This document shows, piece by piece, positions 1 through 55,066 of a DNA stretch of 55,066 bases. The DNA comes from Balneolaceae bacterium (GTDB lineage Bacteria; Bacteroidota; Rhodothermia; Balneolales; Balneolaceae): positions 1 to 55,066 of the forward strand of contig RECI01000216.1 of assembly GCA_007694095.1 (NCBI GenBank), written 5' to 3'. The notes under the pieces are model-generated. The model searched no databases. It was not told where the DNA came from and saw nothing but the letters and a program-made list of their open reading frames with translations. The translations under genes and the position numbers were made by a program. Each line of letters starts with the position of its first letter. The stretch's first letter is position 1.

Positions 1-31
1 ATACCATGTTTTCTGATGTGTGAGGTAAAAT

Positions 32-61
32 AAAAAACCCACAGTCCAACTGACCTGCGGG
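32..61 (-). terminator. Rho-independent terminator of fadE
   Basis: Read on the minus strand, a CCCGCAG / CTGTGGG stem (one G-T wobble) encloses a short loop and is followed by a T run. It lies just past the fadE stop, so it probably ends the TetR-fadE transcript. Confidence 0.6.
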
Positions 62-89
62 TTGGGATTGGGAACTTGTTGTATGAAGT

Positions 90-2588
90 TCAAAATAGAA
101 TCGAATCAAATTCAGGATCCTTAAGACCTTCAGAATACGGGGAAGATGCAATACCGCTATTGTATTCAACCAACGTAAACTCGTCTACGAGAATTGCGTC
201 AAAACGCGCTTCCTCTGTTTTTTTTACGGCGTTTGCTTCTTCTTTTGTGATGATTCCTTTTGCAAGGGCTGGTTCAATCTGTTTAAGTACATGACCTTTC
301 GGAATCTCACCGGTTTTGATGGCCTTGTATAACTTTTTGTAAACAGGATATGAATTTTCAACGAGCTCAAGGGCATATTCGTATTTGCCAAGAGCTTCAT
401 CGCGGGAAGCCGGAATATAAATGCCACGGGTGATTCTGTCGCGCTGATCACCCCTTATTTGCATTGCCTGGGCTATTCTGTGTCCGGTTGTATCTGTTGG
501 TTTTTTCCCGATACGGTTTAATCGTGACCACATAGCAACCGGCCCTCTGAAAATCCAGCTCAATCCCGGTATAGTTATCTCGGAATAGATTTCATCAAAC
601 GCAGTCTGGATCCGGTGAAAAGCGTAATCCATTCCCCATATAAAAAAGTCTATGTCTTCTTTACGTCTGCCTTCGGCTTCGAATCTTCGCAGAGTTGCTG
701 TTGCAAGGAACATCCAGCTCAAAATATCGGCATAACGACCTGCCAGCTTCTCTTTCATTTTGAGTGCACCGCCATAAGAGCCGAGTGCAATATCAGCCAT
801 AAAGGCAAATGACGCTGATGCCCAGGCAAGTTTGCGGTAATATTTTGCCGCTGGCCCTTTGACCGGAGACCGGGCTAACCGGCCCCGTGTTATACTAAGC
901 AGCCCGGCACGTATTTTATTTTGAACAACATGGCCGATGTGCTTCCAAAAATGATCATCAAATTTCTTCACATCTTTTTCCATAAGCGCCTGTATTTCTT
1001 TCAGCGCGTAAGGATGGCTCCGAATTGCACCCTGTCCAAAAATAATAAGTGTCCTGGTAAGGATATTAGCCCCTTCCACTGTTATTGCAATTGGTGTTGC
1101 GATATAAGCATGGCCAAAAATATTCCTGGGCCCTAATGATATACCGGCTCCACCGGTAATGTCCATAGCATCATTGATGATTTCGCGGCCAAGTTCAGTA
1201 AAATTGTATTTTGCTATCGCAGTAACTACAGCCGGTTTTGCACCCTTATCCAGGGCCCCGCATATATATCCTCTTGCGGCATCCAGCAGGTACGTGTAAC
1301 CTCCAATTCGCGCAAGAGGTTCTTCGATACCCTCAAATTTTCCTATGTTTAACCCAAACTGCTTTCTGATTGCCGCATAAGCACCGGCCGCCCTTGTTGC
1401 AGTACGGGCACCACCTATCGATTGGGCTGGCAGAGAGATTCCGCGGCCAACAGCAAGTGATTCCATCAGCATTCGCCACCCGTTACCGGCTCCCTCCTTA
1501 CCGCCGATGATGGCATCAACAGGAACCACTACATCTTTACCGCGTGTAGGACAGTTGTAAAATGGCACACCGAGCGGATCATGGCGTTTCCCCAGTTCAA
1601 CGCCTTTCGTTTTGGATGGAATCAACGCTGCAGTGATGCCCGGATTTTTCCCTTTACCGAGTAAATTTTCCGGGTCAGTCAATTTAAATGCAAGGCCTAT
1701 CACCGTAGAAATTGCCGCAAGTGTGATATACCTTTTATCCCAGTTCAGACGCAGGTAAAGTTCTCCATCGTCTCCCCGGAAAACTTCACCATGGCTCAAC
1801 ATCGATCCTGCATCAGAGCCTGCATTAGGTTCCGTTAATGCAAAACACGGCATTTCATCTCCCCTGGCAAGCCGTGGAAGATAATAGTCTTTTTGTTCCT
1901 GCGTACCGTAATGTATTAAAAGTTCGGCCGGCCCGAGTGAGTTGGGGACCATCACGGTGGTAGCCAGCGGCCCGCAACGTGAAGCGAGTTTCGCAACAAT
2001 CTGGCTGTGTGCATTTGCAGAAAAACCATACCCGCCAAATTTCTCGGGGATAATCAACCCAAAAAACCTTTTTTCTTTCATAAAAGCCCAGGCTTTTTTT
2101 GAGAAATCTTTCCTCTGGAATACCTCCCAGTCTGACACCATCGCACACAGCTCTTCTACAGGACCATCTAAAAATTCCTGCTCTTTTTCAGTGAGTTCCG
2201 GATAGGTTTCTTCACTAAGGCGTTTCAGATTTGGCTTTCCTGAAAAAAGTTCGCCTTCTACCCATACAGTTCCTGCGTCAATGGCAGTTTGTTCTGTTTC
2301 AGAAATTGCAGGCAGTATTTTGAGGGCATCAAGTAGTTTCATTAAAGGTTTGGAAAGAATGGTCCGGCGAATCGGCTTGACATTAAAAATCAGTGCAAGA
2401 ATCACAAAAGTGATTATCAGCCAAGCAGGAGCATTAAAACCCACCAGTGCAGCCAGGCCCGCAATTGCCCACAACCAGAGCGGGGCTCCCCGATAGGCAA
2501 ATATAAGGGAAAGAAAAATCACTGAACCCCATGCTGCCCAGCCGGGTACCTGTGAAAAAAAAGCGTATTGATGAATCATAGTTTCCAT
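90..2588 (-). CDS. fadE: Acyl-CoA dehydrogenase, long FadE type
   Basis: FAD-dependent acyl-CoA dehydrogenase for the first step of fatty-acid beta-oxidation. At about 832 residues it has the length of FadE rather than of the 380-residue soluble enzymes. The N-terminus has two hydrophobic segments (about residues 12-75), which suggests membrane association. The central ACAD core includes CFALTEPNAGSD and GRGISLPAQS, and a long C-terminal DUF1974-like region follows. The longest frame begins with an ATG fused to the regulator's TAA. However, GGAGG lies within those first codons at ideal distance from the ATG at 2588, so 2588 is the likelier start. It is co-transcribed with the upstream TetR gene. 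Confidence 0.93.
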   Translation of the reverse strand: METMIHQYAFFSQVPGWAAWGSVIFLSLIFAYRGAPLWLWAIAGLAALVGFNAPAWLIITFVILALIFNVKPIRRTILSKPLMKLLDALKILPAISETEQTAIDAGTVWVEGELFSGKPNLKRLSEETYPELTEKEQEFLDGPVEELCAMVSDWEVFQRKDFSKKAWAFMKEKRFFGLIIPEKFGGYGFSANAHSQIVAKLASRCGPLATTVMVPNSLGPAELLIHYGTQEQKDYYLPRLARGDEMPCFALTEPNAGSDAGSMLSHGEVFRGDDGELYLRLNWDKRYITLAAISTVIGLAFKLTDPENLLGKGKNPGITAALIPSKTKGVELGKRHDPLGVPFYNCPTRGKDVVVPVDAIIGGKEGAGNGWRMLMESLAVGRGISLPAQSIGGARTATRAAGAYAAIRKQFGLNIGKFEGIEEPLARIGGYTYLLDAARGYICGALDKGAKPAVVTAIAKYNFTELGREIINDAMDITGGAGISLGPRNIFGHAYIATPIAITVEGANILTRTLIIFGQGAIRSHPYALKEIQALMEKDVKKFDDHFWKHIGHVVQNKIRAGLLSITRGRLARSPVKGPAAKYYRKLAWASASFAFMADIALGSYGGALKMKEKLAGRYADILSWMFLATATLRRFEAEGRRKEDIDFFIWGMDYAFHRIQTAFDEIYSEITIPGLSWIFRGPVAMWSRLNRIGKKPTDTTGHRIAQAMQIRGDQRDRITRGIYIPASRDEALGKYEYALELVENSYPVYKKLYKAIKTGEIPKGHVLKQIEPALAKGIITKEEANAVKKTEEARFDAILVDEFTLVEYNSGIASSPYSEGLKDPEFDSILF

Positions 2589-2600
2589 ATCCGCCTCCAT

Positions 2601-3188
2601 TTATGCTTGTGTTTTTTGCATCACAAATCCCCTGATGATATTCTCAAGGGCCTGTTCAATGAACTGTTGCTGCGGAATTCGTGTATCGAGCCGCTTATTT
2701 AAAATGACCGAAACCACACCGTGCAGCTGCGCCCAAAGCGTGTATGCGTTGATCAGTGCATCCTCCACATCAATCTGTTCCTGATCGTGTCCTTCCCTGA
2801 TGATGTCTGCCAATAATTCATACCCACTCCGGATGTTCATGAATTTCTCTTTGGGATATTTCGGCATCTCCTCAGGCCGTACCATATATATGATTTCATA
2901 TTCCTGTGGATGATTGAGTGCATATTCAATATAGGCACGAGCCATATCCTCGAGCTGCATAAGAAAACCCTTAGACGCATCAACGACCTCCATCAATGAC
3001 GCCTTCAGGTTTTCTATGCTTTCTTCAATAAGCGCAAGGAGCAAATCATCTTTGTTCTTGAAGTACAAATAAATGCTTGTTGCCGACACATCAGCCCTCT
3101 CGGCGATTCGCCTCATCGACAGTTTACTAAAACCTTCTTTGATGAGAAGTTCCTTACTTACTTCGAGTATTTCTTCACGGAGTGACAT
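2601..3188 (-). CDS. TetR/AcrR-family regulator, probable fatty-acid repressor
   Basis: TetR-type regulator of about 195 residues. The N-terminal helix-turn-helix reads FSKLSMRRIAERADVSATSIYLYFKNKDDLL, the usual TetR DNA-binding layout ending in YxYFxxKxxL. The C-terminal half would bind the ligand. A longer frame starts with GTG at 3206, but the ATG at 3188 (MSLREEIL) fits the family N-terminus better. Its stop codon directly abuts the fadE start, so the two form an operon. A role in repressing fadE in response to acyl-CoA is inferred from this arrangement only. Palindromes at 3200-3212 and 3332-3353 may be its operators. Confidence 0.88.
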   Translation of the reverse strand: MSLREEILEVSKELLIKEGFSKLSMRRIAERADVSATSIYLYFKNKDDLLLALIEESIENLKASLMEVVDASKGFLMQLEDMARAYIEYALNHPQEYEIIYMVRPEEMPKYPKEKFMNIRSGYELLADIIREGHDQEQIDVEDALINAYTLWAQLHGVVSVILNKRLDTRIPQQQFIEQALENIIRGFVMQKTQA

Positions 3189-3199
3189 ATAATGAGAGG

Positions 3200-3218
3200 T
3201 TAACACTGTTAAGTTAAC
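3200..3218. promoter_or_regulatory. Candidate TetR operator next to the regulator start
   Basis: TTAACACTGTTAA is a perfect palindrome apart from its central base, and is followed at once by a GTTAAC palindrome. It sits 12 bases upstream of the regulator ATG, a typical place for autoregulation. The same TTAACACTG half recurs at 3332. Confidence 0.5.
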
Positions 3219-3518
3219 AATTGTAATTTATCAAAATTGTGATGAATGTCAATATTCAGATCAAATTTGACTGAATTCACTGTGATCAGATCTCTGATTC
3301 GTGTAAATGACGATTAATAATCAAATTAAAGTTAACACTGAAATAGTGTTGAAGTATTTCACATAAAAAATGTAATCTTACATTAATGATCCTCATGCAT
3401 CTTGCTCAGATCGATAATCTGGCCGGAATCATAAAATAACAAACCGTATATAGGCTATTATCATCCAGCAGCTTTGACACGGTTCTTACTAAGCATCATG
3501 AATTAACCATACCAGGTT
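3207..3518. other. Divergent intergenic region, TetR gene and GH29 gene
   Basis: About 310 bases of AT-rich sequence between two divergent genes. It must hold both promoters and contains the two palindromes listed separately. I see no small ORF or RNA gene. Confidence 0.6.
3332..3353. promoter_or_regulatory. Second candidate TetR operator
   Basis: Inverted repeat with arms TTAACACT and AGTGTTGA (one mismatch) around a six-base centre. It shares TTAACACTG with the palindrome near the regulator start about 130 bases away. Confidence 0.4.
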
Positions 3519-4973
3519 ATGAAAAAAATTACGATTCTCTATTCGCTGCTCTTTTTGTTCTCTTGCAATCAGGCCAATGATTTGGTATCGCCGCCTGAAC
3601 CGCTTTACCCGGTCCCGAACGAAGCACAGCTTCAATGGCATGAGATGGAACTCATTGCATTTATCCATTTTACAACCAATACTTTTACCGGGGTTGAATG
3701 GGGTTATGGTGATGAATCCCCGGAAATTTTCAACCCAACTGAGATGGATGTCGATCAGTGGATCACGGTACTTAAAGATGCCGGTTTTAAAGGAGTAATT
3801 ATTACTGCCAAACATCATGACGGTTTTACGTTATGGCCAAGTAAATACACAGAACATTCTGTGAAAAACAGCCCCTACAATGATGGAAATGGTGATGTTT
3901 TAAGAGAGCTTTCAGATTCTGCCCGCCGGCATGGACTCAAATTTGGCGTTTATCTTTCGCCCTGGGACCGGAATCATCCGGATTATGCCCGTCCCGGGTA
4001 TATAACCTATTATCGAAATCAGCTCCGGGAAATTTTTGAAAATTACGGGCCAATTTTTGAATTGTGGTTTGATGGCGCAAACGGGGGTGACGGGTATTAC
4101 GGTGGGGCAAGGGAAACACGAATCATTGACCGTAAAACATACTATGACTGGCCGGAAACCATTAATATGGTTCGCGATCTTCAGCCCGATCCACATGTTC
4201 TTTTTTTCAGTGATGCCGGACCGGATATTCGCTGGGTTGGCAATGAACAGGGTTGGGTCAGTGAAACGAACTGGAATACCATCAATAACGATACCCTCTA
4301 TGCTGGTCAGTCCGGAATTGAACAGCTTCTTTCTACCGGTGAAGAACACGGCACCAAATGGATACCCGCAGAAGTGGATGTTTCCATAAGGCCCGGCTGG
4401 TTTTACCATGCCGAACAGGATTCACTGGTGAAAAGCCCTGAAAGATTATTCGATATTTACCTGTCTTCCGTTGGCAGAGGCTCTACATTATTACTGAACG
4501 TGCCACCCGACCGGCGCGGATTAATACATGAAATTGATGCGGAAAATCTGCGGGAATGGAGAAGAATGATTGATGATTCATTCAGCCAGAACCTGGCGGG
4601 CGGCGCTGTTGTATCCGCAGACTCCTATCGTGGCAATTCCGGTCAATATCACCCGGAAAATGTTACTGACGGCAACAAGGATACGTATTGGACAACTGAC
4701 GATAATATACTAACCGGTTCACTTGAGATTCATCTCGGTGAAAAAAAAGAGATCAACTATGTACAACTCAAAGAGTATATCAGGCTAGGGCAGCGTGTGA
4801 GAGAATTTTCGATTGATACATGGGAAAATGGTGAGTGGAAAGAGGTGGTGAAAGCAACCACAATAGGATATAAACGAATCTTACAGCTAAACGGAGTTAT
4901 CACCGACAGAATTCGGATCAATATAAATGATTCTAAAGCCTCCCCGATTTTATCCTCCATTGAGCTGTATTAA
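3519..4973 (+). CDS. Alpha-L-fucosidase, GH29, lipoprotein
   Basis: Secreted glycosidase releasing alpha-linked L-fucose from glycans. The N-terminus (MKKITILYSLLFLFSC) is a lipoprotein signal with Cys16. The GH29 barrel carries TAKHHDGFTLWPS (about 97-108) and ELWFDGANGG (181-190), whose Asp185 matches the family nucleophile. Residues from about 360 to the end look like an F5/8 type C (discoidin-like) carbohydrate-binding domain, including HPENVTDGNKDTYW. It is transcribed alone, divergent from the TetR gene and convergent with trmB, nine bases apart. Its substrate may be fucosylated algal or host-type glycans, which is inference. Confidence 0.9.
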   Translation: MKKITILYSLLFLFSCNQANDLVSPPEPLYPVPNEAQLQWHEMELIAFIHFTTNTFTGVEWGYGDESPEIFNPTEMDVDQWITVLKDAGFKGVIITAKHHDGFTLWPSKYTEHSVKNSPYNDGNGDVLRELSDSARRHGLKFGVYLSPWDRNHPDYARPGYITYYRNQLREIFENYGPIFELWFDGANGGDGYYGGARETRIIDRKTYYDWPETINMVRDLQPDPHVLFFSDAGPDIRWVGNEQGWVSETNWNTINNDTLYAGQSGIEQLLSTGEEHGTKWIPAEVDVSIRPGWFYHAEQDSLVKSPERLFDIYLSSVGRGSTLLLNVPPDRRGLIHEIDAENLREWRRMIDDSFSQNLAGGAVVSADSYRGNSGQYHPENVTDGNKDTYWTTDDNILTGSLEIHLGEKKEINYVQLKEYIRLGQRVREFSIDTWENGEWKEVVKATTIGYKRILQLNGVITDRIRININDSKASPILSSIELY

Positions 4974-4982
4974 TTTAAACAT

Positions 4983-5636
4983 CTATAACCTGAAGCTTAT
5001 GTATCGAATGGTTTTTCCTTTTTGTAAATGCATTTTTTCATAGAAGGTTTGTATGCTGACCAGTTCGTTGTTTTTGGAATCACGATAAACATCCTGAACT
5101 ATTTCAACTAACTCACAATTTTCATTGCGAATTACTTCACATGTATAATCGAATAAGGTTTTTGAATCGGTTTTGAGGTGAATCAAGCCTCCAGGTTTCA
5201 TTACACGCCTGTAAATCTCCAGGAATTTTGGTGAAGTCAGGCGTTTTCTCTCTTTTTTGAGATATGGGTCCGGGAATACGATCCATATTTCATTAACTTC
5301 ATTTTCGGTAAAAAAATTCTCAAGGTGATCGATGAAAGCTCTCAGGTAACGGACATTCCACAGATTTTTTTCCAACGCTTTTTTTGCCCCCAACCACATA
5401 CGGGGGCCTTTGATGTCGACACCAATAAAATTTCTTTTTGGAAATTTTTGTGAAAGCGCAATACTATATTCTCCTTTCCCACAGGCCAGCTCTAACGTAA
5501 TCGGGTTTTGATTTTTGAAAATTTCAGAATGCCATTTCCCTTTCAGGTTTTTTTCTTCCCTGAAATGTTCGTATTCAAATACATTCTTGAATTCACGAAC
5601 GTCGGCGATACGTTGTTGTTTATTCTTTTTCCCCAT
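4983..5636 (-). CDS. trmB: tRNA (guanine-N7-)-methyltransferase
   Basis: Forms m7G46 in the variable loop of tRNAs using S-adenosylmethionine. The 217 residues are typical of bacterial TrmB. The SAM-binding motif ELACGKGEYS lies at about 49-58. IGVDIKGPRMWLGAKKA follows, and the TrmB signature IWIVFPDPYLKKERKRLTSPKFL is intact, with the Asp-Pro pair of the catalytic loop. It is last in a redoxin-pdxH-trmB cluster, starting seven bases after the pdxH stop. Confidence 0.95.
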   Translation of the reverse strand: MGKKNKQQRIADVREFKNVFEYEHFREEKNLKGKWHSEIFKNQNPITLELACGKGEYSIALSQKFPKRNFIGVDIKGPRMWLGAKKALEKNLWNVRYLRAFIDHLENFFTENEVNEIWIVFPDPYLKKERKRLTSPKFLEIYRRVMKPGGLIHLKTDSKTLFDYTCEVIRNENCELVEIVQDVYRDSKNNELVSIQTFYEKMHLQKGKTIRYISFRL

Positions 5637-5643
5637 ATCAAAA

Positions 5644-6294
5644 TCAGGGCATCAGCCGTTTTCGACTCCAGGTTTGATGCCTCTTTTCATAAAGAATACG
5701 GTCATGCAGACGACCGGGCCTGCCCGCCCAAAACTCTATCTGATGGACTTCAATGTCATAACCTCCCCAAAATGGCGGTTTTGGAATATCCCGCCCGTTG
5801 TAACTATCCCTGATCTCCGAAAAAAGCTTCTCCAGCTCTTCACGGTTTTTTATTGGGCTGCTCTGCCTGGATGCCCATGCACCGATCTGGCTGTCCCGGG
5901 GCCTGCTTTTAAAATAATTCTCACTTTCCTGTTCTGAAATTTTTTTTGCCAAACCCCTCAACCGAACCTGCCGTTCTAGCTCACCCCACCAAAAAACACA
6001 AGCCACATTGGAATTATGTTGTATTTCTGCCCCCTTTTGACTCTCATAATTCGAAAAAAAACGGATAGATGATTCATTGATCCCTTTCATCAAAACTGTT
6101 CTTGCATTGGGGAGTGTATTGCTATCCGAAGTTGCGAGAGTCATTGCATTCGGTTCAAGTACTCCAGATGAAAGGGCTTCATCGAACCACCTTTTAAAAA
6201 GCAAAAAAGGATCCCCGGGCAGCAGGTTGTCCGGCAAGCCAGTATCTGTATAATTTCTTCTGAGAGATGCGATCTCCGGTGTTATCTCAGCCAA
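5644..6294 (-). CDS. pdxH: Pyridoxamine 5'-phosphate oxidase
   Basis: FMN enzyme oxidising pyridoxamine or pyridoxine 5'-phosphate to pyridoxal phosphate. Family motifs are clear: RTVLMKGI, YFKSRPRDSQIGAWAS, PPFWGGYDI, IEFWAGRPGRLHDRI, and a terminal RLMP in place of the usual RLAP. An open frame reaches back to 6450 but overlaps the upstream redoxin gene. Its first 52 residues do not look like PdxH. The family N-terminus (IASLRRNYTDTGL) fits a TTG start at 6294, giving 216 residues (E. coli has 218) and a short overlap with the upstream stop. The start is inferred; the function is secure. Confidence 0.92.
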   Translation of the reverse strand: MAEITPEIASLRRNYTDTGLPDNLLPGDPFLLFKRWFDEALSSGVLEPNAMTLATSDSNTLPNARTVLMKGINESSIRFFSNYESQKGAEIQHNSNVACVFWWGELERQVRLRGLAKKISEQESENYFKSRPRDSQIGAWASRQSSPIKNREELEKLFSEIRDSYNGRDIPKPPFWGGYDIEVHQIEFWAGRPGRLHDRILYEKRHQTWSRKRLMP

Positions 6295-6868
6295 AATATA
6301 TCGGTTCGTTGCCTTTTTTCCATTTGATATTGCAGCCGATACTTGGAATCTGTTTTTCCGGTGCAGGCTCTCCGGCCAGCATGCTTTCCGTTGCTTTTCG
6401 CAGGTCACGTCCGCTCGCTTTGATCTCATTTTTCGGACGGGAATCGTCAAACTGGCCCCTGTAGTAAAGTTTTAATTCCTCATCGAACAGATAAATATCC
6501 GGTGTACATGCGGCTTTATATGCTTTGGCTACTTCCTGCGTTTCATCAAAAAGGTAAGGAAATGGATATCCGTATAGCTCGGCATCTTCCTTCATTTTTT
6601 CAGGGCTGTCATCCGGGTAATTTTCTATGTCGTTTGAACTGATTGCGACAATTGCCAAGCCTCTTGGCATATACTCAGATGCATATTTCACCAGTTCCTG
6701 TTTTATCATTTTTACATAAGGACAATGATTACAAATAAACATTACAAGCAGTCCCTTTTTGTCTTTATAATCTTCCAGCGTTACTGTTTTACCAGTCAGA
6801 ACATCCTGTAAAGAAAAATACGGAGCTTCAATTCCCAGTTCGAGCATCGTTGATTCTACTGCTGCCAT
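6287..6868 (-). CDS. Thioredoxin-like redoxin (PRX_like1 type)
   Basis: AhpC/TSA-fold redoxin of 193 residues. The strand-turn FICNHCPYVK (44-53) holds a CxxC pair, Cys46 and Cys49, at the usual active-site position of this cytosolic subgroup. VAISSNDIENYPDDSPEKM and the later CTPDIYLFD are also characteristic. No signal peptide is seen. Its likely role is thiol-dependent peroxide or disulfide reduction. It is the first gene of a three-gene cluster with pdxH and trmB; pdxH begins inside its last codons. Confidence 0.88.
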   Translation of the reverse strand: MAAVESTMLELGIEAPYFSLQDVLTGKTVTLEDYKDKKGLLVMFICNHCPYVKMIKQELVKYASEYMPRGLAIVAISSNDIENYPDDSPEKMKEDAELYGYPFPYLFDETQEVAKAYKAACTPDIYLFDEELKLYYRGQFDDSRPKNEIKASGRDLRKATESMLAGEPAPEKQIPSIGCNIKWKKGNEPIYFG

Positions 6869-7031
6869 GGTTTCTATTTTTGATATTTATCTTGTTAATT
6901 CTTCTCACTAAACAAAAGATAATGAAATTTCTATCTGACTACACAGATAAGAATTTAGGTTTACGTTTTTAGATAATAGTATTCAGTTGTTAAGGTGGCG
7001 AGGCAAGTATTTAATGTCGATAAACTCATAA

Positions 7032-8084
7032 CTAACCAAATAAGTTCAGTTGGTTCATTACCGGTCTTTTAAAATGCTCAATACTCAGGGATGCTGAATG
7101 TTGATTCAACCCGAGTCTTTTGGCGTGAATATGAACGAGCTGTTTCATTTGTACCCCAAAAGGGCCTTCAACCCTGAATCGTTCACCGAATTCCCAACGG
7201 TTTAGTTTTCCATTTTTAAGGCTGCGTATCCTGTTCAGAACTTTATCTTTCCGGTTTGGGTGATGGTCTTCAAGCCATTTGATAAATATTTCTTTTACAG
7301 CCAGCGGCAGCCTGAGATTTACGATAGAAACCGATTTCGCGCCTGCTGCTGCCACGGCTTCCATTATCGGAACAATTTCATTGTCCGTCAGGCCTGGAAT
7401 AACAGGTGCAATATTTACATTTACAGGAATACCCGATTCAGATAATTCCCGAACCGCCTCAATTCTCCTGCGCGGCCTGGAGGTTCTGGGTTCCATTGTT
7501 GCAGTGACCGATTCATCAAGTGAAGTTACCGAAAGAGCGACTTTCACAGCATTTATTTTTGCGAGTTTACTCAGCAGATCGATATCACGCGTTACAAGGT
7601 GGTTTTTGGTAATGATTACCAAAGGATGACAGCTATCGGAAAGTACCTTAATACACCCTCTTGTGATTTTGAGCTTTTTTTCAATGGGTTGATATGGATC
7701 GGTGATGCCGCTCATCACCAGGGTTTGAGGTTTCCACGACGGACGGGACAACTCTTTTTCTAGAAGTTTTGGCGCGTCATACTTCACAACTATCTTTGAT
7801 TCAAAATCCAGCCCGGCACTCATTCCAAGAAATTCATGGGACGGCCTGGCATAGCAGTAAACGCATCCGTGTTCACACCCGCGATATGGATTTACGCTCA
7901 CATTGAATGGTATATCAGGGCTGTTGTTTCTTGAAATGATTTGACTGGTATGATCCGGGATCAGTTCAGTTTTGGGGCAGGCCATTTTACCCGTTACTTC
8001 ATCCGGATCATACTCAAGGTGGGTTGAGTTAAACCGGTTTTCAGGATTATGAGCGGTTCCTCGCCCGCGAATAGGTACTGGCAT
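7032..8084 (-). CDS. PA0069-family radical SAM protein
   Basis: Radical SAM enzyme of unknown reaction, related in layout to spore photoproduct lyase-like proteins. The [4Fe-4S] motif is C70-x3-C74-x2-C77 in YRGCEHGCVYCYARPSHE, the characteristic sequence of this family. TDPYQPIEKKLKITR and MEPRTSRPRRRIEA are also typical. The N-terminal RGRGTAHNPENRF is the family's opening motif, which supports the ATG at 8084. An unusual perfect inverted repeat straddles this start codon. The gene stands alone. Confidence 0.9.
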   Translation of the reverse strand: MPVPIRGRGTAHNPENRFNSTHLEYDPDEVTGKMACPKTELIPDHTSQIISRNNSPDIPFNVSVNPYRGCEHGCVYCYARPSHEFLGMSAGLDFESKIVVKYDAPKLLEKELSRPSWKPQTLVMSGITDPYQPIEKKLKITRGCIKVLSDSCHPLVIITKNHLVTRDIDLLSKLAKINAVKVALSVTSLDESVTATMEPRTSRPRRRIEAVRELSESGIPVNVNIAPVIPGLTDNEIVPIMEAVAAAGAKSVSIVNLRLPLAVKEIFIKWLEDHHPNRKDKVLNRIRSLKNGKLNRWEFGERFRVEGPFGVQMKQLVHIHAKRLGLNQHSASLSIEHFKRPVMNQLNLFG

Positions 8085-8118
8085 ACATTACATATATTTT
8101 GTACATATAATGTATGCC
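8080..8118. promoter_or_regulatory. 11-bp perfect inverted repeat over a start codon
   Basis: GGCATACATTA (8080-8090) and TAATGTATGCC (8108-8118) are exact inverted repeats 17 bases apart. The first arm includes the radical SAM start codon. It could be a repressor site or an mRNA hairpin hiding the start; neither can be decided from sequence. Confidence 0.5.
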
Positions 8119-8138
8119 GGTAACAAATCTTTGTCAAG

Positions 8139-8723
8139 TTATTTTAGTGTTGTTTTTTTGGCATCAAACTCTCCTTTCACGGTAACCGTACCAAGAACCT
8201 CACAATTACCTGATTCATCGAAATCGTAGTCACTGGCTTTAAATTCGAACTTTCCGCTAACACGGTTATCTGAAGAATTTTCAATGGTAAGTGTGCCTCC
8301 TTCACCTTGGTTATCCGAGCAAAAACCAGTAAATATTGGGGCATATTCAGTTGCATTGCTACCGGTTCCGTGAGTATAAAATGCGGTAAAGCCGCTGGAA
8401 TCCAGAAAATCTGAACCAATAGAATAGTTTCCGGGGACCGGACGTGAAATCGGAGAATTACCTACCCTTACAAAGGAAAGTTCAAATGTAGATGGACCGA
8501 CATCAAATATATCGATTGTCCATGTATGTACTCCGAATGCAGAAAAACTGTAAAACTCAGCAATTCCCGATTTTTGGCCGTTTACGGCGCCGTTTATCGT
8601 GAATGAAGCACTGCCCCGACCAGAGGGGCCTTCATCAGGGCCTGCAGAACTATCCGAACAGGATAAAAATGCTAATAGTAATACGATTATTGTATACAGG
8701 TGTAGGTGGTGGTATGATTTCAT
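8139..8723 (-). CDS. Secreted lipoprotein, paralogue family member 1
   Basis: 194-residue protein with an N-terminal hydrophobic segment ending in LLLAFLSC, read as a lipoprotein signal with Cys22. The mature part begins with an acidic linker (SDSSAGPDEG). A beta-rich domain with Gly, Ser and Thr follows, ending in TVKGEFDAKKTTLK. The pattern FTINGAVNG..., NYSIGSD..., VSGKFEFKASD..., VTVKGEFDA recurs in the 185-residue protein at 12362-12919, so the two are paralogues. I recognise no named domain; the composition suggests an immunoglobulin-like surface module. Confidence 0.75.
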   Translation of the reverse strand: MKSYHHLHLYTIIVLLLAFLSCSDSSAGPDEGPSGRGSASFTINGAVNGQKSGIAEFYSFSAFGVHTWTIDIFDVGPSTFELSFVRVGNSPISRPVPGNYSIGSDFLDSSGFTAFYTHGTGSNATEYAPIFTGFCSDNQGEGGTLTIENSSDNRVSGKFEFKASDYDFDESGNCEVLGTVTVKGEFDAKKTTLK

Positions 8724-9116
8724 TGTGTTTATTTCTTAAAAATTTTGTTAACGGCCGATCAAAAAATCAAAAATTTTATTTCCCTTCTTTCTAATCTGTT
8801 GCCGAATGGTTAATCGTTAATCGTCAACTCTTTTCAGAGCTGATGATATAAACGCGAAAAAAATTCGAGATTCAGATCATTCCAGATCAATTTATTTTTA
8901 ATATTTCAAAAAAGTCTTTAAGTAAAAGAATATCTATAACATGAACTTGATTGAACTTTTTTAAAAATGTCTACATGAAGGGATTCACACAACGTGCTGA
9001 AGTATCATATGCTTGATGAAATGTAGATATATCATTTCATCCAAAAGTTCCTATTATTCACGATTAGTTTTTTTCGTTTTGTGAGTTAATCCTCTGATTT
9101 TACATTAAATTGCAGC
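8724..9116. other. AT-rich intergenic region without recognised genes
   Basis: About 390 bases between the divergent lipoprotein gene and the following plus-strand genes. It is clearly more AT-rich than the flanks. I found no hairpin terminator, RNA gene or credible ORF. Confidence 0.5.
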
Positions 9117-9311
9117 ATGATGGTTAAGTACTTCCGAGTCTCAACGGTTTATCAAAGCGGTGAATGCTTTAAGGCTGATGATAGGTTATGGAAAAAATAC
9201 CAGCGATCTGTTCCGGAATTAATAGAGTATTCCTATAAAAATTATGGCCTGATTGAGTACCGCAGAGTGAGGAGTTTGGACTGGCCGACTAGAAAATTCA
9301 AATTATATTAA
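9117..9311 (+). CDS. Doubtful 64-residue ORF
   Basis: A short frame with protein-like composition (KADDRLWKKYQRSVPELIEYSYKNYGLIEYRRVRSLDWPTRKF), rich in Tyr, Arg and Lys. It has no recognised domain and no clear ribosome-binding site. It ends 49 bases before the amidohydrolase start and could be a small gene, a gene fragment or chance. Confidence 0.25.
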   Translation: MMVKYFRVSTVYQSGECFKADDRLWKKYQRSVPELIEYSYKNYGLIEYRRVRSLDWPTRKFKLY

Positions 9312-9360
9312 ATAAGATAAATGGTTATTGCCATTTTGCAACATGACAATAAAAGGTGAA

Positions 9361-10413
9361 ATGAAAATAATCGACTGTGATGTGCATGTAAGATGGAAAA
9401 GTATTGATGAGTTAAAACCTTACTTTAAAGAGCCTTGGCTAAGCCGTTTAAAAAGTGGTTATGTCACATATGGCCACAATAACTATTCAAATCCTCACAG
9501 CATATACAGATTAGATGCAAGGCCTCCTGATAATTCAGCTCCGGGTTCTGATCCAAAACACACAGCCACCGATCTTCTGGATAAATATGATATTGATTTT
9601 GCTGTATTGATGGGCGAATCAAGCCATTTGGGAATTTCAAACTTAACAAATATTGACTGGGCAACCGTTGTAGCTTCAGCATATAATGATTGGTTTATAA
9701 ATCACTGGTTTGCAGCAGATAAACGTTTTTTGGGATCCATTATAGTTGCAACACAAGACCCGTATCAGGCAGCAATGGAAATTGAGAGGGTAGGCTCACA
9801 CCCTCAGTTTGTTCAGGTTAGTATGGGAACCGGAGCTACATTTCCTTACGGGAACCGGTTTTATCATCCTATTTACGAAGCTGCTGAAAAAGCAAGTCTA
9901 CCAATCGCAATTCATGCTTTTACTGATGGTGTAGGCACAGCACCATCTCCCACTGCTGCAGGTTATCCAAGTTATTACATAGAATACCACACACTTGGGA
10001 TGCACAGTATTCAAACGCACATGGTAAGCATGATTTGTGAAGGTGTCTTCGAAAAATTTCCCAAACTTAAACTTGTTCTTGTTGAAGGCGGAATTTGCTG
10101 GCTGCCTTCTCTACTTTGGCGACTTGACAAAAATTGGAAAGGACTGCGTGATGAAGTTCCCTGGGTTAAACGAAAACCCAGCGAGTATGCTGCCGAACAT
10201 GTTCGACTTTCGACACAACCATTGGAGGAACCAGCGAATCGCAACCATCTGAAACAAGTGGTTGATATGTTACCATCAGACAAAATGCTTCTTTTTTCGA
10301 GTGATTATCCGCATTGGGATTTTGATGATCCGTTCCAGGTATTCAATGGGTTTTCTGATGAATTTAAATCAAAGGTTTTTTTTGAAAATGCGGCTGAATT
10401 GTACAATCTATGA
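9361..10413 (+). CDS. Amidohydrolase-2 family (ACMSD-like) metal hydrolase
   Basis: Metal-dependent TIM-barrel hydrolase or decarboxylase of the Amidohydro_2 group. The N-terminal MKIIDCDVHVRW holds the DxH metal ligand pair. Later landmarks are IAIHAF, KLVLVEGGICWLPSLLWRLD and FSSDYPHWDFDDP, where the Asp is a likely final metal ligand. The frame is open back to a TTG at 9328, but the ATG at 9361 follows AGGTGA and begins at the family N-terminus. Its stop overlaps the Rieske gene (ATGA), so they are translationally coupled. Breakdown of an aromatic or cyclic compound is plausible but the substrate is unknown. Confidence 0.85.
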   Translation: MKIIDCDVHVRWKSIDELKPYFKEPWLSRLKSGYVTYGHNNYSNPHSIYRLDARPPDNSAPGSDPKHTATDLLDKYDIDFAVLMGESSHLGISNLTNIDWATVVASAYNDWFINHWFAADKRFLGSIIVATQDPYQAAMEIERVGSHPQFVQVSMGTGATFPYGNRFYHPIYEAAEKASLPIAIHAFTDGVGTAPSPTAAGYPSYYIEYHTLGMHSIQTHMVSMICEGVFEKFPKLKLVLVEGGICWLPSLLWRLDKNWKGLRDEVPWVKRKPSEYAAEHVRLSTQPLEEPANRNHLKQVVDMLPSDKMLLFSSDYPHWDFDDPFQVFNGFSDEFKSKVFFENAAELYNL

Positions 10414-10763
10414 GTAAGGAATATGTACCACTAATCCAAACAGGGCAATTAAATCCCGGTGAAAAGAAAATTGTGTTCGTAAAGGGTAAAGAGCTGGGAG
10501 TCTTTAATGTAAGAGGGGAATTTTTTGTAGTTCAAAATATTTGTCCCCATATGGGAGCACCGTTGTGCAAAGGTACTATTTGTGATAAAATTCAGGCAGA
10601 AAAACCGGGCTTATATATAGTTGAACAATCACCGATTTTACGATGTCCATGGCACAGCTGGGAATTTGATCTGAGAACCGGAAAGTCTCTGGTTGACGAT
10701 AAATTGAAAGCCAGGGTTTATGAGGTTATATTAAAAGACGGATACATCTATTGTAGAATTTAG
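10410..10763 (+). CDS. Rieske [2Fe-2S] ferredoxin-like protein
   Basis: 117-residue soluble Rieske protein. Cluster ligands are visible as CPHMG (Cys45, His47) and CPWHSW (Cys79, His82). The insert between the two loops (about 34 residues) is longer than in most Rieske ferredoxins, as in some Rieske proteins of non-heme oxygenase systems. It overlaps the amidohydrolase by four bases, so the two act together, probably as electron carrier and hydrolase of one catabolic step. No oxygenase subunit is in the window. Confidence 0.88.
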   Translation: MSKEYVPLIQTGQLNPGEKKIVFVKGKELGVFNVRGEFFVVQNICPHMGAPLCKGTICDKIQAEKPGLYIVEQSPILRCPWHSWEFDLRTGKSLVDDKLKARVYEVILKDGYIYCRI

Positions 10764-10771
10764 CTTCAATA

Positions 10772-11449
10772 TCATCGTAAGTTCCATCTTTCATTTTCAC
10801 GAATTACTTTACAGGGATTTCCATAGGCAACAACCCCATCGGGAATATTTTTAGTAACAACACTACCCGTGCCAATAAGGCAATTCTTCCCGATAGTAAT
10901 ATTATTTCCCACACATGTTCCTGTTCCAATTTCCGTCCCATCGCCCACTTCAATATGACCTGATAAAACCACCCCGGGATTTAGATTTACAAAATTTCCT
11001 AACTTAACATGGTGGCCAATCGAACTGCCCCTTTTTATTGTAACGCCAAACCCGATTTCGCAAAAAGATGAAACTGCCGACATGGGTTGAAGCATGAAAC
11101 CATGAGAATAAGAGGAACTTTTTGCAAAATAGGAATTTTGATAAATCAGGTTCAGATAACGTTCTTCAGTTATGCAATGATGTTTCTCAAAATAGTGAAA
11201 CAAAATAAATTTGATATGTGAATGCAAAACACCAAAATGGATATTTGGTATATCGTTATGATTGAATTTATAATCACCTGATAATGAAACCTTAAACCTA
11301 TAATCTGAAGAATTCCATGGAAAATCAGTTTTTCCTACCTCAATATTTTTCACCACATCAAAATTTTTGCACTGATATATCTCATTTGCCAAATCAGCAA
11401 TGACTGGAATTGAACTGCCGCAAAATCCTAGAAGTATAATTTTATTCAT
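10772..11449 (-). CDS. NeuD/PglD-like hexapeptide-repeat acyltransferase
   Basis: 225 residues. The N-terminal part (MNKIILLGFCGSSIPVIADL) resembles the nucleotide or sugar-binding start of NeuD/PglD-type O- or N-acetyltransferases. From about residue 120 to 215 there are left-handed beta-helix hexapeptides (IGFGVTIKRGSSIGHHVKLGNFVNLNPGVVLSGHIEVGDGTEIG). VAYGNPCKVI closes the domain, as is usual for acetyl-CoA-dependent sugar acetyltransferases. It converges on the Rieske gene, eight bases apart. It is AT-rich like its neighbours and probably part of the same acquired islet. Confidence 0.78.
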   Translation of the reverse strand: MNKIILLGFCGSSIPVIADLANEIYQCKNFDVVKNIEVGKTDFPWNSSDYRFKVSLSGDYKFNHNDIPNIHFGVLHSHIKFILFHYFEKHHCITEERYLNLIYQNSYFAKSSSYSHGFMLQPMSAVSSFCEIGFGVTIKRGSSIGHHVKLGNFVNLNPGVVLSGHIEVGDGTEIGTGTCVGNNITIGKNCLIGTGSVVTKNIPDGVVAYGNPCKVIRENERWNLR

Positions 11450-11650
11450 TCCTTTATGGTTTATATCAGTTAAATTTATTTTTATAGACGGGCACGGGGC
11501 TTTGCAGAACTCCTGATATATAAGATTATCGTAAAAATATCAATCACTTTTCCCCATTAATTGAAGTACTCCCCATTTATTTTATCATGGGTTAAGGATT
11601 ATTAGATAGAGTTACTGCTGTTGATGCCTAAATATGATTGACGTTTTTAG

Positions 11651-12022
11651 TTAACATGTAACATTTTGGCCGAAGTTAACTTCGACCAAATGTTGACGCG
11701 ATAATCAGAGTGGCCACCCTGATTAAGCTCTTTAACAAATTGATCCGGTGACAATCTGGATGGAAGCTCCCGGTGGGGTTTACTGTGGTTGTACAACCAC
11801 ACCGCTTTGGCAACTCCCCGGCACAGTACCGGTTAGATATCGGTTGTGTAATAAGCCAGGTAGTTGTTCTTTCTTGATCGTACCGTTGACCCGCTCGCAG
11901 TTGGCATTCTGCCAGATATACTGAGCCATGCTATGGGATAACCCCCATCGGGTAAGGTAACTTTTATACTCATCGCTGGTAGATTGGTTTTGAATCCGAA
12001 TCACCCTAAGATATCTTGCCAA
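11651..12022 (-). pseudogene. IS3-type transposase C-terminal remnant
   Basis: Only the end of an rve integrase domain remains. One frame reads TSDEYKSYLTRWGLSHSMAQ...NANCERVNGTIKKEQ. A shifted frame continues with an in-frame stop and then VAKAVWLYNHSKPHRELPSRLSPDQF, the typical IS3 OrfB ending. So there is at least one frameshift and one nonsense codon, and the N-terminal two thirds and the other IS end are missing. It abuts a truncated lipoprotein gene. Confidence 0.8.
11660..11694. repeat. Long imperfect palindrome at the IS remnant end
   Basis: The arms AACATTTTGGCCGAAGTT and AACTTCGACCAAATGTT pair over 17 positions with one bulge and one mismatch, around a perfect CGAAGTTAACTTCG core. 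It lies in the last codons of the transposase remnant. It could be a terminal structure of the element or a terminator-like hairpin. Confidence 0.55.
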
Positions 12023-12296
12023 ACACTTCCCGTTCTGCCTGAGTAGCTAAACTTTGTTGTTGAGTTTCCTGCTCCCCACCGGCAACTGTAAAACTAAAAT
12101 TGCCAATAACTTGTGATCCGGAAAAACTGCCTTCTACATCCCCGCTGATGGTAAAAGTAACCTCGCCGTAATCTTCATCGCCAAATTCATTTACCGGTTT
12201 TGAATCAGAACATGACCAAACAAAAGCAGCGGTAAAAAGCGCAATGAGCAGAATATTTTTCGATGAGTTAAGCATTATAAAACCAATATCTTTCAT
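12006..12296 (-). pseudogene. Lipoprotein paralogue 2, truncated by the IS remnant
   Basis: 96 residues with signal sequence and lipobox (AAFVWSC). The following FTISGDVEGSFSGSQVIGNFSF matches the opening of the 8139 and 12362 lipoproteins in layout. The frame then runs into the transposase remnant and stops, about half the length of its paralogues (185-194 residues). The C-terminal beta domain is lost, so this is probably a disrupted gene, although a short lipoprotein could still be made. Confidence 0.65.
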
Positions 12297-12361
12297 TTGT
12301 TTTATTTGTCTACAATCACTGATGAGTAATAAACAATTGAGATTATTTTTATAAGCTCCAT

Positions 12362-12919
12362 TTACTCATCCAGAACTGCACTGAATGTACCGCTAACGGT
12401 CACCGGATCAACGGGTGTTCCATCGGATAGAGCACCAAGTGATGCCGTAAATTCAAAACTTCCGGTTATGAGATTGCTTGAAACCGATTCGAGAACAAGT
12501 ATCCCGTTGCCACCTGCCAAATCTGAGGTATAATGATGGTCTCCAAAAAATCTACCCCCAAGCCCTCGGTTCACGTAATCTGCCCGGAAATCATCGCTAT
12601 CCAAGTTACCGATGGAATATGTACCGGCTGACGGTATACTCACTCCTCTATCAAAGTCAACTTTCGTTATGTCCACATCAAAATCGTCATCATCATGGCC
12701 ACCCAAAAGAATATTAAAAGCGTGATTTGGATTGGTAAAAAATGCAGCACCGGTATGCTCATCAGTAATCGAACCGGTTACATCAACAACGGCTTTTCCA
12801 ACGCCCATATCTTCATTATCCAGATCGGGACTGTTTGAACTATCCGAACAACCCATTCCTGCTGTCATCACGAGGATGAATACGATAAAAAAACGAATAA
12901 CCTTTTTAATGATTTTCAT
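12362..12919 (-). CDS. Secreted lipoprotein, paralogue family member 3
   Basis: 185 residues, with a signal peptide ending in VMTAGMGC and an acidic linker (SDSSNSPDLDNEDMG). The domain resembles the 8139 protein: AVVDVTGSITDEHTG, GTYSIGNLDSDDFRADY, LITGSFEFTAS and VTVSGTFSAVLDE line up. A highly acidic stretch (GGHDDDDFDVDITKVDFD, about 93-110) could bind calcium, which is speculation. Its ATG overlaps the stop of the upstream 255-residue lipoprotein gene by four bases, so the two are one operon. Confidence 0.75.
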   Translation of the reverse strand: MKIIKKVIRFFIVFILVMTAGMGCSDSSNSPDLDNEDMGVGKAVVDVTGSITDEHTGAAFFTNPNHAFNILLGGHDDDDFDVDITKVDFDRGVSIPSAGTYSIGNLDSDDFRADYVNRGLGGRFFGDHHYTSDLAGGNGILVLESVSSNLITGSFEFTASLGALSDGTPVDPVTVSGTFSAVLDE

Positions 12920-13683
12920 TGCTGGTCACAACTTTCGTCGCATCCATACGGATGGCTTTTAAAATCTTTATCAGCGGTTTTTCCCGCAGGCCATTCGGCG
13001 AGCAAAGAAATTCCTTTGCCATCAACAAATGAGCGGCCGGTACCACTCGGTATAATCCCCCTTATCCCGCTGTTATCAATCATGAATGTACTGTTATAAG
13101 GTTCGGATATTCCATCATCTGTCAGAATACCCGAAAACATGCGAATGCTTTTTACTACACCCTCATCTCTTTCATTCTCCACATATGCAAAAATTGTAAA
13201 GCGGTTTTCCTGGCCGATTATGAAAGCTCTTTCCGAAATTACAGGTTCGTTGTCAGTCTGGGTTGCACGTGTTTCAAAACGGACGGTATAGTTTTCCAGA
13301 TCCTGGTTGCTAAAACGGAAAGTACGGTCGGCCCAGGGAGTTCCCGGTTCATTCCTTTCCTGGTCGCTGGCAACGGTTGACCTGTGAAGCAGTTGTGGCG
13401 CCTTTTCGACTGTGAGTCCTCCTACTGCGATTTCTTCTTCATAAAATGCAAAAAAATCAGGTGGGTTTGCACCACGGTGGATAGGCATGCCGAGTTCATT
13501 TTCTATGGAATTGATCATATCATCACTTAGCAAATCCCTGATTTCGTTTAAAATTCCATCTCTGAATCCGTCTATTTCTTCAGAGTCGTTGCTGTCAGTA
13601 CCACATGAGGTCACTAAAAATGTAAGAATGATCAATGCAGCTCTGACGGCATAGGATCTGAATGTGTCCGGTTTCTGTTCCAT
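12916..13683 (-). CDS. Hypothetical lipoprotein, 255 residues
   Basis: The N-terminal segment ALIILTFLVTSC is a lipoprotein signal with Cys27. The mature protein starts with an acidic linker, then an amphipathic region (IRDLLSDDMINSIENELG). A beta-rich part containing ENRFTIFAYVENERDEG and GIRGIIPSGTGRSFVDGKG follows. The C-terminus has two cysteines (GCDESC). I do not recognise the family. It is first in a short operon with the 12362 lipoprotein. The Ig-like pattern of the paralogue family is not obvious here. Confidence 0.7.
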   Translation of the reverse strand: MEQKPDTFRSYAVRAALIILTFLVTSCGTDSNDSEEIDGFRDGILNEIRDLLSDDMINSIENELGMPIHRGANPPDFFAFYEEEIAVGGLTVEKAPQLLHRSTVASDQERNEPGTPWADRTFRFSNQDLENYTVRFETRATQTDNEPVISERAFIIGQENRFTIFAYVENERDEGVVKSIRMFSGILTDDGISEPYNSTFMIDNSGIRGIIPSGTGRSFVDGKGISLLAEWPAGKTADKDFKSHPYGCDESCDQQ

Positions 13684-13934
13684 ACTTCTGTTTTTTTGGT
13701 TAATTATATGTTTACACTTTCACACACGAAATATGTTATAAAAGTGGCTCACAGAACTGGGATCTTTCTTTACATCGTCTTATGAAATAATGTGTTAATA
13801 CCATATTTTTTTACTGCTTTTTTATAAAGTAGATGCAGTGATTCAATATGATCTCGTTGAAGCAGGGAATCTGACGTTCTGTTTTTTTTACTGATCGATG
13901 CAAACTGAAATTTTTATTGCAGCTAAGTTGACAT

Positions 13935-16757
13935 ATGAATGAGGAAAATTGGAAAATCGCACTTGAAGTCTATGACACCATTGGAGATAACAATCTGGAA
14001 GATTTCACCGCTAAACTTGAAAACCTTTCACTTACAAGGGAAATAAAAGACCTTTTGATTGATTTAAAACGATCAGAAAATGAGGCATCGGATTACTTTG
14101 ATCATTTAAGTGACAGGATATCCAATTATGTTGAACCTCCCGTTCCAAAAAATCTGGGGGTTTGGTCTATTCTAAACCTGATCGACACCGGCGGAATGAG
14201 TTCGGTTTATCTTGCTGAGCGGGATGACGGGCAGTATAAAATGAAGGCGGCTGCTAAATTCATCCATTTTTCGGGTTACAATCCCGCTGTTATAAAGCGC
14301 TTTAAACAGGAAATGCAATTTCTTGCACTTCTCGATCACCCGAACATCACAAGGATAATCGATTCCGGTGTTACAGAGCATGGCATCCCTTGGTTCATTA
14401 TGGAATATGTTGATGGTATGCCTGTTACAAGTTACTGTAATTCCAACAATTTAAACCTGGAAGAACGAATCCGTCTTTTTTTACAAATCTGTGATGCGGT
14501 CCAACATGCCCATAAAAACCTTGTGATTCACAGGGATCTGAAACCATCCAACATTTTTGTGACTCATGATGGTGTTATAAAATTGCTGGATTTTGGCATT
14601 GCAAAAGCTGTTTCACCGGAATTTGAAGCGGCTCCCCCGCTCATGCTGACCCGCGAAAATCAGGCGCTGATGACCCCGGAATATGCTTCACCCGAACAGC
14701 TGGAGGGCAATTCGGTCAATACCGCATCTGATGTCTATTCCCTTGGGGTAATCCTTCATGAATTACTGACGGGTCGCAGGCCTTATCTGTTTGATGAATT
14801 TAGCCAGGTAAAAATGCTCCATTATATGAAGGATAATCCGCTTCAAAGGCCTTCCCTGCTATTTAAACTATCTGAAGAAAAACCTGCTGGTATCATGCAG
14901 GCACGCCTGAGCAGAGAACTGGATGACATTGTGATGACCGCTCTGCGAATTGAACCCGAACGCCGTTATGACTCAGCCGAACAGTTTGGACGAGATCTGA
15001 AGAACTATTTGAAAAATGAGCCGGTAATGGCACGTTTAGACTCCAGGAAGTACCGTGTCCAGAAATTTTTACAGCGAAATAAAACTGCTGCCCTTCTTTC
15101 ATCGCTCATACTTCTGACACTATCCGTTTCCTTATCTGTTATTCTTTGGCAATCTCAGCAAACCCGTATTGAAGCCGAGCAGAGACTGGCTGAATCCGAA
15201 CGGGCAGTCGCCATGAAAGAGTTCATGGTTGAGATGATAACGGCAGCAAATCCGCATGTTCGGCCCGGTGAAACCCCAACCGCGCTGGATTTATTAAATC
15301 AAGGTGCCGATATGGTACAGGAAAAACTAGCCGATCAGCCATCACTTGCCGCTGAAATGCATGCCGTAATTGGAAAGAGTTTTTTTGGCTTAGGCCAGAT
15401 GCAGTATGCTGCCGAACATCTCGAGCACGCCATGAAACTCATCGATGAAGGTGTTGAACTGGATGCGATCACAATTGCTGAAATACATTACTCTTATGCC
15501 TTTACAAGAAATGTTTTCGGAGACTTTGAGGGAGGTTTGCATCTTGCGGAATCAACTGTTAACGACCTTGATCAGATTGAAAATTCGTCTGACCTGCGCA
15601 GCAGCCTCTATCTGGTTATACACGACTCAAAAAGCCTCCTTGGCGACTTCGATGGCGCACATGAAAGTGCCAAACAAGCAGTTGCACTGGCTTGTTCGGA
15701 GACAGATCTCACTACAAACTGTATTGATGCACTTCTGTACCTTAAGGATGCACAATATCACATCGGCCTGTATGAAGAGAGCTTTTCAACCGCGGAACGT
15801 GCCTGGCATCTGACACAAACCCTGCATCAAGGCACTGAACATCCACAGATTATGAACGCCGCAAGAATCTATGCAAATGCTCTATATCAGAGTGCCAGAG
15901 CATTGGAATCGATTCCCATAATTGAAGAAACCCTTGAGCTGGCTGAAAATATTTATGGTGAAATCAGCTTTAATCATGCCGTGATTCTCGACGACCTTGG
16001 CAGGGCATATACCTTTACAGGGCAGCCACATAAAGCTCTTCCTGTATTTCAGCGCATGTGGGATATCGGTACTCAGGCTGAACCCCGGCATTCTATAACC
16101 CCGGTTTGGCTGATTCGCAAACTTCAAACATCCATGGATCTGAAAATGGATGATTTTGCAGAGAATGCCTATTTATCTTATCTGGATTTTATTCCTGAAG
16201 CAGTACCGCAGCGAACACAGGCATTCATTGACCTGCAGCGATTCAGAATACTGGCACAGCGCAAGCCTGGCAGTGTTGAAGCACAGCATCAAATTGAAGG
16301 GATGCTGGCTGAAGCCCGTGAAATGGGCTTTCCGATTCTACACCAGGTATCCTTGTTATTCGCAGCAAACCAGGCAATTGAACGAAAAGATCCTGATACG
16401 GCCGGACTTTTGCTTGATGAATATCAAACCGTATCTGATGGACTATCACAGGGAGATATTCAACCGGTGGTTGAACAGCTTTTACATGCAAGGAGATTTT
16501 TGCTTATGAAAGAGACAGACAACGCCCGGCAGGCGGCAGCAACAGCTATGGAGATCCTGCATTCAATAGGACATGGCAATTACAGCCCATTACTGGCAGA
16601 GGCAAGGGCAGTAAAGGCAGAATCTTATTGCAAGCAGGGTGATCTATCCGCAGGGCGTTCACTTCTGCAGGACTCACTCCTTTACTGGACAGAGGTTGCG
16701 CAGGCAGCTCAAGGAAGTATTGAAATGAAACGCATCGCGAAAAGCTGCGAAGAATAA
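13935..16757 (+). CDS. Membrane Ser/Thr protein kinase with TPR sensor region
   Basis: 940-residue Hanks-type kinase. The kinase domain lies at about 75-360: loop GGMSSVYLAE (86-95), Lys108 in AAKFI, HRDLKPSN (199-206), DFGIAK (219-224) and YASPEQ (250-255). One hydrophobic segment (about 384-404) would span the membrane. About 530 residues rich in Ala, Leu and Glu follow, with repeated TPR-like helical pairs (LGQMQYAAEHLEHAMKLID, LGDFDGAHESAKQAVALA). Unlike PknB it has no PASTA repeats. All catalytic residues are present. The targets are unknown; the divergent lipoprotein operon is the nearest candidate partner. Confidence 0.9.
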   Translation: MNEENWKIALEVYDTIGDNNLEDFTAKLENLSLTREIKDLLIDLKRSENEASDYFDHLSDRISNYVEPPVPKNLGVWSILNLIDTGGMSSVYLAERDDGQYKMKAAAKFIHFSGYNPAVIKRFKQEMQFLALLDHPNITRIIDSGVTEHGIPWFIMEYVDGMPVTSYCNSNNLNLEERIRLFLQICDAVQHAHKNLVIHRDLKPSNIFVTHDGVIKLLDFGIAKAVSPEFEAAPPLMLTRENQALMTPEYASPEQLEGNSVNTASDVYSLGVILHELLTGRRPYLFDEFSQVKMLHYMKDNPLQRPSLLFKLSEEKPAGIMQARLSRELDDIVMTALRIEPERRYDSAEQFGRDLKNYLKNEPVMARLDSRKYRVQKFLQRNKTAALLSSLILLTLSVSLSVILWQSQQTRIEAEQRLAESERAVAMKEFMVEMITAANPHVRPGETPTALDLLNQGADMVQEKLADQPSLAAEMHAVIGKSFFGLGQMQYAAEHLEHAMKLIDEGVELDAITIAEIHYSYAFTRNVFGDFEGGLHLAESTVNDLDQIENSSDLRSSLYLVIHDSKSLLGDFDGAHESAKQAVALACSETDLTTNCIDALLYLKDAQYHIGLYEESFSTAERAWHLTQTLHQGTEHPQIMNAARIYANALYQSARALESIPIIEETLELAENIYGEISFNHAVILDDLGRAYTFTGQPHKALPVFQRMWDIGTQAEPRHSITPVWLIRKLQTSMDLKMDDFAENAYLSYLDFIPEAVPQRTQAFIDLQRFRILAQRKPGSVEAQHQIEGMLAEAREMGFPILHQVSLLFAANQAIERKDPDTAGLLLDEYQTVSDGLSQGDIQPVVEQLLHARRFLLMKETDNARQAAATAMEILHSIGHGNYSPLLAEARAVKAESYCKQGDLSAGRSLLQDSLLYWTEVAQAAQGSIEMKRIAKSCEE

Positions 16758-16775
16758 GAATTCCGGTATTGCGGC

Positions 16776-17966
16776 TTAGTTTACGTGTTTCTTGACGGTT
16801 TCCGCAATAGCATGGAAATTTTCCTGTAAATGCTCCAATTCAATTATCAGAGGCGGCGCAATCCGGATAAGTGAATTGGAATGAAGAGTCCATCCAAGTA
16901 TTATCCCCATGCTGAAACAATCTTTCACAACCTTTGCGGTAAGATCTGAATCCCTGAGCTGCAATCCCAGCATCGCACCGCGCCCGCGCAACTCTGTAAT
17001 ACCACGTCCTTTTAACATTTTTCGGGCGGTACTTTCGATGGCTGCTGCCTTTGCGGCAAAATCTTCAGAAAGCAGAACACTCAGATTGGCATGTGCAGCA
17101 GCACAACTGACCGGGTGCCCGCCAAATGTTGTTACGTGATTCAGGGGCGGATCATACTTGAAAACTTCAAATATCTTGCTTGAAGAGACAAAAGCCCCAA
17201 TCGGCATTCCCCCACCCATCGCTTTGGCAAGGCATAAAATATCGGGTATAACATCGTAGTATTGAAATGCAAAGAGGCTGCCGGTCCTGAAAAAACCGGT
17301 TTGGATTTCATCAAAAATCAAAAGTGCCCCGGCCTGATCGCAATGTTTCCGGACAGCTTTGAGCCACTCTTTTTCGGCTGGTATAATCCCCCCTTCTCCC
17401 TGGATCGGTTCCATTATCACGGCAGCAGTGGAGTCATCAATTTCTTTTAATGCGGCCGGATCGTTAAAATCTATGAAGTGCACATCCGGCAGTAAAGGCT
17501 GGTAGGGATCACGGTAAATATTACGGCCTGTAACACTCAGCGAGCCGTGTGTATCACCGTGGTAGCTGTTGTGGAATGCCACCAGTTTATGCCGGCCGGT
17601 AAACTTTTTTGCAAGTTTCAATGCCCCCTCGATAGCTTCGGTGCCGCTGTTCACAAAATAAACCCGGTCGAGTTGTTCGGGAAGCTGGTCGCAGAGCAGC
17701 TTGGCGAAACGGCTTTGGGGTGCCTGGATAAATTCTCCGTATACCATCACGTGAAGGTGCCTGTCAACCTGGTTTCTGATTGCATTGGTAACAGCAGGGT
17801 GCCTGTGGCCAAGACTGCTTACTGCAATACCGGAAATCAGATCAACATAGCGTTTGCCATCCGTCGTAAAGAGGAAGCAACCTTCTGCACGATCAATCTC
17901 AAGGCCCATCGGATTGTCGCTGGTTTGTGCGATGTGCCTGTAAAAAGATTGAAGATCACTGGCCAT
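16776..17966 (-). CDS. Class III PLP aminotransferase (ornithine/acetylornithine type)
   Basis: 396-residue fold-type I aminotransferase. Hallmarks are LISGIAVSSLGHRHPAV, YFVNSGTEAIEGALKLA, SYHGDTHG, LIFDEIQTGFFRTG and the PLP lysine in CLAKAMGGGMPIGAF. The family converts omega-amino groups of ornithine, acetylornithine, lysine or GABA-like substrates with 2-oxoglutarate. No arginine biosynthesis genes are nearby, so the substrate cannot be assigned. It converges on the kinase gene. Confidence 0.88.
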   Translation of the reverse strand: MASDLQSFYRHIAQTSDNPMGLEIDRAEGCFLFTTDGKRYVDLISGIAVSSLGHRHPAVTNAIRNQVDRHLHVMVYGEFIQAPQSRFAKLLCDQLPEQLDRVYFVNSGTEAIEGALKLAKKFTGRHKLVAFHNSYHGDTHGSLSVTGRNIYRDPYQPLLPDVHFIDFNDPAALKEIDDSTAAVIMEPIQGEGGIIPAEKEWLKAVRKHCDQAGALLIFDEIQTGFFRTGSLFAFQYYDVIPDILCLAKAMGGGMPIGAFVSSSKIFEVFKYDPPLNHVTTFGGHPVSCAAAHANLSVLLSEDFAAKAAAIESTARKMLKGRGITELRGRGAMLGLQLRDSDLTAKVVKDCFSMGIILGWTLHSNSLIRIAPPLIIELEHLQENFHAIAETVKKHVN

Positions 17967-18051
17967 AAGAAGATGTTTTTGGTATTACCACTATTTTAGT
18001 GGATTCGGCTGATATTGGTTTCTCTGGGGTGGAGGTTTAGAGTTTTTAGTT

Positions 18052-18098
18052 TTGTTGAATTGTTGAACTGTTGAATTTTGGAACTGTTGAATTGTGGG
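18052..18098. repeat. Degenerate GTTGAATT tandem repeat
   Basis: Four imperfect copies of (G)TTGAA(T/C)TGTTGAA occur in a row downstream of the Thioredoxin_9-like gene. Similar degenerate runs occur in other gaps of this window. Confidence 0.5.
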
Positions 18099-18157
18099 AT
18101 GGGGATAACTTGATAAATTAAAAAATTGCCAACTGCCACCGGTCAACTCTGAAATGA

Positions 18158-18179
18158 GCCCCGACAGCCTTTTCGGGGC
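18158..18179. repeat. GCCCCGA hairpin
   Basis: GCCCCGA and TCGGGGC form an exact 7-bp stem with an 8-base loop in the gap downstream of the Thioredoxin_9-like gene. It has no clear T tract, so it is listed as a hairpin rather than a terminator. Confidence 0.5.
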
Positions 18180-18232
18180 ACTCTTTCAGGTTTCCCTGAT
18201 CTTTTCACTTTTGCCTTTTCACTTTTCTTATC

Positions 18233-18862
18233 CTATCCCGCAAATTCCCACTGGTCGAGCAGGCTTAGGAATTCCTTCTGAATAGATGCCGTATGATCAT
18301 CAGCATACCATTTATGAAGAGTTTCAGCGGCTTCCCTTGAAGAAACGTCATCCCTGTTTCGGAGATCTTTATGCAGCTGCTGAGCCTCTTCCGGACGCGG
18401 CCCCCATGCCCCGAGAACATCAAGTGTCCGCGAATCAAGACAAATGACTTTGGGAACCGACCTGCTTCGCCCATCGGTTAAAAACTGGTCCATCAATTCA
18501 AGGTGCTCATTCCGCAATATATAGCGTGTCTGGATTTTTGACGATTCATCGGCCATTTTCTGGATTACCGGTACCGCCTGTCCGGCATCACCGCACCAGG
18601 CCTCGGTGAGTACAAGCCAGGTTAAATGTCTATCCAGATTTTGCAGACGATTTTTCAGATCACCGGATAATTCCAATCGTTTATCAAGGCGTTTCATTCT
18701 GTGTACACTCATTTTGGTATAGTGTAACATGGATTCCGAATGATTCTCGCCCGTTGTTTTACCCTCCTTTAATAAATTATCTATCAGGTTTCTGTATTCC
18801 TGGTAAGTGTAGGCATTCTCAATAATATTTCTTGTGATAAAGGAGACTTTTACTTCTGTCAT
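18233..18862 (-). CDS. Thioredoxin_9-like protein with a single active-site Cys
   Basis: 209 residues. VLTEAWCGDAGQAVPVIQKMA (about 103-123) is the Thioredoxin_9-type active-site helix. It keeps the first cysteine but has Ala where the second of a CxxC would be, so a dithiol mechanism is unlikely. SRSVPKVICLD holds the expected cis-proline region. No signal peptide is seen. The UbiA gene lies directly upstream, 12 bases away, so the two are probably co-transcribed. Confidence 0.82.
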   Translation of the reverse strand: MTEVKVSFITRNIIENAYTYQEYRNLIDNLLKEGKTTGENHSESMLHYTKMSVHRMKRLDKRLELSGDLKNRLQNLDRHLTWLVLTEAWCGDAGQAVPVIQKMADESSKIQTRYILRNEHLELMDQFLTDGRSRSVPKVICLDSRTLDVLGAWGPRPEEAQQLHKDLRNRDDVSSREAAETLHKWYADDHTASIQKEFLSLLDQWEFAG

Positions 18863-18874
18863 TGTCAGTTCAGA

Positions 18875-19765
18875 TTAAAAATAGTTGTTTAAAAAAGTAC
18901 GGCCGATCCATTCATACCGGATGCTGTTTGCCAGCAACAGGAATATTACAAATGATAACGATGCAAAAAATTTTATATTCATCACTTTTTGATATTCTTT
19001 TTTTACACCATGCAAACCGGACACATATCTGTGAATGATAAAAAAAGAACATAAACCTGTGATGAAAAGTGCCGCAGCCGGCAACTCATAAAATGCAGCA
19101 ACACATATACTGAGTATCAGGAGTCCGATTAAAAAGCTAACTAAAAAAAACCTTTTTACCCCCTTCAATCCATATTTCAGGAAAAAGGTATTGTCACCCC
19201 GTTTTTGATCTTCCCCGGCCTGATAAGCCTGTGAAACAGGATACAGGCTGAGCAGTACCAGTGATGCACCGACAGCTCCAATAATAATTATTGCTGATAA
19301 AGTACCACCCGCTGCCCAGAATCCCAATAAAACGGAATTAGTACCGGTGCTTACACCGATTGCCACAAGACTTAGGACCGGACGGCCTTTCCAACGGGCA
19401 TGTGGTGTGGAATAGAGCCAGAATAACAGCAGGCTTAATCCATAAATTAAAAAAAAGGACAATCCCGCTGAGAATGCCCATATCCACCCTGCAAACATCA
19501 TCAGCAACGAGGCCGGGTGCATCCATTTTGACATTTTTGGCGGATTTTTGAGTCCGCCGATGGGCCCTTCATCTTTGTCCCAATATGAGTTGAAGGCCGT
19601 TGCCCCGCCATAAAGCAGCACATGTACATTCAAAAATTGCATCCAGAACTGGACGGCATTCATCTGGTCGGCCAGTAATCCGCCCAGGAGGTAACCACCG
19701 GAGAGAATGAAGAACTGGTAATGCAGGCGAAGGTGCAGGATAAAATTTTTGATTTCCTGGATCAT
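18875..19765 (-). CDS. UbiA-family prenyltransferase
   Basis: 296-residue integral membrane protein with about eight or nine hydrophobic segments. NSYWDKDEGPIGGLKNPP (about 59-76) matches the first Asp-rich NxxxD motif of UbiA-type aromatic prenyltransferases. The second motif is weaker (AYQAGEDQKRGDNTF, about 183-197). The family moves prenyl chains onto aromatic rings for quinones, hemes or similar. The acceptor is unknown here, and no ubi, men or ctaB neighbours are present. Confidence 0.82.
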   Translation of the reverse strand: MIQEIKNFILHLRLHYQFFILSGGYLLGGLLADQMNAVQFWMQFLNVHVLLYGGATAFNSYWDKDEGPIGGLKNPPKMSKWMHPASLLMMFAGWIWAFSAGLSFFLIYGLSLLLFWLYSTPHARWKGRPVLSLVAIGVSTGTNSVLLGFWAAGGTLSAIIIIGAVGASLVLLSLYPVSQAYQAGEDQKRGDNTFFLKYGLKGVKRFFLVSFLIGLLILSICVAAFYELPAAALFITGLCSFFIIHRYVSGLHGVKKEYQKVMNIKFFASLSFVIFLLLANSIRYEWIGRTFLNNYF

Positions 19766-19833
19766 AAAGATTCAGCCGGGATAATGCGTGAATAATCTGT
19801 CATTCCAAAAATAAGAATGATATTTTATGACGG

Positions 19834-20745
19834 ATGTTAAACATTTACGAAGAAATATCAATACAGGAATCCGAACTCGGTGAAAGTGAGTGGATCGCGC
19901 TGAAGAATCGGCATGAAGAGGTACTCTCCCTGATTCTTGACCCATACCTCGAAAAACGCTCACGGCAGGTGAAAGATCCTGTTTTGGATTTTCTATTTGA
20001 ATATTACCCGTTTCGTCCTTCACACCTGAAACGATGGTCGCCGGGATTGGGGGTGAAACTTATCACGAATGGCAGTGCATCACTTCCGGAATTTTCCGAA
20101 CTGGTTGTGGAAAATGGTGTGGCATTTATCAACCCCGTCTTATTCCCTGCAAAAAGATTAAAATCTGTGCAGTGGACACTTGAATTACTGAAAGATAGTT
20201 TCCAAAAAAAACCGCTCTTCGGTTGTTTTGGGATGCATGAATGGGCAATGGTTTACCGTGCTGATGAAGTACGTCATGGACAGGTACCCATGCGGCTGCC
20301 GGAAGAAGAGATTATCGAATTCGTTGAATCACGCCCACTTGTTTGCACACATTTTGACGCGTTTCGATTTTTCACAGAAAAAGCCCGGCCCTTGAACAAA
20401 CACCAGCTCAACCGGGATATTTTCCGGAAAATGGAACAGCCCGGTTGTATCCACACAAATATGGATCTGTACAAATGGTCATACAAGCTTTATCCGTGGA
20501 TTTCTGGTGAACTAATCCGCGAAACATTTCTCAATGCCGTTGAAGCCCGGAAGGTGGATATGCAGGCCAGTCCCTATGATGCAGCTGAATTCGGTCTGTA
20601 CCCTATCAAAATCGAAACCGAAGAGGGGCGTACGATATACCTGGAAAAACAGATGGAGATTTATAAAAGATCCATGCCGCTTAGAAAAAAGCTGATTGAT
20701 GCTTACGAACAGGTTATTCAATGGGTAACCTTTGCCGGTAAGTGA
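19834..20745 (+). CDS. Conserved hypothetical often named 3-methyladenine DNA glycosylase
   Basis: 303 residues with conserved patterns DPVLDFLFEYYPFRPSHLKRWSPGLG (about 48-73), CFGMHEWAMVYR and PLVCTHFDAFRFFT. Similar actinobacterial proteins are often annotated as 3-methyladenine DNA glycosylase. I see no helix-hairpin-helix or AlkA/Tag/MPG motif here, so that name should not be relied on. The abundance of His, Asp and Trp in the conserved blocks suggests an enzyme, possibly metal-dependent. It is divergent from the UbiA gene with only 68 bases between. Confidence 0.7.
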   Translation: MLNIYEEISIQESELGESEWIALKNRHEEVLSLILDPYLEKRSRQVKDPVLDFLFEYYPFRPSHLKRWSPGLGVKLITNGSASLPEFSELVVENGVAFINPVLFPAKRLKSVQWTLELLKDSFQKKPLFGCFGMHEWAMVYRADEVRHGQVPMRLPEEEIIEFVESRPLVCTHFDAFRFFTEKARPLNKHQLNRDIFRKMEQPGCIHTNMDLYKWSYKLYPWISGELIRETFLNAVEARKVDMQASPYDAAEFGLYPIKIETEEGRTIYLEKQMEIYKRSMPLRKKLIDAYEQVIQWVTFAGK

Positions 20746-20761
20746 GAGAGGGAGAGCGTAA

Positions 20762-20794
20762 ACCTGACAGCGTGCGAAGCTCCTGGCAGCGTTG
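20762..20794 (-). repeat. REP-like element, inverted copy
   Basis: ACCTGACAGCGTGCG...GCTCCTGGCAGCGTTG is the reverse complement, with a few changes, of the elements at 21031 and 21092. It starts shortly after the 19834 gene's stop codon. Confidence 0.6.
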
Positions 20795-21012
20795 AAGCGG
20801 TTTCGGATGAGTGTTGTTGAGAGTGTGAGGGGATTGTTTTTTTATGAGAATTTCCTCAGAATCAGGCTCATCTGTTCCACTCAGAAAAACCTGATTACTC
20901 CATACGAGAGGGTCAAATTATTGATAGCAATAGATGTATAAGCAATGTAATTTTTGGCTTTTCTTGATCTGTGAATCTATTTCGATAGGCGGGGGGGGAG
21001 GTCTGAATCTTG

Positions 21013-21125
21013 AATCTGTCACATTTTACCGACGCTGTCAGGAGCTGGCGCACGCTGACAGGTCTAATTTGTGAGTCTGTCGCATTTTTCCGACGCTGTC
21101 AGGAGCTGCGCACGCTGACAGGTCT
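21013..21125 (+). repeat. Two tandem REP-like elements, 61-base period
   Basis: The core GACGCTGTCAGGAGCTG-GCGCACGCTGACAGGTCT occurs at 21031-21065 and 21092-21125. Each is preceded by a TCTGTCxCATTTTxCC flank. CTGTCAG and CTGACAG within each core can pair as a stem. Confidence 0.7.
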
Positions 21126-21136
21126 TTAATGGTTTT

Positions 21137-22345
21137 TTAAATTGGAAATGAAATTTTTCCGAAATTTATTTTTTTTTCTTTTCCATCTCCCTCCGAAAAA
21201 GGGAATCCTTTTCCGGCCAACATTTCGTTCGCCAGTACGGCAAACAATACGGCCTCTTTCGCATCCGGGTCAATGCCCAGTTCAGAAAAGTTTTTCACAG
21301 GGTACTCCGGTAAAAATTTTGTGATCCGTTCTATCAACAATGGATTATGTGCTCCGCCGCCACTTACGTAAATAACAGGTTTTTTATTTTCAGCATGGGA
21401 TGAAATGCTTCCGGCAATCGTCTGCGAAGAAAGTTCCGTCACCGTTCGGATGAGATCTTCGGGTTTCATGGCATCCAACTCAACCGCTGCTTCTGTGCAC
21501 TTATTCCTGAGCCATTCCATACTGAAATATTCAGGACCTGTGGTCTTGGATTCTTTGGATGTAAACCAATCGTCAGCAAGTAATGACCGCAGCAATTTTT
21601 CATGAACAGAACCGGTTGATGCAATCTTTGCATCTTCATCAAATGGCACACTGAAAAATTCCTGGCAAAGTTTGTCGATTAGTGTATTGCCGGGCCCCGT
21701 GTCGGTGGTATAAGATCGTTGGCCGGGGCCATTTTTTGGTGGTACCAGGGTAAAGTTTCCGATCCCGCCAATATTTAATAGAACCCGCGTCTCGGTTTCG
21801 TGGGCAAACAGTAATTGATCCACAAGCCCTGCCATTGGAGCTCCTTCTCCGCCGGCAGCCGTATGTTTCTGGCGAAAATCACTGATGGTAAGTATGCCGG
21901 TTTTAACCGCAATATGATCGCCATCAGCCATCTGTAATGTACTGTTGAGCTTCGGGAGCTGGTGCTTTTGGTCACGGGCAGGGAGGTGGTAAATGGTTTG
22001 CCCGTGGCTCGCGATGCAATCAATTTCTTGCGTGGCCATATCCCACTCATCCAGAGCTTCCAGAATCATTGCCGCATGGAGGCCGGCCAGCCAGGTATGC
22101 TGGCGGCAGATTTCAGCCAACTCCACGTGATCTGCTGATGAAATCTTTTTTAGCTGATTTCGCGTCTCCATATCGTAGGATTTGGTGACAAATCTATTCA
22201 GCACAACCTGTGTTCTGATGCCTGAACCAGTTATACCGCATAATGCAATATCAAGCCCGTCAAGAGATGTGCCCGACATTAACCCAATCACCGTCCTTGT
22301 TTCTTTTTCTGCAATCTCTGCTAACTTTTTGATTGATGGATTCAT
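21137..22345 (-). CDS. anmK: Anhydro-N-acetylmuramic acid kinase
   Basis: Phosphorylates and opens 1,6-anhydro-MurNAc to MurNAc-6-phosphate in cell-wall recycling. The diagnostic start TVIGLMSGTSLDGLDIALC (about 18-36), IASHGQTIYHLP, LLNIGGIGNFT, TDTGPGNTLID and VSGGGAHNPLL are all present, the last two being part of the ASKHA nucleotide fold. The 402 residues fit the family, with a short lysine-rich tail (KEKKINFGK). No murQ is adjacent. It is divergent from a small acidic protein gene. Confidence 0.95.
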   Translation of the reverse strand: MNPSIKKLAEIAEKETRTVIGLMSGTSLDGLDIALCGITGSGIRTQVVLNRFVTKSYDMETRNQLKKISSADHVELAEICRQHTWLAGLHAAMILEALDEWDMATQEIDCIASHGQTIYHLPARDQKHQLPKLNSTLQMADGDHIAVKTGILTISDFRQKHTAAGGEGAPMAGLVDQLLFAHETETRVLLNIGGIGNFTLVPPKNGPGQRSYTTDTGPGNTLIDKLCQEFFSVPFDEDAKIASTGSVHEKLLRSLLADDWFTSKESKTTGPEYFSMEWLRNKCTEAAVELDAMKPEDLIRTVTELSSQTIAGSISSHAENKKPVIYVSGGGAHNPLLIERITKFLPEYPVKNFSELGIDPDAKEAVLFAVLANEMLAGKGFPFSEGDGKEKKINFGKISFPI

Positions 22346-22531
22346 ATTTTAGTTGAATTGAATGAAATCAAACCTGCAGTTTCTGTTTTCAAATAACAAC
22401 TTCCAAACTGGAAACCGCATTCTCCGAATTTAACCCTAAACAGGAAAATGTTTGTCATTTGGTGCTTGGAATTTGGTTTTTTTTGCCAATTTTGGCCATA
22501 AAATAAATTGTTAGAGTGTAATATCTGAATC

Positions 22532-22783
22532 ATGGAAGAAAGTAACGAATTCGAATTTGAAGAGTGGAAAAAGGACGTGGAATACCTTGTAAACATTTTA
22601 AAAGAGAGTTTCGAATCCACCGAAGCACGGTACACAATCGACGATCTGAACGACCTCCTTTACATTGAATTGGAAGGGCTGGATGAATATTCCGAAGAAG
22701 AAATCGTCGAAATCGCAGAACCAATTCTGGATGTGATAGAACTGGATTTTGAGGATATCATTTTAATCCCGCTTCAGGCGTAA
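22532..22783 (+). CDS. Small acidic hypothetical protein
   Basis: 83 residues, nearly one third Glu or Asp, predicted helical (EEWKKDVEYLVNILKESFES; YSEEEIVEIAEPILDVIELDFEDIILIPLQA). There is no signal peptide or membrane segment. The regular hydrophobic spacing and the position, divergent from anmK, favour a real cytosolic protein. Family not recognised. Confidence 0.6.
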   Translation: MEESNEFEFEEWKKDVEYLVNILKESFESTEARYTIDDLNDLLYIELEGLDEYSEEEIVEIAEPILDVIELDFEDIILIPLQA

Positions 22784-22952
22784 ACCTGACAGTCGCAGAT
22801 GCCGACCCCTCTTCTGCCCACCCCTCGTCTGCCGGCTGCAGTTGCCGGCTGACGAATTCCGGTTCAGGTGCCGAATATCACACGGTTGCAAATTCCAAGC
22901 ACCAAGCACCAAATTCCAAACTTACAAATTTCAAGCACCAAACTTTTAAACC

Positions 22953-22988
22953 AGTTGGCAGTTGGCAGTTGGCAGTTGGCAGTTGGCA
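22953..22988. repeat. TTGGCAG heptamer tandem array
   Basis: Five uninterrupted copies of the heptamer TTGGCAG (or CAGTTGG) lie in an otherwise gene-free gap. A degenerate relative (CAACTGCCA) occurs near 18130. Confidence 0.75.
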
Positions 22989-23041
22989 AATTAAAAATTA
23001 CACCCGAATCCTGAATCTCACATCCCGGATCCCGGATCTTT

Positions 23042-23069
23042 GCCCATCGAAGTTTTAACGTAGTTGGGC
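23042..23069 (+). repeat. Dispersed palindromic repeat, copy 1
   Basis: GCCCA...TGGGC palindrome around CGAAGTTTTAACGTAG. Its last 22 bases are exactly repeated, inverted, at 28716-28737. Confidence 0.7.
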
Positions 23070-23153
23070 CATTATGTTTTGAATCATTAAATTGTAAATT
23101 TTCACATTTTGCTCTCCGGCGTATAAATTGTCACACATAAACATAAAAATAAG

Positions 23154-23696
23154 ATGAAAGTTATCAACACAATACCAGTCAATTTCCTTTTTCTCATGTT
23201 CTTTTTGATACCTGCGATGGCAACTGCCCAGATACAAGTCGATTCCTATTTAAACCGGGTTGAATTTCATTTTCAACAGGCATCAAATAAACTTCTCATG
23301 CTTGCGGAAGAATTTCCCGAAGACGATTACAATTGGTCGCCCGATGGTGTAGCCATGACCGTAGCCGAAGTATTGACTCATATTATTCGGTACAATTACT
23401 CTATTCCGTCAGGATGGCTTGGTATAGATATTCCTGAAACTGTCGATTTATCCCGTATTGATCAACTCGGAAAAAAATCCGAAGTAATTGAAGAATTTCA
23501 CAAATCAATATCTCATGTAAAGGGATTCTTAAATACCCTTACTGCTGAAACACTCACGAGTCCTGCTGCTATTTACGGAAGTGAATCAGAAAACTGGGCT
23601 GCATTATTTTTTATGATCACACACCTGAATGAGCACACCGGGCAGCTTATCAGTTATGCACGTATGAACGGAATTACCCCACCCTGGTCCAATTGA
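23154..23696 (+). CDS. Secreted DinB-like protein
   Basis: 180 residues. A signal peptide ends at about AMATAQ (residues 1-25). The rest is a four-helix DinB/YfiT-like fold: YLNRVEFHFQQASNKLLMLAEEFPEDDYNWSPDGVAMTVAEVLTHI, then FFMITHLNEHTGQLISYARMNGITPPWS. Three His (in LTHI and THLNEH) fit the usual metal triad. Many Bacteroidota-type genomes have periplasmic DinB proteins of unknown reaction, perhaps thiol-dependent. It stands alone. Confidence 0.82.
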   Translation: MKVINTIPVNFLFLMFFLIPAMATAQIQVDSYLNRVEFHFQQASNKLLMLAEEFPEDDYNWSPDGVAMTVAEVLTHIIRYNYSIPSGWLGIDIPETVDLSRIDQLGKKSEVIEEFHKSISHVKGFLNTLTAETLTSPAAIYGSESENWAALFFMITHLNEHTGQLISYARMNGITPPWSN

Positions 23697-23736
23697 TCCG
23701 GCAAGCATCTCAAATAGCTCTTGCTTTAATTATGCA

Positions 23737-23754
23737 GTATTAGTATACTGATAC
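23737..23754. promoter_or_regulatory. Candidate operator upstream of the ABC operon
   Basis: GTATTAGTATACTGATAC is palindromic apart from one symmetric pair. It lies about 140 bases upstream of the ABC-YtrA operon, whose own GntR regulator is a candidate binder. Its ATTAGTATACT core recurs upstream of the toxin-antitoxin genes at 46490. Confidence 0.4.
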
Positions 23755-23783
23755 AGTAATATAATGAACCCGAATTAAGCGAC

Positions 23784-23880
23784 AGACTTCCGAAGTCTTT
23801 TCGGGGTTGTGAAAGTAAACCCTTACACTTTAAAAAATCGAAGTTTTAATTAAATGAAGAAAGACTTCGGAAGTCTTTTT
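23784..23880. repeat. Twin AGACTTCxGAAGTCT hairpins
   Basis: AGACTTCCGAAGTCT (23784-23798) and AAGACTTCGGAAGTCTT (23861-23877) are inverted copies of one palindrome. Each is followed by a T run, and the second ends in TTTTT. The second lies 14 bases before the ABC gene and could end transcription from upstream or act in the leader. Confidence 0.6.
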
Positions 23881-23893
23881 CGTCTATTGCTTA

Positions 23894-24760
23894 ATGCGGG
23901 ATAAAACAATAATCATGGTTTCAATAACTGATTTAACTTTTGCATTCAAAAAAAATCATCTCCTATTCAACGGATTAAACCTTGAATTGCAGGCCGGAAG
24001 CATTTATGGTCTTTTTGGGCTGAATGGGGCCGGGAAAACCACACTGCTCAATCATATTTCGGGTTTACTCTTTCCCAAATCCGGTACATGTGAAATTCTT
24101 GGAAAATCATCGCGAAAACGTGATCCTGAAACATTGAGTGAACTGTATGTATTGCCTGAACAATTCGACCTACCGCCAATTCCTGCTCATTCCTATGTGA
24201 ATATACACGCACCTTTTTATCCCCGCTTTGATGAGGAGTATATGAAACATTCTCTCATGGAGCTTCTTGTTGAGGGGGACAAAAATCTGAATGAATTGTC
24301 GTACGGTCAGCGTAAAAAGTTCCTGATTGCATTTGCCCTTGCCACAAACGCACGGTTGCTGCTGATGGATGAACCCACCAATGGCCTTGATATCCCGTCA
24401 AAAAGTCAATTTCGAAAAATCATGGCTGCCAGCGACCATTCCAAACGGTGCGTAGTAATATCCACTCACCAGGTACGGGACCTTGAAGCAATGATTGACC
24501 ACCTCACTGTACTTAATGACGGCAAAATCATTTTCCATCAGGGTATCGATAACATCGCTAAAAAACTAAGTTTTGAAAAAATTGCCGAAGATGATAACAG
24601 GTTTGTTCTCTACAGCGAAGAAATTTTTGGCGGGAAAGCTGCCATTATCCCCAAAAAAACCGATTCAAACGAAACACAAATAGACCTGGAATTACTTTTC
24701 AATGGTATTATCCAAAAAGGTGATGTGATTAACCAACAATTTGTAAGGGAGGCGGTATGA
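23894..24760 (+). CDS. ABC transporter ATP-binding protein
   Basis: ATPase of a two-component ABC exporter. Walker A is GLNGAGKTT (42-50), the signature is LSYGQRKKFLIAFALA and Walker B is LLLMDEPTNGLD, with the H-loop in STHQVRDLE. A second start (MVSITDLTF) lies seven codons in and may be used. It is first of three overlapping genes with a permease and a YtrA-family regulator, a module usually linked to cell-envelope stress or antibiotic response. Confidence 0.92.
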   Translation: MRDKTIIMVSITDLTFAFKKNHLLFNGLNLELQAGSIYGLFGLNGAGKTTLLNHISGLLFPKSGTCEILGKSSRKRDPETLSELYVLPEQFDLPPIPAHSYVNIHAPFYPRFDEEYMKHSLMELLVEGDKNLNELSYGQRKKFLIAFALATNARLLLMDEPTNGLDIPSKSQFRKIMAASDHSKRCVVISTHQVRDLEAMIDHLTVLNDGKIIFHQGIDNIAKKLSFEKIAEDDNRFVLYSEEIFGGKAAIIPKKTDSNETQIDLELLFNGIIQKGDVINQQFVREAV

Positions 24761-25539
24761 ACAAACCAGGTCAATCCATATCCTTTTCGATGTTGCGTTT
24801 TCAGCTAATCATAAAACGTTTTTTTGTACTTAACCAAAAAAACTGGCTCATCGGATTTTTAGGTGCAACAGGCCTCTTGCTATCATTCTGGCTGCTGCCT
24901 GTAATATTTAGTGGTTCTGCATCCGCACAAATCCATTTTCAATCGATTGAAGGGATGGCACTGTTTTTTTACACTGCAGGCGGACTCGCCTTAACCAGCC
25001 GGATCTTTTTTGAACTGCACTCTTCCAATAATGCTTTCCAGTTACTCACGCTCCCTGCATCAACACTCGAAAAATTTTCTGCGGCATGGTTTGTTTCTTC
25101 CGTTGTTTATACTGCTGCAGCCATCACAGCAATTTATTTGCTTAGCATTATTATCGAAACAATATCGGCTATTCGGTTTGGTTTTTGGGGAAATTTCCAG
25201 CTATTTAATCCATTTGAAAACGACAATCTGCAGCGTTATGCAAGTTACTTTTTTTACCACAGCATATTTTTGCTGGGTGCAATCTATTTTAAAAAGAACA
25301 ATTTTTTAAAAACTCTTTTGGTGATCATTACATTTTTTATTGGATTGTTTTTCACCATTGCCATCGGCGGGCTTGTACTCGCATTCATGATGGTTACCGA
25401 TGATTTTTCTTTTGAGTACCAGCTCCTTGAAACGGCTGCCATCTGGCAATCTCTCCTGACATACCTGATCGGTATATTTCTGATTGCCCTGTTCTTGTTA
25501 TTTGGCTTCCTGCAATTAAAAAATAAACAGGTGGCATAA
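24757..25539 (+). CDS. ABC transporter permease
   Basis: 260 residues with about six hydrophobic segments, at roughly 32-52, 66-82, 113-137, 168-180, 192-216 and 232-253. There is no solute-binding domain, as expected for an exporter-type ABC2 permease. It overlaps the ATPase by four bases (ATGA), so the two subunits are coupled. The substrate is unknown. Confidence 0.85.
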   Translation: MNKPGQSISFSMLRFQLIIKRFFVLNQKNWLIGFLGATGLLLSFWLLPVIFSGSASAQIHFQSIEGMALFFYTAGGLALTSRIFFELHSSNNAFQLLTLPASTLEKFSAAWFVSSVVYTAAAITAIYLLSIIIETISAIRFGFWGNFQLFNPFENDNLQRYASYFFYHSIFLLGAIYFKKNNFLKTLLVIITFFIGLFFTIAIGGLVLAFMMVTDDFSFEYQLLETAAIWQSLLTYLIGIFLIALFLLFGFLQLKNKQVA

Positions 25540-25913
25540 TGGATTTCAGTGAGAAACAACCCATTTACCTACAGATTATTGATTATTTCTGCAGTCAGAT
25601 CCTGGAAAATAAATGGAAACCGGATTACCGCATTCCATCTGTGCGTGAGATTGCTGTAAAAATGGAAGTAAATCCCAACACTGCCATGCGTGCCTTTCAT
25701 TACTTACAGGAGAAAGATATTCTGTATAATCAGCGCGGGATCGGATATTTTGTGAGCGGGAATGCCTATCAAAAAGTACTTGCATTAAAACGGGCGGAAT
25801 TTATCCGTGAAAAACTTCCTGTTTTATTCAGGGATATGAGCCTGCTTGGTATTTCATTTGACGAACTCAGGTTTCTTTATGACAAGAACAACAGCCATTC
25901 TTCCGGATTATAA
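25539..25913 (+). CDS. GntR-family regulator, YtrA subfamily
   Basis: 124 residues. The winged helix-turn-helix includes PIYLQIIDYFCSQILENKWKPDYRIPSVREIAVKMEVNPNTAMRAFHYLQEKDILYNQRGIGYFV. The short C-terminal helical tail, with no large ligand domain, is typical of the YtrA subfamily. It overlaps the permease stop by one base (TAATG). YtrA regulators usually repress their own ABC operon; here the gene is last rather than first. Confidence 0.9.
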   Translation: MDFSEKQPIYLQIIDYFCSQILENKWKPDYRIPSVREIAVKMEVNPNTAMRAFHYLQEKDILYNQRGIGYFVSGNAYQKVLALKRAEFIREKLPVLFRDMSLLGISFDELRFLYDKNNSHSSGL

Positions 25914-25940
25914 ACCCGGAAGAATCAGCCCCAAATATCA

Positions 25941-27410
25941 TCAAATAATTACTCCAAATACATAGCCTACCAGCAAGTAAAGAACCCCGGTAATCACCAA
26001 AACCATGGCAAGGTTAAAAACAAAGCCGGCTCTGGCCATTTGAGGAATGGTTACCAGCCCGCTTCCAAATACGATGGCATTGGGTGGAGTAGCGACCGGA
26101 AGCATAAATGCACAGCTCGCACCAATGGCAGCGGGAATCACAAGCAGTAATGGATCGTAGCCCATCGCAATAGCTACAGATGCAAGAATTGGCAGGAATG
26201 CCGCTGCTGTAGCTGTGTTACTGGTCACCTCGGTGAGGAAAATAATTACCAGTAGCGACAGCATCACAAGTAGAATAATAGGCAGGAAATCGAGTACCTG
26301 TAACGATTCGCCAATCCACTCAGCAAGGCCAGTGGATGTAATCGCGGCTGCAAGGCTCAGCCCCCCTCCAAAAAGTATAAGAACTTCCCATGGCAGTTGT
26401 TTTGCGTCTTCCCACGCAAGAACAAATTGCAATTTTTTGAAATTGACTGGCAACAAAAACATCAAAAGTGCACCAAAAATAGCAATTCCTGTATCTGAAA
26501 TATTTGGGATATAAGGTTCGAGAAGTGGCCTTGTAATCCAGAGTGTTGCAGTCATTACAAATACAACAGCAACCATTTTTTCCGGGCGAGACATTTTTCC
26601 GGATTTCTCAAGTTGATCTTTAATGAGGCCGTAACCACCCGGAATAATTTTTAGTTTAATAGGAAAAACCATACGGGTCAGCATTACATACACCAATGGA
26701 AGTGATACCACTACAAGAGGCAGGCCAACCATCATCCATTGCCCAAAACCGATATCTACACCGTATGTTTCGAGCATATAACCGGCCATCAGCGCATTTG
26801 GGGGTGTACCGATCAGTGTGGCTATACCACCGATATTGCACGCGTAAGCTAATCCAAGCAGCATCACTATAGCAAAATTGGTCTGAAGGTCAGCGCCCTC
26901 CATGTCTTCGGCTGTTTCAACAAGGCCAATAATTGACAGAGCTATCGGCAGCATCATCATGGCAGTAGCGGTATTGCTTACCCACATGCTGAGAAATCCT
27001 GCCGAAATCATAAAACCAATAATAATTGATTTTGGTTTTGTTCCTACAAGCATCACAATGTTAAGGGCGAGTCGTTTATGCAGGTTTGTACGCTCCATCG
27101 CCAATGCGATAATAAACCCCCCCATAAAGAGATAAATTAACGGGTTTGCAAAAGGCTGCGTAGCTGATGCGATTGAACCTACATCCATAACAGGGAAAAG
27201 TACAATCGGTAAGAGTGCCGTTGCAGGTATGGGAATAGCTTCGGTAACCCACCAGATTGCCATTAAAATTCCAACCGCTGCCACGTTCCAGGCAGCCGGC
27301 TCCAACGCCTCAGGCGTGGGTATTGCAATCATGATGGCAAAAATTAACGGGCCTAAAAAAAGCCCAATTCTTGGGCGTGAGAAATAGCCTCGCAATGATT
27401 CGTCTGACAT
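25941..27410 (-). CDS. SLC13/DASS-family sodium-coupled anion transporter
   Basis: 489-residue membrane protein with about twelve segments. The two SNT-type motifs of the divalent anion:Na+ symporters are clear: MWVSNTATAMMMLPI and EVTSNTATAAAFLPI. The signature FMLPVATPPNAIVFGSG is also present. Likely substrates are C4-dicarboxylates, citrate or sulfate. A GAGGGG sequence sits about ten bases before the ATG. It ends the long run of minus-strand genes but is about 200 bases from the next, so it probably has its own promoter. Confidence 0.92.
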   Translation of the reverse strand: MSDESLRGYFSRPRIGLFLGPLIFAIMIAIPTPEALEPAAWNVAAVGILMAIWWVTEAIPIPATALLPIVLFPVMDVGSIASATQPFANPLIYLFMGGFIIALAMERTNLHKRLALNIVMLVGTKPKSIIIGFMISAGFLSMWVSNTATAMMMLPIALSIIGLVETAEDMEGADLQTNFAIVMLLGLAYACNIGGIATLIGTPPNALMAGYMLETYGVDIGFGQWMMVGLPLVVVSLPLVYVMLTRMVFPIKLKIIPGGYGLIKDQLEKSGKMSRPEKMVAVVFVMTATLWITRPLLEPYIPNISDTGIAIFGALLMFLLPVNFKKLQFVLAWEDAKQLPWEVLILFGGGLSLAAAITSTGLAEWIGESLQVLDFLPIILLVMLSLLVIIFLTEVTSNTATAAAFLPILASVAIAMGYDPLLLVIPAAIGASCAFMLPVATPPNAIVFGSGLVTIPQMARAGFVFNLAMVLVITGVLYLLVGYVFGVII

Positions 27411-27616
27411 ATATTTGTCCCCTCTCGGTTAAAATTATTACATACAGGTAAAATAAAAAAACTCCAATCAAAAACGCTTTTTTTTTAATAATAGACGCCG
27501 TTTTTTACAAAATTTTGGACAATTTTATCCTGAATTATATATTAATTTATGATGAATTTTAAGGCAGTTTTTTTAATAATTTTTTTGATTCATCCCAAAT
27601 GATAAAAAGAGACTGC

Positions 27617-28660
27617 TCATTCTCCTTTTTTAACCCTCAAACTGAATACTCTTGCAGGATTTTTTACCAGCAGCTGTTCTATATCCTCATCCGATAAACC
27701 ACTGTCAATAAGCTCTGATATGAGATAGTCAAAAATATCGGTATAGCCGCGAAAATCCCCGCCATTCGGCTCACCAACATCATACCAGCCGGCATCATGC
27801 GAAATCAATACTTTGTCTAAATGTCCGGCGTCACGTAATGAAATAATCCGGTCAACGTACCAACCAATGCTCCCTTCCTGCCCTTCACCACGGGCCGGAT
27901 CGAACATAACGTTATCAAGTGAAATCCATGCACCTTTTCCCGCAAGCGTGATGTTTGCATCCAGTGAGCCGCTTTGTGCATGAGTCCAAACCCAGGCTGA
28001 CGGATCCACTCCCATCTGCCCAAGTAATTCAACCTGACCTCTGGCAGGCTCATCACCGATGGTATGTGAAAATATCGTCATACCGGTTTCGAGATGAGTG
28101 ATTGCTGCCGCTTCAACAATTTTTTGATGCAATGAAGAGAGTCCGGTGTGTTCGGCCACCGAAATTTTTAAAAATCCAGGACGCACTTCACTGCCATCGA
28201 TTCCTTCTTTAAACTCGAGAATCCACCGTTCCGCGATTTCCGCAGATGTTTCATCGTACGCATAAGCAGGCATAAACCTGTTGTCAACAGCTCCATAAAA
28301 TCCGGTATTTGTGAGAATATTGATCCCGGTTCGCCTGGAAAGCTCACTGAGTATATAAGGATCGCGACCAAGATATGCTGGTGTAAATTCTCCAATCGTA
28401 TCTACCCCGCGTCCGGCAACTTCAATAAAAAATGGCAGAACCCGCTCCAGAACCTCTGTACGGTCCCAGCGGTGATAGCCGGTACTGTCAGCACCTATCC
28501 AGTCTACAAGTACATGCTCATGAATAAGAGTAACGCCCAAATCGGAAGAAAAGATTGCGCCATTTACAGTCATTATACGTTCTTCCTGTTCAACATTGTT
28601 ACAAGACAAAAAGAATATCAAAACTAAAATGGAAGGCAGCAGTATTTTTTTCGATGGCAT
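27617..28660 (-). CDS. Phosphotriesterase-family lipoprotein
   Basis: 347 residues. The lipobox is FFLSC with Cys20. The PTE-like TIM barrel has HEH (His47, His49), LKISVAEH with Lys165 as the likely carbamylated lysine, SHT His199, WTHA His227 and ISHDAGW Asp289. All metal ligands of the family are therefore present. Members include lactonases and phosphotriesterases; the substrate is unknown. It would act in the periplasm or at the outer membrane and may be transcribed alone. Confidence 0.88.
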   Translation of the reverse strand: MPSKKILLPSILVLIFFLSCNNVEQEERIMTVNGAIFSSDLGVTLIHEHVLVDWIGADSTGYHRWDRTEVLERVLPFFIEVAGRGVDTIGEFTPAYLGRDPYILSELSRRTGINILTNTGFYGAVDNRFMPAYAYDETSAEIAERWILEFKEGIDGSEVRPGFLKISVAEHTGLSSLHQKIVEAAAITHLETGMTIFSHTIGDEPARGQVELLGQMGVDPSAWVWTHAQSGSLDANITLAGKGAWISLDNVMFDPARGEGQEGSIGWYVDRIISLRDAGHLDKVLISHDAGWYDVGEPNGGDFRGYTDIFDYLISELIDSGLSDEDIEQLLVKNPARVFSLRVKKGE

Positions 28661-28715
28661 GGTCTGATAGATTAAAAACCTGGTTCTGTGTTATTTAACA
28701 TGGGTATTGGTCACA

Positions 28716-28742
28716 GCCCAACTACGTTAAAACTTCGTTGGG
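28716..28742 (-). repeat. Dispersed palindromic repeat, copy 2
   Basis: Inverted exact copy over 22 bases of the palindrome at 23048-23069, extended to a CCCAAC...GTTGGG stem. Confidence 0.7.
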
Positions 28743-28819
28743 TATAGTTGCGGGATCTTGGGTAAGGGATACAGGATGCTGGATGCTGGATACATAGAAT
28801 GCGCACGGCCTGGATGTTT

Positions 28820-28892
28820 ATCTGTTCATCTGTTTTTCTGTTCATCTGTTTTTCTGTTCATCTGTTTTTCTGTTCATCTGTTTCTCTGTTTT
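28820..28892. repeat. CTGTTCATCTGTTTTT tandem array
   Basis: About four and a half copies of a 16-base unit reading CTGTTCATCTGTTTTT, the last one degenerate, in a gene-free gap. Confidence 0.75.
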
Positions 28893-28933
28893 TCTCCCAC
28901 GTATCTAAACTTACAAACTTCCAAAACCAGACG

Positions 28934-28972
28934 CTTGAAGGAGGCCCGAAAAAGCTCGGGCCACGCTTCAAG
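28934..28972. repeat. Double-stem hairpin, REP-like
   Basis: The outer arms CTTGAAG and CTTCAAG and the inner arms GGCCCGA and TCGGGCC pair exactly, separated by small internal loops. It lies about 70 bases past the stop of the minus-strand propeller gene and could act as its terminator, but there is no long T run. Confidence 0.6.
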
Positions 28973-29042
28973 GTCTTCTGTTCTTCTCCTCCGCATCCCG
29001 TATCTTAAAAAAGAGATTATTACCTGGCAAACATAAAATCTT

Positions 29043-30005
29043 TCACTGTTTAATAATAGTACCAAATCCACCAACAAGAATCACCGTTTCTCTCATACCC
29101 CAAATATCTGTATAATTTTCGGGAGTCAAAGTAACTTCCTGCCGCCAGTCTCTTCCATTATACTTTACAATTGTGCCTTCAATGCCCACAGCCGTGATAT
29201 TGTCCGGTGAATTCCCCCATATACCATACAAACCCTTGTCCGTAGAGCTTAACATCCTGTTCCACTCGTTGCCATCAAAATGTACAATAGTTCCGCCGGA
29301 TCCAACTGCAAAAATGTTCTGATCGGATGTACCCCAAATTTTGAAAAATGTTGGCCATCCACTTGTAATCACCTTCCATTCAATGCCATCATAATTGAGT
29401 ACATTACCACCTGAAGTTGCAGCATAGATATTTTCAGCCGATGTGCCCCAAATGCTGTAAATCTCATCATTTACAGGACTGTTGACCCTGTTCCAGGAAT
29501 CTCCGTTAAAATGAAGTATGGTTCCTGCAGCTCCAACTGCAAAAATATGATCAGGTGCTGTTCCCCATACATCCTGGAGCCTGCTTGTGATATTGCTGGG
29601 AGATTCTGTCCATTGGCTCCCACTGTAATGAATGATCTGTCCGCCTTCCCCTACAGCGAATACATTATTGGCTGAACTGCCCCAAACACCATTTAATCTC
29701 AGAGTTGCCGGGTTTTCCATTACGGTCCAGTCTTCACCATCGTAGTGCACGACTGTGGCATTGGATCCAACCACAAATATATCATCGGGCGAACTGCCCC
29801 AAACCGCCTGGTAGTATTCGCGGGGCCACTGGTAATCGATAACTCGTGTATCAGCATCTTCCGTGCCGGATAAATCTGTACATGCCGGGATCAGAAACAA
29901 TATTACGAGAATCGAAATTTGGCACTGCCTGATACCAAAATTTTCCGATTGAAACATTCTGTTATCCTGATTTTGAACATTATCTCCAATAATACTGACG
30001 ATCAA
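29043..30005 (-). CDS. Seven-repeat beta-propeller lipoprotein
   Basis: 320 residues, possibly starting at Met17. The lipobox is LFLIPAC with Cys42 (long frame numbering). The rest is seven repeats of 38-39 residues with the pattern VWGSSPDDIFVVGxxGTIVHYDGxxW. The WG pairs fall at about 69, 108, 147, 186, 224, 263 and 302. Seven such units predict a closed seven-bladed propeller. No catalytic motif is visible; surface binding of ligand or glycan is likely. It lies downstream of the mannosidase genes, 166 bases away. Confidence 0.82.
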   Translation of the reverse strand: MIVSIIGDNVQNQDNRMFQSENFGIRQCQISILVILFLIPACTDLSGTEDADTRVIDYQWPREYYQAVWGSSPDDIFVVGSNATVVHYDGEDWTVMENPATLRLNGVWGSSANNVFAVGEGGQIIHYSGSQWTESPSNITSRLQDVWGTAPDHIFAVGAAGTILHFNGDSWNRVNSPVNDEIYSIWGTSAENIYAATSGGNVLNYDGIEWKVITSGWPTFFKIWGTSDQNIFAVGSGGTIVHFDGNEWNRMLSSTDKGLYGIWGNSPDNITAVGIEGTIVKYNGRDWRQEVTLTPENYTDIWGMRETVILVGGFGTIIKQ

Positions 30006-30171
30006 ATGAAAGAAAAATTATTTTAGATCATCATATTATTATTCTGAAGAAATAACCGGAAATCGTGGTCATGTATATTTAGATAAATCTTCCCCATTTT
30101 TTTGCAAAATCGATCTTCATAACTGCCTGTTGCATTTTGATTTTCAGGCTGTAATCATCACCGGCAAAATA

Positions 30172-33100
30172 TCAATCATGATTAATCAGCCCCCAGCTTT
30201 TATTTGGTTCAGGCCCCATTTCAAGAATAAGTTTCCCTCCTTTCAGCAATTCAGAAGCATCAAAATAAAATGTATTTAATTCTTTTCCATTAAGCGTTGC
30301 ATGTTGTACATACTTGTTTTTCCGTGATGTTCCGATTGCCTCTATCACAAATGTTTCTCCCCGGCCATATCTGCCGCCCAGGTCAATTTCCACCCGTTCA
30401 AATAACGGGCTGGCAATTTCATAGATTGGATTCACACGGGTGCCTCCGTCGGTTTGAAATAGTCCGAGGGCCGCCATTACAAACCAGGCACTCAACTGCC
30501 CCTGATCTTCATCACCCAGATAGGCATTTTCAACACCAAAACCGTAAAATCTGTCCATAACAGCGCGGCTCCATTTTTGGGTTAGCCACGGTTTACCTGC
30601 CCAGTTAAAAAGAAATGCAAAATGCATCGACTGCTGATTTCCCTGGTCCACTGCAATTTCCCAGTATTGATCGTTCAGGGCATTGAACCGTTGTGAATAG
30701 CTGGTTTCAAAGCCCCATTCCAGGTTTTCGATAAACCTGTCTTTGCCGATATATTCAATGAGAGCTGGTACATCCTGCGGAACAAAATGGGTGAGCTGCC
30801 ATGCATTCCCTTCAACATAGTGGTGATTTGCGCCGGATTCAAACGGGTCAAAATCTTCGAGCCAATTTCCATTGCTGTCTCGCATGTGAGCAAATCCGGT
30901 ATCTGAAATTGCATTTCTCCACCAGTATCCCCGGTCATTAAAGACTTCATAGACATCGTTATTTCCGAGTGCTTTTGCAAGCTGCCCAACAGTCCAGTCA
31001 TCAAATGAATATTCAAGGCTGTTTGAAAACCGGCCAAGATCATATGGAACATATTGATGTTCAAGATAGGCTTCCAGGTCTCTGTTTCCGGCAAAACCGT
31101 TATAAACTTTTTGCGCCGGTGTTGTCTGCATTTTCACAGCTGCTTCCAGGGCTTTTTCTGCGTCAAAATCCCGGATTCCCATTTGGTAAGCGCCTGTAAT
31201 TAGCGGGATTTCGTGCTCTGCAACCATCACCGGGATGAAGTTCATACCGGCCGGCCCTTTGGCGAGCCATCCGTAAGCATCGTACATGGCCAATTGTGAA
31301 TTGACCCAGCGGCTGCTCCATTCCGGTGTAATCAGATTCCACATCTGGTTGAGGTTCCAAAAGGTATTCCAGAATGCATCACACCCCAGTGCAACGTGAT
31401 CCGGATTCATCATCCTGTGAACGGTCCCGTCAGTTCCGCGCCACTCACCATTCACATCACTCCAGGTATTCCGGCTGCTTATGGACCTGTAAAAGGAATT
31501 ATAGAATCTCTTTTTTTCAAGGCGGTTATTTGTGCTGATGAGTACCCTGTCCATTAATTCGCTCCAGGTATCCACCTGGTTTTGCCTCACCGCATCAAAA
31601 TCCCAGCCAAATGGTCCGCTCATTTCCGTTTCCAGGTTCTCTGAGGCGTTTTCAATGCTCACCAGGCTAATTCCGGTACGCACTTGTACAACCGAATTCT
31701 TTTTATGATCAAAATAGACGAACAGTCCGGCATCTTTGATATCCTTGGCATAGAGGTGCTCGCCAACAAACAGTTCCTCCTCAACCCATCCGCCCATTGA
31801 ACGAATGGGCTGGTCGAACTCAATAACAAAGTGTACCGTGTAATCCTGATCTGCATCATGGCTCCAGACACCTCCCGAAAACTGATCCGAATAACCCTCG
31901 AGCCTGAAATCCGATACTTTTCTTACGTCAACTTCTTTCAGCACGTAATCATATTCAGCCGGAATATGCAAATCAACCAGCACGCGGGCACTGTCCCTCT
32001 CTTCGGGAAATGTGAATTTCATCAAACCGCTCCGGGTGGTTGCCGTCAGTTCGGCTGTAATGTCGTAATCTATCAGGTGTGCTTTATAATATCCAATGGG
32101 TGCCTTTTCGGTTGCTTTATCGATTCTTGAGCGATAGCCCGAATCGGGGTCTAACTCATCACCGATTTGGGTTTGAAGAGGCCCGTTAGTTGGAAATATA
32201 CCAAGGCCGGCCATCGTCCATTCGTGAATATGGCTGAAGGTTCCAATACTTTCAAAAATCGAATCATAACCGGCCATCCAACCGGCATTTTGGTTGACGG
32301 GACTCAGCTTTACCATACCGAATGGCATCCAAGGGCCAGGTGCATACATCCAACGAGCATGAGCGGCACCCATGAGTGTATCAACATAACCTGGCAGGTT
32401 TTTGATTTTTTGTGGTGAACGTTCAACCGTACCCGATTCAATAACCTTGTCATTAACCAGAATCCTATATTCACTCGTAACCGGTTCAGACACTGCCAGC
32501 ATGGGTGCTTCAAAATCATACCGCCCCATCTCCACGATTTCTTCAAAAACAGGTTCTCCATCCACCTCTATGCGTAAAACCGGTTCTCCTTCAAGATGTT
32601 CAACATTTATTAATAATGGCTGAACGCTGCCATGTTCTGTTATGAACTGATAATCTGCCGGGCGCGCTTCTCTTACAAAAAGATGCTCTGCCTGACTTAA
32701 CATTAACTCCGGGCCTTCAAGACGGATCTGGTCAAACTTAATCCATGATCCTTCCAAAACCGTGATCGTCACCCTGTTTCCGTTTTTTTGGATAACATTT
32801 TCTTCAACCGGAATTGCAAGAGTCACTGGGGTTGCATTGGCAGCAACCCCTTTTAATGCATCTTCATTTACAAATGGTTCCGTTCTTGAAGGCGAGCGTT
32901 GCGACCCCCTGTTATATCCCTCCGCCTCCAGTTCAATTCGCTGCTCCTGATCGTTAATGTAAACTTTTATCAGTGGCAAAAACTCTTTCGCATAATCTGC
33001 AAGTTCAATGTACAGGGTATATTCGCCTTTCTTTGGCTCTTCATTTACAGAAAACAGAATCGTTACCTGGTTACTGCGCCATCCTGAAGTTGACCAGGTG

Positions 33101-33399
33101 CCTCCCCATGTATCAACCGGACCCGGCAAAACATAGGGGATTTCTTCTTTTTCATCGTGAAAGCCAACCACAAAAAATTTATCCTCAAACCCGAAATCCT
33201 GATACTTGAAATCTTCAAAACCATCCGGCGCAAGTGCAAATTCATTAGCTGACTCATCTTTCTCCCCGATACTCCAAATAATTTTGATTTCATTTTCTAC
33301 AAGTATCTCAGAGATATTTCCATCACTATTTAAAGCGTATAAAAAAGAGGGTAAGAAAATCATAATACAGGGTAGCAGTACATGTGTGATGATTCTCAT
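30172..33399 (-). CDS. GH92 alpha-mannosidase with N-terminal carbohydrate-binding-like domain
   Basis: 1075-residue exported protein (signal peptide to about residue 22). Residues about 25-235 form a beta-rich module (IKIIWSIGEKDESANEFA, DNITGSW-like ends) resembling the C-terminal domain of family 4 polysaccharide lyases; this is inference. The GH92 part runs from about 335: YVDTLMGAAHARWMYAPGPWMPFGMVKLSP, FSHIHEWTMAGLG, the catalytic-acid segment HHYVEGNAWQLTHFVPQDV, and GDEDQGQLSAWFVMAALGLF with the base Asp. GH92 enzymes are calcium-dependent exo-alpha-mannosidases. Confidence 0.92.
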   Translation of the reverse strand: MRIITHVLLPCIMIFLPSFLYALNSDGNISEILVENEIKIIWSIGEKDESANEFALAPDGFEDFKYQDFGFEDKFFVVGFHDEKEEIPYVLPGPVDTWGGTWSTSGWRSNQVTILFSVNEEPKKGEYTLYIELADYAKEFLPLIKVYINDQEQRIELEAEGYNRGSQRSPSRTEPFVNEDALKGVAANATPVTLAIPVEENVIQKNGNRVTITVLEGSWIKFDQIRLEGPELMLSQAEHLFVREARPADYQFITEHGSVQPLLINVEHLEGEPVLRIEVDGEPVFEEIVEMGRYDFEAPMLAVSEPVTSEYRILVNDKVIESGTVERSPQKIKNLPGYVDTLMGAAHARWMYAPGPWMPFGMVKLSPVNQNAGWMAGYDSIFESIGTFSHIHEWTMAGLGIFPTNGPLQTQIGDELDPDSGYRSRIDKATEKAPIGYYKAHLIDYDITAELTATTRSGLMKFTFPEERDSARVLVDLHIPAEYDYVLKEVDVRKVSDFRLEGYSDQFSGGVWSHDADQDYTVHFVIEFDQPIRSMGGWVEEELFVGEHLYAKDIKDAGLFVYFDHKKNSVVQVRTGISLVSIENASENLETEMSGPFGWDFDAVRQNQVDTWSELMDRVLISTNNRLEKKRFYNSFYRSISSRNTWSDVNGEWRGTDGTVHRMMNPDHVALGCDAFWNTFWNLNQMWNLITPEWSSRWVNSQLAMYDAYGWLAKGPAGMNFIPVMVAEHEIPLITGAYQMGIRDFDAEKALEAAVKMQTTPAQKVYNGFAGNRDLEAYLEHQYVPYDLGRFSNSLEYSFDDWTVGQLAKALGNNDVYEVFNDRGYWWRNAISDTGFAHMRDSNGNWLEDFDPFESGANHHYVEGNAWQLTHFVPQDVPALIEYIGKDRFIENLEWGFETSYSQRFNALNDQYWEIAVDQGNQQSMHFAFLFNWAGKPWLTQKWSRAVMDRFYGFGVENAYLGDEDQGQLSAWFVMAALGLFQTDGGTRVNPIYEIASPLFERVEIDLGGRYGRGETFVIEAIGTSRKNKYVQHATLNGKELNTFYFDASELLKGGKLILEMGPEPNKSWGLINHD

Positions 33400-33516
33400 A
33401 ATGTGTAGAATTTATTAGTTTTTAAACAGCGTTATATACCAATGGAAAATGGTCTAAATCATCTTTCATCCCGATTTATATTATCGGGAATGGCAGTGTT
33501 ATTCGCCATTGATGCG

Positions 33517-33550
33517 AACTCTGCGAGGACCTTCGGACTCTCGCAGGTTC
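33517..33550. repeat. CTGCGAG hairpin, REP-like
   Basis: GAACTCTGCGAG and CTCGCAGGTTC pair around a CCTTCGG-containing loop. It is located between the 427-residue lipoprotein gene and the large GH92 gene on the minus strand. Confidence 0.55.
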
Positions 33551-33589
33551 TTTAAAGCAATATCCTCAATCAGTTAAAACTGATTATTT

Positions 33590-34873
33590 TTATTGGTTTT
33601 CAATCCAATCTTCGAACATCTCGATTGCTGTGAAAAGCACCCCGGCCGATCCCCGGAAAGTTCCTGAACCCATCGGCTCATTTGCGGGAGTGTACCACTC
33701 ATAAAAGCCGTTATTTTCAATGACACGTTCAAACATGGGCTTTACTTCTTCATATGCTTCTTCAATAAATCCATACCGGATCAGCTGCTGTATCATTCGC
33801 CCGCCAAACCAGGTCCAGTCGCCACCATTCTGATACCCGTATGGGTACATCCCCGGATTCAGGAAAAATCCTTCCGGGTATGGAGGGTAGAGTGTTAAAC
33901 CGATGGTAGCCGCATTTGCAGCCTCTACATTAGCACGCATGCGCTGCAGTGCTTCATAGACCTGGTCACGGGTAAGTAATCCGGCTTCGATGGCAACTGC
34001 AGTACCGCCATGCTGGTAAATTTCATCCTCATTAAAATCGTCAGGGAAAGGGGAACCATCGAGATAGCGGTGCGGTACAAACTGCCTGTTTTCCTCATCC
34101 CAGAGATGGGCCATGATGTTGGTGGAAATCAAATCATGAATTTCTCCCAGGTAATCGGCATGATCCGGCAGTAATTCCACAAGATTTTGCAAAGCAATGA
34201 GGAACATGGCATTATCATAAACTTCCACAGCGTAGTGGGTGTCTTCGGTTAAATATACACCCCATTCATGCTCTGGCTGCACATCACCCCAGTCAGCAGT
34301 AGTGGCTCCCCATAAGAGTCCGTATTCCTGGCTCATTCGCTCCTCCATGAGAAAATCGACAGCCAGCAGCAGCCTGTCGCCGATAGTCATCCCGTCGATT
34401 ACCTCATCCAGGAATGCAGTATCGCCCGATCTTTTCACATATTTATATACGGTTTGAATAAGGGATGATTCATGATCGGTTTCCACCGTATTTTTGTGCG
34501 CCATGAGATTGGGTTCGAGATCGGTATAGATATAGTCGTAACCGCCCGCTCCTTCAACATAAGGCCTGAATCCATCTACAATTCCTCCATCATCTGCCTG
34601 GAACCTAAAGAAGATGCGAAGGTTCTCTTTGATCACTTCATGGTCATGAACTTCCATTGCAGGCTCAATAAAGGTGTTATAATCACGAATCCATACTTCT
34701 GAATAGCTGTCACCGGCATTAAATCCGGTTGAGATGATATCGAGAGCTTTCTGTTTTACAACAGGAATATTCGGATCGTTCTGAATCCGGTCAGCCAGGC
34801 CGCTATTATCCTGATCGGCAGAACATGAAAGCAGTAAAATGAGCGGGAGTATGAGATATGTTAATCGGTTCAT
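33590..34873 (-). CDS. (alpha/alpha)6-type glycosidase-like lipoprotein
   Basis: 427 residues with lipobox LLLSC (Cys17). The protein has the periodic helical look of six-hairpin glycosidases: SEVWIRDYNTFIEPA (about 58-72), TDHESSLIQTVYKYVKRSGDTAFL, LLWGATTADWGD, ITL-like GLTLYPPYPEGFFLNPGMYPYGYQNGGDWTWFGGRMIQQL and ANEPMGSGTFRGSAGV. The acidic residues in WIRD and near NGGDW are candidate catalysts. I cannot assign the GH family with confidence (GH63-like and amylo-glucosidase-like are options). It lies between two GH92 genes, so an action on mannose-rich glycans is likely. Confidence 0.75.
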   Translation of the reverse strand: MNRLTYLILPLILLLSCSADQDNSGLADRIQNDPNIPVVKQKALDIISTGFNAGDSYSEVWIRDYNTFIEPAMEVHDHEVIKENLRIFFRFQADDGGIVDGFRPYVEGAGGYDYIYTDLEPNLMAHKNTVETDHESSLIQTVYKYVKRSGDTAFLDEVIDGMTIGDRLLLAVDFLMEERMSQEYGLLWGATTADWGDVQPEHEWGVYLTEDTHYAVEVYDNAMFLIALQNLVELLPDHADYLGEIHDLISTNIMAHLWDEENRQFVPHRYLDGSPFPDDFNEDEIYQHGGTAVAIEAGLLTRDQVYEALQRMRANVEAANAATIGLTLYPPYPEGFFLNPGMYPYGYQNGGDWTWFGGRMIQQLIRYGFIEEAYEEVKPMFERVIENNGFYEWYTPANEPMGSGTFRGSAGVLFTAIEMFEDWIENQ

Positions 34874-34899
34874 AGTGTTTTGAAGTTAATACATAATAA

Positions 34900-37290
34900 T
34901 TAATGGCGGACCCCAAATCGTGCCGGTTCGTCAGAACTCGTAAAATGCAGGTGCCCTCCGTTGATAAATGTTTGCCAGGGAAAATGAAACGAATTCATTG
35001 CTTGCCCATTGAGGCGCGCCGATTCGATGAAATAATGATCTGTGGGGTCACCATCAACAGAAATGACAAACTCTTTTCCGGGATAGTGATCCGGATGAAG
35101 CCGGATGGTTATGCGATCAAACATGGGCAGTGCTACCTGCAGTGTTGGTTCCAAACTGCTGCCACCGGCCACGTCGAACAGGCCCATTCCTGCAAGAACA
35201 AACCATGCACCAAGCTGGCCCTGGTCTTCATCCTGGCCGTAACCATAGCCGTGTACCGGATCTGTCCCATAAAAACCATTACTGATACGGCGCACCCAGT
35301 TTTGTGTAAGCCATGGCTTTCCGGCATAATTAAACAGCCAGGATATATGCAGGCTGGGCTGGTTTCCATGATTATAAACCCCGCCAACACCGGCAAATGC
35401 GTCTATTGTTTCACCGCCTGAAAAACCATCTTTTTCGGCACGTTCAAAGAGGCTGTTCAGACGTTCACTGAACACATCTTCTCCTATCACAGAAACCAAA
35501 CCTTCGGGATCATGAGGCACATAGAATGTGTACTGGTATGCGTTTCCCTCCTGGAAGCCGCGCCACGGCTCGGATGGATCAAAATCATCAAGAAAATTCC
35601 CGTCAAGATCCCGTGGCCGGATAAACCCCGTCTCATCATCATAGAGCAGTTTCCACCCTTCAGATAATTCCATAAACCGTGCATAATGATCTGTTTTCCC
35701 AAGCTGTTTAGCCATTTGCGCGGCTGCATAAGCGCTGAAACTGTATTCAAGGGTATGAGAAGCAGAAAACCGGGATGCCCTTGCGGAGCTGCTTGAATAG
35801 TGTTCATCATCAAATTCGTAAGGAACATACCCTTTTTCGATGAACTCTTTTGTATCGGCCTTTCCGGCTCCAAGGGGCCTGTTCATCCAGCCCATTTCGT
35901 TTTTATAAACTGCATCCCATGCAGTTTCAGGATCAATCCCCTTAATCCCCCTGTTCCAGGCCGATGCGATAAATTGTCCTGTAAAATTGGTTCCTACGCC
36001 GGAAACATATTTTGAAGTGGCAATTCCATCCGAAAGCCAGCCACTGTCTTTAAATACGTCGAGCTGGGTATTGATAAATTCACTCAGATAATCGGGATAG
36101 GCCATCGCCCAAAGAGTGCCCAGGTTCCAGAAAGCACCCCAAACTGCATCTGTATTGTAGTGATTATACTTCAGTTTCCCATCCTCATCAAAAGGTATTT
36201 GACCAGTTAAACTGTTATTCATCCTGTAGGCTCCATTTACATCATTTGCCAGCCCGCGGCCCAGTATGGCGTGATACAGCCCGGTATAGAACTTGATCCT
36301 GTTTTCAACAGAACCTCCTTCAACGGCAATCCGTCCAAGCATTTCCTCCCATTTTTGTTCTGCCAGATGGCGGGCTTTGTCAAAATCCAGCCCAGCAGCT
36401 TCAGTTTCAAGGTTCAACCGGGCATTTTCAATACTGGTATAGGAGAGTCCAACTTTTACAGTAACCGACTCATTTTCCTCCGTATCAAAGGTGAGGTACA
36501 TTCCGGCACCTTTCCCTTGAACGGATGAAACTCCGGGCCTCTGATCATCACCGATAAACGTGCCGTAGTGGCTGGCGTTCTTGTCCCATCTTGCAACGAA
36601 ATACATACTCACAGTACCGCCCGGCTGATAATGCCTCACGTATGCCGGCAGGGTAACCACAAACCCTTCAATTTCATTTTCCGACACTTTATGCACAAAG
36701 GCATCCGCCACCTCACCGCTCTCACCCTGTCTGTTCCCCACATCGATCATGATGTGTGACTGATGGGATGCCGGGAAGGTGTAACGATGAAAGGCTACCC
36801 GGGGAGTCGAAGTAAGTTCTGCAGTTACATCATAATCATCCAGATGAACGCTGTAGTATCCCGGGATTGCTGTTTCAGTCTCTTTTGAAAAGCGTGAACG
36901 GTATCCAAGATCGGGCTCCTCCAGAAGACCGGCTGTAGTAATAAGCTCGCCCGTTGTTGCCATCAGCGATATACCGCCAATCTGGAATTCATGAAAATTC
37001 ACAAAGCCTTCGATAGATTCATGCCTCGGATCATAGCCAACTGCTTCCCAGCCCCATCTGTTTCCGTACTGGCCATTTGTTGAAGGTGCAGGTTTTGCCA
37101 TCCCGAACGGCTGGGCTGCCGGCGTATAAAAAAACCAGCGTGAATGTGCCGACCCTATGTTTGGATCTACATATTGATTAAAACTGCCAGTTTGGGCAAT
37201 AACTGAATCCATCGCTCCCAAGAAGAGAGTCAGGACTGCTGCAATCAGGCATTTTTTTATCATTACTATTTCAGTCTTTGGGTTTTTCAT
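34900..37290 (-). CDS. GH92 alpha-mannosidase
   Basis: About 796 residues with signal peptide (MIKKCLIAAVLTLFLGAMDSVIAQ). GH92 landmarks are YVDPNIGSAHSRWFFYTPAAQPFGMAKPAP, FVNFHEFQIGGISLM, the catalytic-acid segment RGFQEGNAYQYTFYVPHDP and DEDQGQLGAWFVLAGMGLFDVAGG. The open frame extends upstream to 37665, but that part lies inside the transporter gene and looks non-coding. The ATG at 37290 overlaps the transporter stop (ATGA); a Met at 37263 is the alternative. It acts outside the cytoplasm to trim alpha-linked mannose. Confidence 0.93.
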   Translation of the reverse strand: MKNPKTEIVMIKKCLIAAVLTLFLGAMDSVIAQTGSFNQYVDPNIGSAHSRWFFYTPAAQPFGMAKPAPSTNGQYGNRWGWEAVGYDPRHESIEGFVNFHEFQIGGISLMATTGELITTAGLLEEPDLGYRSRFSKETETAIPGYYSVHLDDYDVTAELTSTPRVAFHRYTFPASHQSHIMIDVGNRQGESGEVADAFVHKVSENEIEGFVVTLPAYVRHYQPGGTVSMYFVARWDKNASHYGTFIGDDQRPGVSSVQGKGAGMYLTFDTEENESVTVKVGLSYTSIENARLNLETEAAGLDFDKARHLAEQKWEEMLGRIAVEGGSVENRIKFYTGLYHAILGRGLANDVNGAYRMNNSLTGQIPFDEDGKLKYNHYNTDAVWGAFWNLGTLWAMAYPDYLSEFINTQLDVFKDSGWLSDGIATSKYVSGVGTNFTGQFIASAWNRGIKGIDPETAWDAVYKNEMGWMNRPLGAGKADTKEFIEKGYVPYEFDDEHYSSSSARASRFSASHTLEYSFSAYAAAQMAKQLGKTDHYARFMELSEGWKLLYDDETGFIRPRDLDGNFLDDFDPSEPWRGFQEGNAYQYTFYVPHDPEGLVSVIGEDVFSERLNSLFERAEKDGFSGGETIDAFAGVGGVYNHGNQPSLHISWLFNYAGKPWLTQNWVRRISNGFYGTDPVHGYGYGQDEDQGQLGAWFVLAGMGLFDVAGGSSLEPTLQVALPMFDRITIRLHPDHYPGKEFVISVDGDPTDHYFIESARLNGQAMNSFHFPWQTFINGGHLHFTSSDEPARFGVRH

Positions 37291-38681
37291 TTCGATTTCT
37301 CTGTAATCCACATTTTTTGAATTTCTTCGAGTGATTTCCCTTTTGTTTCGGGTACCACTTTGTAAATAAACAGAAATGCAACCGCGCAAAATATCGCAAA
37401 GAACCAGAAAGTAAATGCTGCCCCGCCTGCTGCTAATAATATCGGGGTGATTTGTCCTACGATCGTATCTGCGATCCACATCGCCATGATACTGAGTGCG
37501 AGGGCGCGTCCCCGGATTCTGTTCGGGAAAATTTCGGATGCAATAACAAATTTGAGCGGGCCAATGGAAAAAGCGAAAAATCCCAGAAAGGCAATCACGC
37601 TTACCAGGAGAAAAACACTTCCTGTGGCGCCGGTATAGAAAAAATATCCGGTTGAAACGAGGCAAATCATGGCACCGGCCGTTCCAATAAGGTATAGCGG
37701 CCGACGCCCCAGGCTGTCAACTTTCCATACAGCGATAAAGGTAAAAATCATGTTGGCAAATCCAAGCAACACCTGGCTGTGCATGGCACTGCTCAGCTCC
37801 ACTCCCGCTTCATTTAATATTCGGGGGCCATAATAGATAATGGCATTGATTCCGCTGAACTGCGAAAACACCGGCAGTAAAATCCCAATGATAAGGGCAA
37901 CACGGAGGCCCGGCTTTAACAGTTCCCTGTAGGAGCCCTGTACTTCCAAAAGGGTCTCCCTGATTTCCGATAAACTTTTTTTAGCATCAATTTTGCCAAT
38001 GCATTTATTCAATACAGATTCTGCTTCACTATGCCTGTTTTGCTGCATAAGCCAGCGGGGGCTTTCGGGAATAATGAACAAACCGGCCAAAAAGATCAGT
38101 GCCGGCAGGGCCTCTATTCCAAACATTGCCCTCCATGTTTCATCGATAAGAATGAATCTGAAGAAACCTTCCGTCAAAAAGCCAGAAGCAGTTTCTGAAA
38201 GGTTCAGCAGCCAGGCGTTGGAAATATACGCAACCAGAATTCCTATGGTCACAGCAAGCTGATAGCATGTAACCAGCCTTCCCCGGATATGTGCCGGGGC
38301 AATCTCTGATATATATAGCGGTACTACGTTGGATGCAATCCCCACTGCCATACCGCCAAGCAGCCGTGCGGTAACCAGAAGCGCGAACCCCGGAGCAACC
38401 GCTGTTCCGATTGCCGAGAGTAAAAACAGTGCTGCTGATGCAATCAAAGCCGGTTTTCTCCCGGTTCGGTCGCTCATTTCTCCAGAAACTATCACCCCTA
38501 AAACACAGCCAATCAATGCCGAAGATACAAACCACCCCTCCTGCACAGCGGTAAGGCCGAACTGGGCCTGCACAAATGTAATAGCTCCTGAGATTACGGC
38601 CATATCAAACCCAAACAGAAATCCGCCTGCTGCGGCAATCAGGGTAATCATGGTCAGATACAGGGGTTTTCCTTTTTTCAT
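37287..38681 (-). CDS. MFS sugar porter
   Basis: 464 residues with twelve membrane segments. Sugar-porter family motifs are GFDMAVISGAITFVQ, SDRTGRKPALI, ISEIAPAHIRGRLV, IPESPRWLM, GINAIIYYGPRILNEAG, DSLGRRPLYLIG and the terminal VPETKGKSLEEIQ. These transporters bring in monosaccharides with protons. It begins four bases after the ROK-PMI stop and overlaps the GH92 start, so it is in the same operon and probably imports mannose. Confidence 0.94.
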   Translation of the reverse strand: MKKGKPLYLTMITLIAAAGGFLFGFDMAVISGAITFVQAQFGLTAVQEGWFVSSALIGCVLGVIVSGEMSDRTGRKPALIASAALFLLSAIGTAVAPGFALLVTARLLGGMAVGIASNVVPLYISEIAPAHIRGRLVTCYQLAVTIGILVAYISNAWLLNLSETASGFLTEGFFRFILIDETWRAMFGIEALPALIFLAGLFIIPESPRWLMQQNRHSEAESVLNKCIGKIDAKKSLSEIRETLLEVQGSYRELLKPGLRVALIIGILLPVFSQFSGINAIIYYGPRILNEAGVELSSAMHSQVLLGFANMIFTFIAVWKVDSLGRRPLYLIGTAGAMICLVSTGYFFYTGATGSVFLLVSVIAFLGFFAFSIGPLKFVIASEIFPNRIRGRALALSIMAMWIADTIVGQITPILLAAGGAAFTFWFFAIFCAVAFLFIYKVVPETKGKSLEEIQKMWITEKSK

Positions 38682-38685
38682 GGCT

Positions 38686-41349
38686 CTATTTCATAAATGC
38701 TTTCACGATTCCAGCCTTGCTGCCTTTTTCATTTACAATCTCATATTCCCCGGTTGCAGCAGGAATAATCATGGTTTCTGCGTAGTGAAGTTCTGCTATC
38801 CTGCCTGCTGCAATAATCTTAACTGCTGAACCCTCAACAAGATTTAAAACGTGAAACTTGCCATGTGTGCTCACCTTCATCGCCCTGGATATTTCAAGCC
38901 TCTGTACTCCATACAGATGCTTTTTATGGGTAGGAAGATGAACAACCCGCCCATTCGGCCCGTCTGAAATCACCTGCGGTTCACTGATCAGTTCATCGGA
39001 AACCAATTTTCCGGCCCGGGAAAAGTCGAGATTTTCCATTGCCCTGTCAATATTGATGGGGCGCGGCTTTCCATCAAGATCCACCCGCTGCCAGTCATAC
39101 ATTTTGAAGGTGTAAATATAGGGTGTATTGCTGATTTCCAGTACCACATTGTCTTTCCCTGAACAATGGATGGTACCGGCCGGAATGAGAAAAAGATCGT
39201 GTTTCGATGCCGGAAACGACTGAACATAACGATCTGCAGCAAAAGGTGTACCGGTTTTCTGCGCGAGATTCAATCCGGCTTCAAATTCACCGGGTTTGAT
39301 ATCTTCATGAAACCCAAGATAAACCCTGGCACCTGGTTTTGCCTCAAGTATGTAGTAGGTTTCATCCTGTGTAATCATTTCACCAAAATGATTTTGGATG
39401 TATTCTGGCTGCGGATGACACTGAAGCGAGAGATTTCCGCCATCCATTGTGTCGAGATAATCGAACCGCAATGGAAAATACGTTCCATAGGTCCCGGCAT
39501 CTTCCCCGAGTATGGATCGGTTGGAATGATACATCAGCCACTCAAACCCGATTTCCAGCATCGTGCCTTCACTTTCAAAAATCACACCGTTTTCGGGTGC
39601 AATCAATTCGAACGACCAGGCAAAATTTTCAGCCTCCGGATTCAGGCCTTCAAACGTTTGCTGCATCCATTTTCCGCCCCATACCCCGGGCTCAAACCAG
39701 GGCCTGACCCTGAAAGGTGACCCTGCCATTTTTTCGAGTCCTTCCCTGAAAACATCTCCCCTCATCCAGGCAATGTCACCATCGCGCTGGCCATCTGCTA
39801 TGGCACACAATTCAGGCAACAATTGCTGCTTATGTCGATTACAAACGTGCCAGTCGACATAGTAGAACCGTTTGTACATCGTTTTTGGATCTTCAGGCAC
39901 TTGTTTGCCGATATTACAAACACTACCTGCCCTCGACCGGTACTGAATCTCATTTTTTGGGATATCAATATAAATGACAGGGAGATCCTTCCCTACAAGA
40001 GATGCACCGGTACCATACAGAATCGATCTTTTTTCAGAAGATTGTTTCAGCAGATTGAGTTTATCCTGATCAAAAAAATCGGTCAATTCTCCATCATACA
40101 GCCTGCCAAATACGGGATCATCCCCTCCAAGATAGTCTTCAACTTTATTGTCAATTTGTTCTTCGGAAAGCAAGGCTGAGTTCACATCAACATACAAATA
40201 CCCGGTATTGTTAATATTTAAAACAGCAGAAAGATCAGCGATCACTGAATTCCAATCAGTACCGATATATCCGTCAAGAATGATAGTGCGGGACTCCTGT
40301 TCTGAAATGAATTCAGCCAGGGAATCAAAGCCACGGTTGATTGCACCATCCTCGAGTGGAAATGCCGGGTAGATATCATATCCATTCGTTTGAACAGGCT
40401 TTAATGGTGGCAGAACTGGGGATGCAGATTTTCTTTTCACAGCTTTTACTCTGCCTTCCTGTTCATCTGTTCTATGATGAACCACTGCCCCCCTTGCAGC
40501 AAGCCCTGATGTGTCATCCATCCACTTAATAACGGGTTTACTGATCAAATGACGGGTAAATGAAGGGGCAAATAATGGATGTGATTTTGCAATATTGCCG
40601 CCAATGATCAGGAAGTCGGGCTGTAGGTAAGTTGTAAGCTGATTCATATAGCCGGCAAGATTTTTCCCAAACTGTTGAAATAATTCCTGAATCATAGGGT
40701 TATTGTCTGCCATTCCGGCAAGCTCTTTTACCCCTTCTATATTGGTATTGATCACTCCATCACCATGGAGGAACTGCCTTAAAAACCACCTGGTCGATAA
40801 ATATTCCTCTGCAGTTGAGTCCAGGTATGGATCATTGTAGAGATATCCTTTTCCGGGAAAACCCGGGAGCACTATTCCATCCCATAAACTTGCGCTTCCG
40901 AACCCGGTACCCAGTGTCAGGGCTGTAGTGTTTTGCCCGCTGAGTCCCTCACTTTCAGCAGCTCCAAGTAAAAAAGCCTCCGCATCATTCATAAAAGTAA
41001 TCTGACCGGGTTCCAGGGCAAAATCACTCAATACATCAGTCATCGCTATCCGAAGATTCACTCCAAAGAGTGCTTCATATTTGTCGACTCCATGAATTTG
41101 GCAGATTCCTGACTTATAATTAAAAGGACCCGGTATGGAAAAGCCTATCCCTTTAATCTGACCGGACGGAACATCTTTTGACACTTTTGAGATTGAGGCT
41201 TTAAACTGGTGTATAATATCAAAGGCGCCTGCTGAACTGTCAATGTCAGAATAGTGACAGGCTACCATTTCAGTGTTTTCCTTGCAATCACTAAACAATG
41301 CTGCATAAACATGACTCCCCCCTACATCCAGCCCCACAAAATATCGCAT
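38686..41349 (-). CDS. ROK sugar kinase fused to class I mannose-6-phosphate isomerase
   Basis: 887-residue fusion. Residues 1-295 are a ROK kinase: FVGLDVGGSHV (phosphate loop), FMNDAEAFLLGAA with catalytic Asp122, TLGTGFGSA and FLIIGGNIA. The usual ROK zinc motif (CxCGxxGC) is absent. After a linker (295-320), residues 320-540 match the N-terminal part of long Bacteroidota-type PMIs (YDIYPAFPLEDGAINRGF; IILDGYIGTDW). Residues 550-887 form the cupin isomerase, with NLSLQCHPQ (Gln643, His645) and IPAGTIHCSG (His728) as metal ligands. Predicted to turn mannose into fructose-6-phosphate via mannose-6-phosphate in the cytosol. Confidence 0.88.
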   Translation of the reverse strand: MRYFVGLDVGGSHVYAALFSDCKENTEMVACHYSDIDSSAGAFDIIHQFKASISKVSKDVPSGQIKGIGFSIPGPFNYKSGICQIHGVDKYEALFGVNLRIAMTDVLSDFALEPGQITFMNDAEAFLLGAAESEGLSGQNTTALTLGTGFGSASLWDGIVLPGFPGKGYLYNDPYLDSTAEEYLSTRWFLRQFLHGDGVINTNIEGVKELAGMADNNPMIQELFQQFGKNLAGYMNQLTTYLQPDFLIIGGNIAKSHPLFAPSFTRHLISKPVIKWMDDTSGLAARGAVVHHRTDEQEGRVKAVKRKSASPVLPPLKPVQTNGYDIYPAFPLEDGAINRGFDSLAEFISEQESRTIILDGYIGTDWNSVIADLSAVLNINNTGYLYVDVNSALLSEEQIDNKVEDYLGGDDPVFGRLYDGELTDFFDQDKLNLLKQSSEKRSILYGTGASLVGKDLPVIYIDIPKNEIQYRSRAGSVCNIGKQVPEDPKTMYKRFYYVDWHVCNRHKQQLLPELCAIADGQRDGDIAWMRGDVFREGLEKMAGSPFRVRPWFEPGVWGGKWMQQTFEGLNPEAENFAWSFELIAPENGVIFESEGTMLEIGFEWLMYHSNRSILGEDAGTYGTYFPLRFDYLDTMDGGNLSLQCHPQPEYIQNHFGEMITQDETYYILEAKPGARVYLGFHEDIKPGEFEAGLNLAQKTGTPFAADRYVQSFPASKHDLFLIPAGTIHCSGKDNVVLEISNTPYIYTFKMYDWQRVDLDGKPRPINIDRAMENLDFSRAGKLVSDELISEPQVISDGPNGRVVHLPTHKKHLYGVQRLEISRAMKVSTHGKFHVLNLVEGSAVKIIAAGRIAELHYAETMIIPAATGEYEIVNEKGSKAGIVKAFMK

Positions 41350-41367
41350 GTTCAGTATTTGTTCATT

Positions 41368-41377
41368 TGTTTAAACA
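41368..41377. promoter_or_regulatory. Candidate HutC-type GntR operator
   Basis: TGTTTAAACA is a perfect 10-bp palindrome containing GTTTAAAC, which fits the GTnTAnAC pattern bound by HutC-type GntR regulators. It is 18 bases upstream of the fusion gene start, where a repressor could block the operon. Confidence 0.5.
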
Positions 41378-41480
41378 TATTATAGGAAATTGTGATTAAT
41401 TCAGCAATTTTTACTGTTTATTTATGGATGATGAAATTTTGTGATGAAAAGAAGAACAGAAAAAAATTTCCAGCTAATTC

Positions 41481-41521
41481 GACGCTGACAGAGCCTTGCT
41501 CGCTGCGGTGCTGTCAGGTCT
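41481..41521 (+). repeat. REP-like element, divergent copy
   Basis: GACGCTGACAG...GTGCTGTCAGGTCT shares both ends with the elements at 21031 and 21092 but has a different, longer centre (AGCCTTGCTCGCTGCG). CTGACAG and CTGTCAG can pair. Confidence 0.6.
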
Positions 41522-41606
41522 TGAATTGTTGCTATTATTGCACGGTATGTTCATGGATTTTTTTGTGACTCGCTGGCAATAAAATAACAGACAAAGGTAT
41601 GAGAGG

Positions 41607-42347
41607 CTATTCCCCTGCCGAACTTTTCCTTTCAAAACGGATGGAGTATCTGAACTTATCACTTCGATAGTACCCAAGATTGTACTCTATGGGTCGGTCG
41701 CCGGCATCGAGTACAACTCTTTTTCTAAACAGGATAGGTTTGTTTTCTTCGATCTGTAAATAGCCGGAAATCGGTTCTTTCGCTTCTATGGCATCAAGTT
41801 CTTCTTCTGAACATGCCGGCTTTACTGAGTATTTATTTTCAAGAATAGTATAAAGGGGCTTACTGAAATCTTCATTTTCGGTGATCCCGATCCTGGGATG
41901 GAACCAGGAGATAAAAAATACAAAGGGGTTTTTTTCATCACCGTGAAGCCTTTCTAATTTCAACAGCTTATGACGCTGATCTGTCTTCAGTTTTTTATAA
42001 ACCTCAGCCGGCGCATTTACCATTTCAGTATGGGAAAAATAGTTTTTCAGCTTGATGCCTTTATCCAGCATCTCATTTCTGAAACTATGCCACTCCGCCA
42101 GATGTGTGGTGATCGTTTTATTCACCACAATGGTACCTTTGCCTCTTGTTCTTTTGAGCAAACCGTCATTTACAAGTTTGGAAATTCCCTGCCGTACCGT
42201 ATTTCTTGATACCCCCAGGATATTTGCCAGGTGTTCTTCCCTTGGTAAATAACTTCCATCGTCATATTTACCGCTCTCGATATTGCTCCTCAGTATGCTT
42301 TCGATCTGAATGTAAAGCGGAATACCCGAATTATGATCTACTTTCAT
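41607..42347 (-). CDS. GntR-family regulator, HutC/UTRA type
   Basis: 246 residues. The N-terminal winged HTH reads IPLYIQIESILRSNIESGKYDDGSYLPREEHLANILGVSRNTVRQGISKLVNDGLLKRTRGKGTIV (about 9-74). The C-terminal UTRA effector domain follows, ending in the usual IEYNLGYYRSDKFRYSIRF. UTRA domains sense small metabolites, often sugar phosphates. It precedes the mannose operon on the same strand with a 257-base gap holding a HutC-like palindrome, so it is the likely operon regulator. Confidence 0.9.
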   Translation of the reverse strand: MKVDHNSGIPLYIQIESILRSNIESGKYDDGSYLPREEHLANILGVSRNTVRQGISKLVNDGLLKRTRGKGTIVVNKTITTHLAEWHSFRNEMLDKGIKLKNYFSHTEMVNAPAEVYKKLKTDQRHKLLKLERLHGDEKNPFVFFISWFHPRIGITENEDFSKPLYTILENKYSVKPACSEEELDAIEAKEPISGYLQIEENKPILFRKRVVLDAGDRPIEYNLGYYRSDKFRYSIRFERKSSAGE

Positions 42348-42530
42348 GGAAGGAATTTTTTATGATGCATATTTAAGAGTAAATACTAAAAAATTCCGGC
42401 ATCGCAAATGAATAATCATGGAGACCCAATAAACACACCGGCATTACATCTATATAATATGGACGAACATAGAAATGCAAACCAAAGAAATAATCAGTAT
42501 TCATGATAACCTGCTAAAACTCAATTGAAT

Positions 42531-42565
42531 AAAAAAACAGCCGAATAAAAAAATACCGGCTGTTC
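42531..42565 (-). terminator. Terminator of the cytochrome c gene
   Basis: On the minus strand AACAGCCG and CGGCTGTT form an 8-bp stem followed by seven T. It lies 34 bases past the cytochrome c stop. Confidence 0.8.
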
Positions 42566-42598
42566 TTCATGATCACATCAATAAATCTTAAAAATCCA

Positions 42599-43099
42599 TT
42601 ACTGATTGTAATAATCTCTCAAATATTCATAGATAGCCCTTGCCTCATCCAGGTTAACATTTTGGTATGGCATTTCGGTATGATGTTCTGCAAGCAGATC
42701 GAGGCCAACAGGATGGTTTCGAACATTCTCTCCGGGGTTAACAATAAAATTCATTATAAATTCAGGGCTTCTTCTTTCCACTACATCGCCCAATGAAGGG
42801 CCGATTTTGCGCTGATCCATGCCATGACAAATCTGGCATTTCATTTCAAATATTGACTGCCCCCTTATCGACAATTCCTCATCAATCTCCTCGCTGATGG
42901 TTATCCTTTCAGTAATTGGCCCCAGGCCGTGTTCTTCCTGGAAGGGGGTAAGGTTAAGATCGTCAAACTCCGATCTTCTAGGCTCTTCAGTTACTGTTTC
43001 TGCTTCCTCACTTTCACCACTTGCACAGGATTGAACAGTAAATGCGAAAAAAATGGCGAAAAGAAATAAGAAAAGATGATTGGATGAAGTAATATTCAT
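42599..43099 (-). CDS. Class I cytochrome c lipoprotein
   Basis: 166 residues. Signal and lipobox FTVQSC (Cys25), then an acidic linker rich in Glu. The heme motif is CQICH (Cys88, Cys91, His92), GPSLGDVVERR follows, and the distal ligand is probably Met143 in TEMPYQN. It would be an outer periplasmic or membrane-anchored electron carrier. It lies downstream of korB, 216 bases away; a functional link is not evident. Confidence 0.9.
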   Translation of the reverse strand: MNITSSNHLFLFLFAIFFAFTVQSCASGESEEAETVTEEPRRSEFDDLNLTPFQEEHGLGPITERITISEEIDEELSIRGQSIFEMKCQICHGMDQRKIGPSLGDVVERRSPEFIMNFIVNPGENVRNHPVGLDLLAEHHTEMPYQNVNLDEARAIYEYLRDYYNQ

Positions 43100-43315
43100 A
43101 TCGCTGATAATTTAGTTTGAGATGAAATATGAAAAGCCTTGAATGATTGAATATTCAACTGCTATGTTCAAATCTACGGCTCAACCGAAAAATATTGCCA
43201 TTCGGATGCCACATGAATGGTATTCTTTTCTGCAAGATATATAATATTTACAGAAGCTTCATATTTCCAAACAAAAAATTCGGCGAATGAAATAAATTTC
43301 TCTTAAAGAGTTTTA

Positions 43316-44389
43316 TTACTCAACAATCCAGGTTTCGCGACCACGCAGAAGCTCATCAAGGTTACCAACACCTTTTCTCTCAACAACTCCTGATATCTGG
43401 CGGTTAACTTCCTCATCATAACAAGGCCTCTCTTCCGCATAAAGTACTCCGAATGGCCTCGGCATTCTGTTTTCATCACCCGGTTCAGGCTGATCAAAAA
43501 AGCGAGAGAGCATATAAGATTTTGTTTTATCTTTTTCATCATGAATCCAAAGATCATCCTTACTGAATTCACTATTTCCGAGTGAAACCACTTTGGGTGT
43601 GAGGCCATCAAGACGGATACCCTTATCATTCTTATCACCAAAAATAAGTGGTTCTCCTTGTTCAAGGTAAATAGCTTCAGCCGGTCTCGATTTTTTATCT
43701 GTAAATAATTCAAATGCTCCGTCATTAAAAACGATACAGTTCTGGTATATTTCGAGCATTGATGTTCCGCGATGGCTGTTTGCACGAAGTATCATCTGGT
43801 TGAGATGCTTCGGATCGCGGTCCATCGCGCGTGCTACAAATGAACCGTCTGCCCCAAGTGCAAATGACAGCGGGTTTACAGCGTGATCGATTGACCCGTA
43901 TGGTGTGGATTTCGATACCGACCCGGTGGGTGCTGTGGGAGAATACTGCCCTTTTGTAAGCCCGTATACCTGGTTGTTAAAAAGCAGATAGTTAACATTT
44001 ACATTTCTTCGGAGCAGGTGCAGAAAGTGGTTCCCTCCTATAGAAAGAGAGTCCCCATCACCTGAAATTACCCAGACACTAAGTTCCGGACGGCTTATTT
44101 TCAATCCTGTGGCAATCGCTGCCGCCCGGCCATGGATGGAATGCATCCCGAAAGTATTCATATAGTAAGGAAACCGGGCTGCACACCCGATACCAGAGAT
44201 AAAAACAATATCCTCCTTCTTTACACCAATATCCGGCATTGCGGTTTGCACCTGTTTCAGAATTGTGTAATCACCGCAACCGGGGCACCATCGCACATCC
44301 TGGTCAGATGAAAAATCTTTCCCGGTATAATTCATTTCAGACGGGACACCGTTATTTAAATGCAAATCAATTATTGTTTCAATAGACAT
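43316..44389 (-). CDS. korB: 2-oxoacid:ferredoxin oxidoreductase, beta subunit
   Basis: Thiamine-diphosphate subunit of a KorAB-type enzyme, probably oxidising 2-oxoglutarate to succinyl-CoA with ferredoxin. RWCPGCGDYTILKQ carries the cluster cysteines, followed by SGIGCAARFPYYMNTFGMHSIHGRA. The TPP/Mg motif is GDGDSLSIGGNHFLHLLRRNVNVNYLLFNN. The frame is open to 44452, but the ATG at 44389 (MSIETIIDLHLNNG) avoids overlap with korA and gives about 357 residues. Substrate preference is inferred from family likeness. Confidence 0.92.
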   Translation of the reverse strand: MSIETIIDLHLNNGVPSEMNYTGKDFSSDQDVRWCPGCGDYTILKQVQTAMPDIGVKKEDIVFISGIGCAARFPYYMNTFGMHSIHGRAAAIATGLKISRPELSVWVISGDGDSLSIGGNHFLHLLRRNVNVNYLLFNNQVYGLTKGQYSPTAPTGSVSKSTPYGSIDHAVNPLSFALGADGSFVARAMDRDPKHLNQMILRANSHRGTSMLEIYQNCIVFNDGAFELFTDKKSRPAEAIYLEQGEPLIFGDKNDKGIRLDGLTPKVVSLGNSEFSKDDLWIHDEKDKTKSYMLSRFFDQPEPGDENRMPRPFGVLYAEERPCYDEEVNRQISGVVERKGVGNLDELLRGRETWIVE

Positions 44390-44399
44390 TTTTGGGGGG

Positions 44400-46256
44400 T
44401 TATTCGTTTGACGATAGAATAGATTTGATTTCCTGTTTGAGTTCATCCACAAAAAACGGACGGCCTTTCACCTTGTTGACCCCTTTTGCCGGCACAAAAA
44501 AGGTGTCACGTAACAGTTTAACAAGCTGGCCACTATTCATTTCCGGTACAATAATGGTGCTGAAATTGTTAAGAATCTCGCCAAGGTTTTTCGGAAACGG
44601 ATTCAGGTACTTGATATGTGCATGGGAAACATCAAATCCCTCACTAATCAGTTCCCGAACAGCTGTACGTATGGAGCCATAAGTTGAACCCCAGCCCACA
44701 ACCAAAATATCGCCCTGTTCCTTACCGCTGTCAATTTTTTGAAGCGGAATAAAGTCGGCAATTTTATCCACCCTGTCTTTCCTGAGGTTGGTCATCATCT
44801 GGTGATTATCCGGTTCATACGAAACATTGCCGGTATCCACCTCTTTCTCGAGTCCGCCAACACGATGTTCAATTCCCGGTGTGCCCGGTATTGCCCATGA
44901 GCGGACTAACCGTTCATCACGTACATATGGGAGGAAAGGGCTGCCGTCACCATTCTTTCCCGGCTCGAATCTCACATTCACTTTTTTCAGGTCTTTTTGC
45001 TGAGGAAATCTCCACGGTTCTGAGCCGTTGGCCAGGTAACCATCCGATAAAAAGTAAACAGGCACCATGTGTTCAATTGCTATGCGACTGGCTTCAAATG
45101 CTGCATCAAAACAATCGCCCGGCGTTGCCGGTGCGATGATTACCACAGGGCTTTCCCCGTTTCGGCCATACATAGCCTGCAAAAGATCGGATTGTTCAGT
45201 CTTCGTTGGCATTCCCGTAGAAGGGCCTGCCCTCTGGATGTTTAAAATCACTAATGGCAGCTCGAGCATAACGGCCAGTCCAACCGCTTCAGCTTTTAAT
45301 GCGACACCCGGGCCTGAAGAGCTCGTAACCCCCAGACTGCCCCCGAATGCTGCCCCAATCGCAGAAGATACGGCCGCAATTTCATCTTCGGCCTGAAATG
45401 TGGTAACACCGTAATTCTTTAAAGCCGAAAGCTCATGCAAAATATCGGAAGCAGGTGTAATGGGATATGAACCAAAAAATAGCGGTAAATTACCCTGCCG
45501 TGCAGCCGCAACAAGACCAAGAACAGTAGCTTCGTTGCCAGTAATACTCCGATATTCACCAGGTCCAATATGAGCTTTCTTTACAGTATATGTTTCGGCA
45601 AATACTTCTGTGGTTTCACCATAATGATAACCATCCTTCAATACCTTGATATTTCCCTCTGCAATCTCAGGCTTTTTTGCAAATTTATGATTCAGGAACG
45701 AAATTGTTGAATCGAGCGGACGATTATACATCCAGTAAAGAAGCCCGAGAACAAACATATTTTTTGATCTCTCAACATCTTTGTGAGATAATCCTGAATC
45801 GGATAGGCTTTCTTTTGTTAGTTTGGATACATCCACTTCAATAACGATATAATCACTCAGACTGCCATTTTCCAAGGGATTGTTACCTTCACCATATTTG
45901 GCAAGGTTCAGGTTTTTTTTATCAAAACCTGAAGTATTCGCTATGATAATGCCGCCTTTTCTGAGAAGTGACAAATTGGCTTTGAGTGCTGCCGAATTCA
46001 TTACAACAAGAACATCACACTCATCACCAGGAGTCATGATTTCTTTACTGCCAAAATGGAGTTGAAAAGACGAAACGCCCGGTACAGTACCTACAGGGGC
46101 ACGAATTTCTGCCGGAAATTCCGGAAGTGTTCGAATATCATTTCCATGGAGAGCGGTTGTATTAGTGAAGAGCGAGCCTGTGAGCTGCATTCCGTCGCCA
46201 GAATCACCTGCAAAACGAATGGTGACGTCGTCGCGTACCTGGTCTTTAACCTGCAT
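44400..46256 (-). CDS. korA: 2-oxoacid:ferredoxin oxidoreductase, fused gamma-alpha subunit
   Basis: 618 residues. The N-terminal gamma domain (about 10-200) starts VTIRFAGDSGDGMQLTGSLF. The alpha domain (about 225-618) has GNEATVLGLVAAARQGNLPLFFGSYPITPASDILHELS, FQAEDEIAAVSSAIGAAFGGSLGVTSSSGPG and LNIQRAGPSTGMPTKTEQSDLLQAMYGRNGESP, characteristic of KorA-like proteins. korB begins ten bases after its stop. No separate delta (ferredoxin) subunit is present, as in other two-subunit enzymes of this type. Confidence 0.93.
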   Translation of the reverse strand: MQVKDQVRDDVTIRFAGDSGDGMQLTGSLFTNTTALHGNDIRTLPEFPAEIRAPVGTVPGVSSFQLHFGSKEIMTPGDECDVLVVMNSAALKANLSLLRKGGIIIANTSGFDKKNLNLAKYGEGNNPLENGSLSDYIVIEVDVSKLTKESLSDSGLSHKDVERSKNMFVLGLLYWMYNRPLDSTISFLNHKFAKKPEIAEGNIKVLKDGYHYGETTEVFAETYTVKKAHIGPGEYRSITGNEATVLGLVAAARQGNLPLFFGSYPITPASDILHELSALKNYGVTTFQAEDEIAAVSSAIGAAFGGSLGVTSSSGPGVALKAEAVGLAVMLELPLVILNIQRAGPSTGMPTKTEQSDLLQAMYGRNGESPVVIIAPATPGDCFDAAFEASRIAIEHMVPVYFLSDGYLANGSEPWRFPQQKDLKKVNVRFEPGKNGDGSPFLPYVRDERLVRSWAIPGTPGIEHRVGGLEKEVDTGNVSYEPDNHQMMTNLRKDRVDKIADFIPLQKIDSGKEQGDILVVGWGSTYGSIRTAVRELISEGFDVSHAHIKYLNPFPKNLGEILNNFSTIIVPEMNSGQLVKLLRDTFFVPAKGVNKVKGRPFFVDELKQEIKSILSSNE

Positions 46257-46643
46257 TAATAAAAGATATGTTTGGGGGGAAATTTTTACAAAGATAGAAA
46301 AATCTCATTTTTTCTCATAAAAGCATATGAAACTTTTCTTTTTTGTGAATGATTTTATGATACACCAGTATCACGACAAAATCTGAAACAGTTCGTATTA
46401 CATACATGCAGGTTGAAGTGTGATTCAAGCCCTGGCAATTATTTACTTATTGTATGATAATATTTTTTAATAGTATACTAATGTTTAATATTAGTATACT
46501 AATAATTGATAATATCACGGTTCTTCAAAACATTTTATAAGCAGTTATTAAAGGAAAATTATTAAAAACATGTGGAACAAACTTGAAAAACTCTGACAAA
46601 TGTCTTAAATTTATAGACAAATTTCAGAATAAATTCTAAACTG
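46257..46643. other. Divergent intergenic region, korAB and xre/res
   Basis: About 390 AT-rich bases containing the two AGTATACT palindromes and, nearer the antitoxin gene, a GACAAAT direct/inverted repeat (about 46596-46625). Promoters for both operons should lie here. Confidence 0.6.
46469..46503. promoter_or_regulatory. Twin 14-bp palindromes, candidate antitoxin operator
   Basis: AATAGTATACTAAT (46469-46482) and ATTAGTATACTAAT (46490-46503) are centred 21 bases apart, about two helical turns. Each holds the perfect palindrome TAGTATACTA. Such paired sites suit cooperative binding by a dimeric Xre-type antitoxin, though they are 140 bases from its start codon. Confidence 0.55.
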
Positions 46644-47093
46644 ATGGGAAATTACAAGAATACCAAGCCCAATGTAAGTTTGGTGAATGAAGTAGCCATC
46701 CGTTATGAAGTAGATGAAACAAATACATTTGCCATTATAAACAGTGCTCAACTCGGAATCGCGGTATCTGCTTTCCAGGATTTGCTCGAAGTTACAGGCC
46801 TTTCCAGGGATGAACTTGCCGGCCTGCTTGGAGTATCATACAAAACAATACAGCGTTACCAAAAAGAGGAGAAAAAAATGAATGCACAGAACAGTGAACA
46901 GCTTCTCAAGATGATTGTATTGTACCAAAAAGCCGAAGAGGTTTTTGGAGATATCGATTCTTTTGACCGTTGGCTCAGAAAACCTGCTGCAGGGCTCGGA
47001 AACCAGGTACCTTTGTCTTTCATGAAAACATCCGGCGGCATCGATCTTATCCATGATGAGTTGCAGCGCATCGAGCACGGAGCACTTGCATAA
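46644..47093 (+). CDS. Xre-type antitoxin with toxin-binding domain
   Basis: 149 residues. The HTH lies at about 53-80 (LLEVTGLSRDELAGLLGVSYKTIQRYQKE). The C-terminal Xre/MbcA/ParS toxin-binding region (DUF2384-like) includes ILFQKAEEVFGDIDSFDRWLRKPAAGLGNQVPLSFMKTSGGIDLIHDELQRIEHG-like sequence, where the DSFDRWLxxPxxxLGNxxP motif is diagnostic. It neutralises the RES toxin encoded next and probably represses the operon. The toxin gene follows after 68 bases. Confidence 0.93.
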   Translation: MGNYKNTKPNVSLVNEVAIRYEVDETNTFAIINSAQLGIAVSAFQDLLEVTGLSRDELAGLLGVSYKTIQRYQKEEKKMNAQNSEQLLKMIVLYQKAEEVFGDIDSFDRWLRKPAAGLGNQVPLSFMKTSGGIDLIHDELQRIEHGALA

Positions 47094-47161
47094 AATAAAA
47101 TGCGTGATTTTTACAAATACTTTATTCTGATCCCGAATATGTTCCCGGATTGTCTGCATTC

Positions 47162-47605
47162 ATGAAAGTATATCGAATCACAACTGCAAAGTGGGCCGAC
47201 AAACTTTCCGGATCGGGATTCCCGGCACGTTGGAATTCTAAAGGTAAATATGTTATCTATTCAGCCTCCACACGGGCACTTGCCTGTTTGGAAAACCTTG
47301 TACACCGTTCTGGTGAAGGATTGAACCAAAATTTTAAAATAGCAGAAATTACTATACCCAATGAATCTTCGATATGGAATGTTCAGGCCCATGAACTTCC
47401 GGATGAGTGGTATAAAACCAAACATTATCCGAAATGTCAGAAAATCGGAGATTCCTGGATCGATAGTGGGGAGACACTATTGCTCCGGGTTCCATCTTCC
47501 ATTATCAGGGAGGAAACCAACATACTGATTAACCCAAACCATCGTGAATTTTCACAAGTCAGTATTACAAGCATTATGCCTTTTCGGTTTGATGAAAGGT
47601 TGTGA
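47162..47605 (+). CDS. RES-domain toxin
   Basis: 147 residues from the ATG at 47162 (an in-frame TTG at 47150 is unlikely). The RES fold is recognisable: YRITTAKWADKLSGSGFPARWNSKGKYVIYSASTRALACLENLVHR, with the Arg of ARWN, the Tyr-Ser region and the Glu of CLENLV. WIDSGETLLLRVPSSIIREETNILINPNH follows, with the Ser of WxxSxxTLLLRVPS. The family's known toxins break down NAD+. Together with the Xre gene this is a complete type II toxin-antitoxin pair. Confidence 0.93.
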   Translation: MKVYRITTAKWADKLSGSGFPARWNSKGKYVIYSASTRALACLENLVHRSGEGLNQNFKIAEITIPNESSIWNVQAHELPDEWYKTKHYPKCQKIGDSWIDSGETLLLRVPSSIIREETNILINPNHREFSQVSITSIMPFRFDERL

Positions 47606-50235
<2,630 letters not shown>

Positions 50236-50311
50236 TGACCTGTTTCAAAAAGCTGAACGGAATCGCAGATTAATGAAGTAACCATTTGCATTCGCTGTTA
50301 AAAAAAATAAA

Positions 50312-50345
50312 AGGCGGTCCTGACCATGTCAGAACCGCCTTTTTT
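50312..50345. terminator. Bidirectional terminator between katG and CDGSH gene
   Basis: AGGCGGTCCTGAC and GTCAGAACCGCCT pair over 12 of 13 positions, with T6 on the right and an A-rich tract on the left. It can serve both convergent genes. Confidence 0.88.
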
Positions 50346-50395
50346 CTTTCGTTTCGGGATATCGTGCAAATCCTGATACGATCGTTTCTGTACCC

Positions 50396-50644
50396 CTATT
50401 TATCCCTGAACTGATTGTGGGTACCATCACAGTAGGGTGGGTTTTTTGTCTGCTTGCAGGTGCAGAGAAACGCCCGTCCTGTCTCTTCAGGGGTGATGCA
50501 GATTGGAGTCAGATCTGTGGCGGAATGGGATCCGTCACAATAGGGCTGACTCTGGCTTAATCCGCAAGAACACCAGTAGTAGTCCTTCCCTTTCTCGGTT
50601 TCAATTTTTATCGGTTTTAATCCTGCAATTTTGGGTGTGTTCAT
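50396..50644 (-). CDS. Double CDGSH iron-sulfur protein
   Basis: About 82 residues from the ATG at 50644; a longer frame begins with a TTG at 50698. It has two CDGSH motifs, CSCGLSQSQPYCDGSH and CTCKQTKNPPYCDGTH. Each gives the three-Cys, one-His ligand set of a [2Fe-2S] cluster. Such small proteins are cytosolic redox or iron-sulfur donors. It converges on katG and may share an oxidative-stress context, though no common promoter is possible. Confidence 0.92.
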   Translation of the reverse strand: MNTPKIAGLKPIKIETEKGKDYYWCSCGLSQSQPYCDGSHSATDLTPICITPEETGRAFLCTCKQTKNPPYCDGTHNQFRDK

Positions 50645-50698
50645 AATTTGTTGTACTCTGGTTGATGGTTTAGCTGATCTGTAGGGTTTTGATGACAA

Positions 50699-51181
50699 TT
50701 AAAGATTGAAAATCTTAAGCAGCCCCAAGGCCGAATACGCAGGGAACGTCCCACATTCCGGTATAGGCTCAGTAAAAACGCCACCTCCTTCTCAGGAGTT
50801 CCCAAAAAGGCGGGTACAGTAATGAAAGTTTACATTCATCATTATTGTTGAGAAAACGGAGCTAACCGTAGTAATGTGAGCGTGCAGATTTCCAACCTTG
50901 AAGAGGCAGGGTATCTGGAGAAAAAAAAGCTTATAAAGGTAAAAAACCTCAGAGATCAGCAGCCATTACCGTAAAAGGAGGGGTAGTTAATGAAAGCGCA
51001 GACAGAAACACTGCGGGAATATCCGGATAATTGAAAATCTGGTATTGCAAAATTTATCTTACTATGATAGATTATTTGTCAACAAATCAGTCTGTCCGTT
51101 TTTTTCTATTTGAAAAAATTCCGGATATATGTATCAGAGAGTATTACAGGCAATACAAATTCAAATAATACGGAGATCATC
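50699..51181. other. Region with a decayed gene
   Basis: About 480 bases between the CDGSH gene and the acidic hypothetical gene. The central part is the winged-helix pseudogene listed separately. Nothing else recognisable is present. Confidence 0.6.
50852..51033 (+). pseudogene. Winged-helix (MarR-like, HTH_34) regulator remnant
   Basis: One frame reads ENGANRSNVSVQISNLEEAGYLEKK up to the run of eight A at 50921. Another frame then continues with AYKGKKPQRSAAITVKGG. Joined, this is the recognition helix and wing of a winged-helix DNA-binding domain (family pattern SKLEEAGYVEVEKxFxGKKPRT). The frame is broken at the A run, and the part upstream of 50852 hits a stop at once, so only a fragment remains. 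Confidence 0.7.
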
Positions 51182-51868
51182 ATGAGTGAATGGAATCAAT
51201 CTTTTGAAAATGAAGAAGAGAACGAACCGGAAATCTGGGATGAACATCAATGGGAGGAGTTTTTCAGAGAGGCCGATAAACGCACAGATCAGTATACCCA
51301 TCTTTTAGATAAATATATGGATCATCCCGATCGCGACAGAATTATTGCCCGTGAAATGGGATGGACTCGCATGCGTGGTGAATCGGATGATGATCAAATT
51401 GATTGGACAGAAGAGTTTATGATCGATGAGTATGAAGAGGGAGAGGAGTGGAAGCGGTTTACAGGATATGAGCCGACTGAATTTGATAATTTCGAAAACT
51501 TACCACTTTATGTAATGGCATTCGAGTATACTATTGATGCCATGAACATGGCAGATGAACATTTTGCAGAAACTGATGATGAATCTGTAAATGAATTTCT
51601 TCGCAACGTCACTATTCCACCGGCAAAAATTGCAGGCGGGTTTGGCTTCGGGTTCGAAATGGATAGCCTGGGAGGCAACCTCGCCAACTGTAAACGTGGC
51701 TTGAACGCAGCAAACAGAATGCTTGATGCACTTTACGATATTCGGGAAAAGAATCTTCTGGACCAGGAAACCTATCTCAAATATTATAGTCGTGGTAAAG
51801 AAGTCCGTGACGAACTGGCGATCTATATTGTTGAGCTTCGCGAAAGGTTCAGAAGAGGTATTCCATGA
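51182..51868 (+). CDS. Acidic hypothetical protein
   Basis: 228 residues from the ATG at 51182, which has GGAG six bases upstream; the frame is open back to a TTG at 51110. The first 110 residues are very rich in Glu, Asp and Trp (WNQSFENEEENEPEIWDEHQWEEFFREADKRTDQY). The C-terminal half is helical with IPPAKIAGGFGFGFEMDSLGGNLANCKRGLNAANRMLDALYDI. No signal peptide or membrane segment is seen. I do not recognise the family. Confidence 0.75.
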   Translation: MSEWNQSFENEEENEPEIWDEHQWEEFFREADKRTDQYTHLLDKYMDHPDRDRIIAREMGWTRMRGESDDDQIDWTEEFMIDEYEEGEEWKRFTGYEPTEFDNFENLPLYVMAFEYTIDAMNMADEHFAETDDESVNEFLRNVTIPPAKIAGGFGFGFEMDSLGGNLANCKRGLNAANRMLDALYDIREKNLLDQETYLKYYSRGKEVRDELAIYIVELRERFRRGIP

Positions 51869-51979
51869 TCCCGGAAAAGTACTGAAACGGCACTGCCTCC
51901 TGCCACAAGACTCTTAGCTTGCGTAATCATGAAATTTGCACTCACGCCCTGATTCATTCAGAGAGTTAAATTTTCTTTA

Positions 51980-52852
51980 CTATGAATTTCTATCGAACCG
52001 ACCAGCCCACCTTATCGCATTTTCCAGCATTCTTAAAAAATATGGCTCCTCAAAAGCGCTGCCTTGATGGCCCATTGATGTATAAAATATTCGTGAATTT
52101 CCCATAGTACGGTACCAGGCAACCGGATGATCCGGGCCCATACCCCAATCTTTGTCTCTTGCAAGTATTGGTATAGTGCCATCGGGATCAATCTCATTCC
52201 CGTTTATTTTATAGAGAATTGAGAACCCATGGTCGCGGGGGTTCTCGTAAAACACATACCACTCCTCTGTCCGTGTCCACAATTCGGGAAGTCCATCGGA
52301 AAGTTCGAGGTTTTTTTTATCGCGTTCCAGGGTCAGATTACCTTCCTGAATTTGCGGCCACATAGTGTGATGTGAATACCGGGATCCGATCACCTGCTGT
52401 TCATACCAGCCCCACTGATGAGAAAAATCACCGGCAGCATGAATGCCGACATAAGCGCCACCCTGTTCAAGCCAATCGCGGAACACTTGCCGCTGTTCAG
52501 GACTCAATACCTTTCCGGAAACATTATTCCAAACAACCACGTCAAATTGTCCCAATTGTTCAGGATTAAAAACCGCCCCGTTTTCCGTACTGAAGAGCGT
52601 CCAGCCGTTTTCATCGGCCATTTGCTGAAATGCAGATTGTGATGCTTCGATCGCTTCACCGTGCCGAAATGCATTCGTTTTAGAAAAGACAAGAACAGCC
52701 TGTTCTCCAATATGGCCGGGTATTTCCGGGGGGTCAGTGTCATAAAAATTAAATCCGTATATGGTTTTGTAGATGAACAGACCACCTGAAATAAGGGTAA
52801 GCACACCTAATACCAAAATCGCAAACAGGGTTATTTTGATGAATTTTTTCAT
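51980..52852 (-). CDS. ThuA-like domain protein, membrane-anchored
   Basis: About 290 residues from the ATG at 52852 (MKKFIKITLFAILVLGVLTLISGGLFIYK gives one N-terminal membrane segment). The periplasmic part is a ThuA/trehalose-utilisation type glutamine-amidotransferase-like fold. It contains VLVFSKTNAFRHGEAIEAS, DVVVWNNVSGKVLSPEQRQVFRDWLEQGGAYVGIHAAGDFSH, and RIFYTSMGHQGSAFEEPYFLRMLENAIRWA. The usual nucleophile Cys is absent, as in the family. Its role is probably linked to sugar metabolism, but no partner gene is adjacent. Confidence 0.88.
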   Translation of the reverse strand: MKKFIKITLFAILVLGVLTLISGGLFIYKTIYGFNFYDTDPPEIPGHIGEQAVLVFSKTNAFRHGEAIEASQSAFQQMADENGWTLFSTENGAVFNPEQLGQFDVVVWNNVSGKVLSPEQRQVFRDWLEQGGAYVGIHAAGDFSHQWGWYEQQVIGSRYSHHTMWPQIQEGNLTLERDKKNLELSDGLPELWTRTEEWYVFYENPRDHGFSILYKINGNEIDPDGTIPILARDKDWGMGPDHPVAWYRTMGNSRIFYTSMGHQGSAFEEPYFLRMLENAIRWAGRFDRNS

Positions 52853-52982
52853 TTTTTTCACGGCCTTCGATACACAATCAAATTTAATAATACAATTTTC
52901 AAAAAACTCTACTGACAACTATGTTTCAGCATCTGTACTGTAAAACACCTCATCTGAAAACTGAAGGTCATGGTATTGCTTA

Positions 52983-53363
52983 TTGAGCCTGGATCCGGAT
53001 ACTCCCCTTTTCCTCTGTCAAACGATCGGGATGAGCGTAGGTGTCGATGGTATAGGATATGGTATAGCAGCCTTGAATGAACAAAAACATTTTCCTATAG
53101 TACTTTTCGGATTGCTTGGCAAAATATTTGGTCCAATCGGTTTTATATTCACTTTTTTCAACGGGGATATCACACTCTCCTTCGTAATAATGATCATACT
53201 TAACGATCTGATTTGGTATCCGGCTTTCTTTGGAATATGTTACAGGTTTTTCAGGAACGGTTCCGCATTAACTCGATTAATTTGGGAACGGAATAATCAA
53301 ATTCAATTTATGTTCATTGAACAGGTGTATCAGGATGGTAAATACTGGCTGGAATTTCGATAA
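52983..53363 (+). pseudogene. Truncated small membrane protein
   Basis: The frame reads CQTIGMSVGVDGIGYGIAALNEQKHFPIVLFGLLGKIFGPIGFIFTFFNG...ILNDLIWYPAFFGICYRFF. This is the second half of a small four-helix membrane family whose members usually begin with an extra N-terminal helix. That helix is missing: the frame has only a TTG start, and a stop lies shortly upstream. The 3' end overlaps the selO start by about 30 bases. It may be a decayed gene, or a short protein starting at 53031. Confidence 0.5.
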
Positions 53364-54792
53364 CACTTATAGAAAACTGTCACAGGACTTCTACTCCATC
53401 GTGCATCCTGTACCGGTCAATAAACCCGAATTGATTCTGCTTAACACTCGCATTGCTGATGAATTGGGGCTGGATTTTTCAAAAAAAGATCGATCTGAAC
53501 TTGCATCCATTTTCACCGGGAATCAGTTGCCGGACGGGGCAGAACCAATAGCCCAGGCGTATGCAGGTCACCAGTTCGGCCACTTCACCATGCTGGGTGA
53601 TGGCAGGGCAATTGTGCTTGGCGAACATGTTTCACCGGATGGTAAACGCTTCGATATACAGTTTAAGGGAAGTGGAAGAACTCCGTACTCGAGGTCCGGT
53701 GACGGCCGGGCAACACTTTACTCTATGCTCAGGGAATATCTGATCAGCGAAGCACTCTATCATCTGAGGATTCCTGCATCCGGAAGCCTTGCTGTAGTGG
53801 AAACCGGTCTGCCCGTTTACAGAGAATCTGTCCACCCAGGTGCTGTACTTACACGAGTAGCATCCAGCCATATCCGAATCGGCACGTTCGAGTATGCAGC
53901 CCGATTTTTATCCCGGGAAAAGCAACATGAATTTCTTGATTACACCATTGCCAGGCACTACGCTGATTTGGGAGAGGCAGATAACATCGCATTGGGTTTA
54001 CTCAAACGTGTTGCTGATAAGCATTTGAACCTGGTTATTGAATGGATGCGCATTGGATTCATTCACGGTGTACTGAACACCGATAATATGAGCATTAGCG
54101 GTGAATCGATCGACTTTGGCCCGTGCTCATTTATGAATGCGTTCAATCCCTCTACCGCCTTTAGTTCGGTTGACATCAATAAACGCTACGCTTTCAGCAA
54201 CCAGCCTGGAATAGTACAATGGAACCTGGCAATTTTTGCCGGCACTCTTCTTCGCTTTATTGATGATGACGAAGAAAAAGCCAGAGAAGTTGCTCAAGAA
54301 GTGATTATAGAGTTCGAGTCTCGGTTTGAAGGCGAGTGGTACCGAATGATGGGGAATAAACTTGGCTTCAATAAAACAGGCAAGCAAGAGAAAGAGCTCA
54401 TAAATAAGCTATTGTCCTGGATGCAGCGGTCTGAAGCCGATTATACTAATACCTTTCTTATTATCTACGACCCCGTTAAAATACCCGGCCATTTTAAGGC
54501 AGATGAGAATTTTCATAACTGGCATTTAGAATGGAAAACGTTAATTGAAAAAATGCACGGCGGCCTGAGCGAGGCACACAGGCGTATGGCCCGGGTAAAC
54601 CCGCTCTATATTCCGCGCAATCATCTTGTGGAAGAAGCACTTACAGAAGCTTCCACAGATGGTAATTATACAAAATTTCACAGACTGCTCAATCTTTTAA
54701 AAAATCCTTACCAGGAAGAATGGAAAGCAATAGAACTGCAACAGGTACCTCCGGGTTTTGATGAACAGTACAAAACGTATTGTGGTACGTAA
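53335..54792 (+). CDS. selO: Protein adenylyltransferase SelO (YdiU family)
   Basis: Pseudokinase-fold enzyme that transfers AMP to Ser, Thr or Tyr of proteins, linked to redox stress. Family motifs are QAYAGHQFGHFTMLGDGRA, IQFKGSGRTPYSRSGDGRATLYSMLREYLISEA, RVASSHIRIGTFEY, HGVLNTDNMSISGESIDFGPCSFM and YAFSNQPGIVQWNL. The length (about 485 residues from the ATG at 53335) matches the family. No selenocysteine-like terminal extension is seen: it ends in QYKTYCGT with a plain Cys. Confidence 0.95.
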   Translation: MVNTGWNFDNTYRKLSQDFYSIVHPVPVNKPELILLNTRIADELGLDFSKKDRSELASIFTGNQLPDGAEPIAQAYAGHQFGHFTMLGDGRAIVLGEHVSPDGKRFDIQFKGSGRTPYSRSGDGRATLYSMLREYLISEALYHLRIPASGSLAVVETGLPVYRESVHPGAVLTRVASSHIRIGTFEYAARFLSREKQHEFLDYTIARHYADLGEADNIALGLLKRVADKHLNLVIEWMRIGFIHGVLNTDNMSISGESIDFGPCSFMNAFNPSTAFSSVDINKRYAFSNQPGIVQWNLAIFAGTLLRFIDDDEEKAREVAQEVIIEFESRFEGEWYRMMGNKLGFNKTGKQEKELINKLLSWMQRSEADYTNTFLIIYDPVKIPGHFKADENFHNWHLEWKTLIEKMHGGLSEAHRRMARVNPLYIPRNHLVEEALTEASTDGNYTKFHRLLNLLKNPYQEEWKAIELQQVPPGFDEQYKTYCGT

Positions 54793-54940
54793 TGTAACAT
54801 TTTTATTATGATGACTTTTTTTAGCTTTTTCTAAATTCGGCTTTGGATTCTCCTTTTTTGTGCACGTCAGAATCTTGAGAAAGCACTGTTATTAAATATC
54901 AACAACTTAGTTAAATCATATATTCAATTTGGGTCATACA

Positions 54941-55066
54941 ATGCGCAAAACGATAAGACGAAGCCTGCGGGCTCAGAATGATTTAACCATGGCATACCTC
55001 ATCAATTCAAACCCTGAGGCCAGAGGCCTCCTTATATCACAGCTTGGGGCAGTGTGCAATGTATAT
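54941..55066 (+). CDS. Partial ORF running off the window
   Basis: An ATG at 54941 opens a frame with no stop for 42 codons to the edge (MRKTIRRSLRAQNDLTMAYL, then INSNPEARGLLISQLGAVCNVY). The basic start and mixed composition look protein-like, but no family can be named. The upstream 150 bases after selO hold no clear ribosome-binding site. Confidence 0.45.
   Translation, partial: MRKTIRRSLRAQNDLTMAYLINSNPEARGLLISQLGAVCNVY

What the first reader, a model, noticed from the sequence alone, without database searches (positions are those of the whole stretch)
38686..41349. Three-part ROK kinase / PMI fusion that appears to channel mannose to fructose-6-phosphate
A ROK kinase (residues 1-295) lacking the family's CxCGxxGC zinc motif is joined by a linker to a full long-form class I mannose-6-phosphate isomerase (residues 320-887). 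Both catalytic sites look intact (Asp122; Gln643, His645, His728). With two mannosidases and a sugar importer in the same operon, one polypeptide could carry out both cytosolic steps. The PMI's own N-terminal domain (320-540) has no assigned function.
Basis: partly seen in the sequence, partly recalled or inferred. Interest (0 to 1): 0.6.

Follow-up and report, generated by a model that had tools for sequence, protein, structure and literature searches.

The report
Natural mannose-kinase/phosphomannose-isomerase fusion enzyme
One long bacterial protein joins a sugar kinase and a mannose-phosphate isomerase, with a third, dead-looking kinase fold between them, so it probably turns imported mannose into fructose-6-phosphate in two consecutive steps; the fusion recurs across Bacteroidota and Balneolota, and I found no published study of it.

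Summary
One uninterrupted 887-codon gene (38686-41349, minus strand) joins a ROK-type kinase to a class I phosphomannose isomerase. It is not an isolated oddity: I found 17 complete single-ORF copies in Balneolaceae, Flavobacteriaceae, Chitinophagaceae and Rhodocytophagaceae. Unfused versions exist too: a ROK gene directly upstream of the PMI gene (10 loci) or in the same locus (4 loci). Neighbours are mostly alpha-mannosidases (GH92 or GH38), a sugar porter and a GntR regulator. This supports mannose to Man6P to Fru6P, inferred and not assayed.

Three corrections. (1) The ROK half lacks the zinc motif and also the sugar-binding ExGH motif; it belongs to a zinc-free subclass that also exists unfused. 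(2) The 'linker' is largely the conserved N-terminal arm of the PMI. (3) The unassigned 320-540 region folds like pantothenate, nicotinamide-riboside and uridine kinases, but Walker A is absent from all 78 relatives. It looks like a conserved pseudokinase domain belonging to the long-form PMI. The architecture is therefore kinase - pseudokinase - isomerase.

'Channelling' is untested. The two activities are ordinary. The natural fusion, the zinc/ExGH-less ROK subclass and the pseudokinase domain are the new parts.

The parts
38686..41349 (-). fused ROK kinase / pseudokinase domain / class I PMI gene, 887 aa
   Evidence: open frame and translation; 17 complete fused copies
40465..41349 (-). zinc-free ROK sugar-kinase domain, residues 1-295
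   Evidence: PF00480 36.4 bits; profile search hits ManNAc kinases and beta-glucoside kinase; Foldseek to 5nck/6q27/4htl
40984..40986 (-). catalytic Asp122 codon
   Evidence: ND motif invariant in 15 relatives
40390..40464 (-). junction, residues 296-320; its second part (R-x-T/S-x-Q-x-L-x-P-like) is the N-terminal arm of the PMI
   Evidence: the same motif begins unfused PMI proteins among L013-L029
39730..40389 (-). P-loop-kinase-like domain without Walker A, residues 321-540
   Evidence: AlphaFold2 pLDDT 90; Foldseek to pantothenate kinase E 2.7e-5; VIA-align Z 12.9; Walker A absent in 78/78
40249..40275 (-). degenerate P-loop position DGYIGTDWN (residues 359-367); GK[ST] replaced
38689..39729 (-). 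class I PMI catalytic unit, residues 541-887; metal ligands Gln643, His645, Glu663, His728
   Evidence: 1qwr E 6e-13; Foldseek E 3e-23
37287..38681 (-). sugar-porter MFS transporter, 4 bp after the fused gene
   Evidence: PF00083 E 8e-120
34900..37290 (-). GH92 alpha-mannosidase; start at 37290 overlaps the transporter stop codon
   Evidence: PF07971 E 3e-125; start position
33590..34873 (-). (alpha/alpha)6-type glycosidase-like lipoprotein, family unassigned
   Evidence: only weak PF17167; relatives near the PMI in 23 of 38 loci
30172..33399 (-). second GH92 alpha-mannosidase with N-terminal CBM-like domain
   Evidence: PF07971 E 2e-128
41607..42347 (-). GntR/UTRA regulator directly upstream
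   Evidence: PF00392, PF07702; GntR near PMI in 30 of 38 loci
41368..41378 (-). candidate operator ATGTTTAAACA, 18 nt before the start codon
   Evidence: similar site before L052, L053, L055 and L057 orthologues; only exact copy in the window, though not above chance with 1 mismatch

Best explanation
A bifunctional cytosolic enzyme of an alpha-mannoside utilisation operon. GH92 enzymes release mannose outside the cytoplasm (inferred) and the MFS porter imports it (inferred). The N-terminal zinc-free ROK domain phosphorylates mannose at C6 with ATP (inferred from motifs and context), and the C-terminal class I PMI domain isomerises Man6P to Fru6P (metal site shown in sequence, activity inferred). 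The central Walker-A-less P-loop kinase fold (shown by structure prediction) is part of the long-form PMI in every relative. It most likely acts as a ligand-binding or structural pseudokinase, not a third catalyst.
For: Single open frame. Domain matches by profile and fold. Catalytic residues conserved. 17 complete fused copies in several families. Equivalent partners when unfused: ROK gene adjacent to PMI in 10 loci, zinc-free ROK in the same locus in 4. Context: GH92 in 30/38, GntR in 30/38 and MFS in 27/38 loci with long flanks; where GH92 is absent, a GH38 alpha-mannosidase lies nearby in L008, L010, L012, L017 and L027. Purifying selection on all domains. A GntR-controlled mannose-to-Fru6P regulon with alpha-mannosidases (ManR, BT2103) was predicted in Bacteroides thetaiotaomicron (PMC3878776).
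Against: The ROK half has lost two of the four ROK signature motifs, including residues that usually hold the sugar (against PMC5458393), so its substrate cannot be read from sequence and it could be weak or inactive. It diverges faster than the PMI half (roughly 30-37% against 40-50% identity). No assay exists. Many long PMIs have no ROK gene within 10 kb, so a dedicated linked partner is not obligatory.
Confidence: 0.75

Rival explanations
1. The ROK domain is a sugar sensor or an inactive regulatory domain that controls the PMI; mannose is phosphorylated by another kinase.
For: The ROK family includes non-catalytic repressors; ExGH and the zinc loop are lost; five other ROK genes exist in the genome.
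Against: DxGG, PGP, ND (Asp122), GTG and GG motifs are invariant or nearly so in 15 relatives; omega 0.15-0.30; canonical zinc-bearing ROK kinases fill the same slot beside the long PMI in 10 other loci.
Confidence: 0.12
2. The kinase is active but its main substrate is another hexose (glucose, fructose, ManNAc or an unusual epimer), and the PMI supplies or drains a different pool.
For: Nearest solved structures by profile are a beta-glucoside kinase and ManNAc kinases; the loss of ExGH makes the substrate unpredictable.
Confidence: 0.11
3. The two halves are made separately, by an internal start or by cleavage.
For: In-frame GTG at codon 304 with a purine-rich stretch upstream in this gene.
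Against: No conserved internal start: position and codon vary and L012 has none; homologues in many genera keep one frame.
Confidence: 0.04
4. The central domain retains its own catalytic activity, for example nucleotide or sugar phosphorylation by a non-Walker mechanism.
For: Many polar residues are invariant or nearly so (K, R, N, D), it is well conserved, and LID-like arginines (PKNEIQYRSRAG) are kept.
Against: Walker A is absent in all 78 domains and GK[ST] never stands at the P-loop position.
Confidence: 0.08

Closest known systems
E. coli Mak-PMI synthetic fusion, built for Komagataeibacter xylinus and earlier for Ralstonia eutropha (PMC13274416)
   Same: mannokinase joined to phosphomannose isomerase in one polypeptide to drive mannose to Fru6P
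   Different: man-made from E. coli parts, no central pseudokinase domain; here a natural fusion shared by several bacterial families
ManR (BT2103, GntR) mannose regulon of Bacteroides thetaiotaomicron (PMC3878776)
   Same: GntR regulator, mannose uptake, conversion to Fru6P and alpha-mannosidases in one regulon
   Different: the paper's main text does not mention a fusion, and I did not compare the genes directly; it is a prediction too
Zinc-free ROK ManNAc kinases (Fusobacterium nucleatum 5nck, PMC5458393; S. aureus 6q26/6q27)
   Same: ROK fold, catalytic Asp, no cysteine zinc motif; among the top profile and fold matches
   Different: F. nucleatum NanK keeps ExGH with its histidine; the window subclass has lost it, and is fused to PMI
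Class I phosphomannose isomerase, B. subtilis 1qwr
   Same: fold and metal-site region
   Different: about 320 aa, no N-terminal extension; low identity, window protein below Pfam detection
Pantothenate / nicotinamide-riboside / uridine kinases (2zs7, 2qsy, 1uej)
   Same: fold of residues 321-540
   Different: Walker A lysine and Ser/Thr absent; about 12-14% identity

Membership tests
ROK kinases | Pfam PF00480 above gathering score | tested here: met
   36.4 against 22.9 bits
ROK kinases | N-terminal DxGxT nucleotide motif | tested here: inconclusive
   DVGGSH at 8-13: a DxGGS variant, Ser for Thr, nearly invariant in the subclass
ROK kinases | catalytic aspartate | tested here: met
   Asp122 invariant
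ROK kinases | ExGH sugar-binding motif | tested here: not met
   position reads KGYLYND; the zinc-bearing ROKs of split operons end in GGH there
ROK kinases | CxCGxxGC zinc motif | tested here: not met
   absent in all fused copies, present in all 10 adjacent-gene ROKs; zinc-free ROKs are known (PMC5458393), so I call it a divergent zinc-free ROK homologue, not a canonical ROK
Class I phosphomannose isomerase | metal ligands Gln/His/Glu/His | tested here: met
   Gln643, His645, Glu663, His728
Class I phosphomannose isomerase | fold | tested here: met
   1qwr E 3.2e-23, TM 0.85 of target
Class I phosphomannose isomerase | Pfam PMI models at curated cut-off | tested here: not met
   PF20511 no match; PF21621 18.2 against 27 bits: too divergent for these models; the assignment rests on fold, sequence match to 1qwr and residues
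Class I phosphomannose isomerase | Man6P/Fru6P interconversion | not testable with these tools
   needs assay
P-loop kinases (uridine/pantothenate kinase group) | fold of residues 321-540 | tested here: met
   Foldseek E 2.7e-5, VIA-align Z 12.9 over 181 residues, rmsd 3.7
P-loop kinases (uridine/pantothenate kinase group) | Walker A GxxxxGK[ST] | tested here: not met
   0 of 78 domains: related fold, not an active member

The most novel reading that the evidence does not exclude
The Walker-A-less kinase fold is a dedicated allosteric or docking domain that couples a mannose kinase to the isomerase (in trans when unfused, in cis when fused), making a kinase-pseudokinase-isomerase assembly in which metabolite or nucleotide binding gates the flux of mannose into glycolysis.
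Probability: 0.2. Interest if true: 0.65.

Novelty: new variant of a known kind. Interest (0 to 1): 0.45.

Why it matters
If true, nature already made the mannokinase-PMI fusion that engineers have built by hand to improve mannose use. The recurrent fused, adjacent and separate states give a ready comparative set to test whether fusion changes flux. The ROK subclass that lost both zinc and ExGH raises a direct question about how such kinases hold sugar. The pseudokinase domain gives a structural hypothesis for the roughly 220-residue N-terminal part of long-form Bacteroidota PMIs.

Tried and rejected
Frameshift or assembly artefact: rejected, 17 complete copies in many genomes. Short PMI match within Pfam: not found. 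Sequence-only identification of 320-540: no convincing Pfam or PDB sequence match; only fold comparison worked. Single origin of the fusion: the tree needs at least 5 changes (L032 is contig-cut and its 'unfused' label is unsure, and L003 was labelled fused although its contig starts inside the gene, so the count may be about 4). The tree cannot tell gain from loss. Search for a type II PMI domain (PF01050) gave only small cupin ORFs. Literature searches for a natural ROK-PMI fusion or for the PMI N-terminal domain found none; the library is open-access only. Promoter and terminator scans were at chance. pTM 0.89 for the full model suggests ordered domain packing, but inter-domain error was not available, so no claim on active-site distance is made.

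Full report
What is there. The minus-strand frame 38686-41349 is a single 887-codon ORF starting with ATG. Residues 1-295 match Pfam ROK (PF00480, 36.4 bits against a cut-off of 22.9). Residues 541-887 match the B. subtilis phosphomannose isomerase 1qwr by sequence (E 6e-13) and by predicted fold (E 3e-23, TM 0.85 over the target). Pfam's own PMI models miss it or fall below cut-off, so this is a divergent class I PMI.

The ROK half. Alignment with zinc-bearing ROKs shows more: a stretch of about 11 residues carrying CxCG is deleted, and the GGH (ExGH-type) segment is replaced by KGYLYND. F. nucleatum ManNAc kinase, a known zinc-free ROK, keeps that histidine (PMC5458393), so the window ROK belongs to a different zinc-free subclass. 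That subclass occurs fused (all fused copies) and unfused (L018, L019, L025, L027, L088, L089). The catalytic Asp and the nucleotide, PGP, GTG and GG motifs are invariant or nearly so in 15 members. The acidic residue that follows the zinc motif in canonical ROKs is kept as E or D in nearly all members.

The middle domain. Residues 315-548 were predicted alone with 35 sequences (mean pLDDT 90, pTM 0.86). Foldseek against the PDB gives pantothenate kinases, nicotinamide riboside kinase, uridine-cytidine kinase and a putative fructose-transport kinase (best E 2.7e-5). VIA-align gives Z 12.9, rmsd 3.7 over 181 residues for pantothenate kinase and Z 11.4 for nicotinamide riboside kinase. The P-loop position reads DGYxGVxW in the consensus, and no Walker A motif occurs in any of 78 domains. 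Several K, R, D, N and G positions are invariant or nearly so. It is thus a conserved pseudokinase-like domain.

Fused and split relatives. Of the loci fetched from genome collections, 17 (window included) carry complete fused ORFs, in Balneolaceae, Flavobacteriaceae, Chitinophagaceae and Rhodocytophagaceae. Ten loci have a zinc-bearing ROK gene directly next to the long PMI; four have a zinc-free ROK gene in the same locus; others have the PMI alone. In a sample of 394 genomes of the phylum, 28 hold a long PMI and 5 of these are fused, one of them broken by contig ends. In the window's family, 5 of 92 genomes have a complete fusion and two more look contig-broken, so the gene is sporadic. A maximum-likelihood tree of the shared PMI part needs about 5 changes between fused and unfused: fusion, fission or transfer happened repeatedly. 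Internal start codons near the junction are not conserved.

Context. Downstream in this window lie an MFS sugar porter, a GH92 mannosidase whose start overlaps the porter's stop, an unassigned (alpha/alpha)6-type protein and a second GH92; upstream is a GntR regulator. This genome has three GH92 genes and two are here. Among 38 loci with long flanks, 30 have GH92, 30 GntR and 27 MFS. GH38 alpha-mannosidases stand in where GH92 is missing in L008, L010, L012, L017 and L027. A GntR-regulated mannose regulon with alpha-mannosidases was predicted in B. thetaiotaomicron (PMC3878776). Every domain is under purifying selection (omega about 0.09-0.30 where estimable).

How it works. Best reading: mannose enters through the MFS porter, is phosphorylated by the ROK domain and isomerised by the PMI domain. 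Shown: fusion, folds, catalytic residues, selection, context. Inferred: substrate, both activities, release of mannose outside the cytoplasm. Not shown: channelling, and any role of the pseudokinase domain.

Novelty. Both enzyme activities and the pathway are known, and engineers have fused E. coli Mak and PMI deliberately (PMC13274416). I found no report of the natural fusion, of this zinc/ExGH-less ROK subclass, or of the PMI pseudokinase domain in the open-access library, which does not prove absence. I rate it a new variant of a known kind.

Noticed in passing
window 33590-34873 (-): 427-aa secreted (alpha/alpha)6-type protein with only weak GH94-superfamily similarity; relatives sit near the PMI in 23 of 38 loci, so it may be an unclassified mannan-active glycosidase.
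   Followed up: partly
window 41368-41378 (-): Palindromic TGTTTAAACA just before the fused gene; similar sites precede orthologues in L052, L053, L055 and L057, a candidate GntR operator.
   Followed up: partly
L058, L059, L077-L087: Second, deep clade of long-form PMI (about 37-41% identity), several members in operons with canonical zinc-bearing ROK genes and sugar-porter genes.
   Followed up: partly
L051 9872-11711: Long PMI (and the following MFS gene) appear broken by frameshifts in Chitinophaga sp. E66: pseudogene or sequencing error.
   Followed up: no
window 27617-28660 and 25941-27410 (-): Phosphotriesterase-family protein next to a DASS anion symporter, just beyond the mannose operon.
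   Followed up: no
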